NCBI RefSeq assembly: GCF_003399445.1
Contig: NZ_QUQO01000001.1
Coordinates: 1,237,001 to 1,301,000 of the forward strand
Length of the DNA: 64,000 bases
From: Parvularcula marina
GTDB lineage: Bacteria; Pseudomonadota; Alphaproteobacteria; Caulobacterales; Parvularculaceae
Direction: 5' to 3'
Part shown: positions 1-64,000 of the stretch, piece by piece
Numbering within the stretch: position 1 is the first letter of the stretch
Layout of the letters: each line of letters begins with the position of its first letter
Program-made: the position numbers and the translations under genes
Notes under the pieces: model-generated
What the model saw: the letters and a program-made list of their open reading frames with translations, nothing else
Told to the model about the DNA's origin: nothing
Database searches by the model: none

Positions 1-669
1 GATGGTCGGATCCTTGGGATCTGGCTCGATCTTCTTCCGCAGGCGGCTGATCTGGTTATCGATCGAGCGGTCAAAGACATGCGCCGAGCGGCCTTGGGTG
101 ATATCGAGCAACTGGTCTCGATTGAGGACGCGGCCCGTCCGTTCCGTCAAAGCGAGCAAAAGCTCATATTCCCCGCCGGTCAGCTTGACCTCCTCACCGG
201 CAGCATCGAGCAGGCGGCGGCCTTCGATCTCAAGCGTGAAACTCTCAATACGGAATTTCGTCCCGCCGGGGGTCAGAGGCTCGCTCGGGCTATCCTTGCT
301 GCGGCGCAGGACCGCCTTCACCCTTGCTAGGAGCTCGCGCGGATTGAACGGCTTGGTCACATAATCATCCGCGCCAATTTCAAGCCCGACAATGCGGTCG
401 GTATCCTCGGCCCGCGCGGTCAGCAGGATCACGGGCAGCGTGCCCTTTGCGCGCAGATCACGGCACAGGCTGAGGCCATCCTCGCCCGGCATCATGATAT
501 CAAGGAGGACGAGATCGATGCCCCCCTCTTCGATCAGGCTGCGTGCCGCATCGGCACGGCCCGCCGTTTTGATCTCATAGCCATTACCGCCCAGATACTC
601 CGCCAGCGGATCACGGATCGAGGGTTCGTCATCAACGACGAGGAGCACAGGTTTGCTTGCGCCGGACAT
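1..669 (-). CDS. OmpR-family two-component response regulator, C-terminus cut by window edge
   Basis: This DNA-binding response regulator is activated by phosphorylation from an unidentified sensor kinase. The reverse strand reads openly from the ATG at 669 to base 1 without a stop. The N-terminal receiver domain (about residues 7-122) shows the acidic pair in LVVDDEPS, the phosphoacceptor Asp57 in LLDIMMPGEDG, Thr84 and Lys106 in YVTKPF. The following winged-helix domain carries TGGEYELL, RGRVLNRDQLL-like spacing and FDRSIDNQISRLRKKIEPDP, which is typical OmpR/PhoB. Roughly 15-20 C-terminal residues should lie outside the window. It starts one base after the yacG stop, so it is probably co-transcribed with maf-rng-yacG. 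No cognate kinase is adjacent in the window. Confidence 0.93.
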   Translation of the reverse strand, partial: MSGASKPVLLVVDDEPSIRDPLAEYLGGNGYEIKTAGRADAARSLIEEGGIDLVLLDIMMPGEDGLSLCRDLRAKGTLPVILLTARAEDTDRIVGLEIGADDYVTKPFNPRELLARVKAVLRRSKDSPSEPLTPGGTKFRIESFTLEIEGRRLLDAAGEEVKLTGGEYELLLALTERTGRVLNRDQLLDITQGRSAHVFDRSIDNQISRLRKKIEPDPKDPTI

Positions 670-670
670 G

Positions 671-838
671 TCAGTCCTCCTCTGTCGGCGCGCTTTCATC
701 CGCAGCGCCGGGGATCGCATAGCCCTCTGAGAGCCAGCGATTGAGATCGACCTTGCGGCACCTGTCTGAACAGAACGGCCAGTCTTCCTTGCTGGCCGAC
801 TTGCCGCAGATCGGGCATTTGGGGTCAGGCTTTGACAT
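671..838 (-). CDS. yacG: DNA gyrase inhibitor YacG, zinc-ribbon protein
   Basis: This is a small protein of 55 residues. Family members bind one zinc ion, and E. coli YacG inhibits DNA gyrase by blocking DNA binding. The zinc site is complete: Cys8 and Cys11 in CPICG, then Cys23 and Cys27 in CSDRC, followed by the family motif DLNRWLSEGYAIPG. I chose the ATG at 838, which overlaps the RNase G stop by 14 bases. A longer frame to 895 would add 19 residues without family resemblance. It lies between the RNase G gene and the response regulator, the usual alphaproteobacterial location next to maf and RNase G. Confidence 0.93.
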   Translation of the reverse strand: MSKPDPKCPICGKSASKEDWPFCSDRCRKVDLNRWLSEGYAIPGAADESAPTEED

Positions 839-2057
839 GGAAGTCTCCGTGGGGGTCTCCGTCTCCAAGGGCCTCGACACGCAGGCGGGGGCCAAAACGC
901 GCAGTCAGATCGTGCATCGGACTACCCGCCTCATCAAGCAACGCTATGGCGCGTTGTGTAACAAAGAGTGTCACCTGGCCCGTGCGGTTTTCTTCCAGCG
1001 CTCGTTCAGCCGCGCGGAACGCCTTTGCGGCGATGACATCGGCGCAGAAGCGGCGGCCGGGGAAAGTGTCCGTCCCTGGCTCGGTCAGGATTTCGCGCAA
1101 TGACGGCCGTGGCCGCGGGGCGATGATCGTGCACAGCCCTTCTGGCGTGACCGCCGGCACCGAGACCCGGCCCAGCGGTTTGAGCGCCCGTGTGATCTGG
1201 TCACGGACGATCTTTGGCGCGGCAATCGCCCCGCGCGGCACATCGATAATGACCTGCCCGCCAAGGCCCATGACGCCGCCAATCCGCCCGAGCGTTGAGA
1301 GCGCCTCGCCCAGCAGTTTCGTGCCCGCGCCTTTTTTGGATTGCCCGCCCTGCGAGCCGAGATCGAGATCGACAGCGAACAGCGCCTCTGTCTCCTCAAT
1401 CGTTAGCCTGCCGCCGCCGGGAAGGTCATGGCTGCGCGCCAGTGCTTCTTCCTCTGCCGCATCAAGCCATTCGGCGATCCCTCGCGCGGGGCCGACATCA
1501 ATCGGGAAATCGGACGGCATCCCTGCCGCGAGCCGGGACTTTGTGTCGGCCCGCGTCACCTCGATGAAGGAGATCTCACTCGTCAGCAGGCCGAGCATCA
1601 GGCGGGACAGAGGCGCGAAAGGATCAATCAGGCCGATAGGCCCTTCCGGGGTAAGCTTAGCCTTGAACTCTGGCGGGAAGGTGTCTTCCCCCAGCGGGCC
1701 GGCCCGTTCTTCCTCATCGCCAATGCGCCAGCTTGCCATGGCGCCGCGCAGGACGGGTTTGTCCGAGACATCCGCGCCCTTGGTGCCGATCGGCTCGCGC
1801 TTGACCTCAACGATCAGGGTACGCCCGACAACGGGCAGAGGGCCGCTCCTGCGCAAGAACCCTTTGGTGCCCCCAAGATCGAGATAGACAGCGCCGAGGC
1901 GCTTATCGACATCGGTGACTTTCGCGCGATAGAGCGCGCCCAGCATCGGGTCCGCGCGGCCCGGGAACCAGTGCCGCAGGGCGGTGACCTCGTCATCCTC
2001 CACACGCGCGATGCGGACGGAGAGCGGCGTTTCCTCGATCAGGAGACCGGCGCTCAT
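825..2057 (-). CDS. rng: Short ribonuclease E/G family endoribonuclease
   Basis: Single-strand-specific endoribonuclease of the RNase E/G family, probably acting in rRNA maturation and mRNA turnover. At 410 residues it is shorter than E. coli RNase G (489). An S1-like RNA-binding segment is seen at about residues 36-105 (GALYRAKVTDV, AVYLDLGGTKGFL). The two catalytic acidic positions of the family appear retained as Asp230 (in ALFAVDLDLG) and Asp272 (in GGQVIIDVPRG). No CPxC-type zinc-link is present; Cys334 or so is alone, so tetramer assembly through zinc, known for RNase E, is not expected. The start overlaps the maf stop by four bases (ATGA), indicating translational coupling. Confidence 0.88.
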   Translation of the reverse strand: MSAGLLIEETPLSVRIARVEDDEVTALRHWFPGRADPMLGALYRAKVTDVDKRLGAVYLDLGGTKGFLRRSGPLPVVGRTLIVEVKREPIGTKGADVSDKPVLRGAMASWRIGDEEERAGPLGEDTFPPEFKAKLTPEGPIGLIDPFAPLSRLMLGLLTSEISFIEVTRADTKSRLAAGMPSDFPIDVGPARGIAEWLDAAEEEALARSHDLPGGGRLTIEETEALFAVDLDLGSQGGQSKKGAGTKLLGEALSTLGRIGGVMGLGGQVIIDVPRGAIAAPKIVRDQITRALKPLGRVSVPAVTPEGLCTIIAPRPRPSLREILTEPGTDTFPGRRFCADVIAAKAFRAAERALEENRTGQVTLFVTQRAIALLDEAGSPMHDLTARFGPRLRVEALGDGDPHGDFHVKA

Positions 2058-2656
2058 TTGGAGCTCCCGAAATTCACAGACCGCCCCAGCGCCGCCGAGA
2101 GAAGATTTGCGGTTTCATAAAGCGGCAATCCGACCACGGCGGAATAGCTGCCTACAATCTGAATAATAAACGCGGAGAAGCCGCCCTGAATACCGTAGCC
2201 GCCCGCCTTGCCGGCCCATTCGCCGCAATCGAGATAGGCGGCCCGCTCCTGCGCGGAGAGCTGTTTGACCTTCACGCGCGTTTCAACGATCCGCTGGCGG
2301 AGGACACCCTCGCCCGGCCCTGCGACCGCGATGCCGGTGAAGACCCGGTGCGCGCGCCCGGAAAGAAGATCGAGACAGGCCGCAGCCTCTTCACGGGTTT
2401 CCGTCTTGGGCAGAATGCGGCGCCCCACCGCCACCACCGTGTCTGACCCCAGCACCACCGCGCCGGGATGCGCGCCCGCAATCACGGCCGCTTTCTCTGC
2501 GGCCAAACGGCCCGCCAGCACGCGCGGCAGCTCGCCGGGCGCTTCGGTCTCGTCAATATCGGCGGGGAGGATCTCGTCGGGCGGAAACCCGATCTGCTCG
2601 AGCAATTGCCGCCGCCGGGGCGACGCGCTTGCGAGGATAAATCTGGGGCCGGTCAC
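2054..2656 (-). CDS. maf: Maf-like nucleotide pyrophosphatase
   Basis: House-cleaning nucleotide pyrophosphatase that hydrolyses non-canonical or methylated nucleoside triphosphates to monophosphates. The 200-residue protein has the hallmark N-terminal phosphate-binding motif LASASPRRRQLL, the acidic GSDTVVAV motif, and the C-terminal GKAGGYGIQGG segment with the family Tyr/Gln specificity region. It sits between infA (13 bases upstream) and RNase G (4-base overlap downstream), a standard alphaproteobacterial arrangement. The sequence does not tell dTTP/UTP preference from 7-methyl-GTP preference with certainty. Confidence 0.94.
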   Translation of the reverse strand: MTGPRFILASASPRRRQLLEQIGFPPDEILPADIDETEAPGELPRVLAGRLAAEKAAVIAGAHPGAVVLGSDTVVAVGRRILPKTETREEAAACLDLLSGRAHRVFTGIAVAGPGEGVLRQRIVETRVKVKQLSAQERAAYLDCGEWAGKAGGYGIQGGFSAFIIQIVGSYSAVVGLPLYETANLLSAALGRSVNFGSSK

Positions 2657-2669
2657 AACGGCACCCGTC

Positions 2670-2888
2670 TTACTTGAAGCGATAGGTGATCCGGCCCTTG
2701 GTGAGGTCGTAAGGGGTCATTTCGACCAGCACCTTGTCGCCCGCCAGCACCCGGATGCGGTTCTTACGCATCTTGCCCGCCGTGTGGGCGATGATCTCAT
2801 GGTCATTCTCAAGCTTCACGCGAAAGGTCGCGTTGGGGAGGAGTTCCTCCACCGTTCCTGAAAACTCGAGCAATTCTTCCTTGGCCAT
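2670..2888 (-). CDS. infA: Translation initiation factor IF-1
   Basis: IF-1 binds the ribosomal A site during initiation. The 72-residue product, starting [19 protein letters not shown] and ending [13 protein letters not shown], is a full-length and near-canonical S1-fold IF-1. I used the ATG at 2888, which gives exactly the usual length; the longer frame to 2921 adds unrelated residues. It is first of a tight group infA-maf-rng-yacG and probably has its promoter in the 73 bases upstream, after the phosphatase gene. Confidence 0.98.
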
Positions 2889-2961
2889 GCGATCCCTTTG
2901 GTTACCGAGAAGGCGTGGCATTTGGGCGCTGCCGGGCGATACGTCAAGGCGGGATTAGGGA

Positions 2962-3378
2962 TCACCCCTCCCCAAACGCCTCTTTGATCTTCGCGCGCAA
3001 GCCGTGAAGGCAGGTCCGGTAGGCCGCAAGAACATCAAGGTCCGAGCCTCTGACATCGGTTGGATTGGGCGTATCCCAATAGGTCACTTTCGCGCCCGCC
3101 CGGCGGGCCTCGGCGGCAGCTTCGGGGGTCAGGGCGATCACATGATCGAACTTGTCGACCTCGACCTTGGCGAAGGTCTGGGGATCACGCGAGGGGATCG
3201 GGATGCCTTCTTCTTCTAGCACGCGCGCGACAAAGGGATCGAGAATGCCGGCAAAGACGCCGCAGCTCTCGATGTGTACCTCCGGCCCCAGAATGTCTTT
3301 CGCGAGTGCTTCAGCCATGGGGGAACGGACGGAATTCATGTTGCAGGCAAACAGGATCGATCCCGCCCCGGCCATCAC
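2962..3378 (-). CDS. Low-molecular-weight protein tyrosine phosphatase / arsenate reductase-like protein
   Basis: This is a 138-residue cysteine phosphatase-fold protein. The P-loop CX5R(S) is visible near the N-terminus as Cys12-NMNSV-Arg18-Ser, and the C-terminal region has a DxPxP-like acidic segment (YWDTPNPTD). Homologues in this genomic position are annotated as low-molecular-weight phosphotyrosine phosphatases, some as arsenate reductases; the true substrate is not deducible. The start (ATGATG at 3378) overlaps the UPF0262 stop by four bases, so it is co-translated with it. No other arsenic gene is nearby, which favours a protein phosphatase role. Confidence 0.88.
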   Translation of the reverse strand: MMAGAGSILFACNMNSVRSPMAEALAKDILGPEVHIESCGVFAGILDPFVARVLEEEGIPIPSRDPQTFAKVEVDKFDHVIALTPEAAAEARRAGAKVTYWDTPNPTDVRGSDLDVLAAYRTCLHGLRAKIKEAFGEG

Positions 3379-3869
3379 TGATCTCCCCTGTTCGCGGCCC
3401 GTAGGGAGATGGAGCAGATCAGCGTGAAAAGCCGCCGCGCCGTCTCGAAATCGAGCTCTATTTTTCCTTCAAGCCGCTTGATCAGCAGCTCCGTTCCCTC
3501 GTTGTGAACGGCTCTGCGGGCCATGTCGATGGTTTCGAGTTTCTCGGGCATCGCCGCGCGGATCGCATCGTAATAGGTCTCACACAGCATGAAGTAGTCT
3601 TTGATGAGCCGCCGGAAAGGCGACATCGAGAGGTGATGGGCGGCCAGCCCCTCCCCGTCTTCGGAGCGGATTTCAAAGACCAGACGACCGTCACGCTCGA
3701 GAAGGCTGAGCGCATAGGGCCCGCCATGCTCCACCCCGACCGGGTTGAAGGCATTGTCAGCGAGCAGGTCATGCATCGCGACTTTGCGCTCATGGTCGAT
3801 TTCCGACCCGCGCGCGGCGAGGCTCGCCTCGTCAATCTGGATGGACGCAAGATGGCGTGCGCCGGACAT
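3375..3869 (-). CDS. UPF0262 family protein
   Basis: This is a conserved alphaproteobacterial protein of unknown function, 164 residues. Family features are the N-terminal IxIDE and EIDHERKVAMHDLL region, the NxFxP segment and HGGPYALSLLERDGRLVFEI, then MSPFRRLIKDYFMLCETYYDAI and a Cys-containing C-terminal helix. No signal peptide or membrane segment is seen, so it is cytoplasmic. In many alphaproteobacteria it lies between hisD and the phosphatase gene. Here hisD is separated from it by the MerR/methyltransferase pair. Function is not assigned. Confidence 0.9.
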   Translation of the reverse strand: MSGARHLASIQIDEASLAARGSEIDHERKVAMHDLLADNAFNPVGVEHGGPYALSLLERDGRLVFEIRSEDGEGLAAHHLSMSPFRRLIKDYFMLCETYYDAIRAAMPEKLETIDMARRAVHNEGTELLIKRLEGKIELDFETARRLFTLICSISLRAANRGDQ

Positions 3870-3949
3870 GGTTTTTCTTTCTCATTCTGTCGTTGCGTGC
3901 TGCAACGCAGCAGAGAAGGTTTCACAAGCCGTGAATGCGCGCAAGCGTT

Positions 3950-4387
3950 CTAGGCTTTGAGCTTGCCCCGGCCCTCCTTCGCCGCAGATTTATAGGCCCC
4001 GGTGCCCGCCGCGCGGACCAGCCGCAGAAAGGTCGGGCATTCCATATGGCTCGGCGCGCCGCAATTGGCGGCATGAAGGAGGCCCCGCCGCATGGTCGTC
4101 AGCTTACGAATGGTTCGTTCAAGCTCTTCGGCTTTGTCGAGCAGCGCCTGCCGGTCGATCTGGGGCGCGCCTTCGGGCGCGAGCATCAGGCCGATTTCAT
4201 CAAGAGAGAACCCCGCCGCCTGCCCCAGCGCAATCAGCGACAGCCGGTCGATGATGTCCGCATCAAAGACCCGTTTGAGCCCATGCCGTCCGACCGAGCG
4301 GATGAGGCCTTTTTCCTCATAATATCGCAGGGTAGAGGCAGGCACGCCCGACCGTTTTGAGACTTCTGATATATCGAGCGCAGACAC
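3950..4387 (-). CDS. MerR-family transcriptional regulator with CX7C motif
   Basis: A 145-residue dimeric MerR-type activator/repressor. The winged helix is clear (DISEVSKRSGVPASTLRYYEEKGLI, then GHGLKRVFDADIIDRL), followed by the long dimerisation helix (about 78-104) and an effector loop with Cys109 and Cys117 spaced CX7C before Pro118, plus His114. The CX7CP spacing is the same as the metal loop of the copper sensor CueR, but the rest does not match CueR closely and the four-Cys iron-sulfur cluster of SoxR is absent. It is divergent from a SAM-methyltransferase gene and the 75-base space between them contains a textbook MerR operator. The ligand is unknown: a metal ion or thiol/redox signal are the obvious options. 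Confidence 0.9.
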   Translation of the reverse strand: MSALDISEVSKRSGVPASTLRYYEEKGLIRSVGRHGLKRVFDADIIDRLSLIALGQAAGFSLDEIGLMLAPEGAPQIDRQALLDKAEELERTIRKLTTMRRGLLHAANCGAPSHMECPTFLRLVRAAGTGAYKSAAKEGRGKLKA

Positions 4388-4390
4388 CTC

Positions 4391-4421
4391 TTGACCTCAA
4401 GTCAGCTTGAAGTGGCAGAAT
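4391..4421 (+). promoter_or_regulatory. MerR-type operator-promoter for the methyltransferase gene
   Basis: A -35-like TTGACC (4391-4396) and -10-like CAGAAT (4416-4421) are separated by 19 bases, the over-long spacer on which MerR-family activators act. Within the spacer lies the dyad ACCTCAAG-N4-CTTGAAGT (4394-4413), with 7 of 8 paired positions symmetric. It resembles the SoxR operator core. It lies 42 bases before the methyltransferase ATG and immediately before the MerR start, so binding would affect both genes. Confidence 0.75.
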
Positions 4422-4462
4422 GTCCCTCACACTGCACATAGGCAAGCCCGCAAAGGACGCAC

Positions 4463-5305
4463 ATGACCGAGAAACCCAAAAAGACCGAGACGAGAAAGAA
4501 CGACTGGAACAGCGGCGCGGCCCTTACCTGGGTCACCGCGCAGGCCCTCCTCGACGGTATGTTTGAGCCCGTCGAGACGCTACTTGCCGAGGCCGCCCGC
4601 AAGGCCGGTGCGAAGACCGTGCTTGATGTTGGCTGCGGGACGGGCGCGACCACGCTCGCCATCGCGGGCGCGCTTGGGCCCGACGGCACCTGCACAGGCA
4701 TCGACATTTCCGAAGGGATGATCGCCGCTGCGGAGGCCCGCGCGCGCGAGGCCAGTGTGAACGCTGAGTTCATCCGGGCCGATGCCGAAACTCATCCTCT
4801 GCCAGCGGAGCAGTTCGACATGGTCACCTCCCGGTTTGGCGTCATGTTCTTTGATGACCCCGTCCGGGCATTCGCCAATCTTCGCGGTGCCACCAAGAAT
4901 AAAGGTCACCTCAGATGCGTCGTGTGGCGCTCCCCTGAAGACAATCCTTTCATGACGACCGCCATCAAGGCGGCTGCGCCTTATATCCCTGACCTGCCGC
5001 CCTTTGACCCGGACGCGCCCGGCCAGTTCGCCTTCGCCCGAGAGGAACTGGTACGGACGATCCTCGAGAAAAGCGGCTGGCAGGAGATATCTTTCACGCC
5101 ACTCGATTTCGAGTGCGAATTCCCCGCCACGGAGCTGGAGTTCTATTTCAAAAGGTTGGGCGTTGTCGGCCGGATGTTCGATCAATTGGATGCGGCAACG
5201 CAAGCAACTGTGACAGCGGCCATGCATGAAGCCTTCAGGCCCTTCGTGGACGGAGAAACGGTGCGTTTTACCGCCGCCTGCTGGGACATCAGCGCCAGAG
5301 CCTAG
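4463..5305 (+). CDS. Class I SAM-dependent methyltransferase
   Basis: A 280-residue UbiE/Methyltransf_11-like enzyme that transfers a methyl group from S-adenosylmethionine to an unknown substrate. Motif I is VLDVGCGTG (residues 53-61), the ribose-binding acidic residue is in GIDISEGM (Asp81), and FDMVTSRFGVMFFDDP is the motif IV region. No signal or membrane segment. It is transcribed away from the MerR regulator through a 19-base-spacer promoter, so it is probably the regulator's target. Its stop overlaps the convergent hisD stop by four bases. The substrate cannot be read from the sequence. Confidence 0.87.
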   Translation: MTEKPKKTETRKNDWNSGAALTWVTAQALLDGMFEPVETLLAEAARKAGAKTVLDVGCGTGATTLAIAGALGPDGTCTGIDISEGMIAAAEARAREASVNAEFIRADAETHPLPAEQFDMVTSRFGVMFFDDPVRAFANLRGATKNKGHLRCVVWRSPEDNPFMTTAIKAAAPYIPDLPPFDPDAPGQFAFAREELVRTILEKSGWQEISFTPLDFECEFPATELEFYFKRLGVVGRMFDQLDAATQATVTAAMHEAFRPFVDGETVRFTAACWDISARA

Positions 5306-6600
5306 TGAGGCTCATCCTCAAGCCGCCGCCGCACGCTCTCGCCATGGGCCCACAGGCCCTCTTCATCGGCAAGGGTGGCGGCGTCAGGGCCGATGGCACG
5401 CACCGCCTCTTTCGTGCAGGCAATCAGGCTCGTGCGTTTGAGGAAATCGAGCGTTGAGAGGCCGGATGAGAACCGCGCCGCCCGGGCGGTGGGAAGAACA
5501 TGGTCCGGACCCGCCACATAATCGCCAACGGCCTCCGGCGTATAACGCCCAAGGAATATCGCCCCTGCGTGCCGGACCAGCGGCAGGAGGAGTTCGGGAT
5601 CCTCGACCGCGAGTTCCAAATGCTCTGGTGCCAGCCGGTTGACCAGCGGCATCCCCTCTTCGAGCGAGGGCACAAGGATAATCGCTGAATTATCGTCCCA
5701 TGCGGCGCGCGTGATTTTGGTCCGCGGGCTTTTCCCGATCATCGCCTCGATGGAGGCCGTGACCCGGCCCGCAAATGCCGCATCATCCGTGATAAGAACG
5801 CTTTGTGAGCTTGGGTCGTGTTCGGCCTGGCTTAAAAGGTCCGCGGCGATCCAGTCGGGATTATTCTCGCCATCTGCCACCACAAGGATCTCGGAAGGCC
5901 CTGCAATCGAGTCGATGCCGACCTGCCCGAAGACCTCGCGCTTGGCCGCCGCGACCCACGCATTGCCGGGCCCGACAATCTTGTCGACCGGCACAATACT
6001 GTCTGTTCCATAGGCCAGCGCGGCCACGGCCTGCGCCCCGCCGACGCGGTAGATTTCCGTAACGCCTGCGATCTTTGCCGCTGCGAAGACCAGCGGGTTT
6101 GCCTCGCCCTTCGGGGTCGGCACGACCATCACAAGGCGCTCAACGCCTGCAACCTTCGCCGGAACGGCATTCATCAGCACACTGGAGGGATAGCTAGCGA
6201 GCCCGCCGGGCACGTAAAGCCCGACGGCATCTAGCGGCGTCCAGCGCCAGCCGAGGACGACGCCCTCTTCATCTTCCCAGCGCTCATTCTGCGGTGTCTG
6301 CAGCGCGTGATAGGCGCGGATCCGGTCCGCCGCGCGTGCCAGCGCCGCCACCGCCTCCGGATTAGCTTTCGCCGCCAGTTCATCAATCTCGTCAGCAGAC
6401 AGCCGCAGGCTCGCCGGGCGATAACCGTCGAATTTTTCCGTCAGCTCAAGGAGCGCCTGATCGCCGCGCGCCTGCACATCGGCGATGATGCCGCGCACGG
6501 TCTCACCCACTTCAGGGGAGCTTTCGCGTTTGAGGGACAGGAGTTCGGCGAATGCCGTCTCGAACCCTGCCGCCTGCATGTCGAGGCGGCGGGCCATCAT
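5302..6600 (-). CDS. hisD: Histidinol dehydrogenase
   Basis: Catalyses the last two oxidations of histidine biosynthesis, L-histidinol to L-histidine with two NAD+. The product is 432 residues, the normal length. Family signatures include VPGGLASYPSSVLMNAVPAKVAGV, the KIVGPGNAWVAAAKR region, IAGPSEILVVAD, LLSQAEHDPSSQ with the zinc-ligand Gln and His, and NRLAPEHLEL, then the C-terminal GDYVAGPDHVLPT. The start at 6600 (ATGATGG) overlaps the DUF2948 stop by four bases. hisG is 5.5 kb away and other his genes are absent, so histidine genes are dispersed. Confidence 0.97.
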   Translation of the reverse strand: MMARRLDMQAAGFETAFAELLSLKRESSPEVGETVRGIIADVQARGDQALLELTEKFDGYRPASLRLSADEIDELAAKANPEAVAALARAADRIRAYHALQTPQNERWEDEEGVVLGWRWTPLDAVGLYVPGGLASYPSSVLMNAVPAKVAGVERLVMVVPTPKGEANPLVFAAAKIAGVTEIYRVGGAQAVAALAYGTDSIVPVDKIVGPGNAWVAAAKREVFGQVGIDSIAGPSEILVVADGENNPDWIAADLLSQAEHDPSSQSVLITDDAAFAGRVTASIEAMIGKSPRTKITRAAWDDNSAIILVPSLEEGMPLVNRLAPEHLELAVEDPELLLPLVRHAGAIFLGRYTPEAVGDYVAGPDHVLPTARAARFSSGLSTLDFLKRTSLIACTKEAVRAIGPDAATLADEEGLWAHGESVRRRLEDEPH

Positions 6601-7046
6601 TCGGCTCCGTGATCGGGTTTTTTGGCGGTCCGCCACGGATCGGAGATATCTTTCAGCGTGCCGTTGATCGCCTCGACATCGAGGGCAATGCCCCCGCCCC
6701 CGGCAAGATTGAGCGTGATCGTTCCGCCATTCTCATCACCCTCATAGGTGACCGAAAGAATGTCGATGACTGCCTCTTTTGCATCGAGCCTGACGGATTT
6801 CGTCCGTACACGGGTCACATCATCGAAATGGACGCCCGTCCGCACGCGCAGGAAAGGCCCGTGGTTCCGCTTGACGCCGTCTTCCCAGACGAAACGGTTC
6901 GCAACGAACGCAAAACGGCGCTGGTTCGGGAACCAGCCTAGGTCGCCGATCTTCGCGACGGCGTCCTGCAGGACTGAGGAGACGATTTCGAGATCCTCGC
7001 CATCGGCAGCCAGCATGGCGAGAGGGATATAGTTTTTTGTGCTCAT
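6597..7046 (-). CDS. DUF2948 family protein
   Basis: A 149-residue cytoplasmic protein of unknown function, found in alphaproteobacteria between murA and hisD, as here. Recognisable segments are the N-terminal AADGEDLEIVSSVLQDAV and the motif RRFAFVANRFVWED, followed by HFDDVTRVRTKSV and a C-terminal region ending near the phrase GTLKDISDPWRT. I chose the ATG at 7046 rather than upstream candidates because the family start aligns there. It overlaps hisD by four bases and lies 50 bases after the murA stop, so the three are likely one operon. Conserved linkage with murA and hisD is the only clue to function. Confidence 0.88.
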   Translation of the reverse strand: MSTKNYIPLAMLAADGEDLEIVSSVLQDAVAKIGDLGWFPNQRRFAFVANRFVWEDGVKRNHGPFLRVRTGVHFDDVTRVRTKSVRLDAKEAVIDILSVTYEGDENGGTITLNLAGGGGIALDVEAINGTLKDISDPWRTAKKPDHGAE

Positions 7047-7096
7047 GGCAGGGGACATAGGGTGTCCCGCCCTCAAGGGGAATGGGGGCAGTGAGG

Positions 7097-8362
7097 TCAG
7101 TCCTCGTCTTTCACCCTCTCGACCAGCGCGCCGACTGATTGCAGCTTCTCATCGAGCCGCTCAAAACCCCGGTCGAGGTGATAAAGGCGGGAGACCATGG
7201 TCTGCCCTTCGGCCGCGAGGCCCGCCACGATCAAGGACATCGATGCCCGAAGGTCCGTCGCCATGACCGGCGCGCCTTTGAGGACCTTCTTGCCCTTCAC
7301 CGTCGCGCATTGCCCGTCGATATGGATGTCCGCGCCGAGCCGCATCAGCTCGGGCACATGCATGAATCGGTTCTCGAAAATCTTCTCGCAGATGACGCTA
7401 GTGCCATCGGCGAGCGACATCAGCGCCATATATTGCGCCTGAAGATCGGTCGGAAAGCCGGGGAACGGCGCGGTCTCGACATTGGTGCCGACGGTCGGGC
7501 GGCCCCATTTGGTGACGCGAAGCCCGCCTTCCTCATCACTCAGGGTCAGCCCGGCCTGCTCGAGGATCACATCCGCCTCGCCGAGCAACGCCCGCCTTCC
7601 GTTCTTGAGCAGCAGCTCGCCGCCCGCGGCACCCACGGCCATGGCGTAGGAGCCCATCTCGATCCGGTCGGCCACGACCTGATGGGTGGCGCCGTGAAGT
7701 GACGCGACGCCCTTGATGCGGATCGTCTCCGTGCCCGCGCCTTCGATCCGGGCACCCATCGCGATGAGGCAATCGGCAAGGTCGATGATCTCCGGCTCTT
7801 TCGCCGCATTCATCAGGACCGTCTCGCCAACCGCCAGTGCCGCGGCCATCATTGAATGCTCGGTCGCGCCAACAGAGACAAAGGGGAAAGTGATCTCCGC
7901 CCCGCGCAAGCCGTTCGGGGTCGTGGCGATAACGTATCCCTCATCCAGCTCGATCTGGGCGCCCATCGCTTCGAGGGCTTTTAGGTGCAGATCGACAGGG
8001 CGCGCGCCGATTGCGCAACCGCCGGGCAGCGACACCCGGGCCTTGCCTTCACGAGCCAGGATCGGTCCGAGCACGTTGAAACTCGCCCGCATCTTGCGGA
8101 CGATGTCATAGGGCGCCTCGGTCGAAGAGATGTCCCCTGTTGTCAGGCTTAGAGTGGAGCCCTCGCGCTCCACCTCGACACCGAGATGGGTCAGAAGCTG
8201 AATGAGCTGACGGACATCTGCCAGGTCCGGCACATTTTCGAGCGTCAGCGTGTCGGCTGTGAGAAGGGCTGCCACCATCACTTTGAGGGCGGAGTTCTTG
8301 GCGCCGGAGATGGCAAGCTCACCATAGAGCTCGCGGCCTCCGATAATTGCTAGTTTATCCAT
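7097..8362 (-). CDS. murA: UDP-N-acetylglucosamine 1-carboxyvinyltransferase
   Basis: First committed step of peptidoglycan synthesis: transfers enolpyruvate from PEP to UDP-GlcNAc. The 421-residue protein is full length. Lys22 in GAKNSALK and Cys116 in LPGGCAIGARPVDLH are the known catalytic residues, with Cys rather than Asp, so it should be fosfomycin sensitive. The C-terminal MATDLRASMSLIVAGLAAEG and the final YHLDRGFERL motifs are also present. It begins directly after the stop of a 49-residue protein (no gap), so the two are coupled. Confidence 0.98.
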   Translation of the reverse strand: MDKLAIIGGRELYGELAISGAKNSALKVMVAALLTADTLTLENVPDLADVRQLIQLLTHLGVEVEREGSTLSLTTGDISSTEAPYDIVRKMRASFNVLGPILAREGKARVSLPGGCAIGARPVDLHLKALEAMGAQIELDEGYVIATTPNGLRGAEITFPFVSVGATEHSMMAAALAVGETVLMNAAKEPEIIDLADCLIAMGARIEGAGTETIRIKGVASLHGATHQVVADRIEMGSYAMAVGAAGGELLLKNGRRALLGEADVILEQAGLTLSDEEGGLRVTKWGRPTVGTNVETAPFPGFPTDLQAQYMALMSLADGTSVICEKIFENRFMHVPELMRLGADIHIDGQCATVKGKKVLKGAPVMATDLRASMSLIVAGLAAEGQTMVSRLYHLDRGFERLDEKLQSVGALVERVKDED

Positions 8363-8512
8363 TCAGTCCTTCTTGCGGTCCTTTGCGGCGGCTTTACGGC
8401 GGCGCAGATTTGCCCTGAGCGCTTCGCCGAGACGGTCCTCACGCGAGGCGGGCTCCTTTTTGCGCGTCGGCGCCTTCGGGGCCGGTGCTGGCGCCTTGTC
8501 CTCGTCCGTCAT
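8363..8512 (-). CDS. Small basic protein upstream of murA
   Basis: A 49-residue protein rich in Ala, Pro, Lys and Arg, with the likely start at 8512 (MTDEDK) and a C-terminal segment REDRLGEALRANLRRRKAAAKDRKKD-like in composition, broken here as REDRLGEALRANLRRRKAA then KDRKKD. Small proteins of this type ending in a lysine/arginine helix occur before murA in many alphaproteobacteria. The reading frame could be extended to 8683, but the extension has low coding quality. It ends exactly where murA begins, supporting co-translation. Function unknown; it is too short to assign. Confidence 0.6.
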   Translation of the reverse strand: MTDEDKAPAPAPKAPTRKKEPASREDRLGEALRANLRRRKAAAKDRKKD

Positions 8513-8843
8513 GGCCGAATTCCCGTAACCACCAAATCCAAGGGGCATGTGATAGCGAATCGCCCTCACCTTACGCAATGCCGCGCGATTCTCCTCCTCG
8601 CATGGGGACATCATCTGGCCGGCAACAGAAATGACTATGCTCAAAGAGCCGCTTTCAGATCGCGACCGTTGCAGAAAAATCACTGGGCAGTTTCAGAAAG
8701 TCTCTATCAAAACAATACTTTGCCGTTTTTATACGGACTCAAAAAATCCTAAAACAGAAGGCTTGGATATTGGTCATCAACACAAGCTCTAGCAACTCAA
8801 GGATGTTGCGGCTAATTTATGCTCCAATTTGAAGGGGGCACAA
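8513..8843. other. 331-base divergent intergenic region with AT-rich segment
   Basis: Separates the murA operon (leftward) from the 466-residue membrane protein (rightward). Bases from about 8690 to 8830 are clearly richer in A and T than the surroundings, as expected for promoters. Two GANTC sites, the CcrM target, are present at 8587-8591 (GATTC) and 8736-8740 (GACTC). I see no convincing small gene, RNA or repeat here. Confidence 0.55.
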
Positions 8844-10229
8844 ATGGACAGTGAAAAGACAAATTCTCCGCCCCCGAACAGGAATGAACCGCCCGAAGCC
8901 GCGCTGAAGCGTTTCGCCGCAGAAGGTCAGCCGCCTGAGGCGGATCATGATGATCGCCGGAACTGGCCGGATGAGCCCGATCCCGATCCCGAGAATCACG
9001 CCTCTCACCGCGCCCCGAACCAGGCAGAGACCACGCGCCGCCTGAAAAAGAGTGACGGCAGCCGCCTGCCACTTTCGTCAAAGAGATGGCGGAAGGCCAA
9101 GAGCTTCCTGCGCCGTTCCCAGCAGTCGAATTACTGGAAATACAGTGACGACGCCGATATCGAGCGCGAACCCGAAGACCTCGAAATGTTCAAGGATCGG
9201 CACAAATACGATCCGGAGCTGCACAAATATTTCAACTTCCGCATCGACTATTATCCGGGGTTCGAAAACGAGGATCTGGTCGACGGGATCTGGTTTGCCG
9301 ATATCAATGACGAGATGATCGAGGCGAAATTCCCGCGCGACATGGATGTGCGGGCATTCATCTCCGCCTATCACATATCCGTCCGCCGCAATCAGTGGCT
9401 CAGCATCTTCCGTAAACGGATCTGGCAGGCACTGGTCAGCATCCTTCTGGTCCTGCCGATATTTATCGCGACGGTCTTGATCAAAACGCGTCCGGCGGAA
9501 ACGTCGGGCGGGTCAGAGGGAAGTCTTTTCACTTCTGGCCTTGTGAGTCTTGAGATCATCCTCAGTCTGGGATGCCTGTTCGGCGCCATGGCTGTCGCAC
9601 GGACGCATCTGTCCTTTCTGAACCAGCAGCTCACTCAAGTGATGCAGGGCAATGCGCAGACGCTGAACGCCAAGATCCAGCGTAGGCTGAACGTTCTTAG
9701 GCAGAACTTCACGCGCTTCTACAAGGCGATCTCGGAAGAAGAATTCTCCGGCGCCAACTCACAAGGCGCCGAATGGACCGACCGCGCAAGGTGGTGGACG
9801 CGGCTTGCCATGTGGAACCCCAAGCGGATCGAATATATCGAGAAGTTCCTTCAATCGGAGATGCAGCGCATCCGCGTTTTCCGCCGCTGGTCGGACGCCA
9901 TCGGCAACCTGATCTCGCTTGGTGTCTTCTTTGCGCAGGCTGGAGCGATCCTGTTTCTGATGTATCGTATGGGTCCGGCACTGACCAATCTTCAGCTGGG
10001 GATCGGGATTGCATCGATCGTGATCGCAGGATGGATCACTTATATCTCAACCGGCAAGAAGTTCTCTGTGCAGAATAGCTGGATCAAGCGCTGGATCGGC
10101 GATGATGACTGGCCGCGCTTCTCCAGCATCGGCCTTGATGTCGAAATCGGCGAGATCGTCCGGCGCGACAAAGACCGTATCCGCCAAGAGAAAATGCGCG
10201 GCGGCGGGTTCGGGACCGGCGCAAGCTGA
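8844..10229 (+). CDS. Uncharacterised four-helix inner-membrane protein
   Basis: I do not recognise this 461-residue protein. It has an acidic, proline-rich hydrophilic N-terminus (about 1-60), a soluble region with many aromatic residues (YWKYSDD, FNFRIDYYPGFENEDLVDGIWF), then a membrane pair (LVSILLVLPIFIATVLI and LEIILSLGCLFGAMAVA). A roughly 100-residue cytoplasmic helical linker follows (LNAKIQRRLNVLRQNFTRFY), then a second membrane pair (LISLGVFFAQAGAILFLMY and IGIASIVIAGWITYIS) and a basic tail. ATG at 8844 is preceded by GAAGGGGG at a good distance; a TTG 15 bases earlier is less likely. It stands alone, between an AT-rich promoter region and a convergent dehydrogenase gene. The two hairpins plus helical linker resemble small-ion-channel or signal-effector membrane modules only in layout. 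Confidence 0.8.
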   Translation: MDSEKTNSPPPNRNEPPEAALKRFAAEGQPPEADHDDRRNWPDEPDPDPENHASHRAPNQAETTRRLKKSDGSRLPLSSKRWRKAKSFLRRSQQSNYWKYSDDADIEREPEDLEMFKDRHKYDPELHKYFNFRIDYYPGFENEDLVDGIWFADINDEMIEAKFPRDMDVRAFISAYHISVRRNQWLSIFRKRIWQALVSILLVLPIFIATVLIKTRPAETSGGSEGSLFTSGLVSLEIILSLGCLFGAMAVARTHLSFLNQQLTQVMQGNAQTLNAKIQRRLNVLRQNFTRFYKAISEEEFSGANSQGAEWTDRARWWTRLAMWNPKRIEYIEKFLQSEMQRIRVFRRWSDAIGNLISLGVFFAQAGAILFLMYRMGPALTNLQLGIGIASIVIAGWITYISTGKKFSVQNSWIKRWIGDDDWPRFSSIGLDVEIGEIVRRDKDRIRQEKMRGGGFGTGAS

Positions 10230-10249
10230 CCGGTCTTTGCGGGCGGGGC

Positions 10250-11833
10250 CTACCCTTCCCGCTTGCCGTCCACCCGGCGCGGTAGGGCATCGGGATTTGC
10301 GTCCCGTAGCATCTCGGGCAGCAGCCCTTCGGGAAAATTCTGATAGCAGACCGGCCGCAGGAAGCGGTCGATAGCCAGAGTGCCTACCGATGTCGTCCGC
10401 GCATCGGTTGTCGCCGGATAAGGCCCACCATGCACCATGGCGTGACAGACCTCGACCCCGGTCGGAAAGCCGTTGACGAGGATGCGCCCGGCTTTTCGTT
10501 CCAGCAGCGGCAACAGATCGCGCGCCGCCTCCATATCCGTATCCTCCATCTGCAGGGTCGCGGTAAGCTGGCCTTCCATCGCAGCAAGCGCTGTGAACAC
10601 ATCCGCGAGCCCGCTGCAACGGACGATCAGTGAGACAGCGCCGAAAACTTCCCTGTGCAGAGCGATATCATTCCTGAAGGCCGCCGCTGTCGTCTCCATC
10701 AGCGCAGCGGGCTGGCAGGGATTGACCGCCGCCCCGCGCGCAAGCTCTTTCACGTCCGGATGGCCTGCCAGCGCCGCCACCCCATCCTGATAGGCAGACG
10801 CGATCCCCGCCGTCAGCATGGCGGCGCCTTCATTGCCGCCAATCGCCGCGGCCACCGCATCGCGGAAAGCCAGATAGTCCGCCTCCGCCTCATCGATGAC
10901 GAAGACCAGACCCGGATTGGTGCAGAACTGCCCGGCCCCGAGCGTCGTTGAGGCGGCCAGCCCCTCCCCGATCTCTCCACCACGCGCGGAGAGCGCGGCA
11001 GGCAGGATGACGACCGGATTGATGCTCGACATCTCCGCATAGACCGGAATGGGGTCCGGCCGGGCGGCGGCCACTTCTGCAAGCGCCAACCCGCCAGCCT
11101 GCGAGCCTGTAAAGCCGACAGCCTTGATTTCAGGGGCCGACACAAGGCTCGTGCCGATCTCAACCCCGCCATGAACCAGCGCGAAAGTGCCCGCTGGCAG
11201 GTCATGTACCCTGACCGCTTCATTGATCGCCTTACCCGCCAGTTCCGACGTGCCCGGATGAGCGGGATGCGCTTTCGCAATAACCGGACATCCCGCCGCC
11301 AGCGCGGAGGCTGTGTCCCCGCCTGCCACGGAGAAAGCCAGCGGGAAATTGCTCGCGCCGAAGACGGCGACGGGCCCCAGCGGGATTTTCCGCAGGCGCA
11401 TATCCGGGCGCGGCAGCGGCGCCCGGTCAGGCAGTGCCGGATCGATCCGTATAGAGAAACATTCGCCATTGCGTAGCTCTTCGGCGAACAGTCTGAACTG
11501 GCCAATCGTCCGGCCTAGCTCGCCATTTAGGCGAGCCTCAGGAAGCGCGCTTTCGGCCATAGCCCGGGGCACGATTTCCGCCCGCGCCGCCTCCAGCCTG
11601 TCTGCGACAGTCTCAAGGAAACTCGCCCGCGCCTCGGGGCTTAGCGCGGCAAAAACGGGCGACGCTTCGCCAGCATGGCGGGCGGCTTCGGCGACATCAC
11701 CGGGACAGGCTTCGCGGTAGACCGGGGCCAGCGTCTCGCCGCTCGCCGCGGCAACGCCTGAGAATTCAGGGCCCTTCCCTTGACGCGCTTCGCCCCCGAT
11801 CAGATTGACGCCTTCGATGGCCATGCCGCTCAC
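10250..11833 (-). CDS. Aldehyde dehydrogenase, 2,5-dioxovalerate (alpha-ketoglutaric semialdehyde) type
   Basis: NAD(P)-dependent oxidation of an aldehyde, most likely alpha-ketoglutaric semialdehyde to 2-oxoglutarate, the end of pentose, glucarate or hydroxyproline breakdown. The 527-residue sequence has the cofactor region GPVAVFGASNFPLAFSVAGGD, KAHPAHPGTS, VGFTGSQAGG, the sub-family-specific EMSSINPVV in place of the usual ELGG, and the catalytic Cys304 in GAGQFCTNPG. The start could also be the second Met (MAIEGVNLIGG) nine bases later. No sugar-acid or hydroxyproline gene is adjacent, so the pathway is uncertain. It converges with the membrane protein gene. Confidence 0.87.
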   Translation of the reverse strand: MSGMAIEGVNLIGGEARQGKGPEFSGVAAASGETLAPVYREACPGDVAEAARHAGEASPVFAALSPEARASFLETVADRLEAARAEIVPRAMAESALPEARLNGELGRTIGQFRLFAEELRNGECFSIRIDPALPDRAPLPRPDMRLRKIPLGPVAVFGASNFPLAFSVAGGDTASALAAGCPVIAKAHPAHPGTSELAGKAINEAVRVHDLPAGTFALVHGGVEIGTSLVSAPEIKAVGFTGSQAGGLALAEVAAARPDPIPVYAEMSSINPVVILPAALSARGGEIGEGLAASTTLGAGQFCTNPGLVFVIDEAEADYLAFRDAVAAAIGGNEGAAMLTAGIASAYQDGVAALAGHPDVKELARGAAVNPCQPAALMETTAAAFRNDIALHREVFGAVSLIVRCSGLADVFTALAAMEGQLTATLQMEDTDMEAARDLLPLLERKAGRILVNGFPTGVEVCHAMVHGGPYPATTDARTTSVGTLAIDRFLRPVCYQNFPEGLLPEMLRDANPDALPRRVDGKREG

Positions 11834-11932
11834 TCCCTGATGCTAGCGCTCACATTTGCGCTTTGCAGCCGCCTAGCAGGATGCCCGCCGATGAAAAACC
11901 GGGCGGTACAGAGAGGCGTAAAATGAGAGAAA

Positions 11933-12007
<75 letters not shown>

Positions 12008-12086
12008 GGACCTTCGAGCGAGGCGCTATAGGGTTGGGCATGCGGCGGGTCAACGAAGAATTCTCGCTTGCCCTACCGTCAGCCCG

Positions 12087-12983
12087 CTAGTTCAGCATCT
12101 TGTCGATATCGAGGACGAGGATCGCACTCGCGCCGACGGATTTAAGTTCGGCGAGATGCTCCCACAGGACATCCTCGTTACAGACCGAATGGATGGCGAC
12201 CATGTCGCCCTCGCCTGCCAGCTCCAGGATCGTCGGTGAATCCGCCCCCGGCAGGACGGCCGTGATCGCCGGGATGGCCGAGCGCGGCGCGTTCATCATC
12301 ACATATTTGGCGTGCTGGGAGGCGAGCGCCCCGCGCATCCGGCCTTTCAGCGCGCCGAGCATTTCCGCCTTCGCCACATCGAGCCCGGGCGCGGCGATCA
12401 GCAGGGCTTCGGAACGATAGATCGTGTCCGCCACTTTGAGCCCATTGGTATCAAGCGTCGCGCCGGTCGAGACGATGTCGCAGATCGCATCGGCGAGCCC
12501 GAGCCGGGGCGCGATTTCGTGGGCGCCATGCATCAGGACGATCTGCGCGTCCTTCACGCCACTCTCTTCGAGCCATGACTGGAGTAGCCCCGGATAGGAG
12601 GTCGCAACCTTCTTCCCCGAGAAATAGGCCGGACCCGCATAGGCCTCACCCTTCGCAACCGCGACGCAAAGGCGGCACCGCGAGAAGCCGAGCGCATCCG
12701 CAATGACGGCGCCCTCGCCGTCGCGGGTCAGGCGATCCTCTTCAAAGACATTGCCGCCGACGATCCCGGCATCCGCCGCCCCGCTGGCGACCAGTTCGGG
12801 GATGTCGTCATCCCGCACCAGCAGGACATCGATCGGCAGTTCATCGATCCGCGCGAACAGGCGCGAGCGGCCATGCCGGACCTTCAGCCCGCATTTTGCG
12901 AGCAGGTCGAACGTGTCGTCTGCCAGCCGTCCTTTCTTCTGGACGGCGAGCCGGAGGCGCGGGGAATCGGTTTCTTTGGACAT
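12087..12983 (-). CDS. hisG: ATP phosphoribosyltransferase, long form
   Basis: Commits ATP and PRPP to histidine biosynthesis. At 298 residues it is the long form, with a C-terminal ACT-like histidine-binding domain and no need for HisZ. Visible motifs are LRLAVQKKGRLADDT, DVLLVRDDDIPELVASGAADAGIVGGNV, the ATSYPGLL and DIVSTGATLDTNGL phosphate-binding region, and the regulatory-domain motif VMMNAPRSAIPAITAVLPGADSPTI, which I quote only in parts: NAPRSAIPAI and LPGADSPTI. No his gene is adjacent, so it appears monocistronic. Confidence 0.96.
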   Translation of the reverse strand: MSKETDSPRLRLAVQKKGRLADDTFDLLAKCGLKVRHGRSRLFARIDELPIDVLLVRDDDIPELVASGAADAGIVGGNVFEEDRLTRDGEGAVIADALGFSRCRLCVAVAKGEAYAGPAYFSGKKVATSYPGLLQSWLEESGVKDAQIVLMHGAHEIAPRLGLADAICDIVSTGATLDTNGLKVADTIYRSEALLIAAPGLDVAKAEMLGALKGRMRGALASQHAKYVMMNAPRSAIPAITAVLPGADSPTILELAGEGDMVAIHSVCNEDVLWEHLAELKSVGASAILVLDIDKMLN

Positions 12984-13119
12984 GGCCGCCCTCTAGAGGG
13001 GGCTTGCTTTCTGAACAAGCATCAGCTCATATCGATATTCGGTAAGGCGGCCCGATTTTTCCTAAGTGAACGGCGAGAATATTAGGGGGAGCCTCCTATC
13101 AACCCGAGAGGAACCATCG

Positions 13120-15210
13120 ATGAAGAACCTATTCATGGCGAGCGCCGGCCTGTTAGCAATTGGCGCCTGTTCAAACGAACCGGCCGAGGACGTAGCCGAA
13201 ACCTCCGCTCCCACCGAAGTTGCCCGGACTGCTGAGGTCGAGACCGTCGCATCCGACAGGGCCGAACTCGGTGATTGGGGCATCGTCCTTGAAGACATGG
13301 ATATGGCCGTCGATCCGGGGGATGATTTCTTCCGCTACGTGAACGGCAATTGGCTGGACCGGTTCGAAATCCCTGCCGAGTTCTCAAACTATGGCTCCTT
13401 CACCGTCCTCTTTGAACGCTCCGAGGCCAGAGTAAAATCGATCATCGAGGATGCTGCTGCGTCCAATGCGCGTGACGGCTCGATCGAGCAGAAGATCGGC
13501 GATTATTACGCAAGCTATCTCGACACCGATGCGATCAATGAAAAGGGTCTCGCGCCCATTCAGGGCCAGCTTGATTTCTATGACGGGCTTGAAACCCATC
13601 ACGATGTCGCCCTCGCCTTTGCCGAGATCGACTATAATTCGAACACGCCGATCAGCCTTTATGTCGGCGTCGATAACAAGAACCCTGAGACCTATGTGAC
13701 CTATCTGTCGCAATCGGGCCTCGGCATGCCAAACAGGGATTATTACCTGAAGCCTGAATTCGAGGACAAACGCGACGCCTATATGGACTTCCTCAATGCG
13801 ATGCTGGGCTTTACCGGCGTTGAGGATACGGGCGACCGGGCCGCTGCCGTCTATGCGCTGGAGGAAAAACTGGCGGAGGTGCACTGGGCGCCGTCCAAAA
13901 GCCGTCAGGCAGAGCTGACCTATAATCCCTACACGCTTGATGAAATCCAGGCCTATGTCCCAGAACTTCCGTGGGCAGAGATCTTTGACAAGATGATGAT
14001 CGGCGAACAGGACAGCTATGTCCTGCGCCAGAACGACGCCATTCAGGCCGCCGCAAAGATCTTCGCCGATACACCGGTTGCGGTGTGGAAGGACTATCTG
14101 AAGATCCATGCGCTGTCGTCGAACGCCTCTGTTCTGCCGACCGAGATCGACGAAGTGCAGTTTGCCTTTTATGGCCGCGAGCTCTCCGGCACGCCGCAGC
14201 AGCGTGAGCGCTGGAAGCGCGGCGTCTCAGCCGTCAATAACGCCATGGGCGAGGCCGTCGGTCAGGTCTATGTCGAGCGCTACTTCCCGCCTGAATCAAA
14301 GGCGCAGATGGAAGAGCTGGTCGACAATCTCAAAACCGCCTTTGCCGCCCGTCTCGATGAGCTTGAATGGATGGGCGAGGAAACCAAGGCCGAGGCCCGC
14401 GACAAGCTCGCCAAATTCAATACCAAGATTGGCTACCCGGAAAAATGGACCGATTATTCGGGCCTCGAAGTCGTGCGCGGCGATGCGTATGGCAATTCGA
14501 TCCGGGCAGGCCGCTTTGGCTATGAGGACATGATCTCCAATCTCGGCCAGCCGGTCGACAGGGAAGAATGGTTCACGACGCCGCAGACCGTGAATGCCTT
14601 TTATTCCCGCAGCCGGAACGAGATCGTCTTCCCGGCCGCGATCCTGCAGGCGCCGTTCTTTGATCCGAATGCGGATCCGGCAGTAAATTATGGAGGCATC
14701 GGCGCGGTGATCGGCCATGAGATCGGCCACGGCTTTGACGATCAGGGCCGCAAGGCGGACGGTACCGGCCTGCAACGCGACTGGTGGACGAGCGATGATG
14801 CCGCCCGCTTCACCGAACGCTCAACCAAGCTCGGCGCACAGTATGCGACCTATTCGCCGGTCGAAGGGCTCTTTGTGAACCCTGAGCTGACCATGGGTGA
14901 GAATATCGGCGACCTTGGCGGGGTCACCATGTCATATGACGCCTACAAACTGTCTCTTGGCGGGGAGGAAGCCCCCGTCCTTGATGGCTATTCTGGCGAT
15001 CAGCGCTTCTTCATGGCCTGGGCGCAGGTGTGGAAACGTAAATACCGCGAGGATGAGCTCAAACGCCGCCTCGTCAGCGATTCCCACTCTCCGTCGGAAT
15101 TCCGGACGAATGGTGTCGTGCGGAACATGGATGTCTGGTATGACGCCTTCGACGTCACCGAAGACGATGAGTTATACCTGCCCAGGGAAGACCGCGTTCA
15201 GATCTGGTAA
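13120..15210 (+). CDS. M13 family (neprilysin/PepO-like) metallopeptidase lipoprotein
   Basis: Zinc endopeptidase cleaving small peptides, probably anchored to the outer or inner membrane facing the periplasm. The 696-residue precursor begins MKNLFMASAGLLAIGAC with a lipobox ending at Cys17. The M13 N-terminal domain starts at about residue 55 (MDMAVDPGDDFFRYVNGNW). The active site is complete: NAFYSRSRNEIVFPA substrate loop, HEIGH at 533-537, and the third zinc ligand Glu594 in ENIGDLGG with Asp598. A GAGAGGAAC ribosome-binding site precedes the ATG at 13120. The last residues are shorter than the canonical CRLW ending (EDRVQIW). It is monocistronic. Confidence 0.94.
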   Translation: MKNLFMASAGLLAIGACSNEPAEDVAETSAPTEVARTAEVETVASDRAELGDWGIVLEDMDMAVDPGDDFFRYVNGNWLDRFEIPAEFSNYGSFTVLFERSEARVKSIIEDAAASNARDGSIEQKIGDYYASYLDTDAINEKGLAPIQGQLDFYDGLETHHDVALAFAEIDYNSNTPISLYVGVDNKNPETYVTYLSQSGLGMPNRDYYLKPEFEDKRDAYMDFLNAMLGFTGVEDTGDRAAAVYALEEKLAEVHWAPSKSRQAELTYNPYTLDEIQAYVPELPWAEIFDKMMIGEQDSYVLRQNDAIQAAAKIFADTPVAVWKDYLKIHALSSNASVLPTEIDEVQFAFYGRELSGTPQQRERWKRGVSAVNNAMGEAVGQVYVERYFPPESKAQMEELVDNLKTAFAARLDELEWMGEETKAEARDKLAKFNTKIGYPEKWTDYSGLEVVRGDAYGNSIRAGRFGYEDMISNLGQPVDREEWFTTPQTVNAFYSRSRNEIVFPAAILQAPFFDPNADPAVNYGGIGAVIGHEIGHGFDDQGRKADGTGLQRDWWTSDDAARFTERSTKLGAQYATYSPVEGLFVNPELTMGENIGDLGGVTMSYDAYKLSLGGEEAPVLDGYSGDQRFFMAWAQVWKRKYREDELKRRLVSDSHSPSEFRTNGVVRNMDVWYDAFDVTEDDELYLPREDRVQIW

Positions 15211-15314
15211 CAGGCCCTTTATCATCTCTTAGGGGCAGTGGCCTTGCCGGTTGACGGCAGGGGCGCTGCCCCTTCATGTGAGCGCTCTCATCCGAGCATC
15301 TGAAGAGGACAAGT

Positions 15315-18125
15315 ATGGCCCCGACCCGATCCGAGACCAGCCCCGGCGCAGTTCTGGCCGAACGCCTGACCAAGGATCTCACGAGACTCCGGGGGCAGAT
15401 TGTCGAGGACCCGTTACGCAATCCGGTGCGCGAGCTGTCGCAGCGCCTGTCGCGTGACATGGAAGCCGGCCTGTTGGGGCTCGATGATCTGGCTCAGCTT
15501 GTCGACCATCTTGATCTGGAGGCCTTTGCCGGCCGTTGCCGTCACACGAGGGATTATCTGATTACGGACGGGATTATTCCCGGCACTGAAGCCGTGCCCG
15601 CCGCCGTCAAGCAGCTCTCCTTCGACCTCACCTCTTTTGATGCCTTCGCCGCCTTCTGGTCGCGTCGTCACGAGACGCTTGTTTTCACCGGCCATCCGAC
15701 CTTCGCGCTTGCCCGCAAGACGCGCGAGCGGCTCGCCGACCATGCAGCGGACAATACCGAACCCACCGAAGGCGCAGGGCTTCCCGACCCGGATATCACG
15801 CTCAGCCTTGAGCATGAGCAGGCCGAAGCCGCCCTGCGCCATGCCGCCGCCGCCGTGCATGACCTTAATCGCGCGGTCCTTGCCGAGGGCCGTGCAAAAT
15901 TCCCCGATGACTGGAAGAAGCTGACGCCTGCGCCAATCGGTCTTGCGACATGGATCGGCTACGACATGGATGGCCGCACCGATATCGGCTGGGGTTCTGT
16001 CATCCGGCACCGCGTGCACGAAAAGGCGATCCGGCTCGATCTTTATAAAGACCAGCTTGAAGCCTTGGGCCCGGTCGTTGCCTCGATCACCGAGACCGTG
16101 GCTGCGGCTGCCGCTCGCGCGCATGCCCATGTCGAGGCTTTCTCAAAAGACCTGACGACCGCCGAAGGGCTGATAACGGCGGCAAACGCCCTGACCGATG
16201 ACAAGGACAATTTGACCTCGCTCAAAGGTGTTATCGCCGAGCTGGATGAGATCACGGCCAGTACGGATGATGCTGATGTCGCGTTGGAGACAGCCGCCAT
16301 CGCCGCCGGGATGCGGACCTTCCGGCTCGGCATGGGTGATATTCACTTCCGCCTCAACGCTGCCCAGGTGCGCCACGCCGCCCGCTCGATCCTTGAGCTT
16401 TCCTCCGGGCAGGACCTTTTCGGGCGTGGTCCCCTCGATGAGATGTCCCGCCTGATCGCCGGCGTGAAGGAAGTCTCGGTCAATTTCCGCTCATTGGCGG
16501 TTGAACAGGGCGCGTCTGCCCGCCTCTTCATCGCCATGAAGCAGATCATCAAGCATATCGATGCTGATGCGCCGATCCGCCTGCTGATTGCCGAATGCGA
16601 GAACCCACTGACCGTGCTCGCCGCGATCTATCAGGCAAAGCGCTTTGGCGTGGCCTCACATGTCGATGTCTGCCCGCTTTTTGAAACCGCGGTCAGTCTC
16701 GACCGGGGCCGCCGCATCCTTGATGTGTTGCTTGCGCAGGCCCCCTATCGCGATCAGGCCAGAAAGCGCGGACGGATCTGCATCGAGACGGGTTTCTCCG
16801 ATGCCGGACGGTTCATGGGACAAGTGCCCGCTGGCCTCGCCATTGAGCGGCTGCAAGGCCAGCTTGCCGATGCGATGACCAAGCACCGCCTCGCCGATCT
16901 CGATGCGGTCATCTTCGATACCCATGGCGACAGTATGGGCCGGGGCGCGCACCCCGACAGCATTGTCGACCGCTGCCTTTATGCGCTCTCTCCCTGGGCA
17001 CGCGCGAAATTCCGGGACCGGAATATCGACCTGACCCATGAGCAGAGCTATCAGGGCGGTGACGGCTATGTCTGGTTCACCAATGACTGCCTCGCCCGCC
17101 GCACGCTTGCAGGGATCCTGCGCGCGATCCGTATCGCCGAGGAAACCCCGACGGCCGAAGACCCGTTCTATCAGCGCACCAGCGCCAGCCTCGATTTCTA
17201 CCATGCCGTCAAACGCCGGCAGGAAGAGCTGTTCCGCGATCCTTCCTATAACCTTGCGCTGGGGACGATCGGCCTGCCGCTCCTCCCCCAGACCGGCTCG
17301 CGCAAATCGAAACGGCAATTTGACCGGCATGCGGATGAAGAGACATCACTGCGCCGCATCCGCGCCATTCCGCATAATGGCATGCTCCAGCAGCTTGGCT
17401 TTCTTGCCAACATCATGGGCGGTCTGGGACAGGCGATCGCGGTTGAACCCGAAGCTTATTACCAGCTTCGTCAGGACTCAGATCGCTTTGACCGGATCAT
17501 GCGGCTGGTGAACCGTGCCCGTCAAGGCTCGGACATGAAGATCTTCCTTGCCTATATCTCGATCTATTCGGGCTCCTTCTGGGCGACACGTCCGCTGTCC
17601 GGCCAAGAGCCTGAGCTGGAAGATGCCTGCGCGGTCCTCGCCGAGACTCTCGCCGATGACAGCCGCTATTTTGCCGGCACCCAGCTTGCCGCAAGGCTGA
17701 GGTCTGACGCGATCCAGCTCAGCCGCGCGCTCGCCGAGATGGGCTTTGATGCAGCAAACCTCTCCGGTCAGACCGATGAGTCCCTCGACCTCCTCCATGC
17801 AGTGCGCCTCGCCCTCCTTCAGCACAGCTTCCTTCTCGCCGCGCGCCTGCCGGCCCATTCCGCGGACGGCACATTGCCGCGCCGTGAAGTGCTCGAACGG
17901 GTGCTGTCGCTTGATTTCGAAGGGGTCGCCCGCGCACTTGATGAAGCAGGCCCGGACCCGGCCCTGCTCGCCGTCGAGAATCTGTCCGAATATGCCACCT
18001 ATCCCGGGCCCAAAGCGCCCGAGAAGATGAATGGCGGCGATCTGCGCCGGGAGTTCCGCCGGGTCGGCGAGCTTAATCACCGGATCAGTATCGGCATCGC
18101 TAACCATTACGCCGCCATCGGATAG
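15315..18125 (+). CDS. ppc: Divergent phosphoenolpyruvate carboxylase homologue
   Basis: A 936-residue protein with the overall length and motif order of bacterial PEP carboxylase, which makes oxaloacetate from PEP and bicarbonate to refill the TCA cycle. The first signature is VFTGHPTFALARKT with His127 at the place of E. coli His138, and a second region reads GYDMDGRTDIGW in place of GDRDGNP. The glycine-rich loop reads HGDSMGRGAHP (His537, Arg543), two residues shorter than E. coli HGRGGSIGRGG and lacking Arg581. The later WTQxRxxLPxWLG region is replaced by HNGMLQQLGFLANIMGGLG. Some catalytic residues are therefore kept and others changed. It may be a distinct alphaproteobacterial PEPC subtype or a homologue with altered activity. 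Confidence 0.75.
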   Translation: MAPTRSETSPGAVLAERLTKDLTRLRGQIVEDPLRNPVRELSQRLSRDMEAGLLGLDDLAQLVDHLDLEAFAGRCRHTRDYLITDGIIPGTEAVPAAVKQLSFDLTSFDAFAAFWSRRHETLVFTGHPTFALARKTRERLADHAADNTEPTEGAGLPDPDITLSLEHEQAEAALRHAAAAVHDLNRAVLAEGRAKFPDDWKKLTPAPIGLATWIGYDMDGRTDIGWGSVIRHRVHEKAIRLDLYKDQLEALGPVVASITETVAAAAARAHAHVEAFSKDLTTAEGLITAANALTDDKDNLTSLKGVIAELDEITASTDDADVALETAAIAAGMRTFRLGMGDIHFRLNAAQVRHAARSILELSSGQDLFGRGPLDEMSRLIAGVKEVSVNFRSLAVEQGASARLFIAMKQIIKHIDADAPIRLLIAECENPLTVLAAIYQAKRFGVASHVDVCPLFETAVSLDRGRRILDVLLAQAPYRDQARKRGRICIETGFSDAGRFMGQVPAGLAIERLQGQLADAMTKHRLADLDAVIFDTHGDSMGRGAHPDSIVDRCLYALSPWARAKFRDRNIDLTHEQSYQGGDGYVWFTNDCLARRTLAGILRAIRIAEETPTAEDPFYQRTSASLDFYHAVKRRQEELFRDPSYNLALGTIGLPLLPQTGSRKSKRQFDRHADEETSLRRIRAIPHNGMLQQLGFLANIMGGLGQAIAVEPEAYYQLRQDSDRFDRIMRLVNRARQGSDMKIFLAYISIYSGSFWATRPLSGQEPELEDACAVLAETLADDSRYFAGTQLAARLRSDAIQLSRALAEMGFDAANLSGQTDESLDLLHAVRLALLQHSFLLAARLPAHSADGTLPRREVLERVLSLDFEGVARALDEAGPDPALLAVENLSEYATYPGPKAPEKMNGGDLRREFRRVGELNHRISIGIANHYAAIG

Positions 18126-18153
18126 GCACCCCGGCATAACCTAAATCCAGTTA

Positions 18154-18189
18154 GAACAGGCCCCGCCCATTGCGCGCGCGGGCCTGTTC
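18154..18189. other. 10-bp perfect stem-loop after ppc
   Basis: GAACAGGCCC (18154-18163) and GGGCCTGTTC (18180-18189) form a perfect 10-bp stem with a 16-base loop. It lies between the PEPC stop and the DUF2147 start. There is no T tract after it, so it may be a transcript-stabilising or weak termination structure rather than a typical terminator. Confidence 0.5.
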
Positions 18190-18232
18190 CCGCATCCTTG
18201 CTGCGGGGCAGCACAGGCATGGCAGGGACGGT

Positions 18233-18655
18233 ATGACGGCACTCCTTCTTTCTCTCATGGCAGGCATCATCGGCGCCGATGATGCGCCCGCGGACAGCGC
18301 CATTGATTTCGCCGGGCGCTGGTACACACAGGAAGAGAAATCCATCGTCGAGATCTATGATTGCGGTGACGGCAGCCCCTGCGGCCGCGTCGTCTGGATC
18401 GATCCCGATCAGGAAAATGTCTTCACCGACGATCACAACAAGGATCCCGAGCTTCGTGGCCGCCGCCTCGAAGGAGTTATGATCCTCAGCGGCTATGTCC
18501 GCACCGATGCGGGTTGGAAGGACGGCAAGCTCTATAATCCCGAAAACGGCAAACATTATGCCTCGAAAATTGAGCTCGAAGCGGACGGCACATTACTGGT
18601 CAAAGGCTGTGTCGGCCCTATCTGCAAAGGATTGCGCTGGACTGAGGCGCCTTGA
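18233..18655 (+). CDS. DUF2147 family secreted protein
   Basis: A 140-residue protein with a short hydrophobic N-terminus (MTALLLSLMAGIIG) that looks like a signal peptide, followed by the DUF2147 domain: AGRWYTQEEKSIVEIYDCG, PCGRVVWIDPD, LRGRRLEGVMIL, the W-xxG-xxYNPENGKHY motif and the final GLRWTEAP. The four Cys (DCGDGSPCG and GCVGPICKG) could form disulfides in the periplasm. DUF2147 proteins are calycin-like and of unknown function. The ATG at 18233 follows AGGGACGGT. It lies 107 bases after the PEPC gene with a stem-loop between. Confidence 0.82.
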   Translation: MTALLLSLMAGIIGADDAPADSAIDFAGRWYTQEEKSIVEIYDCGDGSPCGRVVWIDPDQENVFTDDHNKDPELRGRRLEGVMILSGYVRTDAGWKDGKLYNPENGKHYASKIELEADGTLLVKGCVGPICKGLRWTEAP

Positions 18656-18748
18656 CGCGGATTCGCTTCATGCCATTCGGTCATTAACCCTCTGATGCTA
18701 GGGAGCAGTGCTTGAGAATTGACCGGGCCAGAGAGGACCCGAAGAGTA

Positions 18749-19882
18749 GTGACCGACCAGACTGAAAGCACAAGCCGGCGACAATTGCCGTCCTCTTACA
18801 TTTCCGCCTTTGTGATCCTGGCCGTCGTCGTTCTTTACTTCGCGATCGGCACGATATTCGGCGGCTCGGAGCAAACCGAAGCCGCAACTGAGACCGAGCG
18901 CCCGCCCTTTACAGTGCTTGTCCGCAACGTCTCGGGCGAAGCGCGAGCCGAAACCCTCACCTTTTCCGGCCGGACTGAAGCCGCCCAGCGGGTCTATGTC
19001 CGGGCCGAAACGCCGGGCCGGGTTGCGCGCATCGTCAATGATGAGGGCGCCGAGGTCTCGCGTGGCGATGTCCTTTGCCGTCTTGAGGCGGACAGCCGTC
19101 AGGCCACCCGCGCCGAAGCCGAAGCGGCCTTTGCCAAAGCGTCGGCCGATTTCGACGCGGCCCAGACTCTCCACGCCGAGGGCTTTGCCTCGGACACTGC
19201 CCTCAAACAGGCCCGCGCTGCGCGTGATGCGGCCGAAGCCGCCCTCTCCCGCGCCTCAGATGATCTTCGCAATATTTCGGTGACCGCGCCTTTCGACGGG
19301 CTGGTTGCGGAGATGATCGCCGAGCCCGGCGATGTCCTCTCTGTCGGCGCGCCCTGCGCCGTCATTGCCAATCTCTCGCGCATGATCATGGCTGGCGGCG
19401 TGCCCGCCCGCGATGCCGCTCGCATCTCGGTTGGGGACAAGGCGCATGTCCGCCTGATCGACGAACGCGAATTCGATGCAGAGGTTCGCTTCGTCTCGGA
19501 TGTGGCTGATCCTGCCACCCGGACATTCCGTGTAGAGCTTCTTGCCGAAGACGCTTCAGGCATCCCTGAAGGGATTGAAACCCGCGCAACCGTCACCGCC
19601 GGGACCAAAGCCTCGACCCTGATCCCGCGCAACGCCCTCGTCTACAGCGATGAAGGCGTGCTGGGTGTACGGACGGTTATTCCCTCCGGCGAGAGCCGCA
19701 AAGATGACGAAGAAACCCTGCCGCTCGGCACGGTGCGCTTCATGCCCGTCACCATTATCGGCGAGGCCGAAGGCGGCGCCTATGTCACCGGGCTCGATGA
19801 AGCGGCCTCCCTGATCGTCCGCGGGCAAGATTATGTCAGTGACGGGATCACCGTCACCTTCGCACAAGAGGCCAGCGAGTGA
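18749..19882 (+). CDS. RND efflux periplasmic adaptor (membrane fusion protein)
   Basis: Joins the inner-membrane RND pump to an outer-membrane channel. I prefer the GTG at 18749 (377 residues); the frame could extend to a TTG at 18719. A single N-terminal membrane anchor (YISAFVILAVVVLYFAIGTIF) is followed by the barrel and lipoyl half-domains (RVYVRAETPGRVARIV, EGAEVSRGDVLCRLE). An alpha-helical hairpin rich in Ala (about 105-160) and a second lipoyl half (VTAPFDGLVAEMIAEPGDVL) come next. Its stop overlaps the pump's GTG start by four bases (GTGA), so the two are translationally coupled. No outer-membrane TolC gene is next to them. Confidence 0.93.
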   Translation: MTDQTESTSRRQLPSSYISAFVILAVVVLYFAIGTIFGGSEQTEAATETERPPFTVLVRNVSGEARAETLTFSGRTEAAQRVYVRAETPGRVARIVNDEGAEVSRGDVLCRLEADSRQATRAEAEAAFAKASADFDAAQTLHAEGFASDTALKQARAARDAAEAALSRASDDLRNISVTAPFDGLVAEMIAEPGDVLSVGAPCAVIANLSRMIMAGGVPARDAARISVGDKAHVRLIDEREFDAEVRFVSDVADPATRTFRVELLAEDASGIPEGIETRATVTAGTKASTLIPRNALVYSDEGVLGVRTVIPSGESRKDDEETLPLGTVRFMPVTIIGEAEGGAYVTGLDEAASLIVRGQDYVSDGITVTFAQEASE

Positions 19883-22800
19883 ATTCGGGCCACCACCCTC
19901 TCGTCTCGGCGGCCTTTGCGCGCGCCAAAGTCGCGATGCTGGCGCTTGTCGTCCTGTCGCTGATCGGGCTGAGCACCTATCGCCATGCGCCACGTGAGGC
20001 GGACCCGGATATCCCGCTGCCCTTTGTGCAAGTCCTTCTGCCCCTACCCGGGGTCTCCCCCGAAGATGGCGAGCGCCTGCTGATCCGCCCAACAGAGACA
20101 GAGCTTCAGAGCCTTGAAGGCCTCGAAGAGATGAATGCCGTCGCCTTTGACGGCGCCGCTGCGATCACGCTTGAGTTCGAACCCGGCCTCGATATGGATC
20201 AGGTCGTCTCCGACGTGCGCGAAGCTGTCGACCGGGCCAAGACCAAATATCCAACGAGTGCGGAAGAACCACAGGTCGCCGAGTTCAATGCGCAACAGCT
20301 CTTCCCCGTCATCACCGTCATCCTCTCAGGCGAAGCCCCCGAACGCGCCCTCTTTCGTGCAGCCAAGGAGCTTGAAGACAAGCTGACCGCCATTCCCGGC
20401 GTGCTCGAAGCCGATTTGATCGGCTCGCGCGAGGAGCAGGTCGAGATCACGATCCGCGCTGAGACGCTGGAGACCTTCGGCCTGACCCCCGGCGAGATCA
20501 GCAACGCCATCCGCCGCAACAATGCGCTGGTCACCGCCGGTACCCTGCGGTTCGAGGACGGCGCCTATAGCGTCAAAGTCCCAGGCCTCTTCCGTGATCT
20601 GAACGGTATCGGTGAAATCCCGATCCGCTCGAACGAAGACAGTGTCATCACGCTGGGCGACATCGCCGATATCCGCCGGACCTTCGAAGAGCCGACCGGT
20701 TATGCGCTGTTCAATGGCCAGCCGGCCATCGGCATCAATATCTCAAAACAGACCGAAGCGAACCTTCTTGAAGTCACGCAAGCCGTCGTCACCGAGACCG
20801 AACTGATGGCGGAAGGCTGGCCATCGACGATCCGCACCGATTTCATCGGCGATCAGTCGAGCTATGTCAGCGGCATGTTTTCGAGCCTGACCTCGACCAT
20901 CGGACTTGCCATCATCCTTGTCATGATCATCGTTGTGGCAGCTCTGGGCATCCGCTCGGCGGTCCTTGTCGGCATCGCGATCCCCGCCTCCTTCCTGATC
21001 GGCTTTGCCCAGATCGGTTTCTTTGGCTTTACCCTCAACAACCTCGTCATGTTCTCAATGGTGCTGGCCGTCGGGATGCTGGTTGATGGCGCCATCGTCA
21101 TTGTCGAGCTGGCGGACCGCCGCATGGCGGAAGGGGCAGACCGGCGTGAGGCGTTCCTTGATGCCTCGACGCGGATGTTCTGGCCGATCGTCGCCTCGAC
21201 CGCGACGACGCTCGCCGCCTTCGTCCCCTTCCTGTTCTGGAATTCGATTGAGGGTTATTTCCTGCGCTGGATTCCGATCACTCTGATCCTTGTGCTGAGC
21301 GCTTCGCTTTTCGTTGCCCTCATCTTCCTGCCGATTATCGGCTCGGCCTTTGCGATCCCTGAGGCCATCAAACGCAAATTCAACATCAAGGGTCAGGGCG
21401 AAGGCCGCGACAAGGTCGATCTCGACAATGTCGACCCGACCAAGCTGCGCGGCTTTACCGGTCAATATGCCCGCAGCGTCGACTGGCTAGCGCGCAAGCC
21501 GGTCACCGTTGCCGTCCTCGGCCTGCTGACGGTCATGTTTTGCCAGAAGATTTTCACCCTCGCCAATGTCGAGGTGGAGCAGTTCCTCCGCGTTGATTCA
21601 GAGCAGGTGCTCGTCATCGTGCAGGGCCGCGGCAATCTCTCTCAGGAAGAAGTCCTTTCGATCACGCAGGAAATCGAGGCGCGCGTCGTCTCCCACTCGG
21701 CGGTGGAGAATGCCTATCTTCAGACCGGCCCGGAAATCAGCCGCCAGAATGATACGCCTGCGGAGAGTATCGCCCTCATCAATCTTGACCTCATCCCCTA
21801 TGCTGATCGCCAGCACAGCCTTGACGTCGTTGAGGACTTGCGAGCGAACACCACCAATGTCCCCGGCGTCATTGTCGAGGTGCGCCTGCCCGAACAGGGG
21901 CCAATGGTCGGCAAGGATGTGCAGGTCGAAATCACGGCGGATGATTTTGAGAAAGCCGAGGCCGCCGGTCTCCTGATCCGGGATTTTCTTGAAAGCAACA
22001 CGACCGACATCAATGGTCAGGACATTCCGACCTTCATGGATATCGAGGACAATCAGGCCCTGCCCGGCATTGAATGGCAGCTCGAGATCGACCGTGCAGA
22101 AGCCGGCCGCTATGGGCTTTCCGTTGCGGATGTCGGCGCTGCGATCCAGCTTGGGACGGAGGGGCTGATCGTAGATACCTACCGGCCCGATGATTCTGAC
22201 GAGGAACTGGATATCCGTTTGCGCTATCCAGCTGATGAACGCACAGTTGGTGGGCTGACGAATATCAACATCGCCACCCCGCGCGGTAATGTCCCGCTGG
22301 CCAATTTCGCCCGGCAGGTGCCCCAGCCGCAGGTTGACCGCATCACACGGCGCGACAGTCGCCGCGTTATTGATGTCAAAGCCAATGCCAATACGTCCGT
22401 CCGCGGCTTTGAAGTGTCCCAGGACAAGGCAACGGCCGCGATCACGGAATATCTCGACAGCGGCTTCCTTGAGCGGGCCATCGGCGCAGGGCTTCAGGTC
22501 CGGCTGCATGGCGCGGCTGAAGAAACCCAAGAATCCTCGGCCTTCTTTGTTGGCGCGATGATCGCGGCGATGTTCATGATCGCCGTCATCCTGCTTCTGC
22601 AGTTCAATAATTTCTATCACGCCTTCCTGACACTGACGGCGGTGGTCTTCTCCGTCTTCGGGGTCCTGCTCGGCGTGGCGGTATCGGGTCAGTACATCTC
22701 GGTGATCATGACCGGCATCGGCATCGTCGCCCTCGCTGGGATTGTGGTGAACAACAATATCGTGCTGATCGACACCTTCCACAGCCTGCGCAAGACGGGC

Positions 22801-23181
22801 CTCTCCGTGCACGAAGCAGCGGTGCGGACTGCCGCTCAGCGCCTGCGCCCTGTCCTCTTGACGACGGTGACGACGATTATCGGGCTAATGCCCATGATGC
22901 TCGAAATCGACATCAATTTCGGCGCGGCCCGGCTCGGCATCGGCAATGAGACATCCGACTGGTGGGTGCTCTTGTCCTCAGCCATCGTCTACGGCCTTGG
23001 CTTCTCGACCCTGCTGACACTTCTATTCACGCCGGTGATGCTCGCCGCCCCGGCTGTGCTCAGCACACGGATTTCAAAGGCGTATCACTGGCTCCTCGAC
23101 AAGGAGCCAAAGATGCGCCGGCATCTGGGCCGGAAAAAATCCGAAGATGGCGAGACACCCTACCGCACGGCAGCGGAGTAA
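19879..23181 (+). CDS. RND superfamily efflux transporter permease
   Basis: Proton-driven inner-membrane pump of the ACR_tran (HAE1-like) group, 1100 residues with GTG start. First membrane helix near residues 15-35, large periplasmic loop with ADPDIPLPFVQVLLPLPGVSPED, then a helix block with MVLAVGMLVDGAIVIVELADRRMAEG holding the essential TM4 Asp. The second half repeats this: periplasmic loop, then GIGIVALAGIVVNNNIVLIDTFHSLRKTG and TVTTIIGLMPMMLEI. Substrate is not deducible; sequence style is closer to the short-chain/hydrophobic-compound pumps than to AcrB. The C-terminal tail is short and basic. Confidence 0.95.
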   Translation: MNSGHHPLVSAAFARAKVAMLALVVLSLIGLSTYRHAPREADPDIPLPFVQVLLPLPGVSPEDGERLLIRPTETELQSLEGLEEMNAVAFDGAAAITLEFEPGLDMDQVVSDVREAVDRAKTKYPTSAEEPQVAEFNAQQLFPVITVILSGEAPERALFRAAKELEDKLTAIPGVLEADLIGSREEQVEITIRAETLETFGLTPGEISNAIRRNNALVTAGTLRFEDGAYSVKVPGLFRDLNGIGEIPIRSNEDSVITLGDIADIRRTFEEPTGYALFNGQPAIGINISKQTEANLLEVTQAVVTETELMAEGWPSTIRTDFIGDQSSYVSGMFSSLTSTIGLAIILVMIIVVAALGIRSAVLVGIAIPASFLIGFAQIGFFGFTLNNLVMFSMVLAVGMLVDGAIVIVELADRRMAEGADRREAFLDASTRMFWPIVASTATTLAAFVPFLFWNSIEGYFLRWIPITLILVLSASLFVALIFLPIIGSAFAIPEAIKRKFNIKGQGEGRDKVDLDNVDPTKLRGFTGQYARSVDWLARKPVTVAVLGLLTVMFCQKIFTLANVEVEQFLRVDSEQVLVIVQGRGNLSQEEVLSITQEIEARVVSHSAVENAYLQTGPEISRQNDTPAESIALINLDLIPYADRQHSLDVVEDLRANTTNVPGVIVEVRLPEQGPMVGKDVQVEITADDFEKAEAAGLLIRDFLESNTTDINGQDIPTFMDIEDNQALPGIEWQLEIDRAEAGRYGLSVADVGAAIQLGTEGLIVDTYRPDDSDEELDIRLRYPADERTVGGLTNINIATPRGNVPLANFARQVPQPQVDRITRRDSRRVIDVKANANTSVRGFEVSQDKATAAITEYLDSGFLERAIGAGLQVRLHGAAEETQESSAFFVGAMIAAMFMIAVILLLQFNNFYHAFLTLTAVVFSVFGVLLGVAVSGQYISVIMTGIGIVALAGIVVNNNIVLIDTFHSLRKTGLSVHEAAVRTAAQRLRPVLLTTVTTIIGLMPMMLEIDINFGAARLGIGNETSDWWVLLSSAIVYGLGFSTLLTLLFTPVMLAAPAVLSTRISKAYHWLLDKEPKMRRHLGRKKSEDGETPYRTAAE

Positions 23182-23185
23182 GGGC

Positions 23186-23707
23186 TTATTGCTCGGTAAA
23201 GGCGCGTTGAAGTGCCGCCAGACGGCCCTTCGCATCCCCTTCAATGTCGTCAACTGACGCGGTCACGAAGAGATCGCAGTCGAGACGACGGATCCGCGAG
23301 TAAAGCGTGTCCGTCTCGCCGATCAGCTCGACAAGCTGCTCAGGCAGCACATCAAGATCATGTGGCGTGCGATCAACGCTTTCGGCCGGGCCGATACGGT
23401 ATTTCTCGTCGCGAGCCTCGTCCTCGGTCATCTCACCGTCGCGCACGGCGCGCAGGACAAGCAGCCAGGATGCAATCTGCATCAGGCGGGTGGTCAGGCG
23501 CATGGAGACGCCTGCATAGGTCATCGCATCGTCACGGCTCAGTTCTTTGGCAGCCTGACGGCCTCCATTATCGAGATAGCCGGCGGTCTCTTCAACGAGT
23601 TCCATTCCGTGTGCGAAAAGATTGGTAAAGACCTTTGAGCGGACGAATGGCTGCAGCCTGCCGCCATATTCCGTTCCACTAGCCCGATCAGCGCCTACGA
23701 CCGTCAT
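23186..23707 (-). CDS. rcdA: DUF1465 protein, RcdA (CtrA-degradation factor)
   Basis: In Caulobacter, RcdA is an adaptor in the ClpXP-CpdR-PopA hierarchy that helps destroy the cell-cycle regulator CtrA at the G1-S transition. The 173-residue protein is helical and matches the family over FTNLFAHGMELVEETAGYLD, the SRDDAMTYAGVSMRLTTRL segment and the MQIASWLLVLRAVRDGEMT segment, which are the most conserved parts of DUF1465. The C-terminal tail is acidic and less conserved. It converges with the RND pump gene, four bases apart. The role in this organism is inferred from the family. Confidence 0.87.
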   Translation of the reverse strand: MTVVGADRASGTEYGGRLQPFVRSKVFTNLFAHGMELVEETAGYLDNGGRQAAKELSRDDAMTYAGVSMRLTTRLMQIASWLLVLRAVRDGEMTEDEARDEKYRIGPAESVDRTPHDLDVLPEQLVELIGETDTLYSRIRRLDCDLFVTASVDDIEGDAKGRLAALQRAFTEQ

Positions 23708-24072
23708 TCATCGTCCCCTTGGTCCTGCCCAGACCCCTCACTCGTATCATAACGGTCTGAGGCGGTCCCGTATACTGTTGTTTTCACAGCCGGTATCAGC
23801 AACCGCTGTGCCAGCAACCGGCGGGCGAACTCTTCTCCCTTCAAGCGCCGGGAAGTAGCCTTCCACTCCCTCTAGCGCGAATTCAGGCGAGACCCGTGCG
23901 GCGCAGGTTGCGCCATGGTGCCCATTATGACGCACCGGCCTCGACCGAATAGCCGGAATAGGATTCCGCTTTTCGCCGTCGGAGCGAGAGCACGCCGGAT
24001 GAGATGAAATCACAACCCCCGTTCGGGGGGCTTTGCCAAGGTCTAATCTGACCTCTTCCCGGAATGAGTCAT
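23708..24072. other. 365-base intergenic region upstream of rcdA
   Basis: Holds the rcdA promoter region and the downstream end of the PstS-like gene. One GANTC site is present (GATTC, 23962-23966) and a GC-rich hairpin lies at 24014-24032. Possible reading frames here have poor coding quality, and I see no tRNA or repeat. Confidence 0.5.
24014..24032 (-). terminator. Probable terminator after the PstS-like gene
   Basis: CCCCC-GTTC-GGGGG forms a compact stem with a four-base loop about 40 bases past the stop of the leftward PstS-like gene. In the leftward direction the stem is followed by TTGTGATTTC, a weak T-rich stretch, so termination may be partial. Confidence 0.45.
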
Positions 24073-25368
24073 CTAGTGGCCGGAGGGCGAGTGGTGGCTC
24101 TCAGTTTCATGATGCCCCGCCTCTTCATGATGCTCGGCCGGTTCCTCATGAGTGGTCGTCTCATGCTGAGCTTCTTCTTCATGATGGCTGGCTTGTTCAT
24201 GATGAGAGGCAGCCATCACTTTTGCAGATTCACCGTGTCCGCCCGAATTCAGCCGCGCTGCTGGCAGAGGCGGCGTCTCATGATGGTCATTCCCATGTGA
24301 TGCCGCTGCCTGATGTTCATCGCCGTGATGCCCTTCTCCATGCCCGGAGGCTGGTGCTTTCTTGGGAGCAGGACGACCTTTGCGCGTATCGATTTCCATC
24401 TCTGGGCTTGCATGGCCAGTCGTCACAAGACCCATCTCGGTCAGAAAGCCCCCCGGCCCGATCGCACCAAAGCTGCCAAATGCCCTGTAGATCTCAGCCA
24501 CAGGGTGATCCCCTTCGAAAGACCTTTTATCCGCGTAGAGATATAATCCGCGGCTTAACTCATACTCACCTGACGCAATCGTCTCAACGGTTGGCTCGAC
24601 ACCATCCAGCGGGATCGCCTCGATGTCCTTGACATCAACAAGATAGGCATAACCGAATATACCGATGGCATCGCGGACATAGCGCAGAGTCTGGGCAACC
24701 GCCTCATCCTGTTCACCGCCATCGACCCAATGACTGTCGAGCCGGATCTTCGTTGCCTTGGCAAAATAATCAGGGCTCGAATGCTCGATCGCCGCAAGGC
24801 AGTGGAAACTGCGCGCGCCGACCGCCACAGCCTTTTCAAGAAAAACATCCCGTGTGCCGGAACTACGCGGCGGGCCGATCACAATGATCTCGCGATCCGG
24901 CAAGTCGGAGCGGACATCTTTCCATTTGACCTTGTTGTTCTTGACCAGAACACAATCATCCTCAGCACGAGGAATATAATTCGCCGTCGCCAGATAGAGA
25001 TCTCGAACGGTCAGCTCGAGGTCTTTTGCTTTGACCGATTGCGCCAGCACGATGCCGTCGCGGCCGATCGGCTTTTCAACCAGTGTCTCAATCCCGTTGG
25101 CGGCACAGCGCTCAATCTCTCTGGGCTTGATCGGCCGAGACGAAGCGGCAATCTGGGGGGAAAGCGGCCTGCCGCTGCAAAGCCGCGCAATGCCGGTCCC
25201 GCTGCCATTCTGGACCACGGTCAACATTTCAGGATGACGCAAGAGCCGTGTCATCGCTCGCGCATAGGGCGCGATGGTCGAAGACCCCTCCATCGTCACC
25301 TGATCCTGAGAACTGATCGGTGACGGAGACGTCAGAAGCGCAGCAGCGGCGAGGAGGAGCAAATTCAT
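24073..25368 (-). CDS. PstS-like phosphate-family binding protein with His-rich C-terminal tail
   Basis: A 431-residue secreted protein. A signal peptide (about 1-20) precedes a PBP-like domain to about residue 320, with the PstS-style ligand loops GSSTIAPYA (28-36), NGSGTGI (54-60) and RSSGTRDVF (168-176). The remaining tail, 341-431, is low complexity with 21 histidines among 91 residues, mostly HH pairs between Glu, Ala, Ser and Thr. It is likely a metal-binding tail (zinc, copper, nickel or cobalt). The gene starts inside the stop of the upstream hybrid kinase (ATGA, four-base overlap), so both are made together. There is no pstCAB or phoU nearby, which argues for sensing or sequestration instead of transport. 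Ligand unknown. Confidence 0.85.
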   Translation of the reverse strand: MNLLLLAAAALLTSPSPISSQDQVTMEGSSTIAPYARAMTRLLRHPEMLTVVQNGSGTGIARLCSGRPLSPQIAASSRPIKPREIERCAANGIETLVEKPIGRDGIVLAQSVKAKDLELTVRDLYLATANYIPRAEDDCVLVKNNKVKWKDVRSDLPDREIIVIGPPRSSGTRDVFLEKAVAVGARSFHCLAAIEHSSPDYFAKATKIRLDSHWVDGGEQDEAVAQTLRYVRDAIGIFGYAYLVDVKDIEAIPLDGVEPTVETIASGEYELSRGLYLYADKRSFEGDHPVAEIYRAFGSFGAIGPGGFLTEMGLVTTGHASPEMEIDTRKGRPAPKKAPASGHGEGHHGDEHQAAASHGNDHHETPPLPAARLNSGGHGESAKVMAASHHEQASHHEEEAQHETTTHEEPAEHHEEAGHHETESHHSPSGH

Positions 25369-27335
25369 GCCGCCTTCTCCGTTTCGACATCACGGCGGCG
25401 GACCCATTTTTCAGCACAGCGCTGGATGACTTCCTTACGAACAGGTTTGTTCAGGATGTCGTTAAAGCCAACCTCTCCGAGACCGGACCATTCCCCCGGT
25501 CCCACATGCGCCGTCAGCGCGATGATCGGGGTTTCGCGGTTCGGCCCGTCACTCTGACGGATCATCTGCGTTGCCTTCACGCCGTCCATGACGGGCATGG
25601 AGATATCCATGAGGATGAGGTCAAACTGCTTCTCATTCGCCGCATCGACGGCCTGTCGGCCATCGGCCGCCATTTCCGTCCGTGCCCCAAGCGGTTTGAC
25701 GAGCGCCTCGGCGACCATCCGGTTCGCCATATTGTCATCAACAATGAGCACATCGAAGCCGCCCGCTGGTAGCGTCTCGGCTTTCTCTTTTTTTTCTTCG
25801 GTCGTCGGCTCGCCAGCTTCAGTGGTAGCGACGGCATCCCCATCTTCTTCGGTCTCTTCAACGGATGTTTCAGAAACTGCCGCCTCCGCCTTGGGCTTCA
25901 TGCTTTCAGCGGATTTCTTCATCGGCAGGCTGAGCGTGAAGGTACTGCCTTCGCCTTCAACCGATGTCACATCGATCGATCCGCCCATGCTTGAGGCAAT
26001 GGCGCGCACAAGCGCCAGACCGACCCCCAGACCGCCATTGCGTGACAGCATGGAGGTATGAACAACCGCCTGCTCGAAGATGGTTTCAAGATCTTCTTCA
26101 GGAATACCGACACCGGTGTCTTTTACGCATAAAGAAAATTCAGTCTTCGGACCTTCGTCATCATCGATGATCTTCGCATCGATAGTGACCTCGCCTTCAT
26201 TCGTGAACTTAACGGCATTATCAACAAGGTTGGTGATAACCTGTTCAAGGCGTTGCGCATCACCTTCTACAATACAGTCGTCGTCGATTTCGATATGTGC
26301 CTTGAAGTCAATGCCTTTGGCCTCGGCAAGGGACATAATGCGCTTCAGCGGACGCTCAACGGCCTCACGCAGCGCAAAGTCCCGCTCATCGAGCGCAAGG
26401 TGGCCATCAGACAATCTGTGCGTATCAAGAATATTATTGAGAAGATTGAGAAGCTGGTCGCTCGCTGCGATGATTTGCTCAAGCTCAACATCGAGCCCCA
26501 GATCGCCCTTTTCCTTGATCGCATCCGTCATGCCGACAATGGCATTCAGCGGCGTTTTCAGCTCATGTGAGGCGGCCTGAAAGAAATGCCCTTTGGCTTC
26601 TTTCGCTTCATTAGCTGCATGCTCGGCTTCACTCGCCACAGTCTGGGCGTCTTCCATCTCGGTCACGGCTTTAAGGACGTGACGGACCAGCGGACGGAAG
26701 ATCAGCAAGGTAATGAGCGCGATCAGGGCAAGCGTTGCAAGCCACGCAATAATGCCCATCCCCTTCTCGACACTGTTCATCCGAATGGCTTGCGCCTCAA
26801 GGATCAGGCTCATCAACGCATGGGTCTGAAGGATGTTATCCTTGGCCGCGGTGATGACCTCTTCGCGCATACCTGCGGAAGCGGCCCATTCTTCGGTTCC
26901 GTAATCGAGCCGGGAGATATCCGAGGCTTGTTCGAGAAAATACCGCACACGGATGTCAAACGGCGTCTCGCCGGACATGTAGATTTCATGCAATGGCGCA
27001 ATGAACCGAGAGATCCTCGCGCTTTCCGAAGACGCACCGACCAGAATGTCGTGATTGCTGCGCATGCGGGAAATCGTCATCCGCATTTCTTCAAAATAGC
27101 TCTCGATCTCGACCGGATCGTCAGACGTCTCGATACTGGTGATCAGAAACGCGATCCGTTGGGAATCGGTCTGCTGGGCGCTGATCAGGGTAAATGCGAT
27201 GGCCCGGTTCGTGTCCATCATGGACAGCCGATAATTGAGCCCGAATGAGGCGCATGCCGCAGCTGCAAGCAATGCGATTGCGATTGCATAACGCAGATTG
27301 AAGATGCGGCGGAGTTTTTCCGTGGCCGTGGTCAT
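25365..27335 (-). CDS. Hybrid sensor histidine kinase with C-terminal receiver
   Basis: A 656-residue membrane sensor. TM1 (about 16-35) and TM2 (about 193-215) bracket a periplasmic helical domain starting with SAQQTDSQRIAFL, reminiscent of PilJ-type or NarX-type four-helix sensors. Then come a coiled signalling helix, HisKA with phospho-His257 in AASHELKTPLNAI, HATPase (Asn373, DTGVGIPEEDLETIFEQ, GLGVGLALVRAI), an acidic Thr/Glu linker (about 475-525) and a receiver with Asp533-Asp534, phosphoacceptor Asp577, Thr608 and Lys630. No DNA-binding domain is attached or adjacent, so output must pass to an Hpt protein elsewhere. It is coupled to the PstS-like gene, and its promoter shares the 139-base gap with a divergent quinone oxidoreductase. 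Confidence 0.93.
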   Translation of the reverse strand: MTTATEKLRRIFNLRYAIAIALLAAAACASFGLNYRLSMMDTNRAIAFTLISAQQTDSQRIAFLITSIETSDDPVEIESYFEEMRMTISRMRSNHDILVGASSESARISRFIAPLHEIYMSGETPFDIRVRYFLEQASDISRLDYGTEEWAASAGMREEVITAAKDNILQTHALMSLILEAQAIRMNSVEKGMGIIAWLATLALIALITLLIFRPLVRHVLKAVTEMEDAQTVASEAEHAANEAKEAKGHFFQAASHELKTPLNAIVGMTDAIKEKGDLGLDVELEQIIAASDQLLNLLNNILDTHRLSDGHLALDERDFALREAVERPLKRIMSLAEAKGIDFKAHIEIDDDCIVEGDAQRLEQVITNLVDNAVKFTNEGEVTIDAKIIDDDEGPKTEFSLCVKDTGVGIPEEDLETIFEQAVVHTSMLSRNGGLGVGLALVRAIASSMGGSIDVTSVEGEGSTFTLSLPMKKSAESMKPKAEAAVSETSVEETEEDGDAVATTEAGEPTTEEKKEKAETLPAGGFDVLIVDDNMANRMVAEALVKPLGARTEMAADGRQAVDAANEKQFDLILMDISMPVMDGVKATQMIRQSDGPNRETPIIALTAHVGPGEWSGLGEVGFNDILNKPVRKEVIQRCAEKWVRRRDVETEKAA

Positions 27336-27474
27336 TTACTTTGCTACCAACTGCTCATCTCCACCCACGTTTTTCTAGAGGATGGCGTTTCCTTTTTCGT
27401 TAACAGGCTGAATTTCTTTCAATGAATCTGAAACTCTGTTTCTGAGAGTTGAGTAGTGACCAAAGGACCTGAGC

Positions 27475-28440
27475 ATGCGTGCAGTACATATTGAAAAACC
27501 TGGCGGACCTGAGGTTCTCAAACTCATCGACAGACCCGTCCCCGAACCCGGTCCTGGTGAGGTTTTGCTGAAAGTTGCGGCGGCAGGGGTAAATCGTCCC
27601 GATGTTCTTCAGCGGAAAGGTGTTTATCCCCCTCCTCCCGGCGCCAGCGACCTGCCCGGCCTTGAAGTGGCAGGGGTCATCGAGAAGCTCGGCCCCGGGG
27701 CTGTCGGTCAGGTTGGCGCGCATGCGATGGCGCTGATCGCCGGGGGCGGATATGCCGAATATGCGGTCGTTCACCACCGGCATCTGTTAACCCTGCCCGA
27801 AGAAATGCCCTTTGAACGGGCCGCAGCGCTGCCCGAGACGCTCTATACTGTCTGGACGAACGTCTTTGAGGATGGCCGCCTGAAGGAAGGCGAGACATTA
27901 TTCGTGCACGGCGCAACATCCGGCATCGGCACCATGGCGCTCTCCATGGCCAAGGCCTTTGGCGCCACGGTCTACGGCACGGCGGGGTCGGATGAGAAAT
28001 GCCGCGCCGCGGAGAGGCTCGGTTTCGTCAAATGCTTCAATTACCGCAACGAGGATTGGGCCAAGCTGATGACCGCCGAAGGCGGCGCAGATGTCGTTCT
28101 TGATATGGTCGGCGGGGACTATGTCGCCAAAGACATGACGCTGCTGAAGCCGCAAGGACGGCACGTCTCGATTGCGTTTCAGGCGGGCATGGAAGCAAAA
28201 ATTCCGATCCCGATCCTGATGCAGAAACGCCTGACCCTCACCGGCTCCACATTGCGGGCACGGCATATTGAGGAGAAGGCGCGCCTTACCGACCAGATCC
28301 GCCAGCATGTGATGCCCAAGATCGTCAGCGGCGAGATCGCGGCCGTCTTTGACCGCGCCTTCCCCCTCGAAGAAGCCGTAGAGGCCCATCGACGGATGGA
28401 AGCGGGCGAGCACATCGGCAAGATCGTCCTTCTGACCTGA
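27475..28440 (+). CDS. NAD(P)H quinone oxidoreductase, PIG3/zeta-crystallin type
   Basis: A medium-chain dehydrogenase/reductase without catalytic zinc, reducing quinones or related carbonyls with NADPH. The 321-residue protein starts MRAVHIEKPGGPEVLKLIDRP, has GVNRPDVLQRKGVYPPPPGASD (quinone reductase signature), then the nucleotide-binding VHGATSGIGTMALSMAKAFGA and the C-terminal LEEAVEAHRRMEAGEHIGKIVL typical of the PIG3 subfamily. GAGCATGCG at the start has a weak ribosome-binding site. Divergent from the hybrid kinase gene. Confidence 0.93.
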   Translation: MRAVHIEKPGGPEVLKLIDRPVPEPGPGEVLLKVAAAGVNRPDVLQRKGVYPPPPGASDLPGLEVAGVIEKLGPGAVGQVGAHAMALIAGGGYAEYAVVHHRHLLTLPEEMPFERAAALPETLYTVWTNVFEDGRLKEGETLFVHGATSGIGTMALSMAKAFGATVYGTAGSDEKCRAAERLGFVKCFNYRNEDWAKLMTAEGGADVVLDMVGGDYVAKDMTLLKPQGRHVSIAFQAGMEAKIPIPILMQKRLTLTGSTLRARHIEEKARLTDQIRQHVMPKIVSGEIAAVFDRAFPLEEAVEAHRRMEAGEHIGKIVLLT

Positions 28441-28631
28441 TCGGGAGACACAAGGCGCGGCAATGGCTTGCAGGACGGGCCGCGGATGCGTATGTGACCC
28501 GCCAAGGTTTCGCGCCTATTCCCCGACAAGACGAGGCAGACGCGACGCCGGTCCCCGGAAGACGGGGGCCGCGGCCGTCGAGTTATTGCATCGTGACCAT
28601 TGGGGCAGACGCGCGTTAGCAAAGAAAATTT

Positions 28632-28643
28632 GAGGAGCTCCTC
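28632..28643 (+). promoter_or_regulatory. Palindromic ribosome-binding site of trcR
   Basis: The Shine-Dalgarno GAGGAG before the trcR ATG is the left half of a perfect 12-base palindrome, GAGGAGCTCCTC, which ends one base before the start codon. Self-pairing in the mRNA can only be short-range or intermolecular, so any regulatory effect is speculative. Confidence 0.5.
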
Positions 28644-28644
28644 C

Positions 28645-29328
28645 ATGTCCGACCGTCCCCTGATGCCGAAAGCGACCGCTGTCTGGCTCATCGATAACAC
28701 TGCTCTCAGCTTCGATCAGATCGCGGATTTCTGCGGTCTGCACTCGCTTGAGGTCAAAGGCATCGCGGATGGCGATGTTGCCGCCGGCGTGCGCGGGATC
28801 GATCCGATCAGCCAGCACCAGCTGACCCGCGAGGAAATCGAAAAGGGTGAGAAGGACGAAGACTATCGGATGAAGCTCTCGAAGCCGAAAACGATCGTCG
28901 CCGCGCCGAAGAAGAAAGCCCCGCGCTACACGCCGCTGTCGCGCCGTCAGGAGCGCCCGAACGCAATCGCCTGGATCGTCCGCAACCACCCCGAAGTGCC
29001 GGACAGCCAGATCGCCAAACTGCTGGGCACGACAAAGACCACGATTCAGGCCATCCGTGACAAGTCACACTGGAACTCTTCGAACCTCGAGCCGCAGGAT
29101 CCGGTCGCGCTCGGCCTGTGTAGCCAGTTCGATCTCGACATGGCGGTCTCCAAGGCTTCTGAGAAACGCGCAGCCATGGAAGCGGCCGGCAAGATCGACG
29201 AAGGCGCCCGCCTCGCCCCTGCCGCCGAAACCGAAAAGGCCGACGAGGACGAGCGGAGCAATGCGGCCCCGGATATCGACAAGATCTTCGCAAACTTCGG
29301 TGGCGGCGGCGATTCAGACAACGACTGA
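28645..29328 (+). CDS. trcR: DUF1013 protein, cell-cycle transcriptional regulator TrcR
   Basis: An alphaproteobacterial DNA-binding regulator; the family (DUF1013) has been named TrcR and linked to Caulobacter cell-cycle transcription. The 227-residue protein has two helix-turn-helix-like parts: LMPKATAVWLIDNTALSFDQIADFCGLH-type N-terminus (about 5-35) and NAIAWIVRNHPEVPDSQIAKLLGTTKTTIQAIRD-type core (about 112-150), both quoted here only as landmarks IADFCGLH and IAKLLGTTKTTI. The C-terminal 60 residues are acidic, Ala-rich and end with a DIDKIFANF motif followed by Gly/Asp. Start at 28645 follows GAGGAG. It stands alone. Confidence 0.85.
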   Translation: MSDRPLMPKATAVWLIDNTALSFDQIADFCGLHSLEVKGIADGDVAAGVRGIDPISQHQLTREEIEKGEKDEDYRMKLSKPKTIVAAPKKKAPRYTPLSRRQERPNAIAWIVRNHPEVPDSQIAKLLGTTKTTIQAIRDKSHWNSSNLEPQDPVALGLCSQFDLDMAVSKASEKRAAMEAAGKIDEGARLAPAAETEKADEDERSNAAPDIDKIFANFGGGGDSDND

Positions 29329-29429
29329 CGCTCGCAACTGCGATCCAACTGCGCTCTCGGCTTTACCGTAACGTTCCTGTCGCAGAGAACGAATAGGTGA
29401 GCGTATCTAACGCTCAAGGGAGAGACTTC

Positions 29430-30236
29430 ATGCCCCGTTACCGCACCGCCCTGCTTGCTGCCCTTTTGATCGGCGCGAGCGGGCCTGCTTTCAGTGCCGC
29501 CGCCCAGACCTCTGATGATATGGCGATGTCCATGCAGGACGAAGAAAATATCAATGCGCCGTATAATGAGGTTCTTGCGGACTATATCTCGCAAAAAGAC
29601 GGCATCAACCTCTTTGACTACGGTGCTGTCACCGCCGCGGACAAAAAGAAGCTGACGGATTATATCGCCGCGCTCGAAGGCGAACGCCCCAGCCAGATGA
29701 CGGCGGACGAGCAGATTGCCTTCTGGGCCAATCTCTATAACGCCAAGACACTCGACATCATTCTCGAAAACTACCCCGTCGAGTCCATCCGCGACATCAA
29801 GAGTGGCGTATTCAGCTCAGGCCCATGGAAAATGAAGGTTCTGACCGTTGAAGGTGAGGAACTCACCCTCGACAATATCGAGCACGATATCGTCCGCGCC
29901 AAATTCAATGAGCCGCGCGTCCACTACGCCTTTAACTGCGCGTCGATTGGTTGTCCGAACCTCAAAACATCCGCATGGGAAGCAGAAACCCTCGATGAAG
30001 ACCTCGATGCCGGAGCACGGGCCTATATCGCTCATCCGCGCGGCATCAGAATCGAGAATGGCAAGATCATCACCTCCTCGATCTATAAATGGTTCAAGAA
30101 AGACTTCGGCAAAAATGACGCGGAAGTCCTCGATCACATCCGTCAGTATGCGACAGGCGACAAGCTCAATGCCCTAGAAGGCAAGACGAAGATCAATGGG
30201 AATGATTATGACTGGTCGCTGAACGACGCCCAGTAA
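29430..30236 (+). CDS. DUF547 domain secreted protein
   Basis: A 268-residue exported protein with a signal peptide (ALLAALLIGASGPAFSAAAQ). The DUF547 domain has FDYGAV, the DEQIAFWANLYNAKTLDIIL core motif, then IRDIKSGVFSSGPWKMK, LTLDNIEHDIVR, HYAFNCASIGCPNLK with two Cys, and the C-terminal SSIYKWFKKDFG. Function of the domain is unknown; a cysteine hydrolase-like role has been suggested for related domains but is unproven. AAGGGAGAG precedes the ATG at 29430. Monocistronic, followed by an imperfect terminator-like hairpin. Confidence 0.88.
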   Translation: MPRYRTALLAALLIGASGPAFSAAAQTSDDMAMSMQDEENINAPYNEVLADYISQKDGINLFDYGAVTAADKKKLTDYIAALEGERPSQMTADEQIAFWANLYNAKTLDIILENYPVESIRDIKSGVFSSGPWKMKVLTVEGEELTLDNIEHDIVRAKFNEPRVHYAFNCASIGCPNLKTSAWEAETLDEDLDAGARAYIAHPRGIRIENGKIITSSIYKWFKKDFGKNDAEVLDHIRQYATGDKLNALEGKTKINGNDYDWSLNDAQ

Positions 30237-30258
30237 AGGCGCCCGAAGCGTTCAGACA

Positions 30259-30293
30259 TGCGGGAAGCCGGACCCTAATCCCGACTTCCCGCA
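30259..30293 (+). terminator. Possible terminator after the DUF547 gene
   Basis: TGCGGGAAG (30259-30267) and CTTCCCGCA (30285-30293) form a 9-bp perfect stem with a 17-base loop, 23 bases past the stop. The CCCCTTTTT run begins about 10 bases after the stem, so efficiency is uncertain. Confidence 0.45.
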
Positions 30294-30368
30294 GTTCCCT
30301 GTCCCCTTTTTGCAATTTCCGCAAAAGCGCGCATGTAGGAAGCTCCTTCAAACCGACAGGATCTTCCG

Positions 30369-31781
30369 ATGAACTCCGCCCGTGCCGCGGCCAGAACCAG
30401 ATTGCGCCGTCAACGGCTCCTTGCGGGGCCGGTGGGCCGGGTTCTGTTCGCGCTGAGCTGGCCGGTCAGCCTCGGGCTTTTCTCCGTCATCGCGTTCAAC
30501 ATCGTCGATACGCTCTATATCGGGCGGCTCGGACCGGATCAGCTTGCTGCCATCGGCTATTGTTTCCCGGTCATCTTCTCGATGTCTGCCGTCTCGATCG
30601 GCATGGCCAATGGCGCAACCTCCGTCGTTTCCCGCTCGCTCGGACGAGGTGATGCTGACCGCGCGCGGATCCGTACGACCGATACGATCATCTTTACCGG
30701 CATCCTCTCGCTCCTGATGACGGGCGGCATGTTCCTGATCGACGAGACGGTCTTTGGCTGGCTAGGCACACCACAGCGCCTCATGCCCTTCGTTCATCAG
30801 TACATGAATGTCTGGTTTCTCGGCCTGCCCTTCCTGATGATGCCGATTGTCCTCAATGGCCTGATTAGGGCGACCGGGGATGCGATCTTCCCCTCCAGCC
30901 TGATGATCATGGCCGCGGCCATCAATGCCGTCATCTCGCCCTTTCTCGTTTTCGGGATCTGGGGCGCCCCGGATCTCGGCATGGCGGGCGCCGCCTGGGC
31001 CACGATCATGGCGCGGGCCGTCGTCTTCATCTGCAGCTTTGTCTATCTGCAGCGCCAGAAGCTGGTCGAATTCACCGGCCATGATTTCGGGATCTTCCGC
31101 AGCTCGGTCGCCGAGATCACCCGCTTTGGCGCGCCGGCCTTTTTCGCGCAGCTCGTCTCTCCCCTTTCCGCCGCCATCGGCGTCAGGCTTTTGACCTTGT
31201 CGAGTACGGATGCGGTTGCTGCCTACACGGTAGGCACACGGATCGAGAGCCTGATGCTAGTTCCTTTCATGGCGCTCAGCTCAGGCATAGGGCCATTCAC
31301 CGGCCAGAATATCGGCGCGGGCAAACCCCACCGCCTGCGCTCCGCACAGATCAAGGCGCTGCTCTTTGGTCTAGGCTGGGGGCTCGTTGTCTTCGCGATC
31401 CTGACAGCTTTTGGGTCCCAGCTTGCCGGGCTCTTCTCAAGGGAGGCATCGATCGTCGGGCTTGCGGACCATTATCTGTCCTTCATCGCCTTGGGCGTCT
31501 GGGGCGCAGGCTTTCTGCATGTCTCGGTCGGCGTCGCAAACCCGCTTGGCTATCCCAATCTCGGCATGACGCTGTCGATCATCCGGCATCTGGTGCTCTT
31601 TGCCGGGCTCTCGCTCGTGCTCATTCTCGGCTTCGGCACAGACCCGTTCCAGACGGTGATCATGGCGGGGCCTGCCGCCTATATCGTGGCTGGCCTTTTT
31701 GCCGCCCTCATGACGCGCCGTCTGATTGTTCGGGAAGAGGCCGCCATGGGCCGTAGCGCATCGGCCCCCAGCCAGCATTGA
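30369..31781 (+). CDS. MATE family multidrug/organic-cation efflux transporter
   Basis: A 470-residue inner-membrane antiporter with about 12 hydrophobic helices in two related halves. Signature points are the N-terminal SWPVSLGLFSVIAFNIVDTLYIGRLGPDQLAAIGY, shown here by the landmarks NIVDTLYIGRLG and GMANGATSVVSRSLGRGD, and the second half's GPFTGQNIGAGK, a repeat of the Q-N-x-GA motif. It exports unknown toxic compounds in exchange for Na+ or H+. The 3' end overlaps the convergent glycosyltransferase gene by 74 bases. No regulator is adjacent. Confidence 0.93.
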   Translation: MNSARAAARTRLRRQRLLAGPVGRVLFALSWPVSLGLFSVIAFNIVDTLYIGRLGPDQLAAIGYCFPVIFSMSAVSIGMANGATSVVSRSLGRGDADRARIRTTDTIIFTGILSLLMTGGMFLIDETVFGWLGTPQRLMPFVHQYMNVWFLGLPFLMMPIVLNGLIRATGDAIFPSSLMIMAAAINAVISPFLVFGIWGAPDLGMAGAAWATIMARAVVFICSFVYLQRQKLVEFTGHDFGIFRSSVAEITRFGAPAFFAQLVSPLSAAIGVRLLTLSSTDAVAAYTVGTRIESLMLVPFMALSSGIGPFTGQNIGAGKPHRLRSAQIKALLFGLGWGLVVFAILTAFGSQLAGLFSREASIVGLADHYLSFIALGVWGAGFLHVSVGVANPLGYPNLGMTLSIIRHLVLFAGLSLVLILGFGTDPFQTVIMAGPAAYIVAGLFAALMTRRLIVREEAAMGRSASAPSQH

Positions 31782-32364
31782 GATCCTCAAGGTCGTCGCG
31801 ATTATCGACATCAATCAGCTCGGACATCTCACTGATCCGGAAACTCTCAGGCAGGCTTGCTATCGTGTCGTCGAGCGCCGTGTCGGTCGACCAGGCGACA
31901 TCTTCAAAAAGCCTTGGCGCCGGACGCCGCCGGGCGAGCCCGATCAGCCAGTAGCCGCCATCATCCGACGGCCCGAAGACCGCATCATCCCGCCCCAGCG
32001 CGTGGAACGCCTCGCGGATATGTTCAGGCTCAATCTGCGGGCTGTCCGTGCCGATAATGACCGTCGGCCCCGGCGGCAGATTGTCGAGAACGAAGCCCAT
32101 CCTTTGTCCAAGAGAGCCGCCGCCTTGCGGCATACGGATCACATCGCGCGGCCAGCACTGATAGCTGTCCTCGGGCCGCGCATTGACGGCCAGCCGTAAA
32201 TTCCATTCGCGCGGAACCTGAAGCCGCCGGAGCAGGCGCTCAACGGCATGGCGATAGAATTGCGCAGCACCGACCGTGCCGATATCACGGCTGAGGCGGG
32301 TCTTCACCCGCCCCATCAAGGGCGGCTTTGCCATGAGCACGAGATTTTTTCCGTAGGCGCCCAT
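31708..32364 (-). CDS. TIGR04282/DUF2064 family nucleotidyltransferase-fold glycosyltransferase
   Basis: A 218-residue GT-A-fold protein: LVLMAKPPLMGRVKTRL nucleotide-binding start, GTDSPQIEPEHI containing the acidic metal-binding position, and DDAVFGPSDDGGYWLIGL. This family is often annotated arsenosugar biosynthesis glycosyltransferase. No arsenic methylation or radical SAM ArsS gene is nearby, so the name should not be taken as function. Its start lies 80 bases inside the preceding gene in another frame and its end overlaps the MATE gene by 74 bases. A start at 32334 would shorten the upstream overlap but would remove the first conserved strand. Confidence 0.85.
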   Translation of the reverse strand: MGAYGKNLVLMAKPPLMGRVKTRLSRDIGTVGAAQFYRHAVERLLRRLQVPREWNLRLAVNARPEDSYQCWPRDVIRMPQGGGSLGQRMGFVLDNLPPGPTVIIGTDSPQIEPEHIREAFHALGRDDAVFGPSDDGGYWLIGLARRRPAPRLFEDVAWSTDTALDDTIASLPESFRISEMSELIDVDNRDDLEDLNAGWGPMRYGPWRPLPEQSDGAS

Positions 32365-33049
32365 TATATCGCTCCGCCAGTTCTTCGGGGCTCACCCCGG
32401 CATGATAGGCGAGGACGAGCCGTGCATTGCGCAAGACGCGCATCAGATATCCCTCGCGCTCATAGCGCTCTGCGGAGGTCATGGCCACCGCAGGCAGGAG
32501 TGAGACGGCAGACCGCCCACCCTCACGCAGGATGCGGCGGACGAAATCGAGATCCTCGAATAGCGGGAAGTCTGCAAACCCGCCGAGCCGCTCATAATGA
32601 CGCCTGCTGATCAACAGGCCCTGATCGCCATAGGGCAACCGGAAGAGCCGCGAGCGCAGATTGGCGCCAAAGGCAACAAGCCGTGGCTTGAAGCCTGAGG
32701 CCGCAAAACCCAGCCGGAAGACGGCCGCCTTGCGGTCAAAAGCGCCCGCCATGTGGCGGCCCGCCTCCTCCTCCCAGCCGGGGCTGAGCTCTGTGTCGGC
32801 ATGAAGAAAAAGGAGCCAGTCCCCGCGCGCAGCTTCCGCGCCGCGGATCAATTGCGCACCCCGCCCTTTCGAGCCGATCAGCACTTTTGCGCCGGACGCT
32901 TCGGCGATCTGTGCGGTTTCATCACAGGAGCCGCCATCGCTGACAATCACTTCGGCAATCATGCCGAGCCGGTTCGCCTCGAGCAGGCTTTCGAGCGTGG
33001 CGCCAAGGCCGGGGGCCGCATTGAGCGTGGGAATGATGACAGAAATCAT
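32285..33049 (-). CDS. Family 2 glycosyltransferase, TIGR04283 type
   Basis: A 254-residue GT2 enzyme: ISVIIPTLNAAPGLGATL, the SDGGSCDETAQIA nucleotide-binding motif, KGRGAQLIRGAEAARGDWLLFLHADTEL with the DxD-like HADTE metal site, and GDQGLLISRRHYERLGGF. TIGR04283 proteins are usually encoded beside TIGR04282 proteins, as here. The C-terminal 28 or so residues past PEELAERYNG extend over the start of the next gene. Acceptor and sugar are unknown; a membrane lipid or polyprenol acceptor is common for GT2 enzymes. Confidence 0.87.
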   Translation of the reverse strand: MISVIIPTLNAAPGLGATLESLLEANRLGMIAEVIVSDGGSCDETAQIAEASGAKVLIGSKGRGAQLIRGAEAARGDWLLFLHADTELSPGWEEEAGRHMAGAFDRKAAVFRLGFAASGFKPRLVAFGANLRSRLFRLPYGDQGLLISRRHYERLGGFADFPLFEDLDFVRRILREGGRSAVSLLPAVAMTSAERYEREGYLMRVLRNARLVLAYHAGVSPEELAERYNGRLRKKSRAHGKAALDGAGEDPPQP

Positions 33050-33136
33050 GTCCCTTCATTCGTAGCCCGCGCCGCGAAAGTGACACAAGCCAATGCTGAT
33101 AAAATGTTCTTGATTTGTTCTGTTCCATGGGGCTAG

Positions 33137-34246
33137 GTGCCGGACATGGCCCGCGCCGTGTCCCCTCCCTTCCAGCCCAACCGTCCAACCGCCGGGCGGG
33201 GACGCGGCGCGCGGTCAAACCAGACCGGCCGCTACGAAAAGGAAATCCGCGAGGACTTTGACGATGGCTGGTCGGATGAGCCGCCCGAGGAGCACAAGAC
33301 CGAGATCATTTTTGATCGGACACGGAGGATCATCAACTATATCACGAGCCCCTATGTGCCCATGGACCGCTCAATCAACCCATACCGGGGCTGCGAGCAT
33401 GGCTGCATCTATTGTTTTGCGCGGCCCTCTCACGCCTATCTGGGGATGTCGCCGGGGCTCGATTTCGAAACCAGGATTCTGGTGAAACCGGAAGCTGCCC
33501 CCCTTCTCCGGCGGGAGCTGTCGTCCCGGCACTATAACCCCCACGCCATTGCGCTGGGCACCAATACCGACCCCTATCAGCCAGCGGAGCGAAAGCTCCG
33601 TATCATGCGCCAGATCCTCGAAGTCCTGGCCGAGTTCAATCATCCGGTGACGATCCTCACCAAGTCGGATCTCATCACCCGCGACATCGATATCCTTGCG
33701 CCGATGGCGGAGAAAGGCCTTGCCCGCGCCATGATCTCGGTGACGACCATGGACCCCAAACTTGCCCGCACGATGGAGCCGCGCGTGCCGCGCCCGGACA
33801 AGCGCTTTGCGGCGATGAAGGCCCTTGCCGAGGCGGGCATCCCGACCGGCACCATGCAGGGGCCGATGATCCCCGGATTGTCCGACCACGAATTAGAAGG
33901 GCTGATGGAACATGCCGCCGAACAGGGCGCAAGCTATGCCGCCTATACGCTCCTTCGTCTGCCGCTGGAGGTCGCGCCTCTCTTCAAGGAATGGCTTGAG
34001 ACCTTCTGCCCCGACCGCGCGCCGCGCGTCCTCAATCTCATGAAGGCGATCAATGGCGGCAAGCTCTATGACGTGAACTGGTCGCGCGGCGACGGCCCGC
34101 GCCATGAGATCAATCAGCTTCTCGCCCGCCGTTTCCAGAAGGCCTGCCGGAAGCTGGGCTTCACGACCCCGCCGCCCATGCGCATCGACCGCTTCCGCGT
34201 GCCGGTGAAACCGAATGCGCAAGGCGATCTTTTCGGCAAGGGCTGA
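33137..34246 (+). CDS. PA0069 family radical SAM protein
   Basis: A 369-residue radical SAM enzyme with the cluster motif CX3CX2C: Cys86, Cys90 and Cys93 in YRGCEHGCIYCFARPSHAY. Further family marks are the NPYRGC approach, GTNTDPYQPAERKLR and ILTKSDLITRDIDIL. PA0069-like proteins are related to spore photoproduct lyase-like enzymes, with no proven substrate. The start is GTG 33137 or ATG 33146 three codons later; both lack a strong ribosome-binding site. It is divergent from the glycosyltransferase pair and 31 bases before rnhB. Confidence 0.92.
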   Translation: MPDMARAVSPPFQPNRPTAGRGRGARSNQTGRYEKEIREDFDDGWSDEPPEEHKTEIIFDRTRRIINYITSPYVPMDRSINPYRGCEHGCIYCFARPSHAYLGMSPGLDFETRILVKPEAAPLLRRELSSRHYNPHAIALGTNTDPYQPAERKLRIMRQILEVLAEFNHPVTILTKSDLITRDIDILAPMAEKGLARAMISVTTMDPKLARTMEPRVPRPDKRFAAMKALAEAGIPTGTMQGPMIPGLSDHELEGLMEHAAEQGASYAAYTLLRLPLEVAPLFKEWLETFCPDRAPRVLNLMKAINGGKLYDVNWSRGDGPRHEINQLLARRFQKACRKLGFTTPPPMRIDRFRVPVKPNAQGDLFGKG

Positions 34247-34277
34247 GGCAAAAACGGAATCGGTCTATGGTCCCGCC

Positions 34278-34922
34278 ATGGCCGTGCCCATTCCGACATA
34301 TGATATCGAAGACCAGATGAGCGCGGGGCTTTCGGGGCCCGTCGCCGGTGTCGATGAAGCGGGCCGCGGTGCCTGGGCCGGGCCGGTGCTGGCCGCCGCC
34401 GTCATCCTCAATCCCGACTGCATCCCTACGGGCCTGAGGGATTCAAAAACCCTCTCAGAGCCCCGCCGCGAGGAGCTTGCCCGCGCGATCTGGACCTGCG
34501 CCCGTGTCGGTGTCGGGGTCGGCAGCGTTGAAGAAATCGACCGCATCGGGGTCGGCAAGGCGAACTACCTCGCCATGCAGCGGGCCGTTGCCGCCCTGCC
34601 CATCCGCCCCAAAGGCGCTCTTATCGATGGGCTTTACGCGCCGATCCTCCCCGATTGCGAGACCGTGACCGTGGTCAAGGGCGATGCCAAATCGCTCTCC
34701 ATCGCCGCCGCCTCGATCATCGCGAAGGTGACCCGCGACCGCATCATGCATGGGCTCGATCATGACTTTCCCGACTATGGCTGGGCAAAGAACAAAGGCT
34801 ATGGCGGTGCGGCCATGCATCGCGATGCGCTCGATAAATGCGGTGTCACCCCGCATCACCGCCGCTCCTTTGCGCCGATTGCAAAGCTCTGCGCGGAGAA
34901 TGGCGAGCCCGCCTTCGCCTGA
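34278..34922 (+). CDS. rnhB: Ribonuclease HII
   Basis: Removes ribonucleotides from RNA/DNA hybrids and misincorporated ribonucleotides from DNA. The 214-residue protein holds VAGVDEAGRGAWAGPV with the first catalytic Asp-Glu pair, LRDSKTLSEPRREELA, ALIDGLYAPILPD with the third acidic residue, and KGDAKSLSIAAASIIAKVTRDR with the fourth. I chose the ATG at 34278; an upstream frame overlapping the radical SAM gene has no family similarity. It is followed by the ccrM upstream region. Confidence 0.96.
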   Translation: MAVPIPTYDIEDQMSAGLSGPVAGVDEAGRGAWAGPVLAAAVILNPDCIPTGLRDSKTLSEPRREELARAIWTCARVGVGVGSVEEIDRIGVGKANYLAMQRAVAALPIRPKGALIDGLYAPILPDCETVTVVKGDAKSLSIAAASIIAKVTRDRIMHGLDHDFPDYGWAKNKGYGGAAMHRDALDKCGVTPHHRRSFAPIAKLCAENGEPAFA

Positions 34923-37123
<2,201 letters not shown>

Positions 37124-37186
37124 CTCATTGCGGGCCGCGCCGCGCTTCGCCACACTGGCCTCCTGAAACGCTAAAAGGGTGAAGAC

Positions 37187-37711
37187 GTGCTCCCACCTCG
37201 GTCCGAGCTTCCCGTCAAGACAAGAGCCCCGCGCCGGGCCGCGCCCGTCATCGCCAAGCCGGTCATGACGACGCTCGCCGCACTCGCCCGCAAGACCGGC
37301 GCCCTCGACCCCGCTGTCATCGAGCATTGGGGCGAGATTGTCGGCCCGGAATTCGAAAAACTCTGCCGCCCGGTGCGCATCCGTCGCCAGAAAAATGCAG
37401 AAACACTTGTGATTGCCGTCTCGAGCGGCGCAGCGGCGATGCGGGTCCAATATGCCGAGGCCGAGATCCTCGCCGGCGCCAAACTGCATCTGGGGCGTCA
37501 GGGCATCCGGAAAATCGCCATCGAGCAGACCGGCATGAAATCAAAGGGCCCTCGCTGGAAAACCCGTCATTTCGGGGAGCCCGCACAGACAACAGTCCAG
37601 GCGCCCGGCGTCCCCAGAGGCCAAGCGCCAGCCAAAGCAGAGCGCCCTGCAGAGACCCTTGATGAGGCGCTCGACCGGCTCCGGCTGAGCGTCAATCGGC
37701 GGCAGCGATAG
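37187..37711 (+). CDS. DUF721 / DciA-like protein
   Basis: A 174-residue protein of the DUF721 family, whose members in many bacteria (DciA) help load the replicative helicase DnaB. The N-terminal KH-like core reads LAALARKTGALDPAVIEHWGEIVGPEFEKLCRPVRI-like; the landmarks are WGEIVGPEFEKLCRPVRI, LVIAVSSGAAAMRVQYAEAE and LGRQGIRKIAIEQ. The C-terminal 60 residues are proline- and lysine-rich and end in a short helix (TLDEALDRLRLSVNRR). GTG start with AAAAGGG seven bases upstream. It is divergent from mutY with 63 bases between the two starts. Assignment to DciA rests on the family only. Confidence 0.8.
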   Translation: MLPPRSELPVKTRAPRRAAPVIAKPVMTTLAALARKTGALDPAVIEHWGEIVGPEFEKLCRPVRIRRQKNAETLVIAVSSGAAAMRVQYAEAEILAGAKLHLGRQGIRKIAIEQTGMKSKGPRWKTRHFGEPAQTTVQAPGVPRGQAPAKAERPAETLDEALDRLRLSVNRRQR

Positions 37712-37800
37712 ATTCGCAACAAAACGCTCACTTGCCTCTTTGGCCATGTTCGGCGAGTGTCCGCCCCGTGGATCCAACAAGACCAAAAAGGTTAACACTC

Positions 37801-38547
37801 ATGACCCGATTTCTTGCTCTTCTGAGCCTTTCCACCCTAGCGCTTGCGGCCTGTGGCGGCGGAAATGACGAAACCGCGGAACCTGATGCATCCGCAAATG
37901 CCGTTTTTGACTCCGAGACGACTGTCGATACCGACGCGATGGCAGAGGCTGCAGAAGAAAAAGATGCACCCAAATCCGTGCCGGCGCCTGAAGGTAGCAA
38001 GGCTGGTGATGCAATGATCCTTGGCGCGGAGGACGCGCCCCTGACGATCGTTGAATATGCCTCTTCGACCTGCCCAGCCTGTGCGGCGTTCCACTCTCAG
38101 GTCTTCCCGAAGATCAAGGAAGAGTACATCGACACCGGCAAAGTCCGCTTTGAATATCGCGAATTCCCGACCAACCCGCAGAACCTGGCTTATGCAGGCT
38201 TCTATCTCGCCCGCTGTGCAGCGACCGATCGCGGCGCGCCCGCTTATTTTGCCATGCTCGACACGCTTTATGAGCGTCAGCGCGAATGGGCCTATGGCCC
38301 CAATCCGGGTCCAGTCCTTGAAAGCATTGCCTCTCAGGCCGGTATCGACCGCGAGGGCCTTCAATCCTGTCTTTATCGCGAAGATGTGAAAGCGGCGGTT
38401 AAAGCCAACGTTATGCGCGGGCTGGAAGACGACAATGTTCGCCAGACGCCCACCTTCATGATTGACGGCAAGGAAGTCGATTGGGGCCGCTCTGAAGAGG
38501 GCATGATGGCCATGATCGACAGTGAGCTGGCAAAACGCGCCCAGTAA
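37801..38547 (+). CDS. DsbA-family thioredoxin-fold lipoprotein
   Basis: A 248-residue secreted thiol oxidoreductase. Lipobox ALAAC makes Cys18 the lipidated residue; an acidic linker follows (about 20-65). The DsbA/DSBA-like domain contains the redox motif CPAC at 91-94 in YASSTCPACAAFH, VRFEYREFPTNPQNLAYAGF and the cis-Pro loop RQTPTFMIDG, as in BdbD and thioredoxin_4 proteins. Additional Cys155 and Cys199 may be involved. It probably oxidises periplasmic proteins while anchored to the membrane. Its own promoter sits in the short gap after DUF721, and it precedes smc with an inverted repeat between. Confidence 0.92.
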   Translation: MTRFLALLSLSTLALAACGGGNDETAEPDASANAVFDSETTVDTDAMAEAAEEKDAPKSVPAPEGSKAGDAMILGAEDAPLTIVEYASSTCPACAAFHSQVFPKIKEEYIDTGKVRFEYREFPTNPQNLAYAGFYLARCAATDRGAPAYFAMLDTLYERQREWAYGPNPGPVLESIASQAGIDREGLQSCLYREDVKAAVKANVMRGLEDDNVRQTPTFMIDGKEVDWGRSEEGMMAMIDSELAKRAQ

Positions 38548-38598
38548 GACGGCGCTTGCCCCGGCAGAAGGAATCGCCGCACCGAAGGGCGTTAGGTT

Positions 38599-38631
38599 TC
38601 TGTTAACCTTTCCAACCAAAGGGTTAACAGA
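38599..38631. promoter_or_regulatory. Long inverted repeat upstream of smc
   Basis: TCTGTTAACC (38599-38608) and GGTTAACAGA (38622-38631) are perfect 10-base inverted copies. The symmetry continues inside as CCTTT/AAAGG with one bulged G, giving about a 13-bp hairpin with loop CCAACC. It is 27 bases before the smc ATG and not followed by a T tract. Each arm holds GTTAAC, a palindrome in itself. Operator and mRNA hairpin are both possible. Confidence 0.6.
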
Positions 38632-38657
38632 CGCCGCGTAGTCGCTAAGGGCGGGTC

Positions 38658-41600
38658 ATGGACTTTCAGAAACTCCGGCTGACCGGGTTCAAATCATTCG
38701 TCGAACCGACGGATTTCGACATTCTTCCAGGCCTGACAGGCATTGTCGGCCCGAATGGCTGCGGCAAATCAAACCTGCTCGAAGCGCTACGATGGGTGAT
38801 GGGGGCGACCTCCGCCAAGGCCCTGCGCGCAGGCGGCATGGAAGATGTGATCTTTGCCGGGACCGGCACCGCCGAGCATCCGGGTCGTCCCGGCCGCTCA
38901 TGGGCGGAAGTCAGCCTTCATCTCGACAATGAAAACCGCTCGGCCCCTGCTCAGTATAATGAGCATCCGATGCTGGAAGTCACCCGCCGGATCACCAAGA
39001 AGGCCGAAGGCACGACCTCGACCTATCGCATCAACGGCAAGGAAGTCCGCGCAAAAGACGTGCAGCTCCTTTTTGCTGATGCGGCGTCGGGCGCAAACTC
39101 TCCCTCCCTCGTCCGTCAGGGACAGGTCTCAGAACTCATCAATGCCAAGCCAGAGAACCGGCGGAAATTCCTTGAGGAAGCCGCTGGCGTCACCGGGCTG
39201 CATGTCCGCCGGCACGAAGCGGAGCTACGCCTGAAAGCGGCGTCCACGAACCTTGAACGGCTGGAAGATGTCGCAGGCGAGCTGGAACAACAGCGCGGTG
39301 TCCTTGCCCGTCAGGCCCGTCAGGCAAGCCGCTACCGGAACATTGCCGGTCACCTGCAAAAGGCCGAAGCCCTGCTCGCCTATGCCCGCTGGACCGAGGC
39401 AAAGACGCATGCCGATGATTCTGGCGAATCTCTGAAAGCCGCGCTTATCGAACTTGAAGAGGCCGCAAAGCTTGCCGCCTCGACCCATGCGACCCGCGAG
39501 AAGGCGCATGAGCAGATCGAGCCCCTGCGCCAGCGTGAGGCCGAAGCTGCCGCCGCCCTTCACCGGCTCGAAGTCGAGCAGGAGAATTTCGAGAAGGAAC
39601 TCGACCGCGCGAAAGCCGAGATCGAACGCCTTCAGGGTGACCGTGAACGGCTCGAACGCGAGCTGGCACGGGAGGAAGACCTTAACTCCGATGCTGTGGC
39701 CGCACTTGAAAGTCTTGCCACGGAAGAAGAGCAGATCCGCCAGCGTGAAGGATCAGAGGCTGAACGCCTTGAGGCCGCCGACCGTGAGGTTGAGGCAGCG
39801 CAAGCCCAGCTTGATGAAGCCGAAGGCAGGCTTGAGCAGGCCCAGCGCGCCTTTGCCGATGCGCGTGCCGAGCGTAACGCGGCCGAGGCTGCCCTCTCCC
39901 GTATGGACCGGGTCGTTATGGCTGCGCGCGAAGAAATCGTCCGTGTCCGCGACCAGCTGGCCCAGTTCGAGGCCGAGGCTGACACCTCCGGCCGCATCAC
40001 CGAGCTGAACACGGAGCTGGAAGCCGCGCAGACTGCTGCTGCCTCCGCCTCGGAAAAACTGGCCCAGCTTGATGAGAACCGTCAGCGGACAGAGCAAGCT
40101 GTCGAGGCCGCACAAGGCCCGCGCGATGAAACCCGCGCCGCGCTCAACGCCATTCAGGCCGAGATCGACACCCTTACCCGCGTGCTGGCCGCCTCCGAAC
40201 CCGAAGGCCGCAGCGTGCTTGAGGATATCGAGGTCGCAGAAGGCTATGAAGGCGCTCTTGCTGCCGCCCTTGGGGAAGACTTAGAGGCCTCTGATGATCA
40301 TGAAGCTGACCGCCACTGGTCGGCGCTTGGGGCGCAACCGATTGCCGGGTCCGGGCTGTCCGGCGCCACGCCGCTCTCGCAATTTGTGACCGGCGCGCCG
40401 GTCCTCACCCGCCGCCTGTCGAGCGTAGGTGTCGTCGCCGCAGAAGACGGCGCTCGGCTTGCCGCCGCCTTGACCCCCGGTCAGATCCTTGTCTCTCGAG
40501 AAGGGGATATTTGGCGCTGGGACGGTTTTGTCGCCCGCGCAGGCGCAAAAACCGCTGCCGCTGCCCGGCTGGAGCAGAAACGTCAGCTTACGGAACAGCA
40601 GGCCAAACTCGAAGCGGCCTTCACCGCCCGCGATGAGGCCGAAAAGGCGCTTGGCGAAGCCCGACTTGCGCTGACCGCCCTCGCCGAGGAGCGCCGTGAG
40701 GTCGAACGTGCCCGCAACACAGCGCAGTCCCGCGCCGCTGAACTAGAACGTGAGTTGGGCCGCCTGAAGGGCGAAGCCGAACGACGTGCCGCCAAAGGCG
40801 AAGCGCTTCTGACCCGCAAGGCCGATGCCGATGAACGGCTGGCCGCCGCCAATACCGAACATGAAGCAGCGATGGCGGCGATGAATGCGCTGCCCGATCT
40901 CTCCGCTCTCGAACAAACGGTGACCGCTGCTCGACATGCCCGCGAAGAGGCCCGCAGCGGCAATGGCCGCGCCCGCGGCGTCCGTGCCGAGCTGCGCCGC
41001 GATGCCGATGCTCGTGCCGCTCGCCTTAAACAGATTAGCGAGCAGCGCGAAGGCTGGATGCGCCGTCAGGGTACGGCTGCCGAGCGGATCGACATGGTCG
41101 CCCGCACGCTTGCTGAAACCGGCGCCTCGATTGAGCGGGCCGAAAAAGTCCCCGGCGAGCTGGAGCAGCGCCGGACCAGCATTTATGAGGCCGTCACCGC
41201 AGCCGAGAGCCGCCGCTGCGTGGCCGCCGACGAGCTCGCCGGTGTACAGGGCACGCTGACCGAAGCCGAACGACTTGTTCGGGATGCGGATGAACGCGCG
41301 GCGCTTGCCCGCGAGAACAAGGCCCGCGCCGAAGCGCAAGGCGAAGCCTCCCGCGAGCGCCTCAAAGATGCTGCCGCCCGCGCCCAGGAAATCCATGAAG
41401 GACCGCCCGAAGCCCTCCTTACCCTTGCCGAGCACAAGGAAGATGCCCCCCTCCCCAGCCACGAGGTTCTCGAAGAGAAAATCGACAAGCTGAAACGCGA
41501 ACGCGAAGCCTTGGGCGGGGTTAATCTCTGTGCGGATCAGGAGATGGAGGAAATCGACGGGCGCCTCTCGGAGATCGAAACCGAAAAGGCCGATTGCGAA

Positions 41601-42131
41601 GCGGCGATCAACAAGCTGCGCGGCGCCATTGGCTCGCTGAACCGCGATGGCCGCCAGCGCCTGCTCGATGCCTTCGACACGGTGAACAATAATTTCCGCG
41701 AGCTCTTCTCGGAGCTGTTCGGCGGTGGTCAGGCCGAGCTGCGCCTGATCGACTCTGACGACCCCCTCGAAGCGGGCCTTGAGATTTTCGCCTGCCCGCC
41801 GGGCAAGAAGCTGACCCAGATGTCGCTGATGTCAGGTGGTGAGCAAGCGCTGACTGCGACCGCCCTCATCTTTGCCGTCTTCAAATCGAACCCAGCCCCG
41901 GTCTGCGTCCTCGACGAGATCGACGCGCCGCTCGATGATGCGAATACGGACCGCTTCTGCGCCATGCTTGCCCGCATGGCTAAGGAGACCTCGACCCGCT
42001 TCATCGCCATCACCCACCACCCGTTGACCATGTCACGGATGGACCGGCTGTTCGGGGTGACAATGATTGAGCGCGGGGTCTCCCAGCTCGTCTCGGTCGA
42101 TCTTGCCGAGGCCGAAAGCATGGCGGCCTGA
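38658..42131 (+). CDS. smc: Chromosome segregation protein SMC
   Basis: DNA-loop-extruding ATPase that organises and separates sister chromosomes, working with ScpA and ScpB (not in the window). The 1157-residue protein has the N-terminal Walker A GPNGCGKSN (31-39), a coiled coil to about 510, a hinge around 515-640 (EDIEVAEGYEGALAAALGED, SGLSGATPLSQFVTG), the return coiled coil, and the C-terminal head. There the ABC signature LMSGGEQALTA (about 1057-1067) and Walker B VCVLDEIDAPLDDAN (Asp1086, Glu1087) are seen. Length and layout are normal for alphaproteobacteria. Confidence 0.97.
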   Translation: MDFQKLRLTGFKSFVEPTDFDILPGLTGIVGPNGCGKSNLLEALRWVMGATSAKALRAGGMEDVIFAGTGTAEHPGRPGRSWAEVSLHLDNENRSAPAQYNEHPMLEVTRRITKKAEGTTSTYRINGKEVRAKDVQLLFADAASGANSPSLVRQGQVSELINAKPENRRKFLEEAAGVTGLHVRRHEAELRLKAASTNLERLEDVAGELEQQRGVLARQARQASRYRNIAGHLQKAEALLAYARWTEAKTHADDSGESLKAALIELEEAAKLAASTHATREKAHEQIEPLRQREAEAAAALHRLEVEQENFEKELDRAKAEIERLQGDRERLERELAREEDLNSDAVAALESLATEEEQIRQREGSEAERLEAADREVEAAQAQLDEAEGRLEQAQRAFADARAERNAAEAALSRMDRVVMAAREEIVRVRDQLAQFEAEADTSGRITELNTELEAAQTAAASASEKLAQLDENRQRTEQAVEAAQGPRDETRAALNAIQAEIDTLTRVLAASEPEGRSVLEDIEVAEGYEGALAAALGEDLEASDDHEADRHWSALGAQPIAGSGLSGATPLSQFVTGAPVLTRRLSSVGVVAAEDGARLAAALTPGQILVSREGDIWRWDGFVARAGAKTAAAARLEQKRQLTEQQAKLEAAFTARDEAEKALGEARLALTALAEERREVERARNTAQSRAAELERELGRLKGEAERRAAKGEALLTRKADADERLAAANTEHEAAMAAMNALPDLSALEQTVTAARHAREEARSGNGRARGVRAELRRDADARAARLKQISEQREGWMRRQGTAAERIDMVARTLAETGASIERAEKVPGELEQRRTSIYEAVTAAESRRCVAADELAGVQGTLTEAERLVRDADERAALARENKARAEAQGEASRERLKDAAARAQEIHEGPPEALLTLAEHKEDAPLPSHEVLEEKIDKLKREREALGGVNLCADQEMEEIDGRLSEIETEKADCEAAINKLRGAIGSLNRDGRQRLLDAFDTVNNNFRELFSELFGGGQAELRLIDSDDPLEAGLEIFACPPGKKLTQMSLMSGGEQALTATALIFAVFKSNPAPVCVLDEIDAPLDDANTDRFCAMLARMAKETSTRFIAITHHPLTMSRMDRLFGVTMIERGVSQLVSVDLAEAESMAA

Positions 42132-42182
42132 GCTATCCCATGTTAGGGGGCGCTTTCGATCAGATCGGGAGCGCGCACCACA

Positions 42183-44042
42183 TTGGCGAAACTGTCCAAA
42201 GCTGACCTCAGGAAGAAATGGGAAGCGGTTGCGGCCGGCCTTTCGGGCGCGAGTGACCCGATTGCGCATTTCACGCCTTTTGTGGTTTCTCTTCAGCAGG
42301 CGGACAGTCCTGAGACGCTCGGCTATTTTGCGGGCAAGCTTGCCAAGAAACATGCCGGCGCCGCGAACAACCTCCTTTCACGCACCGCTGTCGCTTTCTT
42401 GAAAGCAAACCGGCCGCCCGAGGCGATCGCGATTGCCAAATCGCTGATTGCCTCCGGGGATCCGGATGGTCGCCACCGCATCCTTCTCTCCCGCGCCCAT
42501 GCAGCGGCAGGAGATATCGACGCCTCGATCCGCGCACTGGACATCGGGCGCGTGACGGAAAAGCAGATGCCGGTGCTCGACTTTGCCTGTCAGGTCGGGA
42601 TCTCCATGCGGAACTGGGATCTTCTGGCGCAGGCGGCGGCCCGATGGGTCGCGCTGTCGCCTAAAAATGCGCAAGCCCGGCAATATCTCAGTCACGCGCT
42701 TTTCGAGCAGGCCCGTTATCAGGAAGCCGCCGAAGCCTACGCCCCGATGGCCGAATTCGCGCCTGATGATGCCGGTACCCATACCGCGCTTGGCCGCCTC
42801 TGGGCCACCGCACAGGATCTGGACCGTGCCCGGAGCAGTCTTGAGAAAGCCATTGGCATCGATCCCAACCAGTATGAGGCGCTGATCGGGCTGTGCGATA
42901 TTGCCATTGCAGAGGGACGGATCGCGGATGGCCTCGCCCTTGCCCGGCGCGCAACGGAAACGGAGCCCGCCTTCCCGCTCGGCTGGTCGCGGCTCGCAAA
43001 ACTCAGCCAGGGCCAGCTGACCGATACCGAACGCAGCGCCATGGCGGCGGTCCGTGCCGATCCGAAACTGCATCCTGAACATCTGACGGAGCTGCATTTC
43101 GAGCTGGCAAACAGCTATCACAAGGCAGGCGATTTTAACGCCGCCTATACAGAATACGAAAAGGGCAATGCACTGGCAGCCCGGGTCGCCGCATCGGAAG
43201 GCTGGGCGCATGATCCGGCTGCCCTGCGTGATGCCCTCTCCGCTCGCGCCCGGCTTTTTGCGGATTATCCTTTCGCGCCGCCCACGGATGAAAAAGGCCC
43301 TTACTTCATTATCGGGATGCCGCGTTCCGGCACGACCCTGATTGAAAGCACTCTGGCCGCGCATCGCGACCTGCGGGCGGGCGGTGAGCTACGCATGATG
43401 CCAGCGCTTGATTACGAGGTTGGCAAAGCCACCAGTGCGCTGGAGCCTGCGGCAGGACAGCAATGGCTGGGGCGCAATCTCAACCGGCTGCGCAAAGCCT
43501 ATCTTGCGGCAGCGCCCGGTGACGGCCTTCAGTTCACGGACAAGATGCCGACCAATTTCCAGTCCGCAGGACTGATCCGCGCCCTATTCCCCGGCGCGCG
43601 CATGGTGCATGTCCACCGCCGACCGCTGGAAACCTGCTTCTCCCTTTTCCGTCATCAGATTGCCCGGCAATGGGCCTGGGCGCATACGCCCGAAGGCATT
43701 GCGGATTTCTACGCCCTTTATATCGAGACCATGCGCCTGTGGGACGATATTCTGGGGCCCGGCGCAATCCTTCATCTTGAATTCGAGGCGCTGGTCCATG
43801 ATCCGTCAGCAGAGATTCCGATCCTGCTTGACCGGCTCGGCCTCGACTTTGACGAAGCCTGCCTTGCGCCGGAGAAATCGAGCCACACGGTCTTCACCCC
43901 CAGCGCCGTGCAGGTCCGCTCGCCAATCAGTGCCGATTTTCTTGATTCGACCTCGCGCTATGAGGATCGGCTGACGCCTTTACGCTCAGCCCTCAAGGAT
44001 CGCGGCATCGACCCCGACCGCTCGCCTTTCAGTCCGTCATGA
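42183..44042 (+). CDS. TPR-repeat sulfotransferase
   Basis: A 619-residue two-domain protein. Residues about 60-330 are tetratricopeptide repeats (for example the ARYQEAAEAYAPMAEFAPDD and DLDRARSSLEKAIGIDPNQ units). Residues about 370-600 are a sulfotransferase domain, with the PAPS 5'-phosphosulfate loop YFIIGMPRSGTTLIES (GMPRSGTT 378-385) and the 3'-phosphate region GARMVHVHRRPLETCFSLFRHQ. It probably sulfates a carbohydrate or peptide held by the TPRs. The TTG start at 42183 is not firm; an ATG is not available close by. A four-base ATGA overlap couples it to the next gene. Confidence 0.87.
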   Translation: MAKLSKADLRKKWEAVAAGLSGASDPIAHFTPFVVSLQQADSPETLGYFAGKLAKKHAGAANNLLSRTAVAFLKANRPPEAIAIAKSLIASGDPDGRHRILLSRAHAAAGDIDASIRALDIGRVTEKQMPVLDFACQVGISMRNWDLLAQAAARWVALSPKNAQARQYLSHALFEQARYQEAAEAYAPMAEFAPDDAGTHTALGRLWATAQDLDRARSSLEKAIGIDPNQYEALIGLCDIAIAEGRIADGLALARRATETEPAFPLGWSRLAKLSQGQLTDTERSAMAAVRADPKLHPEHLTELHFELANSYHKAGDFNAAYTEYEKGNALAARVAASEGWAHDPAALRDALSARARLFADYPFAPPTDEKGPYFIIGMPRSGTTLIESTLAAHRDLRAGGELRMMPALDYEVGKATSALEPAAGQQWLGRNLNRLRKAYLAAAPGDGLQFTDKMPTNFQSAGLIRALFPGARMVHVHRRPLETCFSLFRHQIARQWAWAHTPEGIADFYALYIETMRLWDDILGPGAILHLEFEALVHDPSAEIPILLDRLGLDFDEACLAPEKSSHTVFTPSAVQVRSPISADFLDSTSRYEDRLTPLRSALKDRGIDPDRSPFSPS

Positions 44043-44404
44043 AGCTCGATGAATATAACGCCTACTGCGCAACGCTGCCCGCCACGCATCACGTTGTGCA
44101 GTGGCGCGGCGCGCATGTCTGGAAAGTCGGCACCAAGGTCTTTGCCATTGCCCGGCCCGAAGATGAGGACAGCCCCTTGCGCGTGACCTTCAAAGTGACG
44201 CCTCAAAGCTATGACATCATGAAGGACCAGAAGGGCTTGAGGCCCGCGCCGCATCTGGCCTCACGCGGCATGAAATGGATTCAGCATTACGAAGCGCCCG
44301 GCCTCGATGATGACGCGCTTCGCGCGTATCTCGCCAAATCGCATGAGCTAGCCGCCGCCAATCTGACAAAGAAGATGCAGCGGGAGCTGGGTCTTTTAGA
44401 CTAA
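44039..44404 (+). CDS. MmcQ/YjbR family protein
   Basis: A 121-residue cytoplasmic protein with the YjbR fold, often described as a putative DNA-binding protein from structural resemblance to the CyaY/WGR style fold. Family segments are YCATLPATHHVVQWRGAHVWKVGTKVFAI (landmarks: ATHHVVQW and VWKVGTKVFA), the FKVTPQSYDIMKDQKGLRPAPHL region and the C-terminal YLAKSHELAAANL. It is coupled by overlap to the sulfotransferase gene. The biochemical role is not known. Confidence 0.88.
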   Translation: MKLDEYNAYCATLPATHHVVQWRGAHVWKVGTKVFAIARPEDEDSPLRVTFKVTPQSYDIMKDQKGLRPAPHLASRGMKWIQHYEAPGLDDDALRAYLAKSHELAAANLTKKMQRELGLLD

Positions 44405-44423
44405 GCCAGCTCCCTGAAGGTCA

Positions 44424-44942
44424 TCAGGAATTGATGTCCTTATATTCTTCTTCGGCCTCTTTCATCTGCTTGCGGCCTTTTTTGATCAGATCCTCGCCGC
44501 GCGAGATCTTCTTCTTACCGTCACGCACATTCTCGCGGCCCTGCTTTTCTTCCTTCTGCGCCTTGTCGAGCGCATCCTCAGCCTTCTTCACCGCCTTTTC
44601 GAGGGCTTTGAGCTTCTTGGCTTCGGCTTCTGCATCTGTTGCTGACTCGGCGGTGCCGGTCAGGGCCGTCTGCATGGCGAAATCTTCCTTGGCGTCGCTC
44701 AGCGAGGCGGTCATCTTGCGGATGTCCTTTTGTGCCTGCTTCTCCTGCTTCTCGCCTTTGCGGATCTGGTCCTTGCCGCGCTCGATCAGTTTCTCGCCGT
44801 CGCGGACATTGTCCTCGCCGCGCTGCCATTCTTTTGAAACAGACGCGACCTGATCGCCGAAGCTGTCCGGTGATGTTGCGCAGGCGCCAAGCGTGGTGAG
44901 CGCGGCAGCCGAAAGCGCGAAGACAAAATGACGTTTGAGCAT
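44424..44942 (-). CDS. Coiled-coil lipoprotein built from an internal repeat
   Basis: I do not recognise a named family. The 172-residue protein has a lipoprotein signal (ALTTLGAC, Cys21) followed by an almost all-helical, Lys/Glu/Asp-rich body. Residues 41-74 and 134-170 are similar to one another: RGEDNVRDGEKLIERGKDQI against QGRENVRDGKKKISRGEDLI. In between is an Ala/Glu coiled coil with a Thr-rich break (TALTGTAESATDAEAEAKK). Such a protein could be a periplasmic spacer or an envelope coiled-coil adaptor. ATG at 44942 has GAGGGAACTC upstream on the coding strand. It is divergent from the S9 peptidase gene. Confidence 0.75.
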   Translation of the reverse strand: MLKRHFVFALSAAALTTLGACATSPDSFGDQVASVSKEWQRGEDNVRDGEKLIERGKDQIRKGEKQEKQAQKDIRKMTASLSDAKEDFAMQTALTGTAESATDAEAEAKKLKALEKAVKKAEDALDKAQKEEKQGRENVRDGKKKISRGEDLIKKGRKQMKEAEEEYKDINS

Positions 44943-45117
44943 GTGAGTTCCCTCCGCTGAAAAAACGAATTCGGCATGTGGGAATGGCCATTTCGAATTT
45001 CCACAAATTTTTTCCACATACGCAATCTGAGCTCCGAACATGGCGTGTCGGCTTACCTTGCCACCTTATCGGATTTCGATAAGGTCCGTTCCAACCAAGT
45101 CAACCGAACGGGACATC

Positions 45118-47514
45118 ATGAAAAAACTGCTGTTCAGCGCCGCCGCCACCACCGCCGGGCTCATCGCTGCCGCCTCTGCCGATGACGCAAGCTACCGCCT
45201 GCCGCCCAGGGAGATCACCGATATCGTACTGCGGGCCCCGGCTCCATCGGTCAGTCTCTCGCCAAATGGCAAGACCATGCTGCTGCTCGAACGCGAAAGC
45301 CTGCCGCCCGTTTCGGAGCTGGCAAAACCAATGGAGCGGCTCGCCGGCTTGCGGCTCGATGCGGCAACGAACGACAATTTCAACCCGCGTAATTATGTCG
45401 GCCTGAAGCTGCAGGATGTCGAAACCGGTGAGGTCCGGACTGTCAGCCTGCCGGCCAATGCCGATATCGCGGACCAGAACTGGTCCCCGGACGGACGGTA
45501 TGTCGCCTTCACCAATACGACCGCCGACAATATGGCGCTTTACGTGCTCGACGTTGAAAGCGGCCGGGCGCGCGAAGTCCTCAAAAGCGGGATCAACCCG
45601 ATCTTTCATGAGCCGCGCTGGCTGCCCGATGGGCGTCTTCTCATCCTCACCGTCCCCCAAGGCCGCGGGGCCAAACCCGAACAGCCCCTCACGCCAAAGG
45701 GCCCAGCCATTCAGGAAGCAGTTGGCGGGCAGGACGCCCAGACCCGAACCTATCAGGACCTCCTCAAAGATCAGTATGACGAGGATCTCTTCAAATGGCT
45801 GGTGACGAGCCAGCCCATGGTCATGCAGGCCAATGGCCGCGGCAAAAAGGTCATCGGCGAGCCCCGCATCTATACCGGTGCCAGCCCATCGCCTGACGGC
45901 AAGTACCTTTTGATGGACTGGATTGCCGAGCCCTTCTCTTATCAGGTGCCGTATTACCGCTTCCCGACCGTCACGGCGGTATGGACGCTTGACGGTAAGG
46001 CCGTTCAGACGATTGCCGAACAGCCGCTCGCCGATAATCTGCCCGTACAGGGCGTCATCACCGGCCGCCGGTCGATCCGTTGGCACCCGGAGGAAGACGC
46101 GCTCCTCATCTGGGCCGAAGCGCTCGATGGCGGTGACCCACGTGTTGAGACTGATACTCGCGACCAGCTGATGTCCCTTGCCGCCCCTTTCTCGGGCGAG
46201 CCCTCAAAACTTCATGTCTTTGAGGACCGCTATAACGGCTTCACCGGGCTTGAGGGGGATGATGACATCATCGCCTATGATTATGACCGCGACACGCGGG
46301 AGATCCGCACGGCCCTTCTCGATGTCACCGGCTCGAACGAGGCCCGCGTCATCGAAGTGCGCAATTATCAGGATGCGTATAATGATCCTGGCGATCCGAT
46401 GACGGTCCTCAATGATGCCGGTTTCGGTGTCGCCCATGTCTATGAAGGCAAGATCTTCCTTTCAGGCGGCGGCGCGGCACCTGACGGGGCCCGTCCCTTC
46501 CTGCGCAGCTTTGATCTTGCCTCCTTTGAGACAGAAGAACTGTGGCGGAACTCCGGCGAGGAATATGAGACCGTCATCGACCTTGCCGCCGATGATGCCT
46601 CCTCCTTCGTCACCTATTATGAGAGCCCCACCGATCCCGGAAATTACCGTCTGCACAAGGAAGATGGTATGACCTTCCTGACCGAATTTCCCGATCCCCA
46701 TCCCGAGCTGACCGGGATCAGCCGCGAACTCATTACATATGAGCGCGAGGATGGCGTTGAGCTTTCTTCAACGCTCTATCTGCCGCCCGGCTATGAAGAA
46801 GGCGACAAACTGCCCGTCGTCGTCTGGGCCTATCCGAGGGAATATAATGACGCCCGAACCGCCGGGCAGGTCCGCGATTCCAAATACCGGTTCACCCGGA
46901 TTGGCGGCTATTCGCAGCTCTTCTTCCTGACGCAAGGCTATGCGGTAATGGATCGCGCAGCGATGCCGGTCATCGGCTCCGATCCGGAGACGGTCAACGA
47001 CACCTTCATCGAACAGATCGTTGCCTCAGCCCAGGCAGCGGTTGATGAAAGCGTGCGGCGCGGCTTTGGCGATGGCTACCGCGTCGGGGTTGGCGGGCAT
47101 TCCTATGGCGCCTTCATGACGGCACACCTGCTTGCCCGGTCGGATATATTCCGGGCCGGTATCGCCCGGTCGGGCGCCTATAACCGGACCCTCACCCCCT
47201 TCGGCTTCCAGTCGGAGCGGCGGATTTTCTGGGACACGCCGGAGACCTATTACAAGCTCTCTCCCTTTATGGCGGCGAACCTCATCAATGAGCCGATGCT
47301 GATGACCCACGGCATGAAGGACAATAATTCGGGCACCTTCCCGCAACAGTCCGAGCGCATGTTCGCAGCGATCAAGGGCACAGGCGGCACGGCACGGCTC
47401 GTCATGCTGCCCCATGAAAGCCACGGCTATCGCGGGCGCGAGTCTGTCCTCCATGTCCTCGCCGAGATGGTCGACTGGTTCGACACATATGTGAAAAACG
47501 CCGAGGCGGAATAA
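45118..47514 (+). CDS. S9 family prolyl-oligopeptidase-like serine peptidase
   Basis: A 798-residue exported serine peptidase, with a signal peptide (KKLLFSAAATTAGLIAAASA). The beta-propeller part covers about 30-540 (SLSPNGKTMLLLERESLPP, WSPDGRYVAFTNTTADN). The alpha/beta-hydrolase domain follows with YLPPGYEEGDKLPVVVWAYP and the catalytic triad Ser662 in GGHSYGAFM, Asp735 in GMKDNNSGTF and His769 in PHESHGYRG. Its substrate specificity is unknown, but relatives cleave dipeptides or oligopeptides. A TTTTCCACA motif lies upstream at 45010-45018, and a perfect terminator follows at 47523. Confidence 0.92.
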   Translation: MKKLLFSAAATTAGLIAAASADDASYRLPPREITDIVLRAPAPSVSLSPNGKTMLLLERESLPPVSELAKPMERLAGLRLDAATNDNFNPRNYVGLKLQDVETGEVRTVSLPANADIADQNWSPDGRYVAFTNTTADNMALYVLDVESGRAREVLKSGINPIFHEPRWLPDGRLLILTVPQGRGAKPEQPLTPKGPAIQEAVGGQDAQTRTYQDLLKDQYDEDLFKWLVTSQPMVMQANGRGKKVIGEPRIYTGASPSPDGKYLLMDWIAEPFSYQVPYYRFPTVTAVWTLDGKAVQTIAEQPLADNLPVQGVITGRRSIRWHPEEDALLIWAEALDGGDPRVETDTRDQLMSLAAPFSGEPSKLHVFEDRYNGFTGLEGDDDIIAYDYDRDTREIRTALLDVTGSNEARVIEVRNYQDAYNDPGDPMTVLNDAGFGVAHVYEGKIFLSGGGAAPDGARPFLRSFDLASFETEELWRNSGEEYETVIDLAADDASSFVTYYESPTDPGNYRLHKEDGMTFLTEFPDPHPELTGISRELITYEREDGVELSSTLYLPPGYEEGDKLPVVVWAYPREYNDARTAGQVRDSKYRFTRIGGYSQLFFLTQGYAVMDRAAMPVIGSDPETVNDTFIEQIVASAQAAVDESVRRGFGDGYRVGVGGHSYGAFMTAHLLARSDIFRAGIARSGAYNRTLTPFGFQSERRIFWDTPETYYKLSPFMAANLINEPMLMTHGMKDNNSGTFPQQSERMFAAIKGTGGTARLVMLPHESHGYRGRESVLHVLAEMVDWFDTYVKNAEAE

Positions 47515-47522
47515 TCACACAT

Positions 47523-47558
47523 CAATCGGCCAATATTACAGTCAATATTGGCCGATTG
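47523..47558 (+). terminator. Strong terminator after the S9 peptidase gene
   Basis: A perfect 15-bp inverted repeat, CAATCGGCCAATATT (47523-47537) and its complement (47544-47558), with loop ACAGTC, followed by TTATTTTTG. It begins nine bases after the stop codon. Confidence 0.9.
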
Positions 47559-47725
47559 TTATTTTTGAGCGTCGTTCATGTCGAATAACTCTCAAAAATC
47601 ACCCTTTTTCCACATACGAACGGTTCGAAACGGTGACGCCCGTCACATCGGCGACTGTCCCCTTCTGGCACACTCATCTTATCGGCGGGGGACATCTCTT
47701 CCGCCCCAAACGAGGAGTTAGAGCC

Positions 47726-47923
47726 ATGAATATGATCCGCCGCCGTATCGCCCGCCTGTTCGAGAACATGATCGCCTTTTGCATTGGCGCTGTGATCATC
47801 TGCCTCGCCAATGGCATGAGCCCGGCCGAGATCGTCGATCTGGCTCTGACCAATGCGCACAAATTGCCGGCAGCCGTTCCGGATATGGTTTCACAGATCT
47901 TCGCGGCAGGCTTTTTAGGCTAA
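47726..47923 (+). CDS. Small single-span membrane protein
   Basis: A 65-residue protein starting MNMIRRRIARLFENMIAF at 47726, with GAGGAG eight bases before the ATG. A basic N-terminus precedes one hydrophobic helix (MIAFCIGAVIICLANGM), then a short amphipathic tail (EIVDLALTNAHKLPAAVPDM, FAAGFLG). I do not recognise it. It is monocistronic, placed between the S9 terminator and its own strong terminator, which supports that it is a real transcript. Confidence 0.7.
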   Translation: MNMIRRRIARLFENMIAFCIGAVIICLANGMSPAEIVDLALTNAHKLPAAVPDMVSQIFAAGFLG

Positions 47924-47951
47924 GCCCCTCAGCCAGCGCATAAAGACGCAC

Positions 47952-47981
47952 AAGGCGCGCCCTCCTCGGCGCGCCTTTTTT
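47952..47981 (+). terminator. Strong terminator after the small membrane protein
   Basis: AAGGCGCGCC (47952-47961) and GGCGCGCCTT (47968-47977) form a perfect 10-bp GC-rich stem with loop CTCCTC, followed by a run of T. It lies 29 bases past the small membrane protein's stop. Confidence 0.92.
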
Positions 47982-47985
47982 GTTG

Positions 47986-48078
47986 CCTATCGCTTCGCTG
48001 CATGAGGCCTTCTTTCATGACCTATCGCTTCGCTACTTGAGGCCATTTCCCCCAACCTATCGCTTCACTGCATGAGGC
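47986..48078. repeat. Three 23-bp direct repeats at an exact 35-bp period
   Basis: Copies begin at 47986, 48021 and 48056 and share the form CCTATCGCTTCGCTGCATGA plus GGC, with three changes in copy 2 and one in copy 3. The separating 12-base pieces (48009-48020 and 48044-48055) are unrelated to each other. Period 35 is not a multiple of three and no reading frame explains the repeats. They lie between a terminator and the atpI promoter region. Confidence 0.85.
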
Positions 48079-48204
48079 TTGTGTGCATCTGCACAATTCT
48101 CTGAACGCCTTGTGAGCACATTATATTGACGCCCCAGTCAGGCACCGTTAGACGGCTCCAAATTTCGATGTTGCGTGAGGGTTCTCCTCACGAGATTTAC
48201 CGCT

Positions 48205-48549
48205 ATGAGCGATGCTCCAGAGCCAAGCCAACAATCCTTCAAGGATCTGGAGGCAAGGATTGAAAAGGGTCGCGAAAAGGCGGGCCTGAACCCGCCCCCG
48301 GCGCGCAGAAGCGCGACAGGACAGGCGGGTCGAGCCTATCACGCAAGCATCGGATTTGTTGTGAGCACACTTGTCGGCACGGCGCTCGGCTTCGGCCTTG
48401 GCACCCTCGCCGGCAATCGGGTTGTCGGCTTAATGCTCGGCCTTGCGCTCGGATTTGCCGCGGGACTCCGCGAACTGATCCGTATCGCGAAGGACGATCA
48501 GGCCGAAAATGATAAGGAACGGGACGGCAATGGCCGGAGCACTGATTGA
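48205..48549 (+). CDS. atpI: AtpZ/AtpI family F0 assembly protein
   Basis: A 114-residue protein with the two membrane helices of the AtpZ/AtpI family (ASIGFVVSTLVGTALGFGLG and VVGLMLGLALGFAAGLRELI), a charged, proline-containing N-terminus and an acidic tail. In other bacteria AtpI helps assemble the c-ring or handle Mg2+. It is the first gene of the F0 operon and overlaps the atpB start by 20 bases. ATG at 48205 lacks a strong Shine-Dalgarno sequence. The promoter is probably in the 120 bases between the repeats and this gene. Confidence 0.88.
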   Translation: MSDAPEPSQQSFKDLEARIEKGREKAGLNPPPARRSATGQAGRAYHASIGFVVSTLVGTALGFGLGTLAGNRVVGLMLGLALGFAAGLRELIRIAKDDQAENDKERDGNGRSTD

Positions 48550-49381
48550 CGGACTGGCGCAACTGCTGCGCAACACGCCATTGATGAACCCGGCCCGGGC
48601 GGAAGGACCGCTCGAGCAATTCGAGATCGTGCGTCTCATCCCCCTGCCCGTGAACGCCCACGGCCCGATTGATCTGTCGATCACGAACTCCACGCTGTGG
48701 ATGTTTATCGGGATCGGCACCGCGATCCTTTTCTTCACTCTTGCGACCCGCCGCCTCCAGCTTGTGCCCGGCGGCATGCAGTCCATGGGTGAGATGTTTT
48801 ATGAATTCATCTCCAAGATGCTGCGCGATGCGGTCGGCGAAGAAGGCCGCGCTTTCTTCCCTTATATCTTCACGCTTTTCGTCTTCATCTTCATGTCGAA
48901 TTTCCTCGGCCTGTTGCCCACCATTCCGGGCACGCCGCATGGCTGGCATGTCTTCACCCCAACCAGCCACATCATCGTCACCATCACGCTGGCGATGCTG
49001 TCGATCCTCATCGTGCTGATCGTCGGTTTCGTGAAGAACGGCCTTGGCTTCCTCAAGCTCTTCGTGCCGTCCGGTGTGCCATGGTGGCTGATGCCGCTGA
49101 TCACGCCGATTGAGATCATTTCCTTCCTGTCGCGCCCGATCAGCCTTTCGGTTCGTCTTTTCGCCAACATGCTGGCGGGTCACATGGTCCTGAAAGTCTT
49201 CGCGGGCTTTGTGACGGGCCTGATCGCCGCGGGCGGCGCGCTGACGGCGCTTGCCATCGTCCCGCTCTTCGGCATGGTCGGCATCTTCATTCTCGAATTC
49301 CTGGTGGCGTTTCTGCAAGCCTTCGTCTTCGCGGTCCTGAGCTGCGTGTACCTCAACGACGCCTTGCATCCGTCACACTAG
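48530..49381 (+). CDS. atpB: ATP synthase F0 subunit a
   Basis: Membrane stator subunit forming the proton half-channels against the c-ring. 283 residues from the ATG at 48530, which follows GGAACGGGAC; an earlier in-frame ATG at 48509 is possible. The essential Arg is in SLSVRLFANMLAGH, and other conserved parts are FIFMSNFLGLLPTIPGTPHGW and IEFLVAFLQAFVFAVLSCVY-like C-terminal helix (landmark LVAFLQAFVFAVL). The number of hydrophobic segments fits the known fold. It lies 66 bases before atpE. Confidence 0.97.
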   Translation: MAGALIDGLAQLLRNTPLMNPARAEGPLEQFEIVRLIPLPVNAHGPIDLSITNSTLWMFIGIGTAILFFTLATRRLQLVPGGMQSMGEMFYEFISKMLRDAVGEEGRAFFPYIFTLFVFIFMSNFLGLLPTIPGTPHGWHVFTPTSHIIVTITLAMLSILIVLIVGFVKNGLGFLKLFVPSGVPWWLMPLITPIEIISFLSRPISLSVRLFANMLAGHMVLKVFAGFVTGLIAAGGALTALAIVPLFGMVGIFILEFLVAFLQAFVFAVLSCVYLNDALHPSH

Positions 49382-49447
49382 GGATAGTCATCACCTTCAA
49401 CGCACTGACGAATAGCGGTGCAAAAGCTTCAAATCGGAGAAAACATC

Positions 49448-49675
49448 ATGGAAGCAGAAGCAGCAAAACTGATTGGCGCAGGCCTTGCCGTTCTTCCCCT
49501 TGCCGGTGTCGGCATCGGTCTGGGCATCCTGTTCGGTAACTTCCTGTCGGGCGCATTCCGCAACCCGTCAGCTAAAGCCGGTCTTACCTCTGACTTCTAC
49601 ATCGCCTTCGCGCTGACCGAAGCGACCGGCCTCTTCGGCCTCGTCGTCTCGCTCCTCATCCTGTTCGTATTCTGA
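49448..49675 (+). CDS. atpE: ATP synthase F0 subunit c
   Basis: Hairpin protein whose ring turns with proton flow. The 75-residue product has both helices, the polar loop FRNPSA, and the carboxylate Glu58 in FALTEATGL. The residues around Glu58 lack the Gln and Ser/Thr pattern of sodium-binding c-subunits, so coupling to protons is expected. GGAGAAAACATC lies just before the ATG at 49448. A nested hairpin follows the stop. Confidence 0.98.
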   Translation: MEAEAAKLIGAGLAVLPLAGVGIGLGILFGNFLSGAFRNPSAKAGLTSDFYIAFALTEATGLFGLVVSLLILFVF

Positions 49676-49680
49676 TTGCC

Positions 49681-49731
49681 CTGCCCGGGCTGGGCGCCTG
49701 ATCTTTGAAGGATCAGCGTCCTCCCGGGCAG
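49681..49731 (+). other. Nested hairpin between atpE and atpF'
   Basis: Outer stem CTGCCCGGG (49681-49689) with CCCGGGCAG (49723-49731) encloses an inner stem CTGATC (49698-49703) with GATCAG (49711-49716), loop TTTGAAG. It starts five bases after the atpE stop, within the operon. It has only a weak T stretch after it, so it may protect the atpE message or dampen expression of downstream genes. Confidence 0.7.
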
Positions 49732-49755
49732 TTCTTGCTCTTGTAGGGAGTCGCC

Positions 49756-50340
49756 ATGCGTCCCGGTCTGATCATCTTCTCGACACTGCCGATGCTGTCT
49801 GGCGTCGCGCTGGCTGCTGCGCCTGCGGCAGACGGCGAAGACCATGGCAATAGTGGCGGCCTCCCGCAGCTGGAATTCGACACCTATCCGAGCCAGGTCT
49901 TCTGGCTCGTGATCACCTTCCTCATTCTCTATTTCCTCTGCGCGAAGGTCTTCCTGCCGCGCCTTGGCGGCATCATCGAAGAGCGGCGCAACCGCATTGC
50001 CGATGATTTCGATCAGGCGGCTGAGTTCAAGCGCCAGGCGGAAGAAGCAGAAGAAGCCTACAAAAAGTCCCTCGCCGACGCGAAAGCCCGCGCCGCCCAG
50101 ATCGCCGCGGAGACGCGCGCCCAGATCGATGCGGAGATCGCTGAGCTGCAGGCCGAGACCGACAAGGAGCTCGAAGCTGAGCTCTCCGCCGCCGAAGAGC
50201 GCATCGCGAACACGACAAAAGCGGCCAATGCCGCCGTCCTCGAAGCCGCGCGCGAAACCACAAAGGCGCTCGTTGCCGCGCTCATCGACGAAACGCCGTC
50301 CGATGATGCGATCGACACCGCCCTCAACCACGCCGCTTAA
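49756..50340 (+). CDS. atpF2: ATP synthase F0 subunit b'
   Basis: One of two different b-type stator stalk subunits, typical of alphaproteobacteria and photosynthetic bacteria. The 194-residue protein has an N-terminal hydrophobic segment (LIIFSTLPMLSGVALAAA) that may be a signal sequence, then the membrane anchor QVFWLVITFLILYFLCAKVFLP-like helix (landmark FWLVITFLILYFLC), and a long charged Ala/Glu/Lys coiled coil (about 80-185). It is followed 18 bases later by atpF. Distinction between b' and b is by gene order and the pattern ERRNRIADDFDQA. Confidence 0.94.
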   Translation: MRPGLIIFSTLPMLSGVALAAAPAADGEDHGNSGGLPQLEFDTYPSQVFWLVITFLILYFLCAKVFLPRLGGIIEERRNRIADDFDQAAEFKRQAEEAEEAYKKSLADAKARAAQIAAETRAQIDAEIAELQAETDKELEAELSAAEERIANTTKAANAAVLEAARETTKALVAALIDETPSDDAIDTALNHAA

Positions 50341-50358
50341 CCCGGCTGGAGACTGATT

Positions 50359-50961
50359 ATGTTCGTTCAGCACGAAGAAGAGCATCCGGCGCAAGAAACG
50401 CATGGAGACCATCCCGGCGAAGAGCTGATCGAAGCTGTTCAGCACGAAGATGACCCAGCCGCCCATGATGTGCCCCTTCTTGAAGACACGTCACTCTGGG
50501 TCCTTGTTGCGTTCCTGATCGTCGTCGGTATCGCGCTTTATGCCGGTGTGCCGAAGATCGTCGGCGGCATGTTCAAGAAGCGCGCGGACGGCGTTCGCGA
50601 GCAGCTCGACGAAGCCCGCTCGCTTCGCGAGGAAGCCCAGCGCATGCTGGCTGACTTCCAGAAGCGCCAGCGTGAAGCTGAAGCCGAGGCCGAAGGCATT
50701 ATCGATCAAGCTAAGCGCGATGCGAAAATCATGGCGCAGGAAGCCCGTACCAAGATGGACGAGCAACTCGCTCGCCGCCGCAAGGCTGCCGAGGAGCGCA
50801 TCGCTCGCGCCGAAGCGCAGGCCATCTCTGAAATTCGCGGCAAGACGGCGGACCTTGCGGTTGCTGCCGCCAGCTCGATCATCAAAGACCGGATGGATAC
50901 GAGCGCCCAGAGCGCTCTGATCGACAAGGCGATTGCCGATGTTGGCAACCGGCTGAACTAA
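50359..50961 (+). CDS. atpF: ATP synthase F0 subunit b
   Basis: The second stator stalk subunit, 200 residues. It has a long His/Glu-rich hydrophilic N-terminus (about 1-45, with eight or so His), then one membrane helix (SLWVLVAFLIVVGIALYAGV) and the dimer-forming coiled coil KRADGVREQLDEARSLREEA to about 170. The C-terminal part (SIIKDRMDTSAQSALIDKA) contacts F1. The F1 genes are not here, as is usual in alphaproteobacteria. A bidirectional terminator follows. Confidence 0.95.
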   Translation: MFVQHEEEHPAQETHGDHPGEELIEAVQHEDDPAAHDVPLLEDTSLWVLVAFLIVVGIALYAGVPKIVGGMFKKRADGVREQLDEARSLREEAQRMLADFQKRQREAEAEAEGIIDQAKRDAKIMAQEARTKMDEQLARRRKAAEERIARAEAQAISEIRGKTADLAVAAASSIIKDRMDTSAQSALIDKAIADVGNRLN

Positions 50962-50986
50962 GCTGTCAGCCCACTTCACGAAATTC

Positions 50987-51018
50987 AAAAAGCCCCGGCC
51001 CTCGCGCCGGGGTTTTTA
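50987..51018. terminator. Bidirectional terminator between atpF and the BCCT gene
   Basis: CCCCGGC (50993-50999) pairs with GCCGGGG (51006-51012), loop CCTCGC, flanked by A-rich sequence on the left and TTTTT on the right. It can end both the atp operon and the leftward BCCT operon. The BCCT stop codon (51016-51018) lies in the T-rich tail. Confidence 0.9.
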
Positions 51019-52548
51019 TTTGGCGGGTCCCGCCGAAGCGTCTGCGTCTCTGCCGGTCGAAGGTTTTCTGTGCGGATCAAAGATCCGGCCTTCCCTTATA
51101 TGCTGCCAGCTCACCGCGATGGCCTGCGCCATCAGAAGAATGGTGAGCGGGATCGCGCCCGTCACCGCAAAGGCGCGCGTGACGGTCTGTCCCTGCGCCG
51201 AGAGAACCGCCCCCGCCGTCAACACCGATATGATCACGCCCCAATAGAGCCGTTCTGGCACGGGCGGGCTTGCCGCCCCGCGTGAGAACATGGCCAGCAC
51301 ATAGGCGCCGCTATCGGCACTCGTCAGCAGGAAGACAAAGACCAGCGTGAAGGCGATGCCTTGCACGATGCGCGTCAAGGGCAGGTACTCGAGCAGTGCA
51401 TAGGTCGCTGCAGGCGCCGTGTCGAAATTGGTGACCCCCAGATCTGCCCCCGCCGCCGTCAGGCTGAGCGCTGTACCGCCGAAAATCGAGAACCAGACAA
51501 GCGTCACCGCAACGGGTACCAGCACCACGCCGCCGACAAATTCGCGTAAAGACCGTCCCCGGCTGATCCTTGCAATGAAGACCCCGACAAAGGGCGTCCA
51601 GGCGATCCACCAGAGGAAATAGGTCAGTGACCAGGCCCGCGTCCAATCCCGCCCCTCGCCTTCGGGCCGCAGCGTGACGGAAAGCGACAACAGCCGCTCG
51701 CCATAGGCTTTGATCGAGGAGAAAAAGGTCGAGATGATCTCGCCTGTCGGCCCCATCACTAAAACAAAGCCCGCCAGCATCAGCGCGAGGACGAGATTGA
51801 TATTCGACAGGACAGCAATGCCGCGGCGCAGGCCCCTTGCCGCCGAAAACAGAAACACGGCTGAGAGGATGAGGAGCAGGACCATCTGCACACCTGGCCC
51901 GCTCTTGATCTTCCCGTCGCTGATCAGCTCGGTCCCGGCGCCCATCTGAATGACGCCCTGCCCGATCGAGGCCACGATGCCGAAGATCACGGCGAGAATG
52001 GCGAGCCAGTCGATCAGCCGCCGCATCTTCACCCGATGGTCCGGGAACGGTGCACTCGGCAATGGCGCTTCCTTGCGCCCGGCACTGATCGCCACCGCGA
52101 GCGCTGCCACCGCATAGACCGCCCAGGCATGGATCGACCAGTGGAACTGGGTCAGGGCCAGCGCCTCGAACCGCGCGGCCGGCGTTGCGGCCTCCGGTCC
52201 GCCCGGCGGCGGGTTGAGATAGAAAATCAGCGGCTCTGCTGCACCCCAGAAGACGAGCCCCGCGCCCATGCCGGCAGCGAACAGCATCGCAAACCATGTG
52301 ACCGTGCGGAATTCGGGCCGCGCCTCACGTCCGCCAATGCGCAGCCTGCCGACCGGCAGCACCGCCACGGCAAGGCAGAAGAGGATTGCCCCGCCCGTTG
52401 CCACAAGCGTCAGCCAGTCGAAATAACGGAAGAACCAGGCGGAGGCGGCGAGCAGCGCGGAACTTGTGACACCCGGCAACATCATGCTCAGTATAGCAAC
52501 TAAAGCAATCACCGCATGGGGAAGAAACTCCTTGCGGAGTAAAGTCAC
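51016..52548 (-). CDS. BCCT family transporter (betaine/choline/carnitine type)
   Basis: A 510-residue secondary transporter with about 12 membrane helices. Family marks are AAGMGAGLVFWGAAEPLIFY (the Gly-rich TM3 ion-binding region) and the substrate-binding aromatic box FLWWIAWTPFVGVFIARISRG. It probably imports a quaternary amine or related osmolyte with Na+ or H+. The regulatory N- and C-terminal extensions of osmosensing BetP are not obvious. It overlaps the SURF1 gene by four bases, an odd pairing with respiratory assembly genes. Confidence 0.94.
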   Translation of the reverse strand: MTLLRKEFLPHAVIALVAILSMMLPGVTSSALLAASAWFFRYFDWLTLVATGGAILFCLAVAVLPVGRLRIGGREARPEFRTVTWFAMLFAAGMGAGLVFWGAAEPLIFYLNPPPGGPEAATPAARFEALALTQFHWSIHAWAVYAVAALAVAISAGRKEAPLPSAPFPDHRVKMRRLIDWLAILAVIFGIVASIGQGVIQMGAGTELISDGKIKSGPGVQMVLLLILSAVFLFSAARGLRRGIAVLSNINLVLALMLAGFVLVMGPTGEIISTFFSSIKAYGERLLSLSVTLRPEGEGRDWTRAWSLTYFLWWIAWTPFVGVFIARISRGRSLREFVGGVVLVPVAVTLVWFSIFGGTALSLTAAGADLGVTNFDTAPAATYALLEYLPLTRIVQGIAFTLVFVFLLTSADSGAYVLAMFSRGAASPPVPERLYWGVIISVLTAGAVLSAQGQTVTRAFAVTGAIPLTILLMAQAIAVSWQHIREGRIFDPHRKPSTGRDADASAGPAK

Positions 52549-53255
52549 GTCTTTCTGGTCGTCGACCGCATCATCAGACCATAGATGAAGATCAGCCCGA
52601 TGGCCAATCCGTACCAGGTCATCGCATACCCAAGGTGATTGTTGGGGAAATCAACACGGCTAGTCCCGCCAAGCGGCCGCTCGCCCGCGCCTGCATTATC
52701 GCTGCGCTCGATATAGAACGCCTCTTCGGGAGGCGTGTCGCCGAACAACCATGAAATCAGCCCTTCGGGGTCTCGGGCATAAAAGATCCCCTCGTCACGG
52801 TCGGGCACCGGCGTCAGCGATTTGGCAAGTCCGGTCAGCGTCTCGCTCTTTCGGTAAATGCCGATCATCTCCGCAGGCAGATGAAAGGCGTAATCCGCGC
52901 CCTTCTCGCCTGAAGGCACAAAGCCGTGATTGACCGGCAGCTCTCCGCCATCGGGCAGACGCACCAGCGTGAAGACGAAATAGCCGGGCGTGCCCTCCCA
53001 ACTGCCTGAGACATGCGCGATCCGTTCACCGCGCCCTTCGGCGGGGAAGCGCACGGCCTGCCATTCGCGGGCCTCGGGCGGCATCTCGAAAAGCTCGGCA
53101 AGACTGACGGGCTCTGCGGACATCCGCGCCTCAACGGTCGCGATGAGATCTTCTTTCCAGTGAAGGCGTTTGACCTGCCACGTGCCGAGCGAGACCAGCA
53201 CGATCACGGCGGCCAGAACCATTGCGGTCAGGACGGGACGGCGGAGCGGATTCAC
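52545..53255 (-). CDS. SURF1 family cytochrome oxidase assembly protein
   Basis: Helps insert heme a into subunit I of aa3-type cytochrome oxidase. The 236-residue protein has one N-terminal helix (LTAMVLAAVIVLVSLGTWQVKRL, where the LGTWQVxR motif is diagnostic), a soluble periplasmic domain with PVNHGFVPSGE and LPxGGTS-like parts, and a C-terminal helix NHLGYAMTWYGLAIGLIFIY. It overlaps DUF983 upstream and BCCT downstream by four bases each, so is part of the ctaE operon. Confidence 0.95.
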   Translation of the reverse strand: MNPLRRPVLTAMVLAAVIVLVSLGTWQVKRLHWKEDLIATVEARMSAEPVSLAELFEMPPEAREWQAVRFPAEGRGERIAHVSGSWEGTPGYFVFTLVRLPDGGELPVNHGFVPSGEKGADYAFHLPAEMIGIYRKSETLTGLAKSLTPVPDRDEGIFYARDPEGLISWLFGDTPPEEAFYIERSDNAGAGERPLGGTSRVDFPNNHLGYAMTWYGLAIGLIFIYGLMMRSTTRKT

Positions 53256-53635
53256 TCTTCGTCGACCCGGCCTTCGGCGGCCTTGTTACGGTATTGCAGC
53301 GCGACCAGCGTCGCCTTCATCGGACGCAGGAGCATGAAGGTCAGCCCGATCGTTATCGCGAATGCGAGCAGCAGAACGAGCCAGGCCGGCGCCCCAAACA
53401 TGAACCTGAGGATGAAGGCGAAGAGCACGCCGACGAAACCGGTGATGAAAATGACGAACACGGCCGGTCCGTCGCCGGTATCGGCTTTGGCGTAATCGAG
53501 CCCGCAGGACGGACAATGCGTCTTCAGCTTGAGAAAGCCGTCATAAAGCGCGCCTTGCCCGCAACGGGGGCATTTGCCCCCCATTCCGGCAGCCATGGGT
53601 GAGACCGGCGGATAATAATCGTCCTCGTCCGCCAT
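53252..53635 (-). CDS. DUF983 family zinc-ribbon membrane protein
   Basis: A 127-residue protein with an N-terminal zinc ribbon (CPRCGQGALYDGFL and CPSCGLDY) and two membrane helices (VFVIFITGFVGVLFAFIL and LVLLLAFAITIGLTFMLL). It is commonly encoded between ctaE and SURF1 in alphaproteobacteria, so it is thought to play a part in cytochrome oxidase assembly, though this is inferred from context. It lies 17 bases after the ctaE stop. Confidence 0.93.
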   Translation of the reverse strand: MADEDDYYPPVSPMAAGMGGKCPRCGQGALYDGFLKLKTHCPSCGLDYAKADTGDGPAVFVIFITGFVGVLFAFILRFMFGAPAWLVLLLAFAITIGLTFMLLRPMKATLVALQYRNKAAEGRVDEE

Positions 53636-53652
53636 ATCGTCCTTCCCGTTGA

Positions 53653-54579
53653 TTAGCTGAGCATGCCCTGATTGCCGAGGATGTAGATCATCGCGAACAG
53701 GAAGAGCCAGACAACGTCAACGAAGTGCCAGTACCAAGCCGCAGCTTCGAAGCCGAAGTGACGGTCCTTGGTGAACTGACCGGCAAGGCCGCGGAACAGG
53801 CAGACGATCAGGAACAGCGTGCCGACCAGAACGTGGAAGCCGTGGAAGCCTGTCGCCATGAAGAAGGTCGAGCCATAGATCGACCCGCCATTGAAGGCGA
53901 AGAGGTTCTGGCTCAGCGCCTCATAATATTCGATGACCTGGAACATGCTGAAGACAACGCCCAGCGCAATGGTCGCCACCATGCCCCAGACGAAACCGTC
54001 TTTGTCATCAACTGTCAGAGCATGGTGAGCCCAAGTGACAGTCGTGCCCGACAGCAGAAGGATCACGGTGTTGACGAAAGGCAGGCCCCACGGGCTCAGC
54101 GTCTCAACACCCGTCGGCGGCCATTCGCCACCCAGCGCGTGGAATTTCGCGTCATTCTGCAGATAGGCCGGCAGGCCTTCGGCGTTCAGCATCTGCGTGC
54201 CGTCAGCAAGCAGGATCGCATCGGCAGCTTCGGGATAAAGTGCACCGGCGAAGAACGCCCAGAACCACGCAACAAAGAACATGACCTCGGAAAGGATGAA
54301 CAGGACCATGCCGTAGCGCAGGCCAATCCGGACGACATCGGAGGTGTTCTCCCCGCGCATCGATTCTTTTGCGACATCCGTCCACCAGCCGGCCATGGTG
54401 AAGAGGACACCGATAAAGCCGATCACGAACAGCCACGGACCGGACATGCCAAACAGCTGTTGCTCGGAATACCGCCAGACAATGAGACCCAGCATCATCA
54501 CGCAAGCAGTTGCTGCGCCGACAAGCGGCCAAGGGCTGGGATTTACGAGGTGATAATCGTGTTTGACGTCGCCGGCCAT
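53653..54579 (-). CDS. ctaE: Cytochrome c oxidase subunit III
   Basis: Third core subunit of the aa3-type terminal oxidase, 308 residues from the ATG at 54579. It has seven membrane helices, with the landmarks DYHLVNPSPWPLVGA, ENTSDVVRIGLRYGMVLFI, EVMFFVAWFWAFFAGALYP, GTTVTWAHHAL, GFHGFHVLVGTLFL and the WHFVDVVWLFLF ending. A periplasmic-side loop of about 50 residues between helices III and IV (YPEAADAILLADGTQMLNA and onwards) is usual in alphaproteobacteria. Subunits I and II are not in the window. Confidence 0.97.
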   Translation of the reverse strand: MAGDVKHDYHLVNPSPWPLVGAATACVMMLGLIVWRYSEQQLFGMSGPWLFVIGFIGVLFTMAGWWTDVAKESMRGENTSDVVRIGLRYGMVLFILSEVMFFVAWFWAFFAGALYPEAADAILLADGTQMLNAEGLPAYLQNDAKFHALGGEWPPTGVETLSPWGLPFVNTVILLLSGTTVTWAHHALTVDDKDGFVWGMVATIALGVVFSMFQVIEYYEALSQNLFAFNGGSIYGSTFFMATGFHGFHVLVGTLFLIVCLFRGLAGQFTKDRHFGFEAAAWYWHFVDVVWLFLFAMIYILGNQGMLS

Positions 54580-54617
54580 GTTCGTCCGTTCGTGTTGTGA
54601 GGCCGTGAAAGATGTCA

Positions 54618-54654
54618 CGGCGGTAAGACATAGTTGGCGAGGGGATTACCGCCG
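54618..54654. other. 9-bp inverted repeat upstream of ctaE
   Basis: CGGCGGTAA (54618-54626) and TTACCGCCG (54646-54654) are perfect inverted copies 19 bases apart, in the 143-base gap before ctaE. It may be a regulator site for the oxidase operon or the terminator of the gene before it; there is no T tract in the leftward direction. Confidence 0.4.
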
Positions 54655-54722
54655 GTCTTTGCCAAGATCAAATAGGTTTTGGAGGATTTTCCCGCGCAGA
54701 TCGACGCGGGGAGACGCGCGCC

Positions 54723-55019
54723 TCAGCTCTGCTCAGGATGCAGATGCGGATTGGTCTTCTCGATGGTCGTGCGGATGACCTTCGGGCACCGATCCTTGAA
54801 GCGGACCATGTTGCGATCCACCATCGGCGATTTCCGGCGGATGTGACGGACCAATTTCTGGATTGGCTTGAAATAAGGGGCGAGCATGGCGAGCCCCAAC
54901 GCAATCATGATCAAGCCGACAGGGATAGGCATGGGGAACAGAACGATGCCGAACAGAACAAGAATGCTGCCGACCAGCTTGTGAATCAAAGCCAGAAAAC
55001 TCGCCGCAAACGGTTCCAC
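54723..55019 (-). CDS. Small PGPGW-like membrane protein
   Basis: A 98-residue protein with two close hydrophobic segments (LIHKLVGSILVLFGIVLFPM and PVGLIMIALGLAMLAPYF) and a basic cytoplasmic tail (RHIRRKSPMVDRNMVRFKDR). The segment PMPIPVGLIMIALGL is like the proline/glycine hairpin of PGPGW proteins. Function unknown. The start at 55019 is the first in frame; there is no clear operon partner. Confidence 0.72.
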   Translation of the reverse strand: MEPFAASFLALIHKLVGSILVLFGIVLFPMPIPVGLIMIALGLAMLAPYFKPIQKLVRHIRRKSPMVDRNMVRFKDRCPKVIRTTIEKTNPHLHPEQS

Positions 55020-55193
55020 ACGCGCTCCACAGGTTTAAGCCCGGATATAATCACAATCCCTGAGGCAAGGAAAGTACCACAAGCTCATCTCACTCTCCTT
55101 AACGCGGAGAGCAACTCTCAAGGCTTCCAGTTAAGCCCCGCCGAACCAGCCCGCTAGGGGCTGATTTCGGCCAAGTTGTGACGATTAGCTTAA

Positions 55194-55700
55194 TTATTGT
55201 CCGGACTTGAGGGCTGGCGTCATCATGACCCTGACTTTCTCAATTGCCAGTGCGACGCCATCAGCCGGAGAATTGGTCATGAGGTCGTCCCAGCGATCCC
55301 CTGCCTCGAGGCTGACCGATGTCCCCATGGCACCGCCATTTTCATAATAGGCGCAGACGTAAGGAATTTTCTGTGAGGACACGTCCATCGCCTGAAGCAT
55401 GCCGACAATCTGCTCAACTGTGTAACCCTCGGCAACGAGGCCTTCCATGATCCGTTCAAGCTGGGCCTGATCTTCAATCCCCGGCAGCATCCGGCCAAGA
55501 AGAACCCATTCGGCTTGCGTCAGCGCACCGCCCATGACGCCGGTGCCGCAGGCGCAGCCGCCAAATGCCTGCCGGTCATTATAGCCCTGCGACTTCACGT
55601 CCTTTTCGCAATAGGCGGCAAATCCGGCCGCCGTGTCTTGCGCCTGCGCAGCGCCAGCAACGGCAAAAATGCTCCCGGCGGCGATCATCAGTTTTTTCAT
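55194..55700 (-). CDS. Secreted cysteine-containing protein of unknown function
   Basis: A 168-residue protein starting at 55700 (MKKLMIAAGSIFAVAGAAQAQ), with a standard signal peptide cut after AQA. The mature part has Cys in AAYCEKDV, GGCACGTG and PYVCAYYEN, probably disulfide-bonded in the periplasm, and two helical stretches (LTQAEWVLLGRMLPGI and AQLERIMEGLVAEG). I do not recognise a family. It is divergent from ubiD, with 115 bases between the starts. Confidence 0.75.
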   Translation of the reverse strand: MKKLMIAAGSIFAVAGAAQAQDTAAGFAAYCEKDVKSQGYNDRQAFGGCACGTGVMGGALTQAEWVLLGRMLPGIEDQAQLERIMEGLVAEGYTVEQIVGMLQAMDVSSQKIPYVCAYYENGGAMGTSVSLEAGDRWDDLMTNSPADGVALAIEKVRVMMTPALKSGQ

Positions 55701-55815
55701 GAGAAAGCTCCCCTCATCATACCCCATAGGCGGGCAATTCTGCGTCAGGACGCCGCATACTGCAAGCGGCACCGCGCCGCCTTTCCGCGAACGCAAAACC
55801 CCGCCATAGAGCGCC

Positions 55816-57321
55816 ATGGCCTATAAATCCCTGCGCGACTTCATCGAGAAACTCGAATCAGCTGGCGAGCTGATCCGGATCACCGAGCCCGTCTCGACCG
55901 TCCTTGAAATGACCGAGCTCCAGCGGCGGATGCTGGAGACCGGCGGCCCTGCCCTCCTGATCGAAAAGCCGGTCCGCGATGATGGCGAGCCCTCGGACAT
56001 GCCGGTGCTGATCAACCTCTTCGGCACGGTCAAACGGGTCGCGATGGCGGTCACCTTTGGCGGGCAGGAGCGCACGACGGGCGAAGAGCTGCGCGAGGTT
56101 GGCGAGACACTCGCTTTCCTGCGCCAGCCTGAGCCGCCCGCAGGGCTCAAAGACGCGATGGACATGCTGCCGCTCGCCAAGCAGGTGCTCTCGATGCGTC
56201 CCTCGACGACAAAGAAGGCGCCCTGTCAGGAAGTGGTCCTGACCGGCGATGATGTCGATCTTCACAAGCTGCCGATCCAGACCTGCTGGCCCGGTGAGCC
56301 CGCGCCGCTGATCACCTGGCCGCTGATCGTCACCAAAGGGCCATCCGACAAGCGCGAAGACAATTTCAATCTCGGTATCTACCGTATGCAGAGATTGTCG
56401 AAGAACAAGACCATCATGCGCTGGCTGAAGCACAGAGGCGGCGCGCAGCATCACCAACGCTGGGGCAAGGAGAAATCAGAGCCCCTGCCCGCCGCCGCCG
56501 TCCTCGGTGCCGACCCTGGCACCATTCTCGCCGCCGTGACCCCGGTGCCCGACACGCTGTCGGAATACCAGTTCGCAGGCCTCCTTCGCGGCAAAAAGGC
56601 CGAGCTTGTCGACTGTAAAACCATTCCGTTGAAAGTCCCCGCCGAGGCGGAGATCGTCCTTGAAGGCCATGTCAGCCTTGAGGAGTATGCGGATGAAGGC
56701 CCTTACGGCGATCACACGGGCTATTATAATTCGGTCGAGAAATTCCCGGTCTTCACCATCTCGGCGATCACCATGCGCGAGAAGCCGATCTATCTTTCGA
56801 CCTTTACAGGTCGTCCGCCGGATGAACCCTCCGTCCTCGGAGAAGCCCTGAACGAGGTCTTCATCCCCCTGCTCCAGCAGCAATTCCCGGAGATCACCGA
56901 TTTCTGGCTGCCGCCGGAGGGGTGCTCCTACCGGATCGCCGTCATCTCGATTAAGAAGGCCTATCCGGGCCATGCCAAGCGGGTGATGATGGGCGCATGG
57001 TCCTACCTGCGGCAATTCATGTACACCAAATGGGTGATCGTCGTTGATGACGATGTGAATGCCCGTGACTGGAAAGATGTCTGGTGGGCGATCAGTACCA
57101 AGATGGACCCGGCACGCGACATCACCGTGATCGAGCACACCCCCATCGACTATCTCGACTTTGCTTCCCCTGTCTCAGGGCTCGGCTCGAAGATCGGGCT
57201 TGATGCGACCGACAAATGGGAAGGCGAGACGACCCGCGAATGGGGCGAGGTCCTGAAGATGGACGAGGATGTCGTCAAACGCGTCGATGAGATTATGGGA
57301 CGGCTGGAAAGCGGTGAGTGA
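55816..57321 (+). CDS. ubiD: UbiD family decarboxylase (ubiquinone biosynthesis)
   Basis: Prenylated-FMN-dependent decarboxylase, most likely 3-polyprenyl-4-hydroxybenzoate to 2-polyprenylphenol. The 501-residue protein matches UbiD in length and in [62 protein letters not shown] with the catalytic Glu, [20 protein letters not shown] and [20 protein letters not shown]-like region (landmark [14 protein letters not shown]). It needs the UbiX prenyltransferase, which is not seen here. Monocistronic. Confidence 0.95.
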
Positions 57322-57503
57322 CCACTGCGCTAAAGCGGCGAAGCAGGAGCGCATCACCCCATAAACGAACATCGGCAGGGAATTAAAAGTGTCTGACTGT
57401 CGCTAAGTAAGGCGTCTCAGATGGGATCGTTGCCAGAGGCAAAAAAAATTAGGCTTCCAGAAAGTTCGCAACTTCTTGATAACCATAAAACTTTATCTTT
57501 CAG

Positions 57504-58478
57504 GTGAAGTCATTTCACGTTGTGTACATGCCGAATTCACTGAAACAGGATCCGTACCGCCAAGCCCTGCAACGGCTGAACAGGATCTCATTCCTGCATC
57601 AGGATGACTTCCAGGGTTATTTGCACGAGATATTACGGGTCGGCCGCGACATTTTTCAAAGTGATAACGGCTTTTGCTCCCAGATCACTGGGGACATCTA
57701 TCATGTCTTTGACGTGGTCGGAGATTCTTGGGGCATCCGCAAGGGAGACAACCTCCCTCTCAAAGATACGCTCTGTGCAACAATCATCTCGTCTGACAAA
57801 CCTCTGGCTCTAGATGACCTTTCTGGTGATGATGCAAGCTGCCATCCCGCCCTGCCCGCAGATGCCTTCGGCAGTTATATCGGTGTTCCCCTCCTTATTG
57901 ATGGGGCTCTCTTCGGGACCTTAAGTTTCGCTAGCAAGTCGCCGCGCAAAATCCCGTTCACTGAGGATGACATCGAACTCATCTCTTTGATGGCGACTGG
58001 CATCAGCTCGGGCTTTAAGCTCAAAAAGACAGCAGAGATGCTGCGCTTTTCAAATGAGCAGATGCAACTCATCCTCGACAACATCCCGGCACGGATCTGG
58101 TTCAAGGATGACAAGAACAGGATTCTCAAGGCCAACAGGGCCGCTGCGCAATCCATGGGCTTCAGCAATCCTACTGACCTTGAAAATGCCGACACCTACG
58201 AGCTGTTCCCTAAACAGGCGGCCAAATATCATGCCGATGATCTCGAAGTCCTAGACAGCGGCAATGCCTATACCGGGATTATTGAGCGCTATACGCCTGA
58301 CGGGATGGAAGAAGGCTGGATCAGCACGGATAAAATCCCTCTTAGGCTCGAAGATGGCCGCCGCGCTCTGCTTGTGGTGTCGATGGATATTACCGATCAG
58401 GTCGCAAATGGATATAGCGAGGAGACGCCGTCTCCTTCGACTATTACGTACCGCAAGCGTGATCTTTCGGAGAGCTAG
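57504..58478 (+). CDS. GAF-PAS sensory protein without output domain
   Basis: A 324-residue cytoplasmic protein; the start may be the GTG at 57504 or the ATG at 57528. Residues about 40-180 form a GAF domain (LHEILRVGRDIFQSDNGFCS, SYIGVPLLIDGALFGTLSF) and about 190-305 a PAS domain (NIPARIWFKDDKNRILKANRAAAQSMG, landmarks IWFKDDKNRI and LLVVSMDITDQV). There is no kinase, GGDEF, EAL or DNA-binding part after it, so it is an isolated sensory module or needs a partner. Its surrounding sequence is richer in A and T than its neighbours, and the 182 bases before it look like promoter DNA. Confidence 0.8.
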   Translation: MKSFHVVYMPNSLKQDPYRQALQRLNRISFLHQDDFQGYLHEILRVGRDIFQSDNGFCSQITGDIYHVFDVVGDSWGIRKGDNLPLKDTLCATIISSDKPLALDDLSGDDASCHPALPADAFGSYIGVPLLIDGALFGTLSFASKSPRKIPFTEDDIELISLMATGISSGFKLKKTAEMLRFSNEQMQLILDNIPARIWFKDDKNRILKANRAAAQSMGFSNPTDLENADTYELFPKQAAKYHADDLEVLDSGNAYTGIIERYTPDGMEEGWISTDKIPLRLEDGRRALLVVSMDITDQVANGYSEETPSPSTITYRKRDLSES

Positions 58479-58598
58479 GGTTCCCTGCTCCCCCTAGAAT
58501 TCCTGCCGCTGACCGCAAAACTTCTGTGCAGCTTGGGCACTGGCGTGACCGGATCATGAACCCTACCTCAGCCGTCTGAAGGCAATGAGGACACCCCC

Positions 58599-59294
58599 AT
58601 GACCCAGCCCATCGAGCTTTATTTCTGGCCGACGCCCAATGGCCACAAGATCACAATCGCGCTGGAAGAGATGAATCTTCCTTACACGATCCATTACGTC
58701 AATATCGGCAAGGGCGACCAGTTCGCGCCCGACTTCCTGAAGATCGCGCCGAATAACAAGATGCCCGCCATCGTTGACCCCGTCTCGATCGATGGAGAGC
58801 CACTCTCGCTTTTTGAATCCGGTGCCATCCTGCAATATCTTGCGCGCAAGACGGGCCTTTATGCCGGTGAGACACCGCGCCAGCAGGCGATCATCGAGCA
58901 ATGGCTGATGTGGCAGATGGGCGGGCTCGGCCCCATGGCGGGACAGGCCCACCACTTCCTCAATTACGCGCCCGAAGACGTCCCCTACGGCAAAAAGCGG
59001 TATAAGGATGAAGTTAACCGCCTCTATGGCGTTCTCAACAAACAGCTTGAGAAGAATGAGTTCGTCGCCGGCGCCTATTCCATCGCCGACATGGCGATCT
59101 ACCCTTGGGCGCGGCTCTGGGAAAATCAGGCCCAGGACATTGCCCAATTCCCCGCTATGAAGGACTGGCTGGAGCGTGTCGCGACCCGTCCGGGCGTCGA
59201 GCGCGGCATGTCGGTTGGCAAGGAAGCGCCGAAAACCAATCTCGCTGACGACAAGGAAGCGCAGAAAATTCTGTTCGGTCAGCGCGCCGGATAA
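58599..59294 (+). CDS. yfcG: YfcG-type glutathione S-transferase (disulfide oxidoreductase)
   Basis: A 231-residue Nu-class-like glutathione transferase. It is very similar in style to E. coli YfcG: ELYFWPTPNGHKITIALEEM at the start (the Thr-Pro-Asn-Gly active-site loop), APNNKMPAIVD, LFESGAILQYLA, WQMGGLGPMAGQAHHF and GAYSIADMAIYPW. E. coli YfcG acts as a disulfide-bond reductase using glutathione. The gene stands alone, between the GAF-PAS gene and a convergent small gene. Confidence 0.9.
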   Translation: MTQPIELYFWPTPNGHKITIALEEMNLPYTIHYVNIGKGDQFAPDFLKIAPNNKMPAIVDPVSIDGEPLSLFESGAILQYLARKTGLYAGETPRQQAIIEQWLMWQMGGLGPMAGQAHHFLNYAPEDVPYGKKRYKDEVNRLYGVLNKQLEKNEFVAGAYSIADMAIYPWARLWENQAQDIAQFPAMKDWLERVATRPGVERGMSVGKEAPKTNLADDKEAQKILFGQRAG

Positions 59295-59312
59295 TCACCC
59301 TATGGCTGTATT

Positions 59313-59663
59313 CTAGAGGTCTGATTCGCCCCTGAGCCGTTCGGCATTGTCCCGCAATGTCTTACGGCCGGGGGCCATCCAGGCATCAAAAGCGCCCTGC
59401 ACAAGGTCGGTGCCCGCTGGCGTACTCCACGCATTAAAGACCGCATCAAAGCAGTATTTTTGGAGAGAAATGAAGCCGTCGACCGCTGCATCGGCTTTCT
59501 CCAGCACCATCCGTTCGGCTTCGAGACGACGTGCCGGGGTCGGATCAGCCATCGTAAGCGCCAGCATGGGCAGGCGTGCTGACAGCACTTCCGTGACCGC
59601 TTCGAAATCTTTCCAGATATTCGCCTGGTGCATCATGGATATGACTGTTGCCTGCGTCGCCAT
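59313..59663 (-). CDS. Hypothetical small helical protein
   Basis: A 116-residue protein from the ATG at 59663 with a TTG option 9 bases earlier. No signal peptide. It is predicted largely helical (NIWKDFEAVTEVLSARLPML, RRLEAERMVLEKADAAVDGF, FDAWMAPGRKTLRDNAERL). The amphipathic pattern faintly suggests a phasin-like surface protein, but this is not enough to assign. It lies between two glutathione transferase genes, divergent from the second. Confidence 0.6.
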   Translation of the reverse strand: MATQATVISMMHQANIWKDFEAVTEVLSARLPMLALTMADPTPARRLEAERMVLEKADAAVDGFISLQKYCFDAVFNAWSTPAGTDLVQGAFDAWMAPGRKTLRDNAERLRGESDL

Positions 59664-59719
59664 CCGGCGCAACCGCGTGATAAGAGAGCGGGGAAAAAAC
59701 TTTCCCGTGAGGAGGAACC

Positions 59720-60331
59720 ATGACGCTCACCATCTATCACGCCAAATTTGCGCGTTCTGTCAGGGTCATCTGGGCCTGTGAAGAGCTCGGCCTGCCCTAT
59801 GAAGTTGAGGAAGTCAGCCTGCATCACGGAAGAAAGGCGCCGGAGGGGGATCCGAATATTCACCCCTTACAGAAAGTCCCTGCCCTGAAAGATGGCGATG
59901 TTGAGATGTTCGAGAGCCTCGGCATTCTCGACTATATCTTTGCACGATATAAAGACGAGCTTCGCCCTAAGCCCGAAAGTGATGAGTACCCGGCCTATTG
60001 CCAGTGGTATCATTTCGGCGAGGCGACTTTGGCTCCTTACGTCACCATGGCGCTGGGGCACCGCGCGCTCCTGCCCGAGAAAATGCGGATCGAGGCCATG
60101 GCTGGCTGGGGCGAACGTGAGGCAAAGAAATGTTTCGCGCTGATGGCCAAGCCGCTGGAGACACAAGACTACCTTCTGCCGAGCGGATTCTCGGCGGCGG
60201 ATATTTCCTGCGGCTACATGCTGTTGCTCGCAAAATTCGCCAAGATTTTCGATGGGGCGCCGGAACCAGTCACCGCTTACTTCAAGCGGATCACCGAACG
60301 CCCGGCATGGAAGAAAGCTACCTCACTCTGA
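59720..60331 (+). CDS. Glutathione S-transferase family protein
   Basis: A 203-residue GST: thioredoxin-like N-domain MTLTIYHAKFARSVRVIWACEELGLPYEVEEV (landmarks AKFARSVRVIWACEELGLPY), HPLQKVPALKDGDVEMFESLGILDYI with the cis-Pro and Glu-Ser glutathione site, and an all-helical C-domain. The substrate is unknown. It is unlike the YfcG-type protein 0.4 kb before it, so it did not arise by recent duplication. GTGAGGAGGAACC precedes the start. It overlaps the convergent helicase gene by nine bases. Confidence 0.9.
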   Translation: MTLTIYHAKFARSVRVIWACEELGLPYEVEEVSLHHGRKAPEGDPNIHPLQKVPALKDGDVEMFESLGILDYIFARYKDELRPKPESDEYPAYCQWYHFGEATLAPYVTMALGHRALLPEKMRIEAMAGWGEREAKKCFALMAKPLETQDYLLPSGFSAADISCGYMLLLAKFAKIFDGAPEPVTAYFKRITERPAWKKATSL

Positions 60332-62854
60332 GGACGGCGCGGTCATCATCTCATCGAGTAGGTCTTGTTCAAGGGCGGCGAGGATGGCCTCGCCCGCCCC
60401 GCCCGGCACGGTCTCGCGGCTGATCTCCATCATCACCGGGACCGCGAGGGGCGAGACCTGATCGAGCGCGCGGTGAACAAGATGCCCCCTCGCCCGCTGG
60501 AGCAGCGATTGCAGCCGGGAGATATCGAGGAATCCGGCTGAGGCATCCGCCCACGCCGCTTTCAGCAGGATATGATCCGGCTCATGCTCGCGCAGCACAT
60601 TATAGATGAGCGAGGTCGAGAAGGCGATCTGGCGGCCTGATTTATCCCCGCCCAGATGATTTCGTTCTATCATGCCAGCGATGATCGCACAGTTCCGAAA
60701 GGTCCATTTCATGAGATTGGCTTCGGCGAGCCAGGCTTCGAGGTCATCGCCCAGCATGTCCTCATCAAAAAGCGCATCGAAATCGAGGCCGCTCGGATCC
60801 TGCCGCATCCAGATCGAGAGAGCGTATTCTGTGGGACAAAACCCCAAGGGCTGCATGCCTGCGCGTTCGAGCCGCTTGGTCAGGAGCGTGCCGAGTGACT
60901 GATGCGCGATCCGTCCGTCGAAAGGATAGCAGACGAGGAAATACCATCCCCGCCGCTCGAAGGTCTCGATCAGAAATTCATCCGGTTTCGGAATATATGA
61001 TTTCTGTTCCTGCAGGGTGAGCCACTCGCCGACCTGCGGAGGCAATGCGCCCCAATGCGCGCGGTCGGCCAGCATTTCCCTCACCCGCCCAGCCAGAAAA
61101 CTCGATATTGGCAGTTTCGATCCCGCCCATGTCGGAATACGGGGGTTCTCCTCTGGTGCGCGAGAGACATAGACCTCCATCCCCTCTGAGCCTTCGAACC
61201 GCAGGACTTCTCCGGCAAAAAGAAACGTGTCGCCGGGGGTGAGCTGGGTGATGAACCATTCCTCAATCGTGCCGAGCTTCGGCCCCGGATGGGTGCGTCC
61301 TGGACGGCCATTCTTGCCGCGCGAGACCCTCCCAAGACGGACGGTATAGACCGGCAGCTCGACAATGGTGCCTGAATTGAGACGATAAAGCTGTGCAGTC
61401 TTCGGATCCCTGATGCGCATTTTGCCATCTGGCAATTTCACGATCCGGCGGTAACGATCATAGGCCCGCATCGAATAGCCGCCGGTCGCCACAAAATCGA
61501 GCGCCTGATCGAACAACTCGCGCGGCAACTCCGCATAGGGCGCCGCCGAGCTGATCTCGCGATAGAGCGCATCCGGATGAAACGGCTCGGCGCAGGCCAT
61601 GCCCCAGATATGTTGGCAGAGGACATCAAGCGCACCGCCTCGTTCGGGCTCGCCATCGAGAAGCCCTGCCTCGACCGCTTCCTTGGCCGCCACACATTCG
61701 AGGACTTCAAACCGGTTGCCGGGAACGAGAAGCGCCCGGCTCGCCTCATCCATCCGGTGATTGGCCCGCCCGATCCGCTGGATCAGCCGTGCCGCGCCTT
61801 TGGGCGCCCCGATACAGATGACAAGATCGACCGCCCCCCAATCAATCCCGAGATCAAGCGTCGCGGTACAGACGACCGCGCGCAGGCGCCCCGCCACCAT
61901 CGCCGCCTCGACCCGCTCGCGCTGCTCGCGGTCAAGACTGCCGTGATGAAGCGCGATGTCGAGATTGTCGTCATTCATCCGCCACAGCTCGGCAAAACAG
62001 ATTTCCGCTTGGCTGCGCGTATTGGTGAAAATCAGCGCGGTGTTCGCCGTCTTGATCGCCTCATAGATCCCGGCAAAGGCATGACGCCCCGTATGCCCGG
62101 CCCAGGGAATGTGGTCCCCCGGCGTCAGCACACGGACTTCCGGTCTTGCCCCGCCCTTGCCGAGGACCAGTGCCGAGCGTGCCTCCTCCCCTGCCTTCGG
62201 CTGGGCGACGAGATAGCACTGCAGCGGCACGGGGTCATCGACCGTCGCAGAGAGGCCAAGGCATCTGACCGCAGGCACCATGCTGCGCAGCCGGGCAAGG
62301 CAGAGCGCCAGCAGGTCGCCACGTTTCTTGCCCGCAATCGCATGAAGCTCATCGATGATGATGGTCTTGAGCCCGGCGAAAAGATCGTCTGCGGAAGGAT
62401 GCGCCAGCAGAAGCGAAATCTGCTCCGGTGTCGTCAGCAGCATGTCAGGCGGCCGCGCCCGCTGGCGCTGTTTGACATGGCTCGATGTATCCCCGGTCCG
62501 GGCCTCGATCACGATATCAAGGCCCATCTCCGCGACCGGCGCCTCAAGGTTGCGCGCAATATCGACAGCCAGCGCCTTCAATGGCGAGATGTAGAGCGTG
62601 TGGAGCGAGCGTTCATTCTGCGGGCTGCGATCAAGCTCGATCAGCGAGGGCAGGAATCCGGCCAGCGTCTTGCCGCCGCCGGTCGGCGCGATCAGCAAAC
62701 AAGAGCGCCCTGCCTCGGCATGGGCCAGCATCTCTGCCTGATGGGCACGCAAGTGCCAGCCGCGGTCATCGAACCAGCGGGCAAATTTCGGCGGCAAGAC
62801 AGCAGAATCATTCGGAAACTCTGCGCTCGCGCCCCTTTTCTTGGCACCAGACAT
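60323..62854 (-). CDS. Ligase-associated DEXH-box DNA helicase (Lhr-like)
   Basis: An 843-residue SF2 helicase of the type associated with ATP-dependent DNA ligase in bacterial repair operons (TIGR04121). Motif I APTGGGKT (56-63), SPLKALAVDIARNL, TTPEQISLLL, motif II IIIDELHA, LSATVDDP, then the second RecA domain with TNTRSQAE and RIGRANHRMDE. After these comes the Lhr C-core with HPGPKLGTIEEWF and the long winged helix region. The usual partner genes (ligase, exonuclease-like MBL phosphatase) are not to its right or left in this window, so it is detached from its operon or the partners are elsewhere. Confidence 0.93.
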   Translation of the reverse strand: MSGAKKRGASAEFPNDSAVLPPKFARWFDDRGWHLRAHQAEMLAHAEAGRSCLLIAPTGGGKTLAGFLPSLIELDRSPQNERSLHTLYISPLKALAVDIARNLEAPVAEMGLDIVIEARTGDTSSHVKQRQRARPPDMLLTTPEQISLLLAHPSADDLFAGLKTIIIDELHAIAGKKRGDLLALCLARLRSMVPAVRCLGLSATVDDPVPLQCYLVAQPKAGEEARSALVLGKGGARPEVRVLTPGDHIPWAGHTGRHAFAGIYEAIKTANTALIFTNTRSQAEICFAELWRMNDDNLDIALHHGSLDREQRERVEAAMVAGRLRAVVCTATLDLGIDWGAVDLVICIGAPKGAARLIQRIGRANHRMDEASRALLVPGNRFEVLECVAAKEAVEAGLLDGEPERGGALDVLCQHIWGMACAEPFHPDALYREISSAAPYAELPRELFDQALDFVATGGYSMRAYDRYRRIVKLPDGKMRIRDPKTAQLYRLNSGTIVELPVYTVRLGRVSRGKNGRPGRTHPGPKLGTIEEWFITQLTPGDTFLFAGEVLRFEGSEGMEVYVSRAPEENPRIPTWAGSKLPISSFLAGRVREMLADRAHWGALPPQVGEWLTLQEQKSYIPKPDEFLIETFERRGWYFLVCYPFDGRIAHQSLGTLLTKRLERAGMQPLGFCPTEYALSIWMRQDPSGLDFDALFDEDMLGDDLEAWLAEANLMKWTFRNCAIIAGMIERNHLGGDKSGRQIAFSTSLIYNVLREHEPDHILLKAAWADASAGFLDISRLQSLLQRARGHLVHRALDQVSPLAVPVMMEISRETVPGGAGEAILAALEQDLLDEMMTAPSSE

Positions 62855-62910
62855 CGCCTAACCGATACGCGTCCGCCGCCCCTCGCGGCAATAACCGGAT
62901 TTGGCACCAC

Positions 62911-63990
62911 ATGACCGAGATTTTTCCCGTCATCATGGCAGGCGGCACCGGCACAAGGCTCTGGCCGCTTTCGCGGCGGGCCCATCCCAAGCAGTTCCAG
63001 CCGCTCCTGTCCGAGAAATCCATGCTGGCCGAGACCACTGACCGGCTGACAGCGATTGACGGCATCCAGCTCGCCGACCCGATGGTCATCTGTGGCGCGG
63101 CGCATGAAAGTCTCGTGCGGGACTGTTTTGATGGTGAGACTCGCAAGCTGGGCCGAATGGTCTTGGAGCCTGAAGGCCGGAATACAGCGCCCGTCGCGAT
63201 CATTGCGGCGTCATTAGCTGCCGAAGAAAATGAAGACGCCCTCGTCCTTCTCCTACCCGCCGATCACCATATCGCAGACCCCGCAGCGTTCGGGGATGCG
63301 GTGCGCAAGGCGGCCGCGGCGGCAGAACAGGGATATCTGACCACATTCGGGATTGCGCCGTCGCACCCGGAAACAGGCTACGGCTATATTCTGCGCGGCG
63401 AGCCGCTCTCTGTTGGGGCGTATACGGTCGAACAATTCGTTGAAAAACCAGACCGCGAAACCGCCGAAGCCTATCTCAAAGATGACCGCTATAGCTGGAA
63501 CGCCGGGATCTTCCTCTTCCCGGCTCGCCTCCTTCTCAAGGAAGCTGAGGCCCATGCGCCGGAGATCCTGCGGGCCAGCATCGATGCGCTGCGTGCCTCT
63601 ATGCGGACGACAGACAAGATCGCCCTTGATGCAGAAGCCTTCGCGGCCGTGCCGGGTGACTCTATCGACTATGCGATCATGGAGCGGACAGACCGCGCCG
63701 CCGTCATCGGCCCGGTCAGCATGGGCTGGAACGATATCGGCTCCTGGCATGCCGTCCGTGAGCTGAAAGGCGCGACCGAAGGCCATAACGCGGCGGACAA
63801 TGCAATTGTCAGCAATTGCCATAACACGCTGGTCCATTCCGACGGCCCGCTGGTGGCCGCCATCGGACTTGAGAATGTCGTCATCATCGCAACCGGCGAT
63901 GCGGTGCTCGTCGTCGATGCTGACCACGCACAAGAGGTGAAGGGCGTCATCGATACGCTCAAAGCCGCCGGCCGGGACGATCTGCTCTAG
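62911..63990 (+). CDS. manC: Mannose-1-phosphate guanylyltransferase
   Basis: Makes GDP-mannose from GTP and mannose-1-phosphate for surface polysaccharides. The 359-residue protein from the ATG at 62911 has PVIMAGGTGTRLWPLSRRAHPKQF, EGRNTAPVAIIAAS, PADHHIAD, GIAPSHPETGYGYI, VEQFVEKPD and WNAGIFLFPA, all classical GMP motifs. It is a single-domain enzyme without the mannose-6-phosphate isomerase domain of the longer bifunctional forms. An ATG at 63995 begins five bases after its stop and may open another gene that leaves the window, with only two codons visible. The helicase gene is divergent from it. Confidence 0.95.
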   Translation: MTEIFPVIMAGGTGTRLWPLSRRAHPKQFQPLLSEKSMLAETTDRLTAIDGIQLADPMVICGAAHESLVRDCFDGETRKLGRMVLEPEGRNTAPVAIIAASLAAEENEDALVLLLPADHHIADPAAFGDAVRKAAAAAEQGYLTTFGIAPSHPETGYGYILRGEPLSVGAYTVEQFVEKPDRETAEAYLKDDRYSWNAGIFLFPARLLLKEAEAHAPEILRASIDALRASMRTTDKIALDAEAFAAVPGDSIDYAIMERTDRAAVIGPVSMGWNDIGSWHAVRELKGATEGHNAADNAIVSNCHNTLVHSDGPLVAAIGLENVVIIATGDAVLVVDADHAQEVKGVIDTLKAAGRDDLL

Positions 63991-64000
63991 GAGTATGGCG

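Follow-up and report, generated by a model that had tools for sequence, protein, structure and literature searches.

AioX (also ArxX and ArrX) is an oxyanion-binding periplasmic protein that is encoded with a sensor kinase and is described as serving sensing, not transport (PMC5908839). In the TorT-TorS and LuxP-LuxQ systems the ligand is captured by a periplasmic binding protein, which in turn influences the sensor kinase, and the sensor of TorS is described as all-helical (PMC8534201). In both structure and phylogeny, TorT and LuxP are presented as separate from AioX (PMC5908839). Bacterial phosphate sensing has been described as running via PstSCAB and PhoU to PhoR, with the transporter as part of the chain. 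A PilJ domain can bind nitrate at an N-box, for which the consensus is given as [IVL]-[ND]-x-A-G-x-Q-R-M-L-[ST]-Q (PMC6381276). Here we describe a gene pair of Parvularcula marina in which a PstS-like binding protein is encoded behind a hybrid kinase with a putatively PilJ-like sensor.

A PstS-like gene overlapping a hybrid kinase gene

The window, the whole stretch of DNA that was analysed (64,000 nucleotides), comes from a genome of 3.40 Mb that is 99.5% complete. The following features are relevant, with positions counted from its first letter.

25365..27335, minus strand: hybrid histidine kinase (656 aa; helical periplasmic sensor, putatively of the PilJ kind, with two hydrophobic segments flanking it, then HisKA, HATPase_c and receiver, and no output domain)
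26760..27230, minus strand: periplasmic sensor region of the kinase (residues about 36-192; N-box position degenerate)
25365..25368, minus strand: ATGA overlap of the kinase stop and the binding-protein start (4 bases)
24073..25368, minus strand: PstS-like periplasmic binding protein (431 aa; signal sequence, PBP domain at about residues 20-330, tail)
24073..24348, minus strand: His/Glu-rich C-terminal tail (residues 341-431 plus the stop; 21 His)
23186..23707, minus strand: DUF1465 protein (PF07323, E 1.6e-52), the nearest recognised downstream gene, on the same strand as the pair

An earlier note on this DNA had reported the two reading frames overlapping by ATGA, two PstS ligand loops, a 91-residue tail with 21 His, a receiver without DNA-binding output and no pst transporter genes nearby. 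All of this was recovered here: the loops are located at residues 28-36 (GSSTIAPYA) and 168-176 (RSSGTRDVF) of the binding protein, the His count is the same, no pst genes were seen near the pair, and Pfam finds HisKA, HATPase_c and one receiver in the kinase and no DNA-binding domain. The binding protein is apparently translationally coupled to the kinase. The 4-base overlap is also present at loci L034, L036, L038, L047, L050 and L052, and the coupling of the two genes goes beyond chance, as they are found together in 14 further genomes.

The binding protein matches PF12849 (E 1.3e-27) and is the only protein in its genome to do so at E <= 0.001. Its closest solved structure by sequence is 9JWY (E 2e-40), the SAR11 protein CpPstS with phosphate. 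The same entry ranks first in the PDB (E 2.6e-27) in a fold search with the AlphaFold2 model, which has block means of at least 90 across residues 21-310. Judged by sequence and predicted structure, the window protein is thus a PstS of the CpPstS branch. CpPstS is reported to hold phosphate by seven residues and to have a Pro where other PstS branches have Arg (PMC12421899). The window protein retains all seven phosphate-contact positions, one of them with a Thr to Ser substitution that is shared by 9 of 11 aligned Pst-linked rows, and has the branch-defining Pro at residue 166. The protein scores below the cut-off of the curated PstS model (TIGR02136; 117.3 bits versus 206.6).

All 11 Pst-linked rows (L037 among them labelled by clade only) keep the complete pocket. 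The 13 kinase-linked rows, window included, comprise eight with 7/7 positions, two with 6/7 and three with eroded pockets (L033 3/7, L038 2/7, L056 4/7); L048, which lies outside the alignment, is missing the GSST loop. These four cases imply that phosphate binding is not essential in every copy, and we consider phosphate a likely ligand for the window copy, though not for every copy. By eye, the N-terminus looks lipoprotein-like in the 11 Pst-linked rows and not in the kinase-linked ones. In the L033 binding protein (L033:5645-7039, genome G057), the degenerate pocket is accompanied by a long tail that is rich in P, A and K and not enriched in His.

In the predicted structure of the kinase, a helical periplasmic region lies between the two hydrophobic segments. 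The PilJ model (PF13675) is matched at E <= 1 by 10 of 15 aligned paired kinases (best 8.4e-7), the window kinase not being among them, and from such matches and the model we take the sensor to be PilJ-like. The sensor profile retrieved nothing credible among solved structures, and the 50 structural matches listed for the kinase model are kinases whose alignments cover chiefly the core and thus give no guidance on the affiliation of the sensor. A review lists KinB as a kinase whose all-helical sensor holds a phosphate ion (PMC8534201), and by that precedent the window kinase might bind an anion without help from the binding protein.

The N-box is degenerate in all paired kinases. The strict motif occurs in 0/15 of them versus 5/20 unpaired receptors, and the core GxQR[ML]L, scored by eye, in 0/15 versus 17/20 unpaired receptors examined, a comparison that is not phylogenetically independent because the paired kinases are one family. 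The 17 receptors that keep the core include paralogues in G051, G054, G014 and G057; the three that do not are L181, L182 and L187. The nearest unpaired kinase (L181:3419-5281, G006) has thus lost the N-box too. The Arg of the QR pair is kept in five paired kinases (L032-L036), replaced by Lys in five more and by Gln in the window kinase, which indicates a modified site and not a uniform loss. Its degeneration in 15/15 paired kinases suggests that recognition was handed over to the binding protein.

Distribution and genomic context of the pair

Matches to the binding protein occur in 25 of 62 Parvularculaceae genomes, that of the window among them. Besides the window copy there are 30 such genes, counting once the gene of G015, which is split by an IS4/5-type transposase gene (PF13340; L057:5476-7328) behind a kinase frame that stays open. 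Fourteen relatives lie directly behind a related kinase, 14 beside pstC and two beside neither in the surrounding DNA (L037, cut by a contig end, and L055). L055:5825-6778 is a second binding-protein copy in G054, which retains 7/7 pocket positions and sits on a very long branch; its 12 kb of surrounding DNA lack a related kinase or pstC.

Kinase and binding protein are therefore adjacent in 15 family genomes, window included, and 11 of these have no PstC over the cut-off; the exceptions are G013, G014, G015 and G021. The L056 kinase (G053) is only weakly related (E 3e-28, from the kinase part only), and G053 has no sensor match at 1e-8 to a profile built without this kinase, yet the locus shares the gene order of the others in the genus. 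In G056, the tenth genus genome, the kinase stands at a contig end, and any partner would lie beyond it.

A survey of named genomes returned 125 relatives. The best 80 of these 125 were kept: 6 have the kinase, 22 lie within about 6 kb of PstC and 52 have neither, and all six kinase-bearing loci are titled Parvularcula, Aquisalinus or Parvularculaceae. A profile of the kinase N-terminus, run against 398 genomes of the order, gave 56 matches spread over 48 of them, namely 14 paired kinases, the G056 kinase and 41 others; 20 of the 41 were checked and none has a relative of the binding protein at E <= 1. Within the scope of these searches, the pair occurs only in Parvularculaceae. The co-sensor pairing suggested by the earlier note is thus conserved. 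The arrangement that it had named as speaking against the pairing, relatives mostly beside pst with the kinase absent, is not what the family shows (14 of 30 with the kinase, 14 with pst); of the best 80 of 125 named-genome loci, however, only the 6 mentioned above have the kinase.

In a tree of 105 binding proteins, a branch with 100/97 support sets 86 rows, among them 33 of the 37 Pst-linked rows, apart from the kinase-linked rows. The other four Pst-linked rows, which are distant, and L055 fall on the kinase-linked side. The kinase-linked rows have long branches and the tree cannot root their group; a single capture would fit this tree but is not proven by it. Across five compared genomes, identity to the window copy is 33-45% for the binding protein versus 55-75% for DUF1465.

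Within the genus, the order QOR, kinase, binding protein, DUF1465 is found in the window and at seven further loci (L033, L034, L035, L038, L048, L052, L056), and L032 shows it cut at a contig end. In L034 and L035 the binding protein and DUF1465 are separated by about 0.9 and 1.5 kb, respectively, that contain further open reading frames. In the window this gap is 365 bases, with a terminator-like hairpin (by eye) at about 24016-24030, and DUF1465 is probably a unit separate from the pair. DUF1465 occurs in 58 of the 62 family genomes and is therefore not tied to the pair. We take it to be the RcdA family; no paper naming both RcdA and DUF1465 was found in the open-licence literature. The cell-cycle regulator TrcR (window 28600-29328) lies on the side opposite DUF1465, one gene away from the pair.

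Phosphorus genes and regulation

None of the ten genus genomes has PstC, PstB or a Na/Pi cotransporter over the cut-off. PhoU is present in all ten, Pit only in the window's own genome and PhnE only in G058. The window's genome also contains a phoR-phoU-phoB-like locus without pst genes (L146:6809-9817, by eye). At the Pst-linked loci L039 and L041, porin-like, PstB-like and PhoU-like genes were seen by eye. Directly behind the pair in three of the 15 genomes (G013, G014, G015; Aquisalinus-type), although not in the window's own genus, lies a gene for a PhoD-like phosphatase:

L057:7431-9107: PhoD-like gene (by Pfam)
L051:2-718: PhoD-like gene (by Pfam)
L050:2-697: PhoD-like gene (by eye)

A Pho box was not found above chance upstream of the kinase at any of the 14 loci with upstream DNA; L032 had no such DNA, and the L056 kinase has an uncertain start. 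Two of six Pst-linked upstream regions tested have a Pho box matched by 0/200 shuffles. Control of the pair by PhoB was consequently dropped as a supporting argument.

We also rejected the idea that the kinase is a PhoR lying beside pstS, given its score of 115.8 bits versus a cut-off of 334.2 for TIGR02966, its PilJ-like sensor and the phoR-phoU-phoB-like locus elsewhere in the genome. The PhoR-beside-pstS arrangement likely exists in other Alphaproteobacteria; a PstC match together with a kinase-core match was found at 16 of the best 80 of 125 named-genome loci.

A proposed phosphate co-sensor, its alternatives and known systems

We propose, and on balance consider probable, that a PstS has been freed from transport and reused as a periplasmic phosphate co-sensor of the hybrid kinase. 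An ancestral phosphate-transport PstS would have separated from PstCAB and become an exported binding protein joined to a PilJ-type kinase. In the periplasm it would bind phosphate, or a similar tetrahedral oxyanion, and dock in its liganded or empty form on the helical sensor bundle of the kinase, in which the small-ligand site (N-box) would have decayed. The kinase would then hand phosphate to its own receiver and on to a phosphotransfer partner. The identity of the ligand as phosphate, a physical contact of the two proteins, and the direction of the signal and its target are all inferred. In a fuller version, which is plausible but which we advance only tentatively, a lineage that had lost the Pst transporter would have kept or regained a PstS and connected it to a hybrid kinase of the PilJ type, the anion site of which had decayed; the result would be a transporter-independent phosphate sensor in which a nitrate-type input has been swapped for a binding protein.

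The binding protein might instead be a genuine kinase partner whose ligand has drifted from phosphate to another oxyanion, an organophosphate or, in some species, nothing, with the fold kept as a docking module. The loss of the pocket in L033, L038, L056 and L048 points this way, the more so as the L033 and L038 kinases are among the three closest to that of the window (46 and 49%), and so does the fast evolution of the kinase-linked copies, visible in their long branches and in their low identity next to DUF1465. CpPstS itself is reported to bind some organophosphates, weakly (PMC12421899). We nevertheless regard such drift as unlikely for the pair, since the window copy and 7 of the 12 other kinase-linked rows retain the whole pocket, two more retain six positions, and PhoD is a neighbour in three genomes. 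The PstS fold and pocket would also suit an ordinary phosphate scavenger or buffer that is regulated by the kinase and has no sensing role. This we hold to be quite improbable, as 11 of the 15 pair genomes have no PstC over the cut-off and the genus has no PstB, no Pho box was found upstream, and the N-box is degenerate in every paired kinase.

The earlier note had read the binding protein as a metal- or metal-plus-anion-responsive co-sensor, or a periplasmic metal buffer, acting through its His-rich tail. Residues 341-431 do contain 21 His and 16 Glu, with 7 HH pairs and no HxH, whereas residues 1-340 contain 6 His, and His-rich stretches can bind transition metals. This tail, however, is present in none of the 30 other relatives across the Parvularculaceae genomes, and a search of the genus with the tail alone returned no real relative (best other E 0.011), only weak low-complexity matches. 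Among the genomes examined it is seen in one species only and is not a conserved segment; as far as these genomes go, this agrees with the confinement to a single strain that the earlier note had named as speaking against its reading. AlphaFold2 predicts it to be disordered (pLDDT < 50 at residues 347-427 and 429-431), and its DNA holds short imperfect repeats. Relatives carry unrelated tails, such as the P/A/K-rich one of L033, so the end of the binding protein appears free to vary. The metal part of that reading is not supported: metal sensing as the core function was rejected because the tail is not conserved among the relatives found, and a metal co-sensor or buffer in any form seems to us very improbable. 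We regard the tail as a species-specific, disordered low-complexity extension, at most a local or incidental metal-binding add-on; the part that first drew attention is the least informative of the system.

The proposed phosphate co-sensor would matter in two ways. If a PstS can signal directly to a kinase and bypass the pump, nature offers a system that keeps phosphate sensing apart from phosphate transport, and the pair would also show a small-ligand receptor ceding recognition to a captured binding protein. Since the N-box core is intact in same-genome PilJ-type paralogues (in some genomes) and degenerate in the paired kinases, the hand-over step is testable by comparison.

Of the described systems, AioX-AioS-AioR resembles the pair in having a periplasmic binding protein encoded beside a sensor kinase. 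AioX is described as PhnD-like in structure, with a response regulator alongside and in arsenic gene clusters (PMC5908839). In contrast, the window protein is PstS-like (PF12849), its kinase is a hybrid, and no regulator gene is seen beside the pair. Unlike TorS and LuxQ, the window kinase falls far below the cut-offs of their models and matches them without their N-terminal halves. PstSCAB-PhoU-PhoR shares the PstS fold and the phosphate pocket, but here there are no transporter genes over the cut-off and the kinase is not PhoR. The sensor recalls PilJ-domain nitrate receptors (McpN, with NarX/NarQ as functional cousins) in its family's PF13675 matches and its helical periplasmic region, yet the N-box is kept in none of the 15 paired kinases. 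We found neither a PstS-family protein acting as a kinase co-sensor nor a paper covering both Parvularcula and PstS in the open-licence literature. The pair is real and conserved and probably forms a two-gene sensor in which a binding protein serves a kinase, and its joining of a PstS to a hybrid kinase of the PilJ type whose N-box has decayed is apparently a new use of these parts, being new in the open-licence literature searched.
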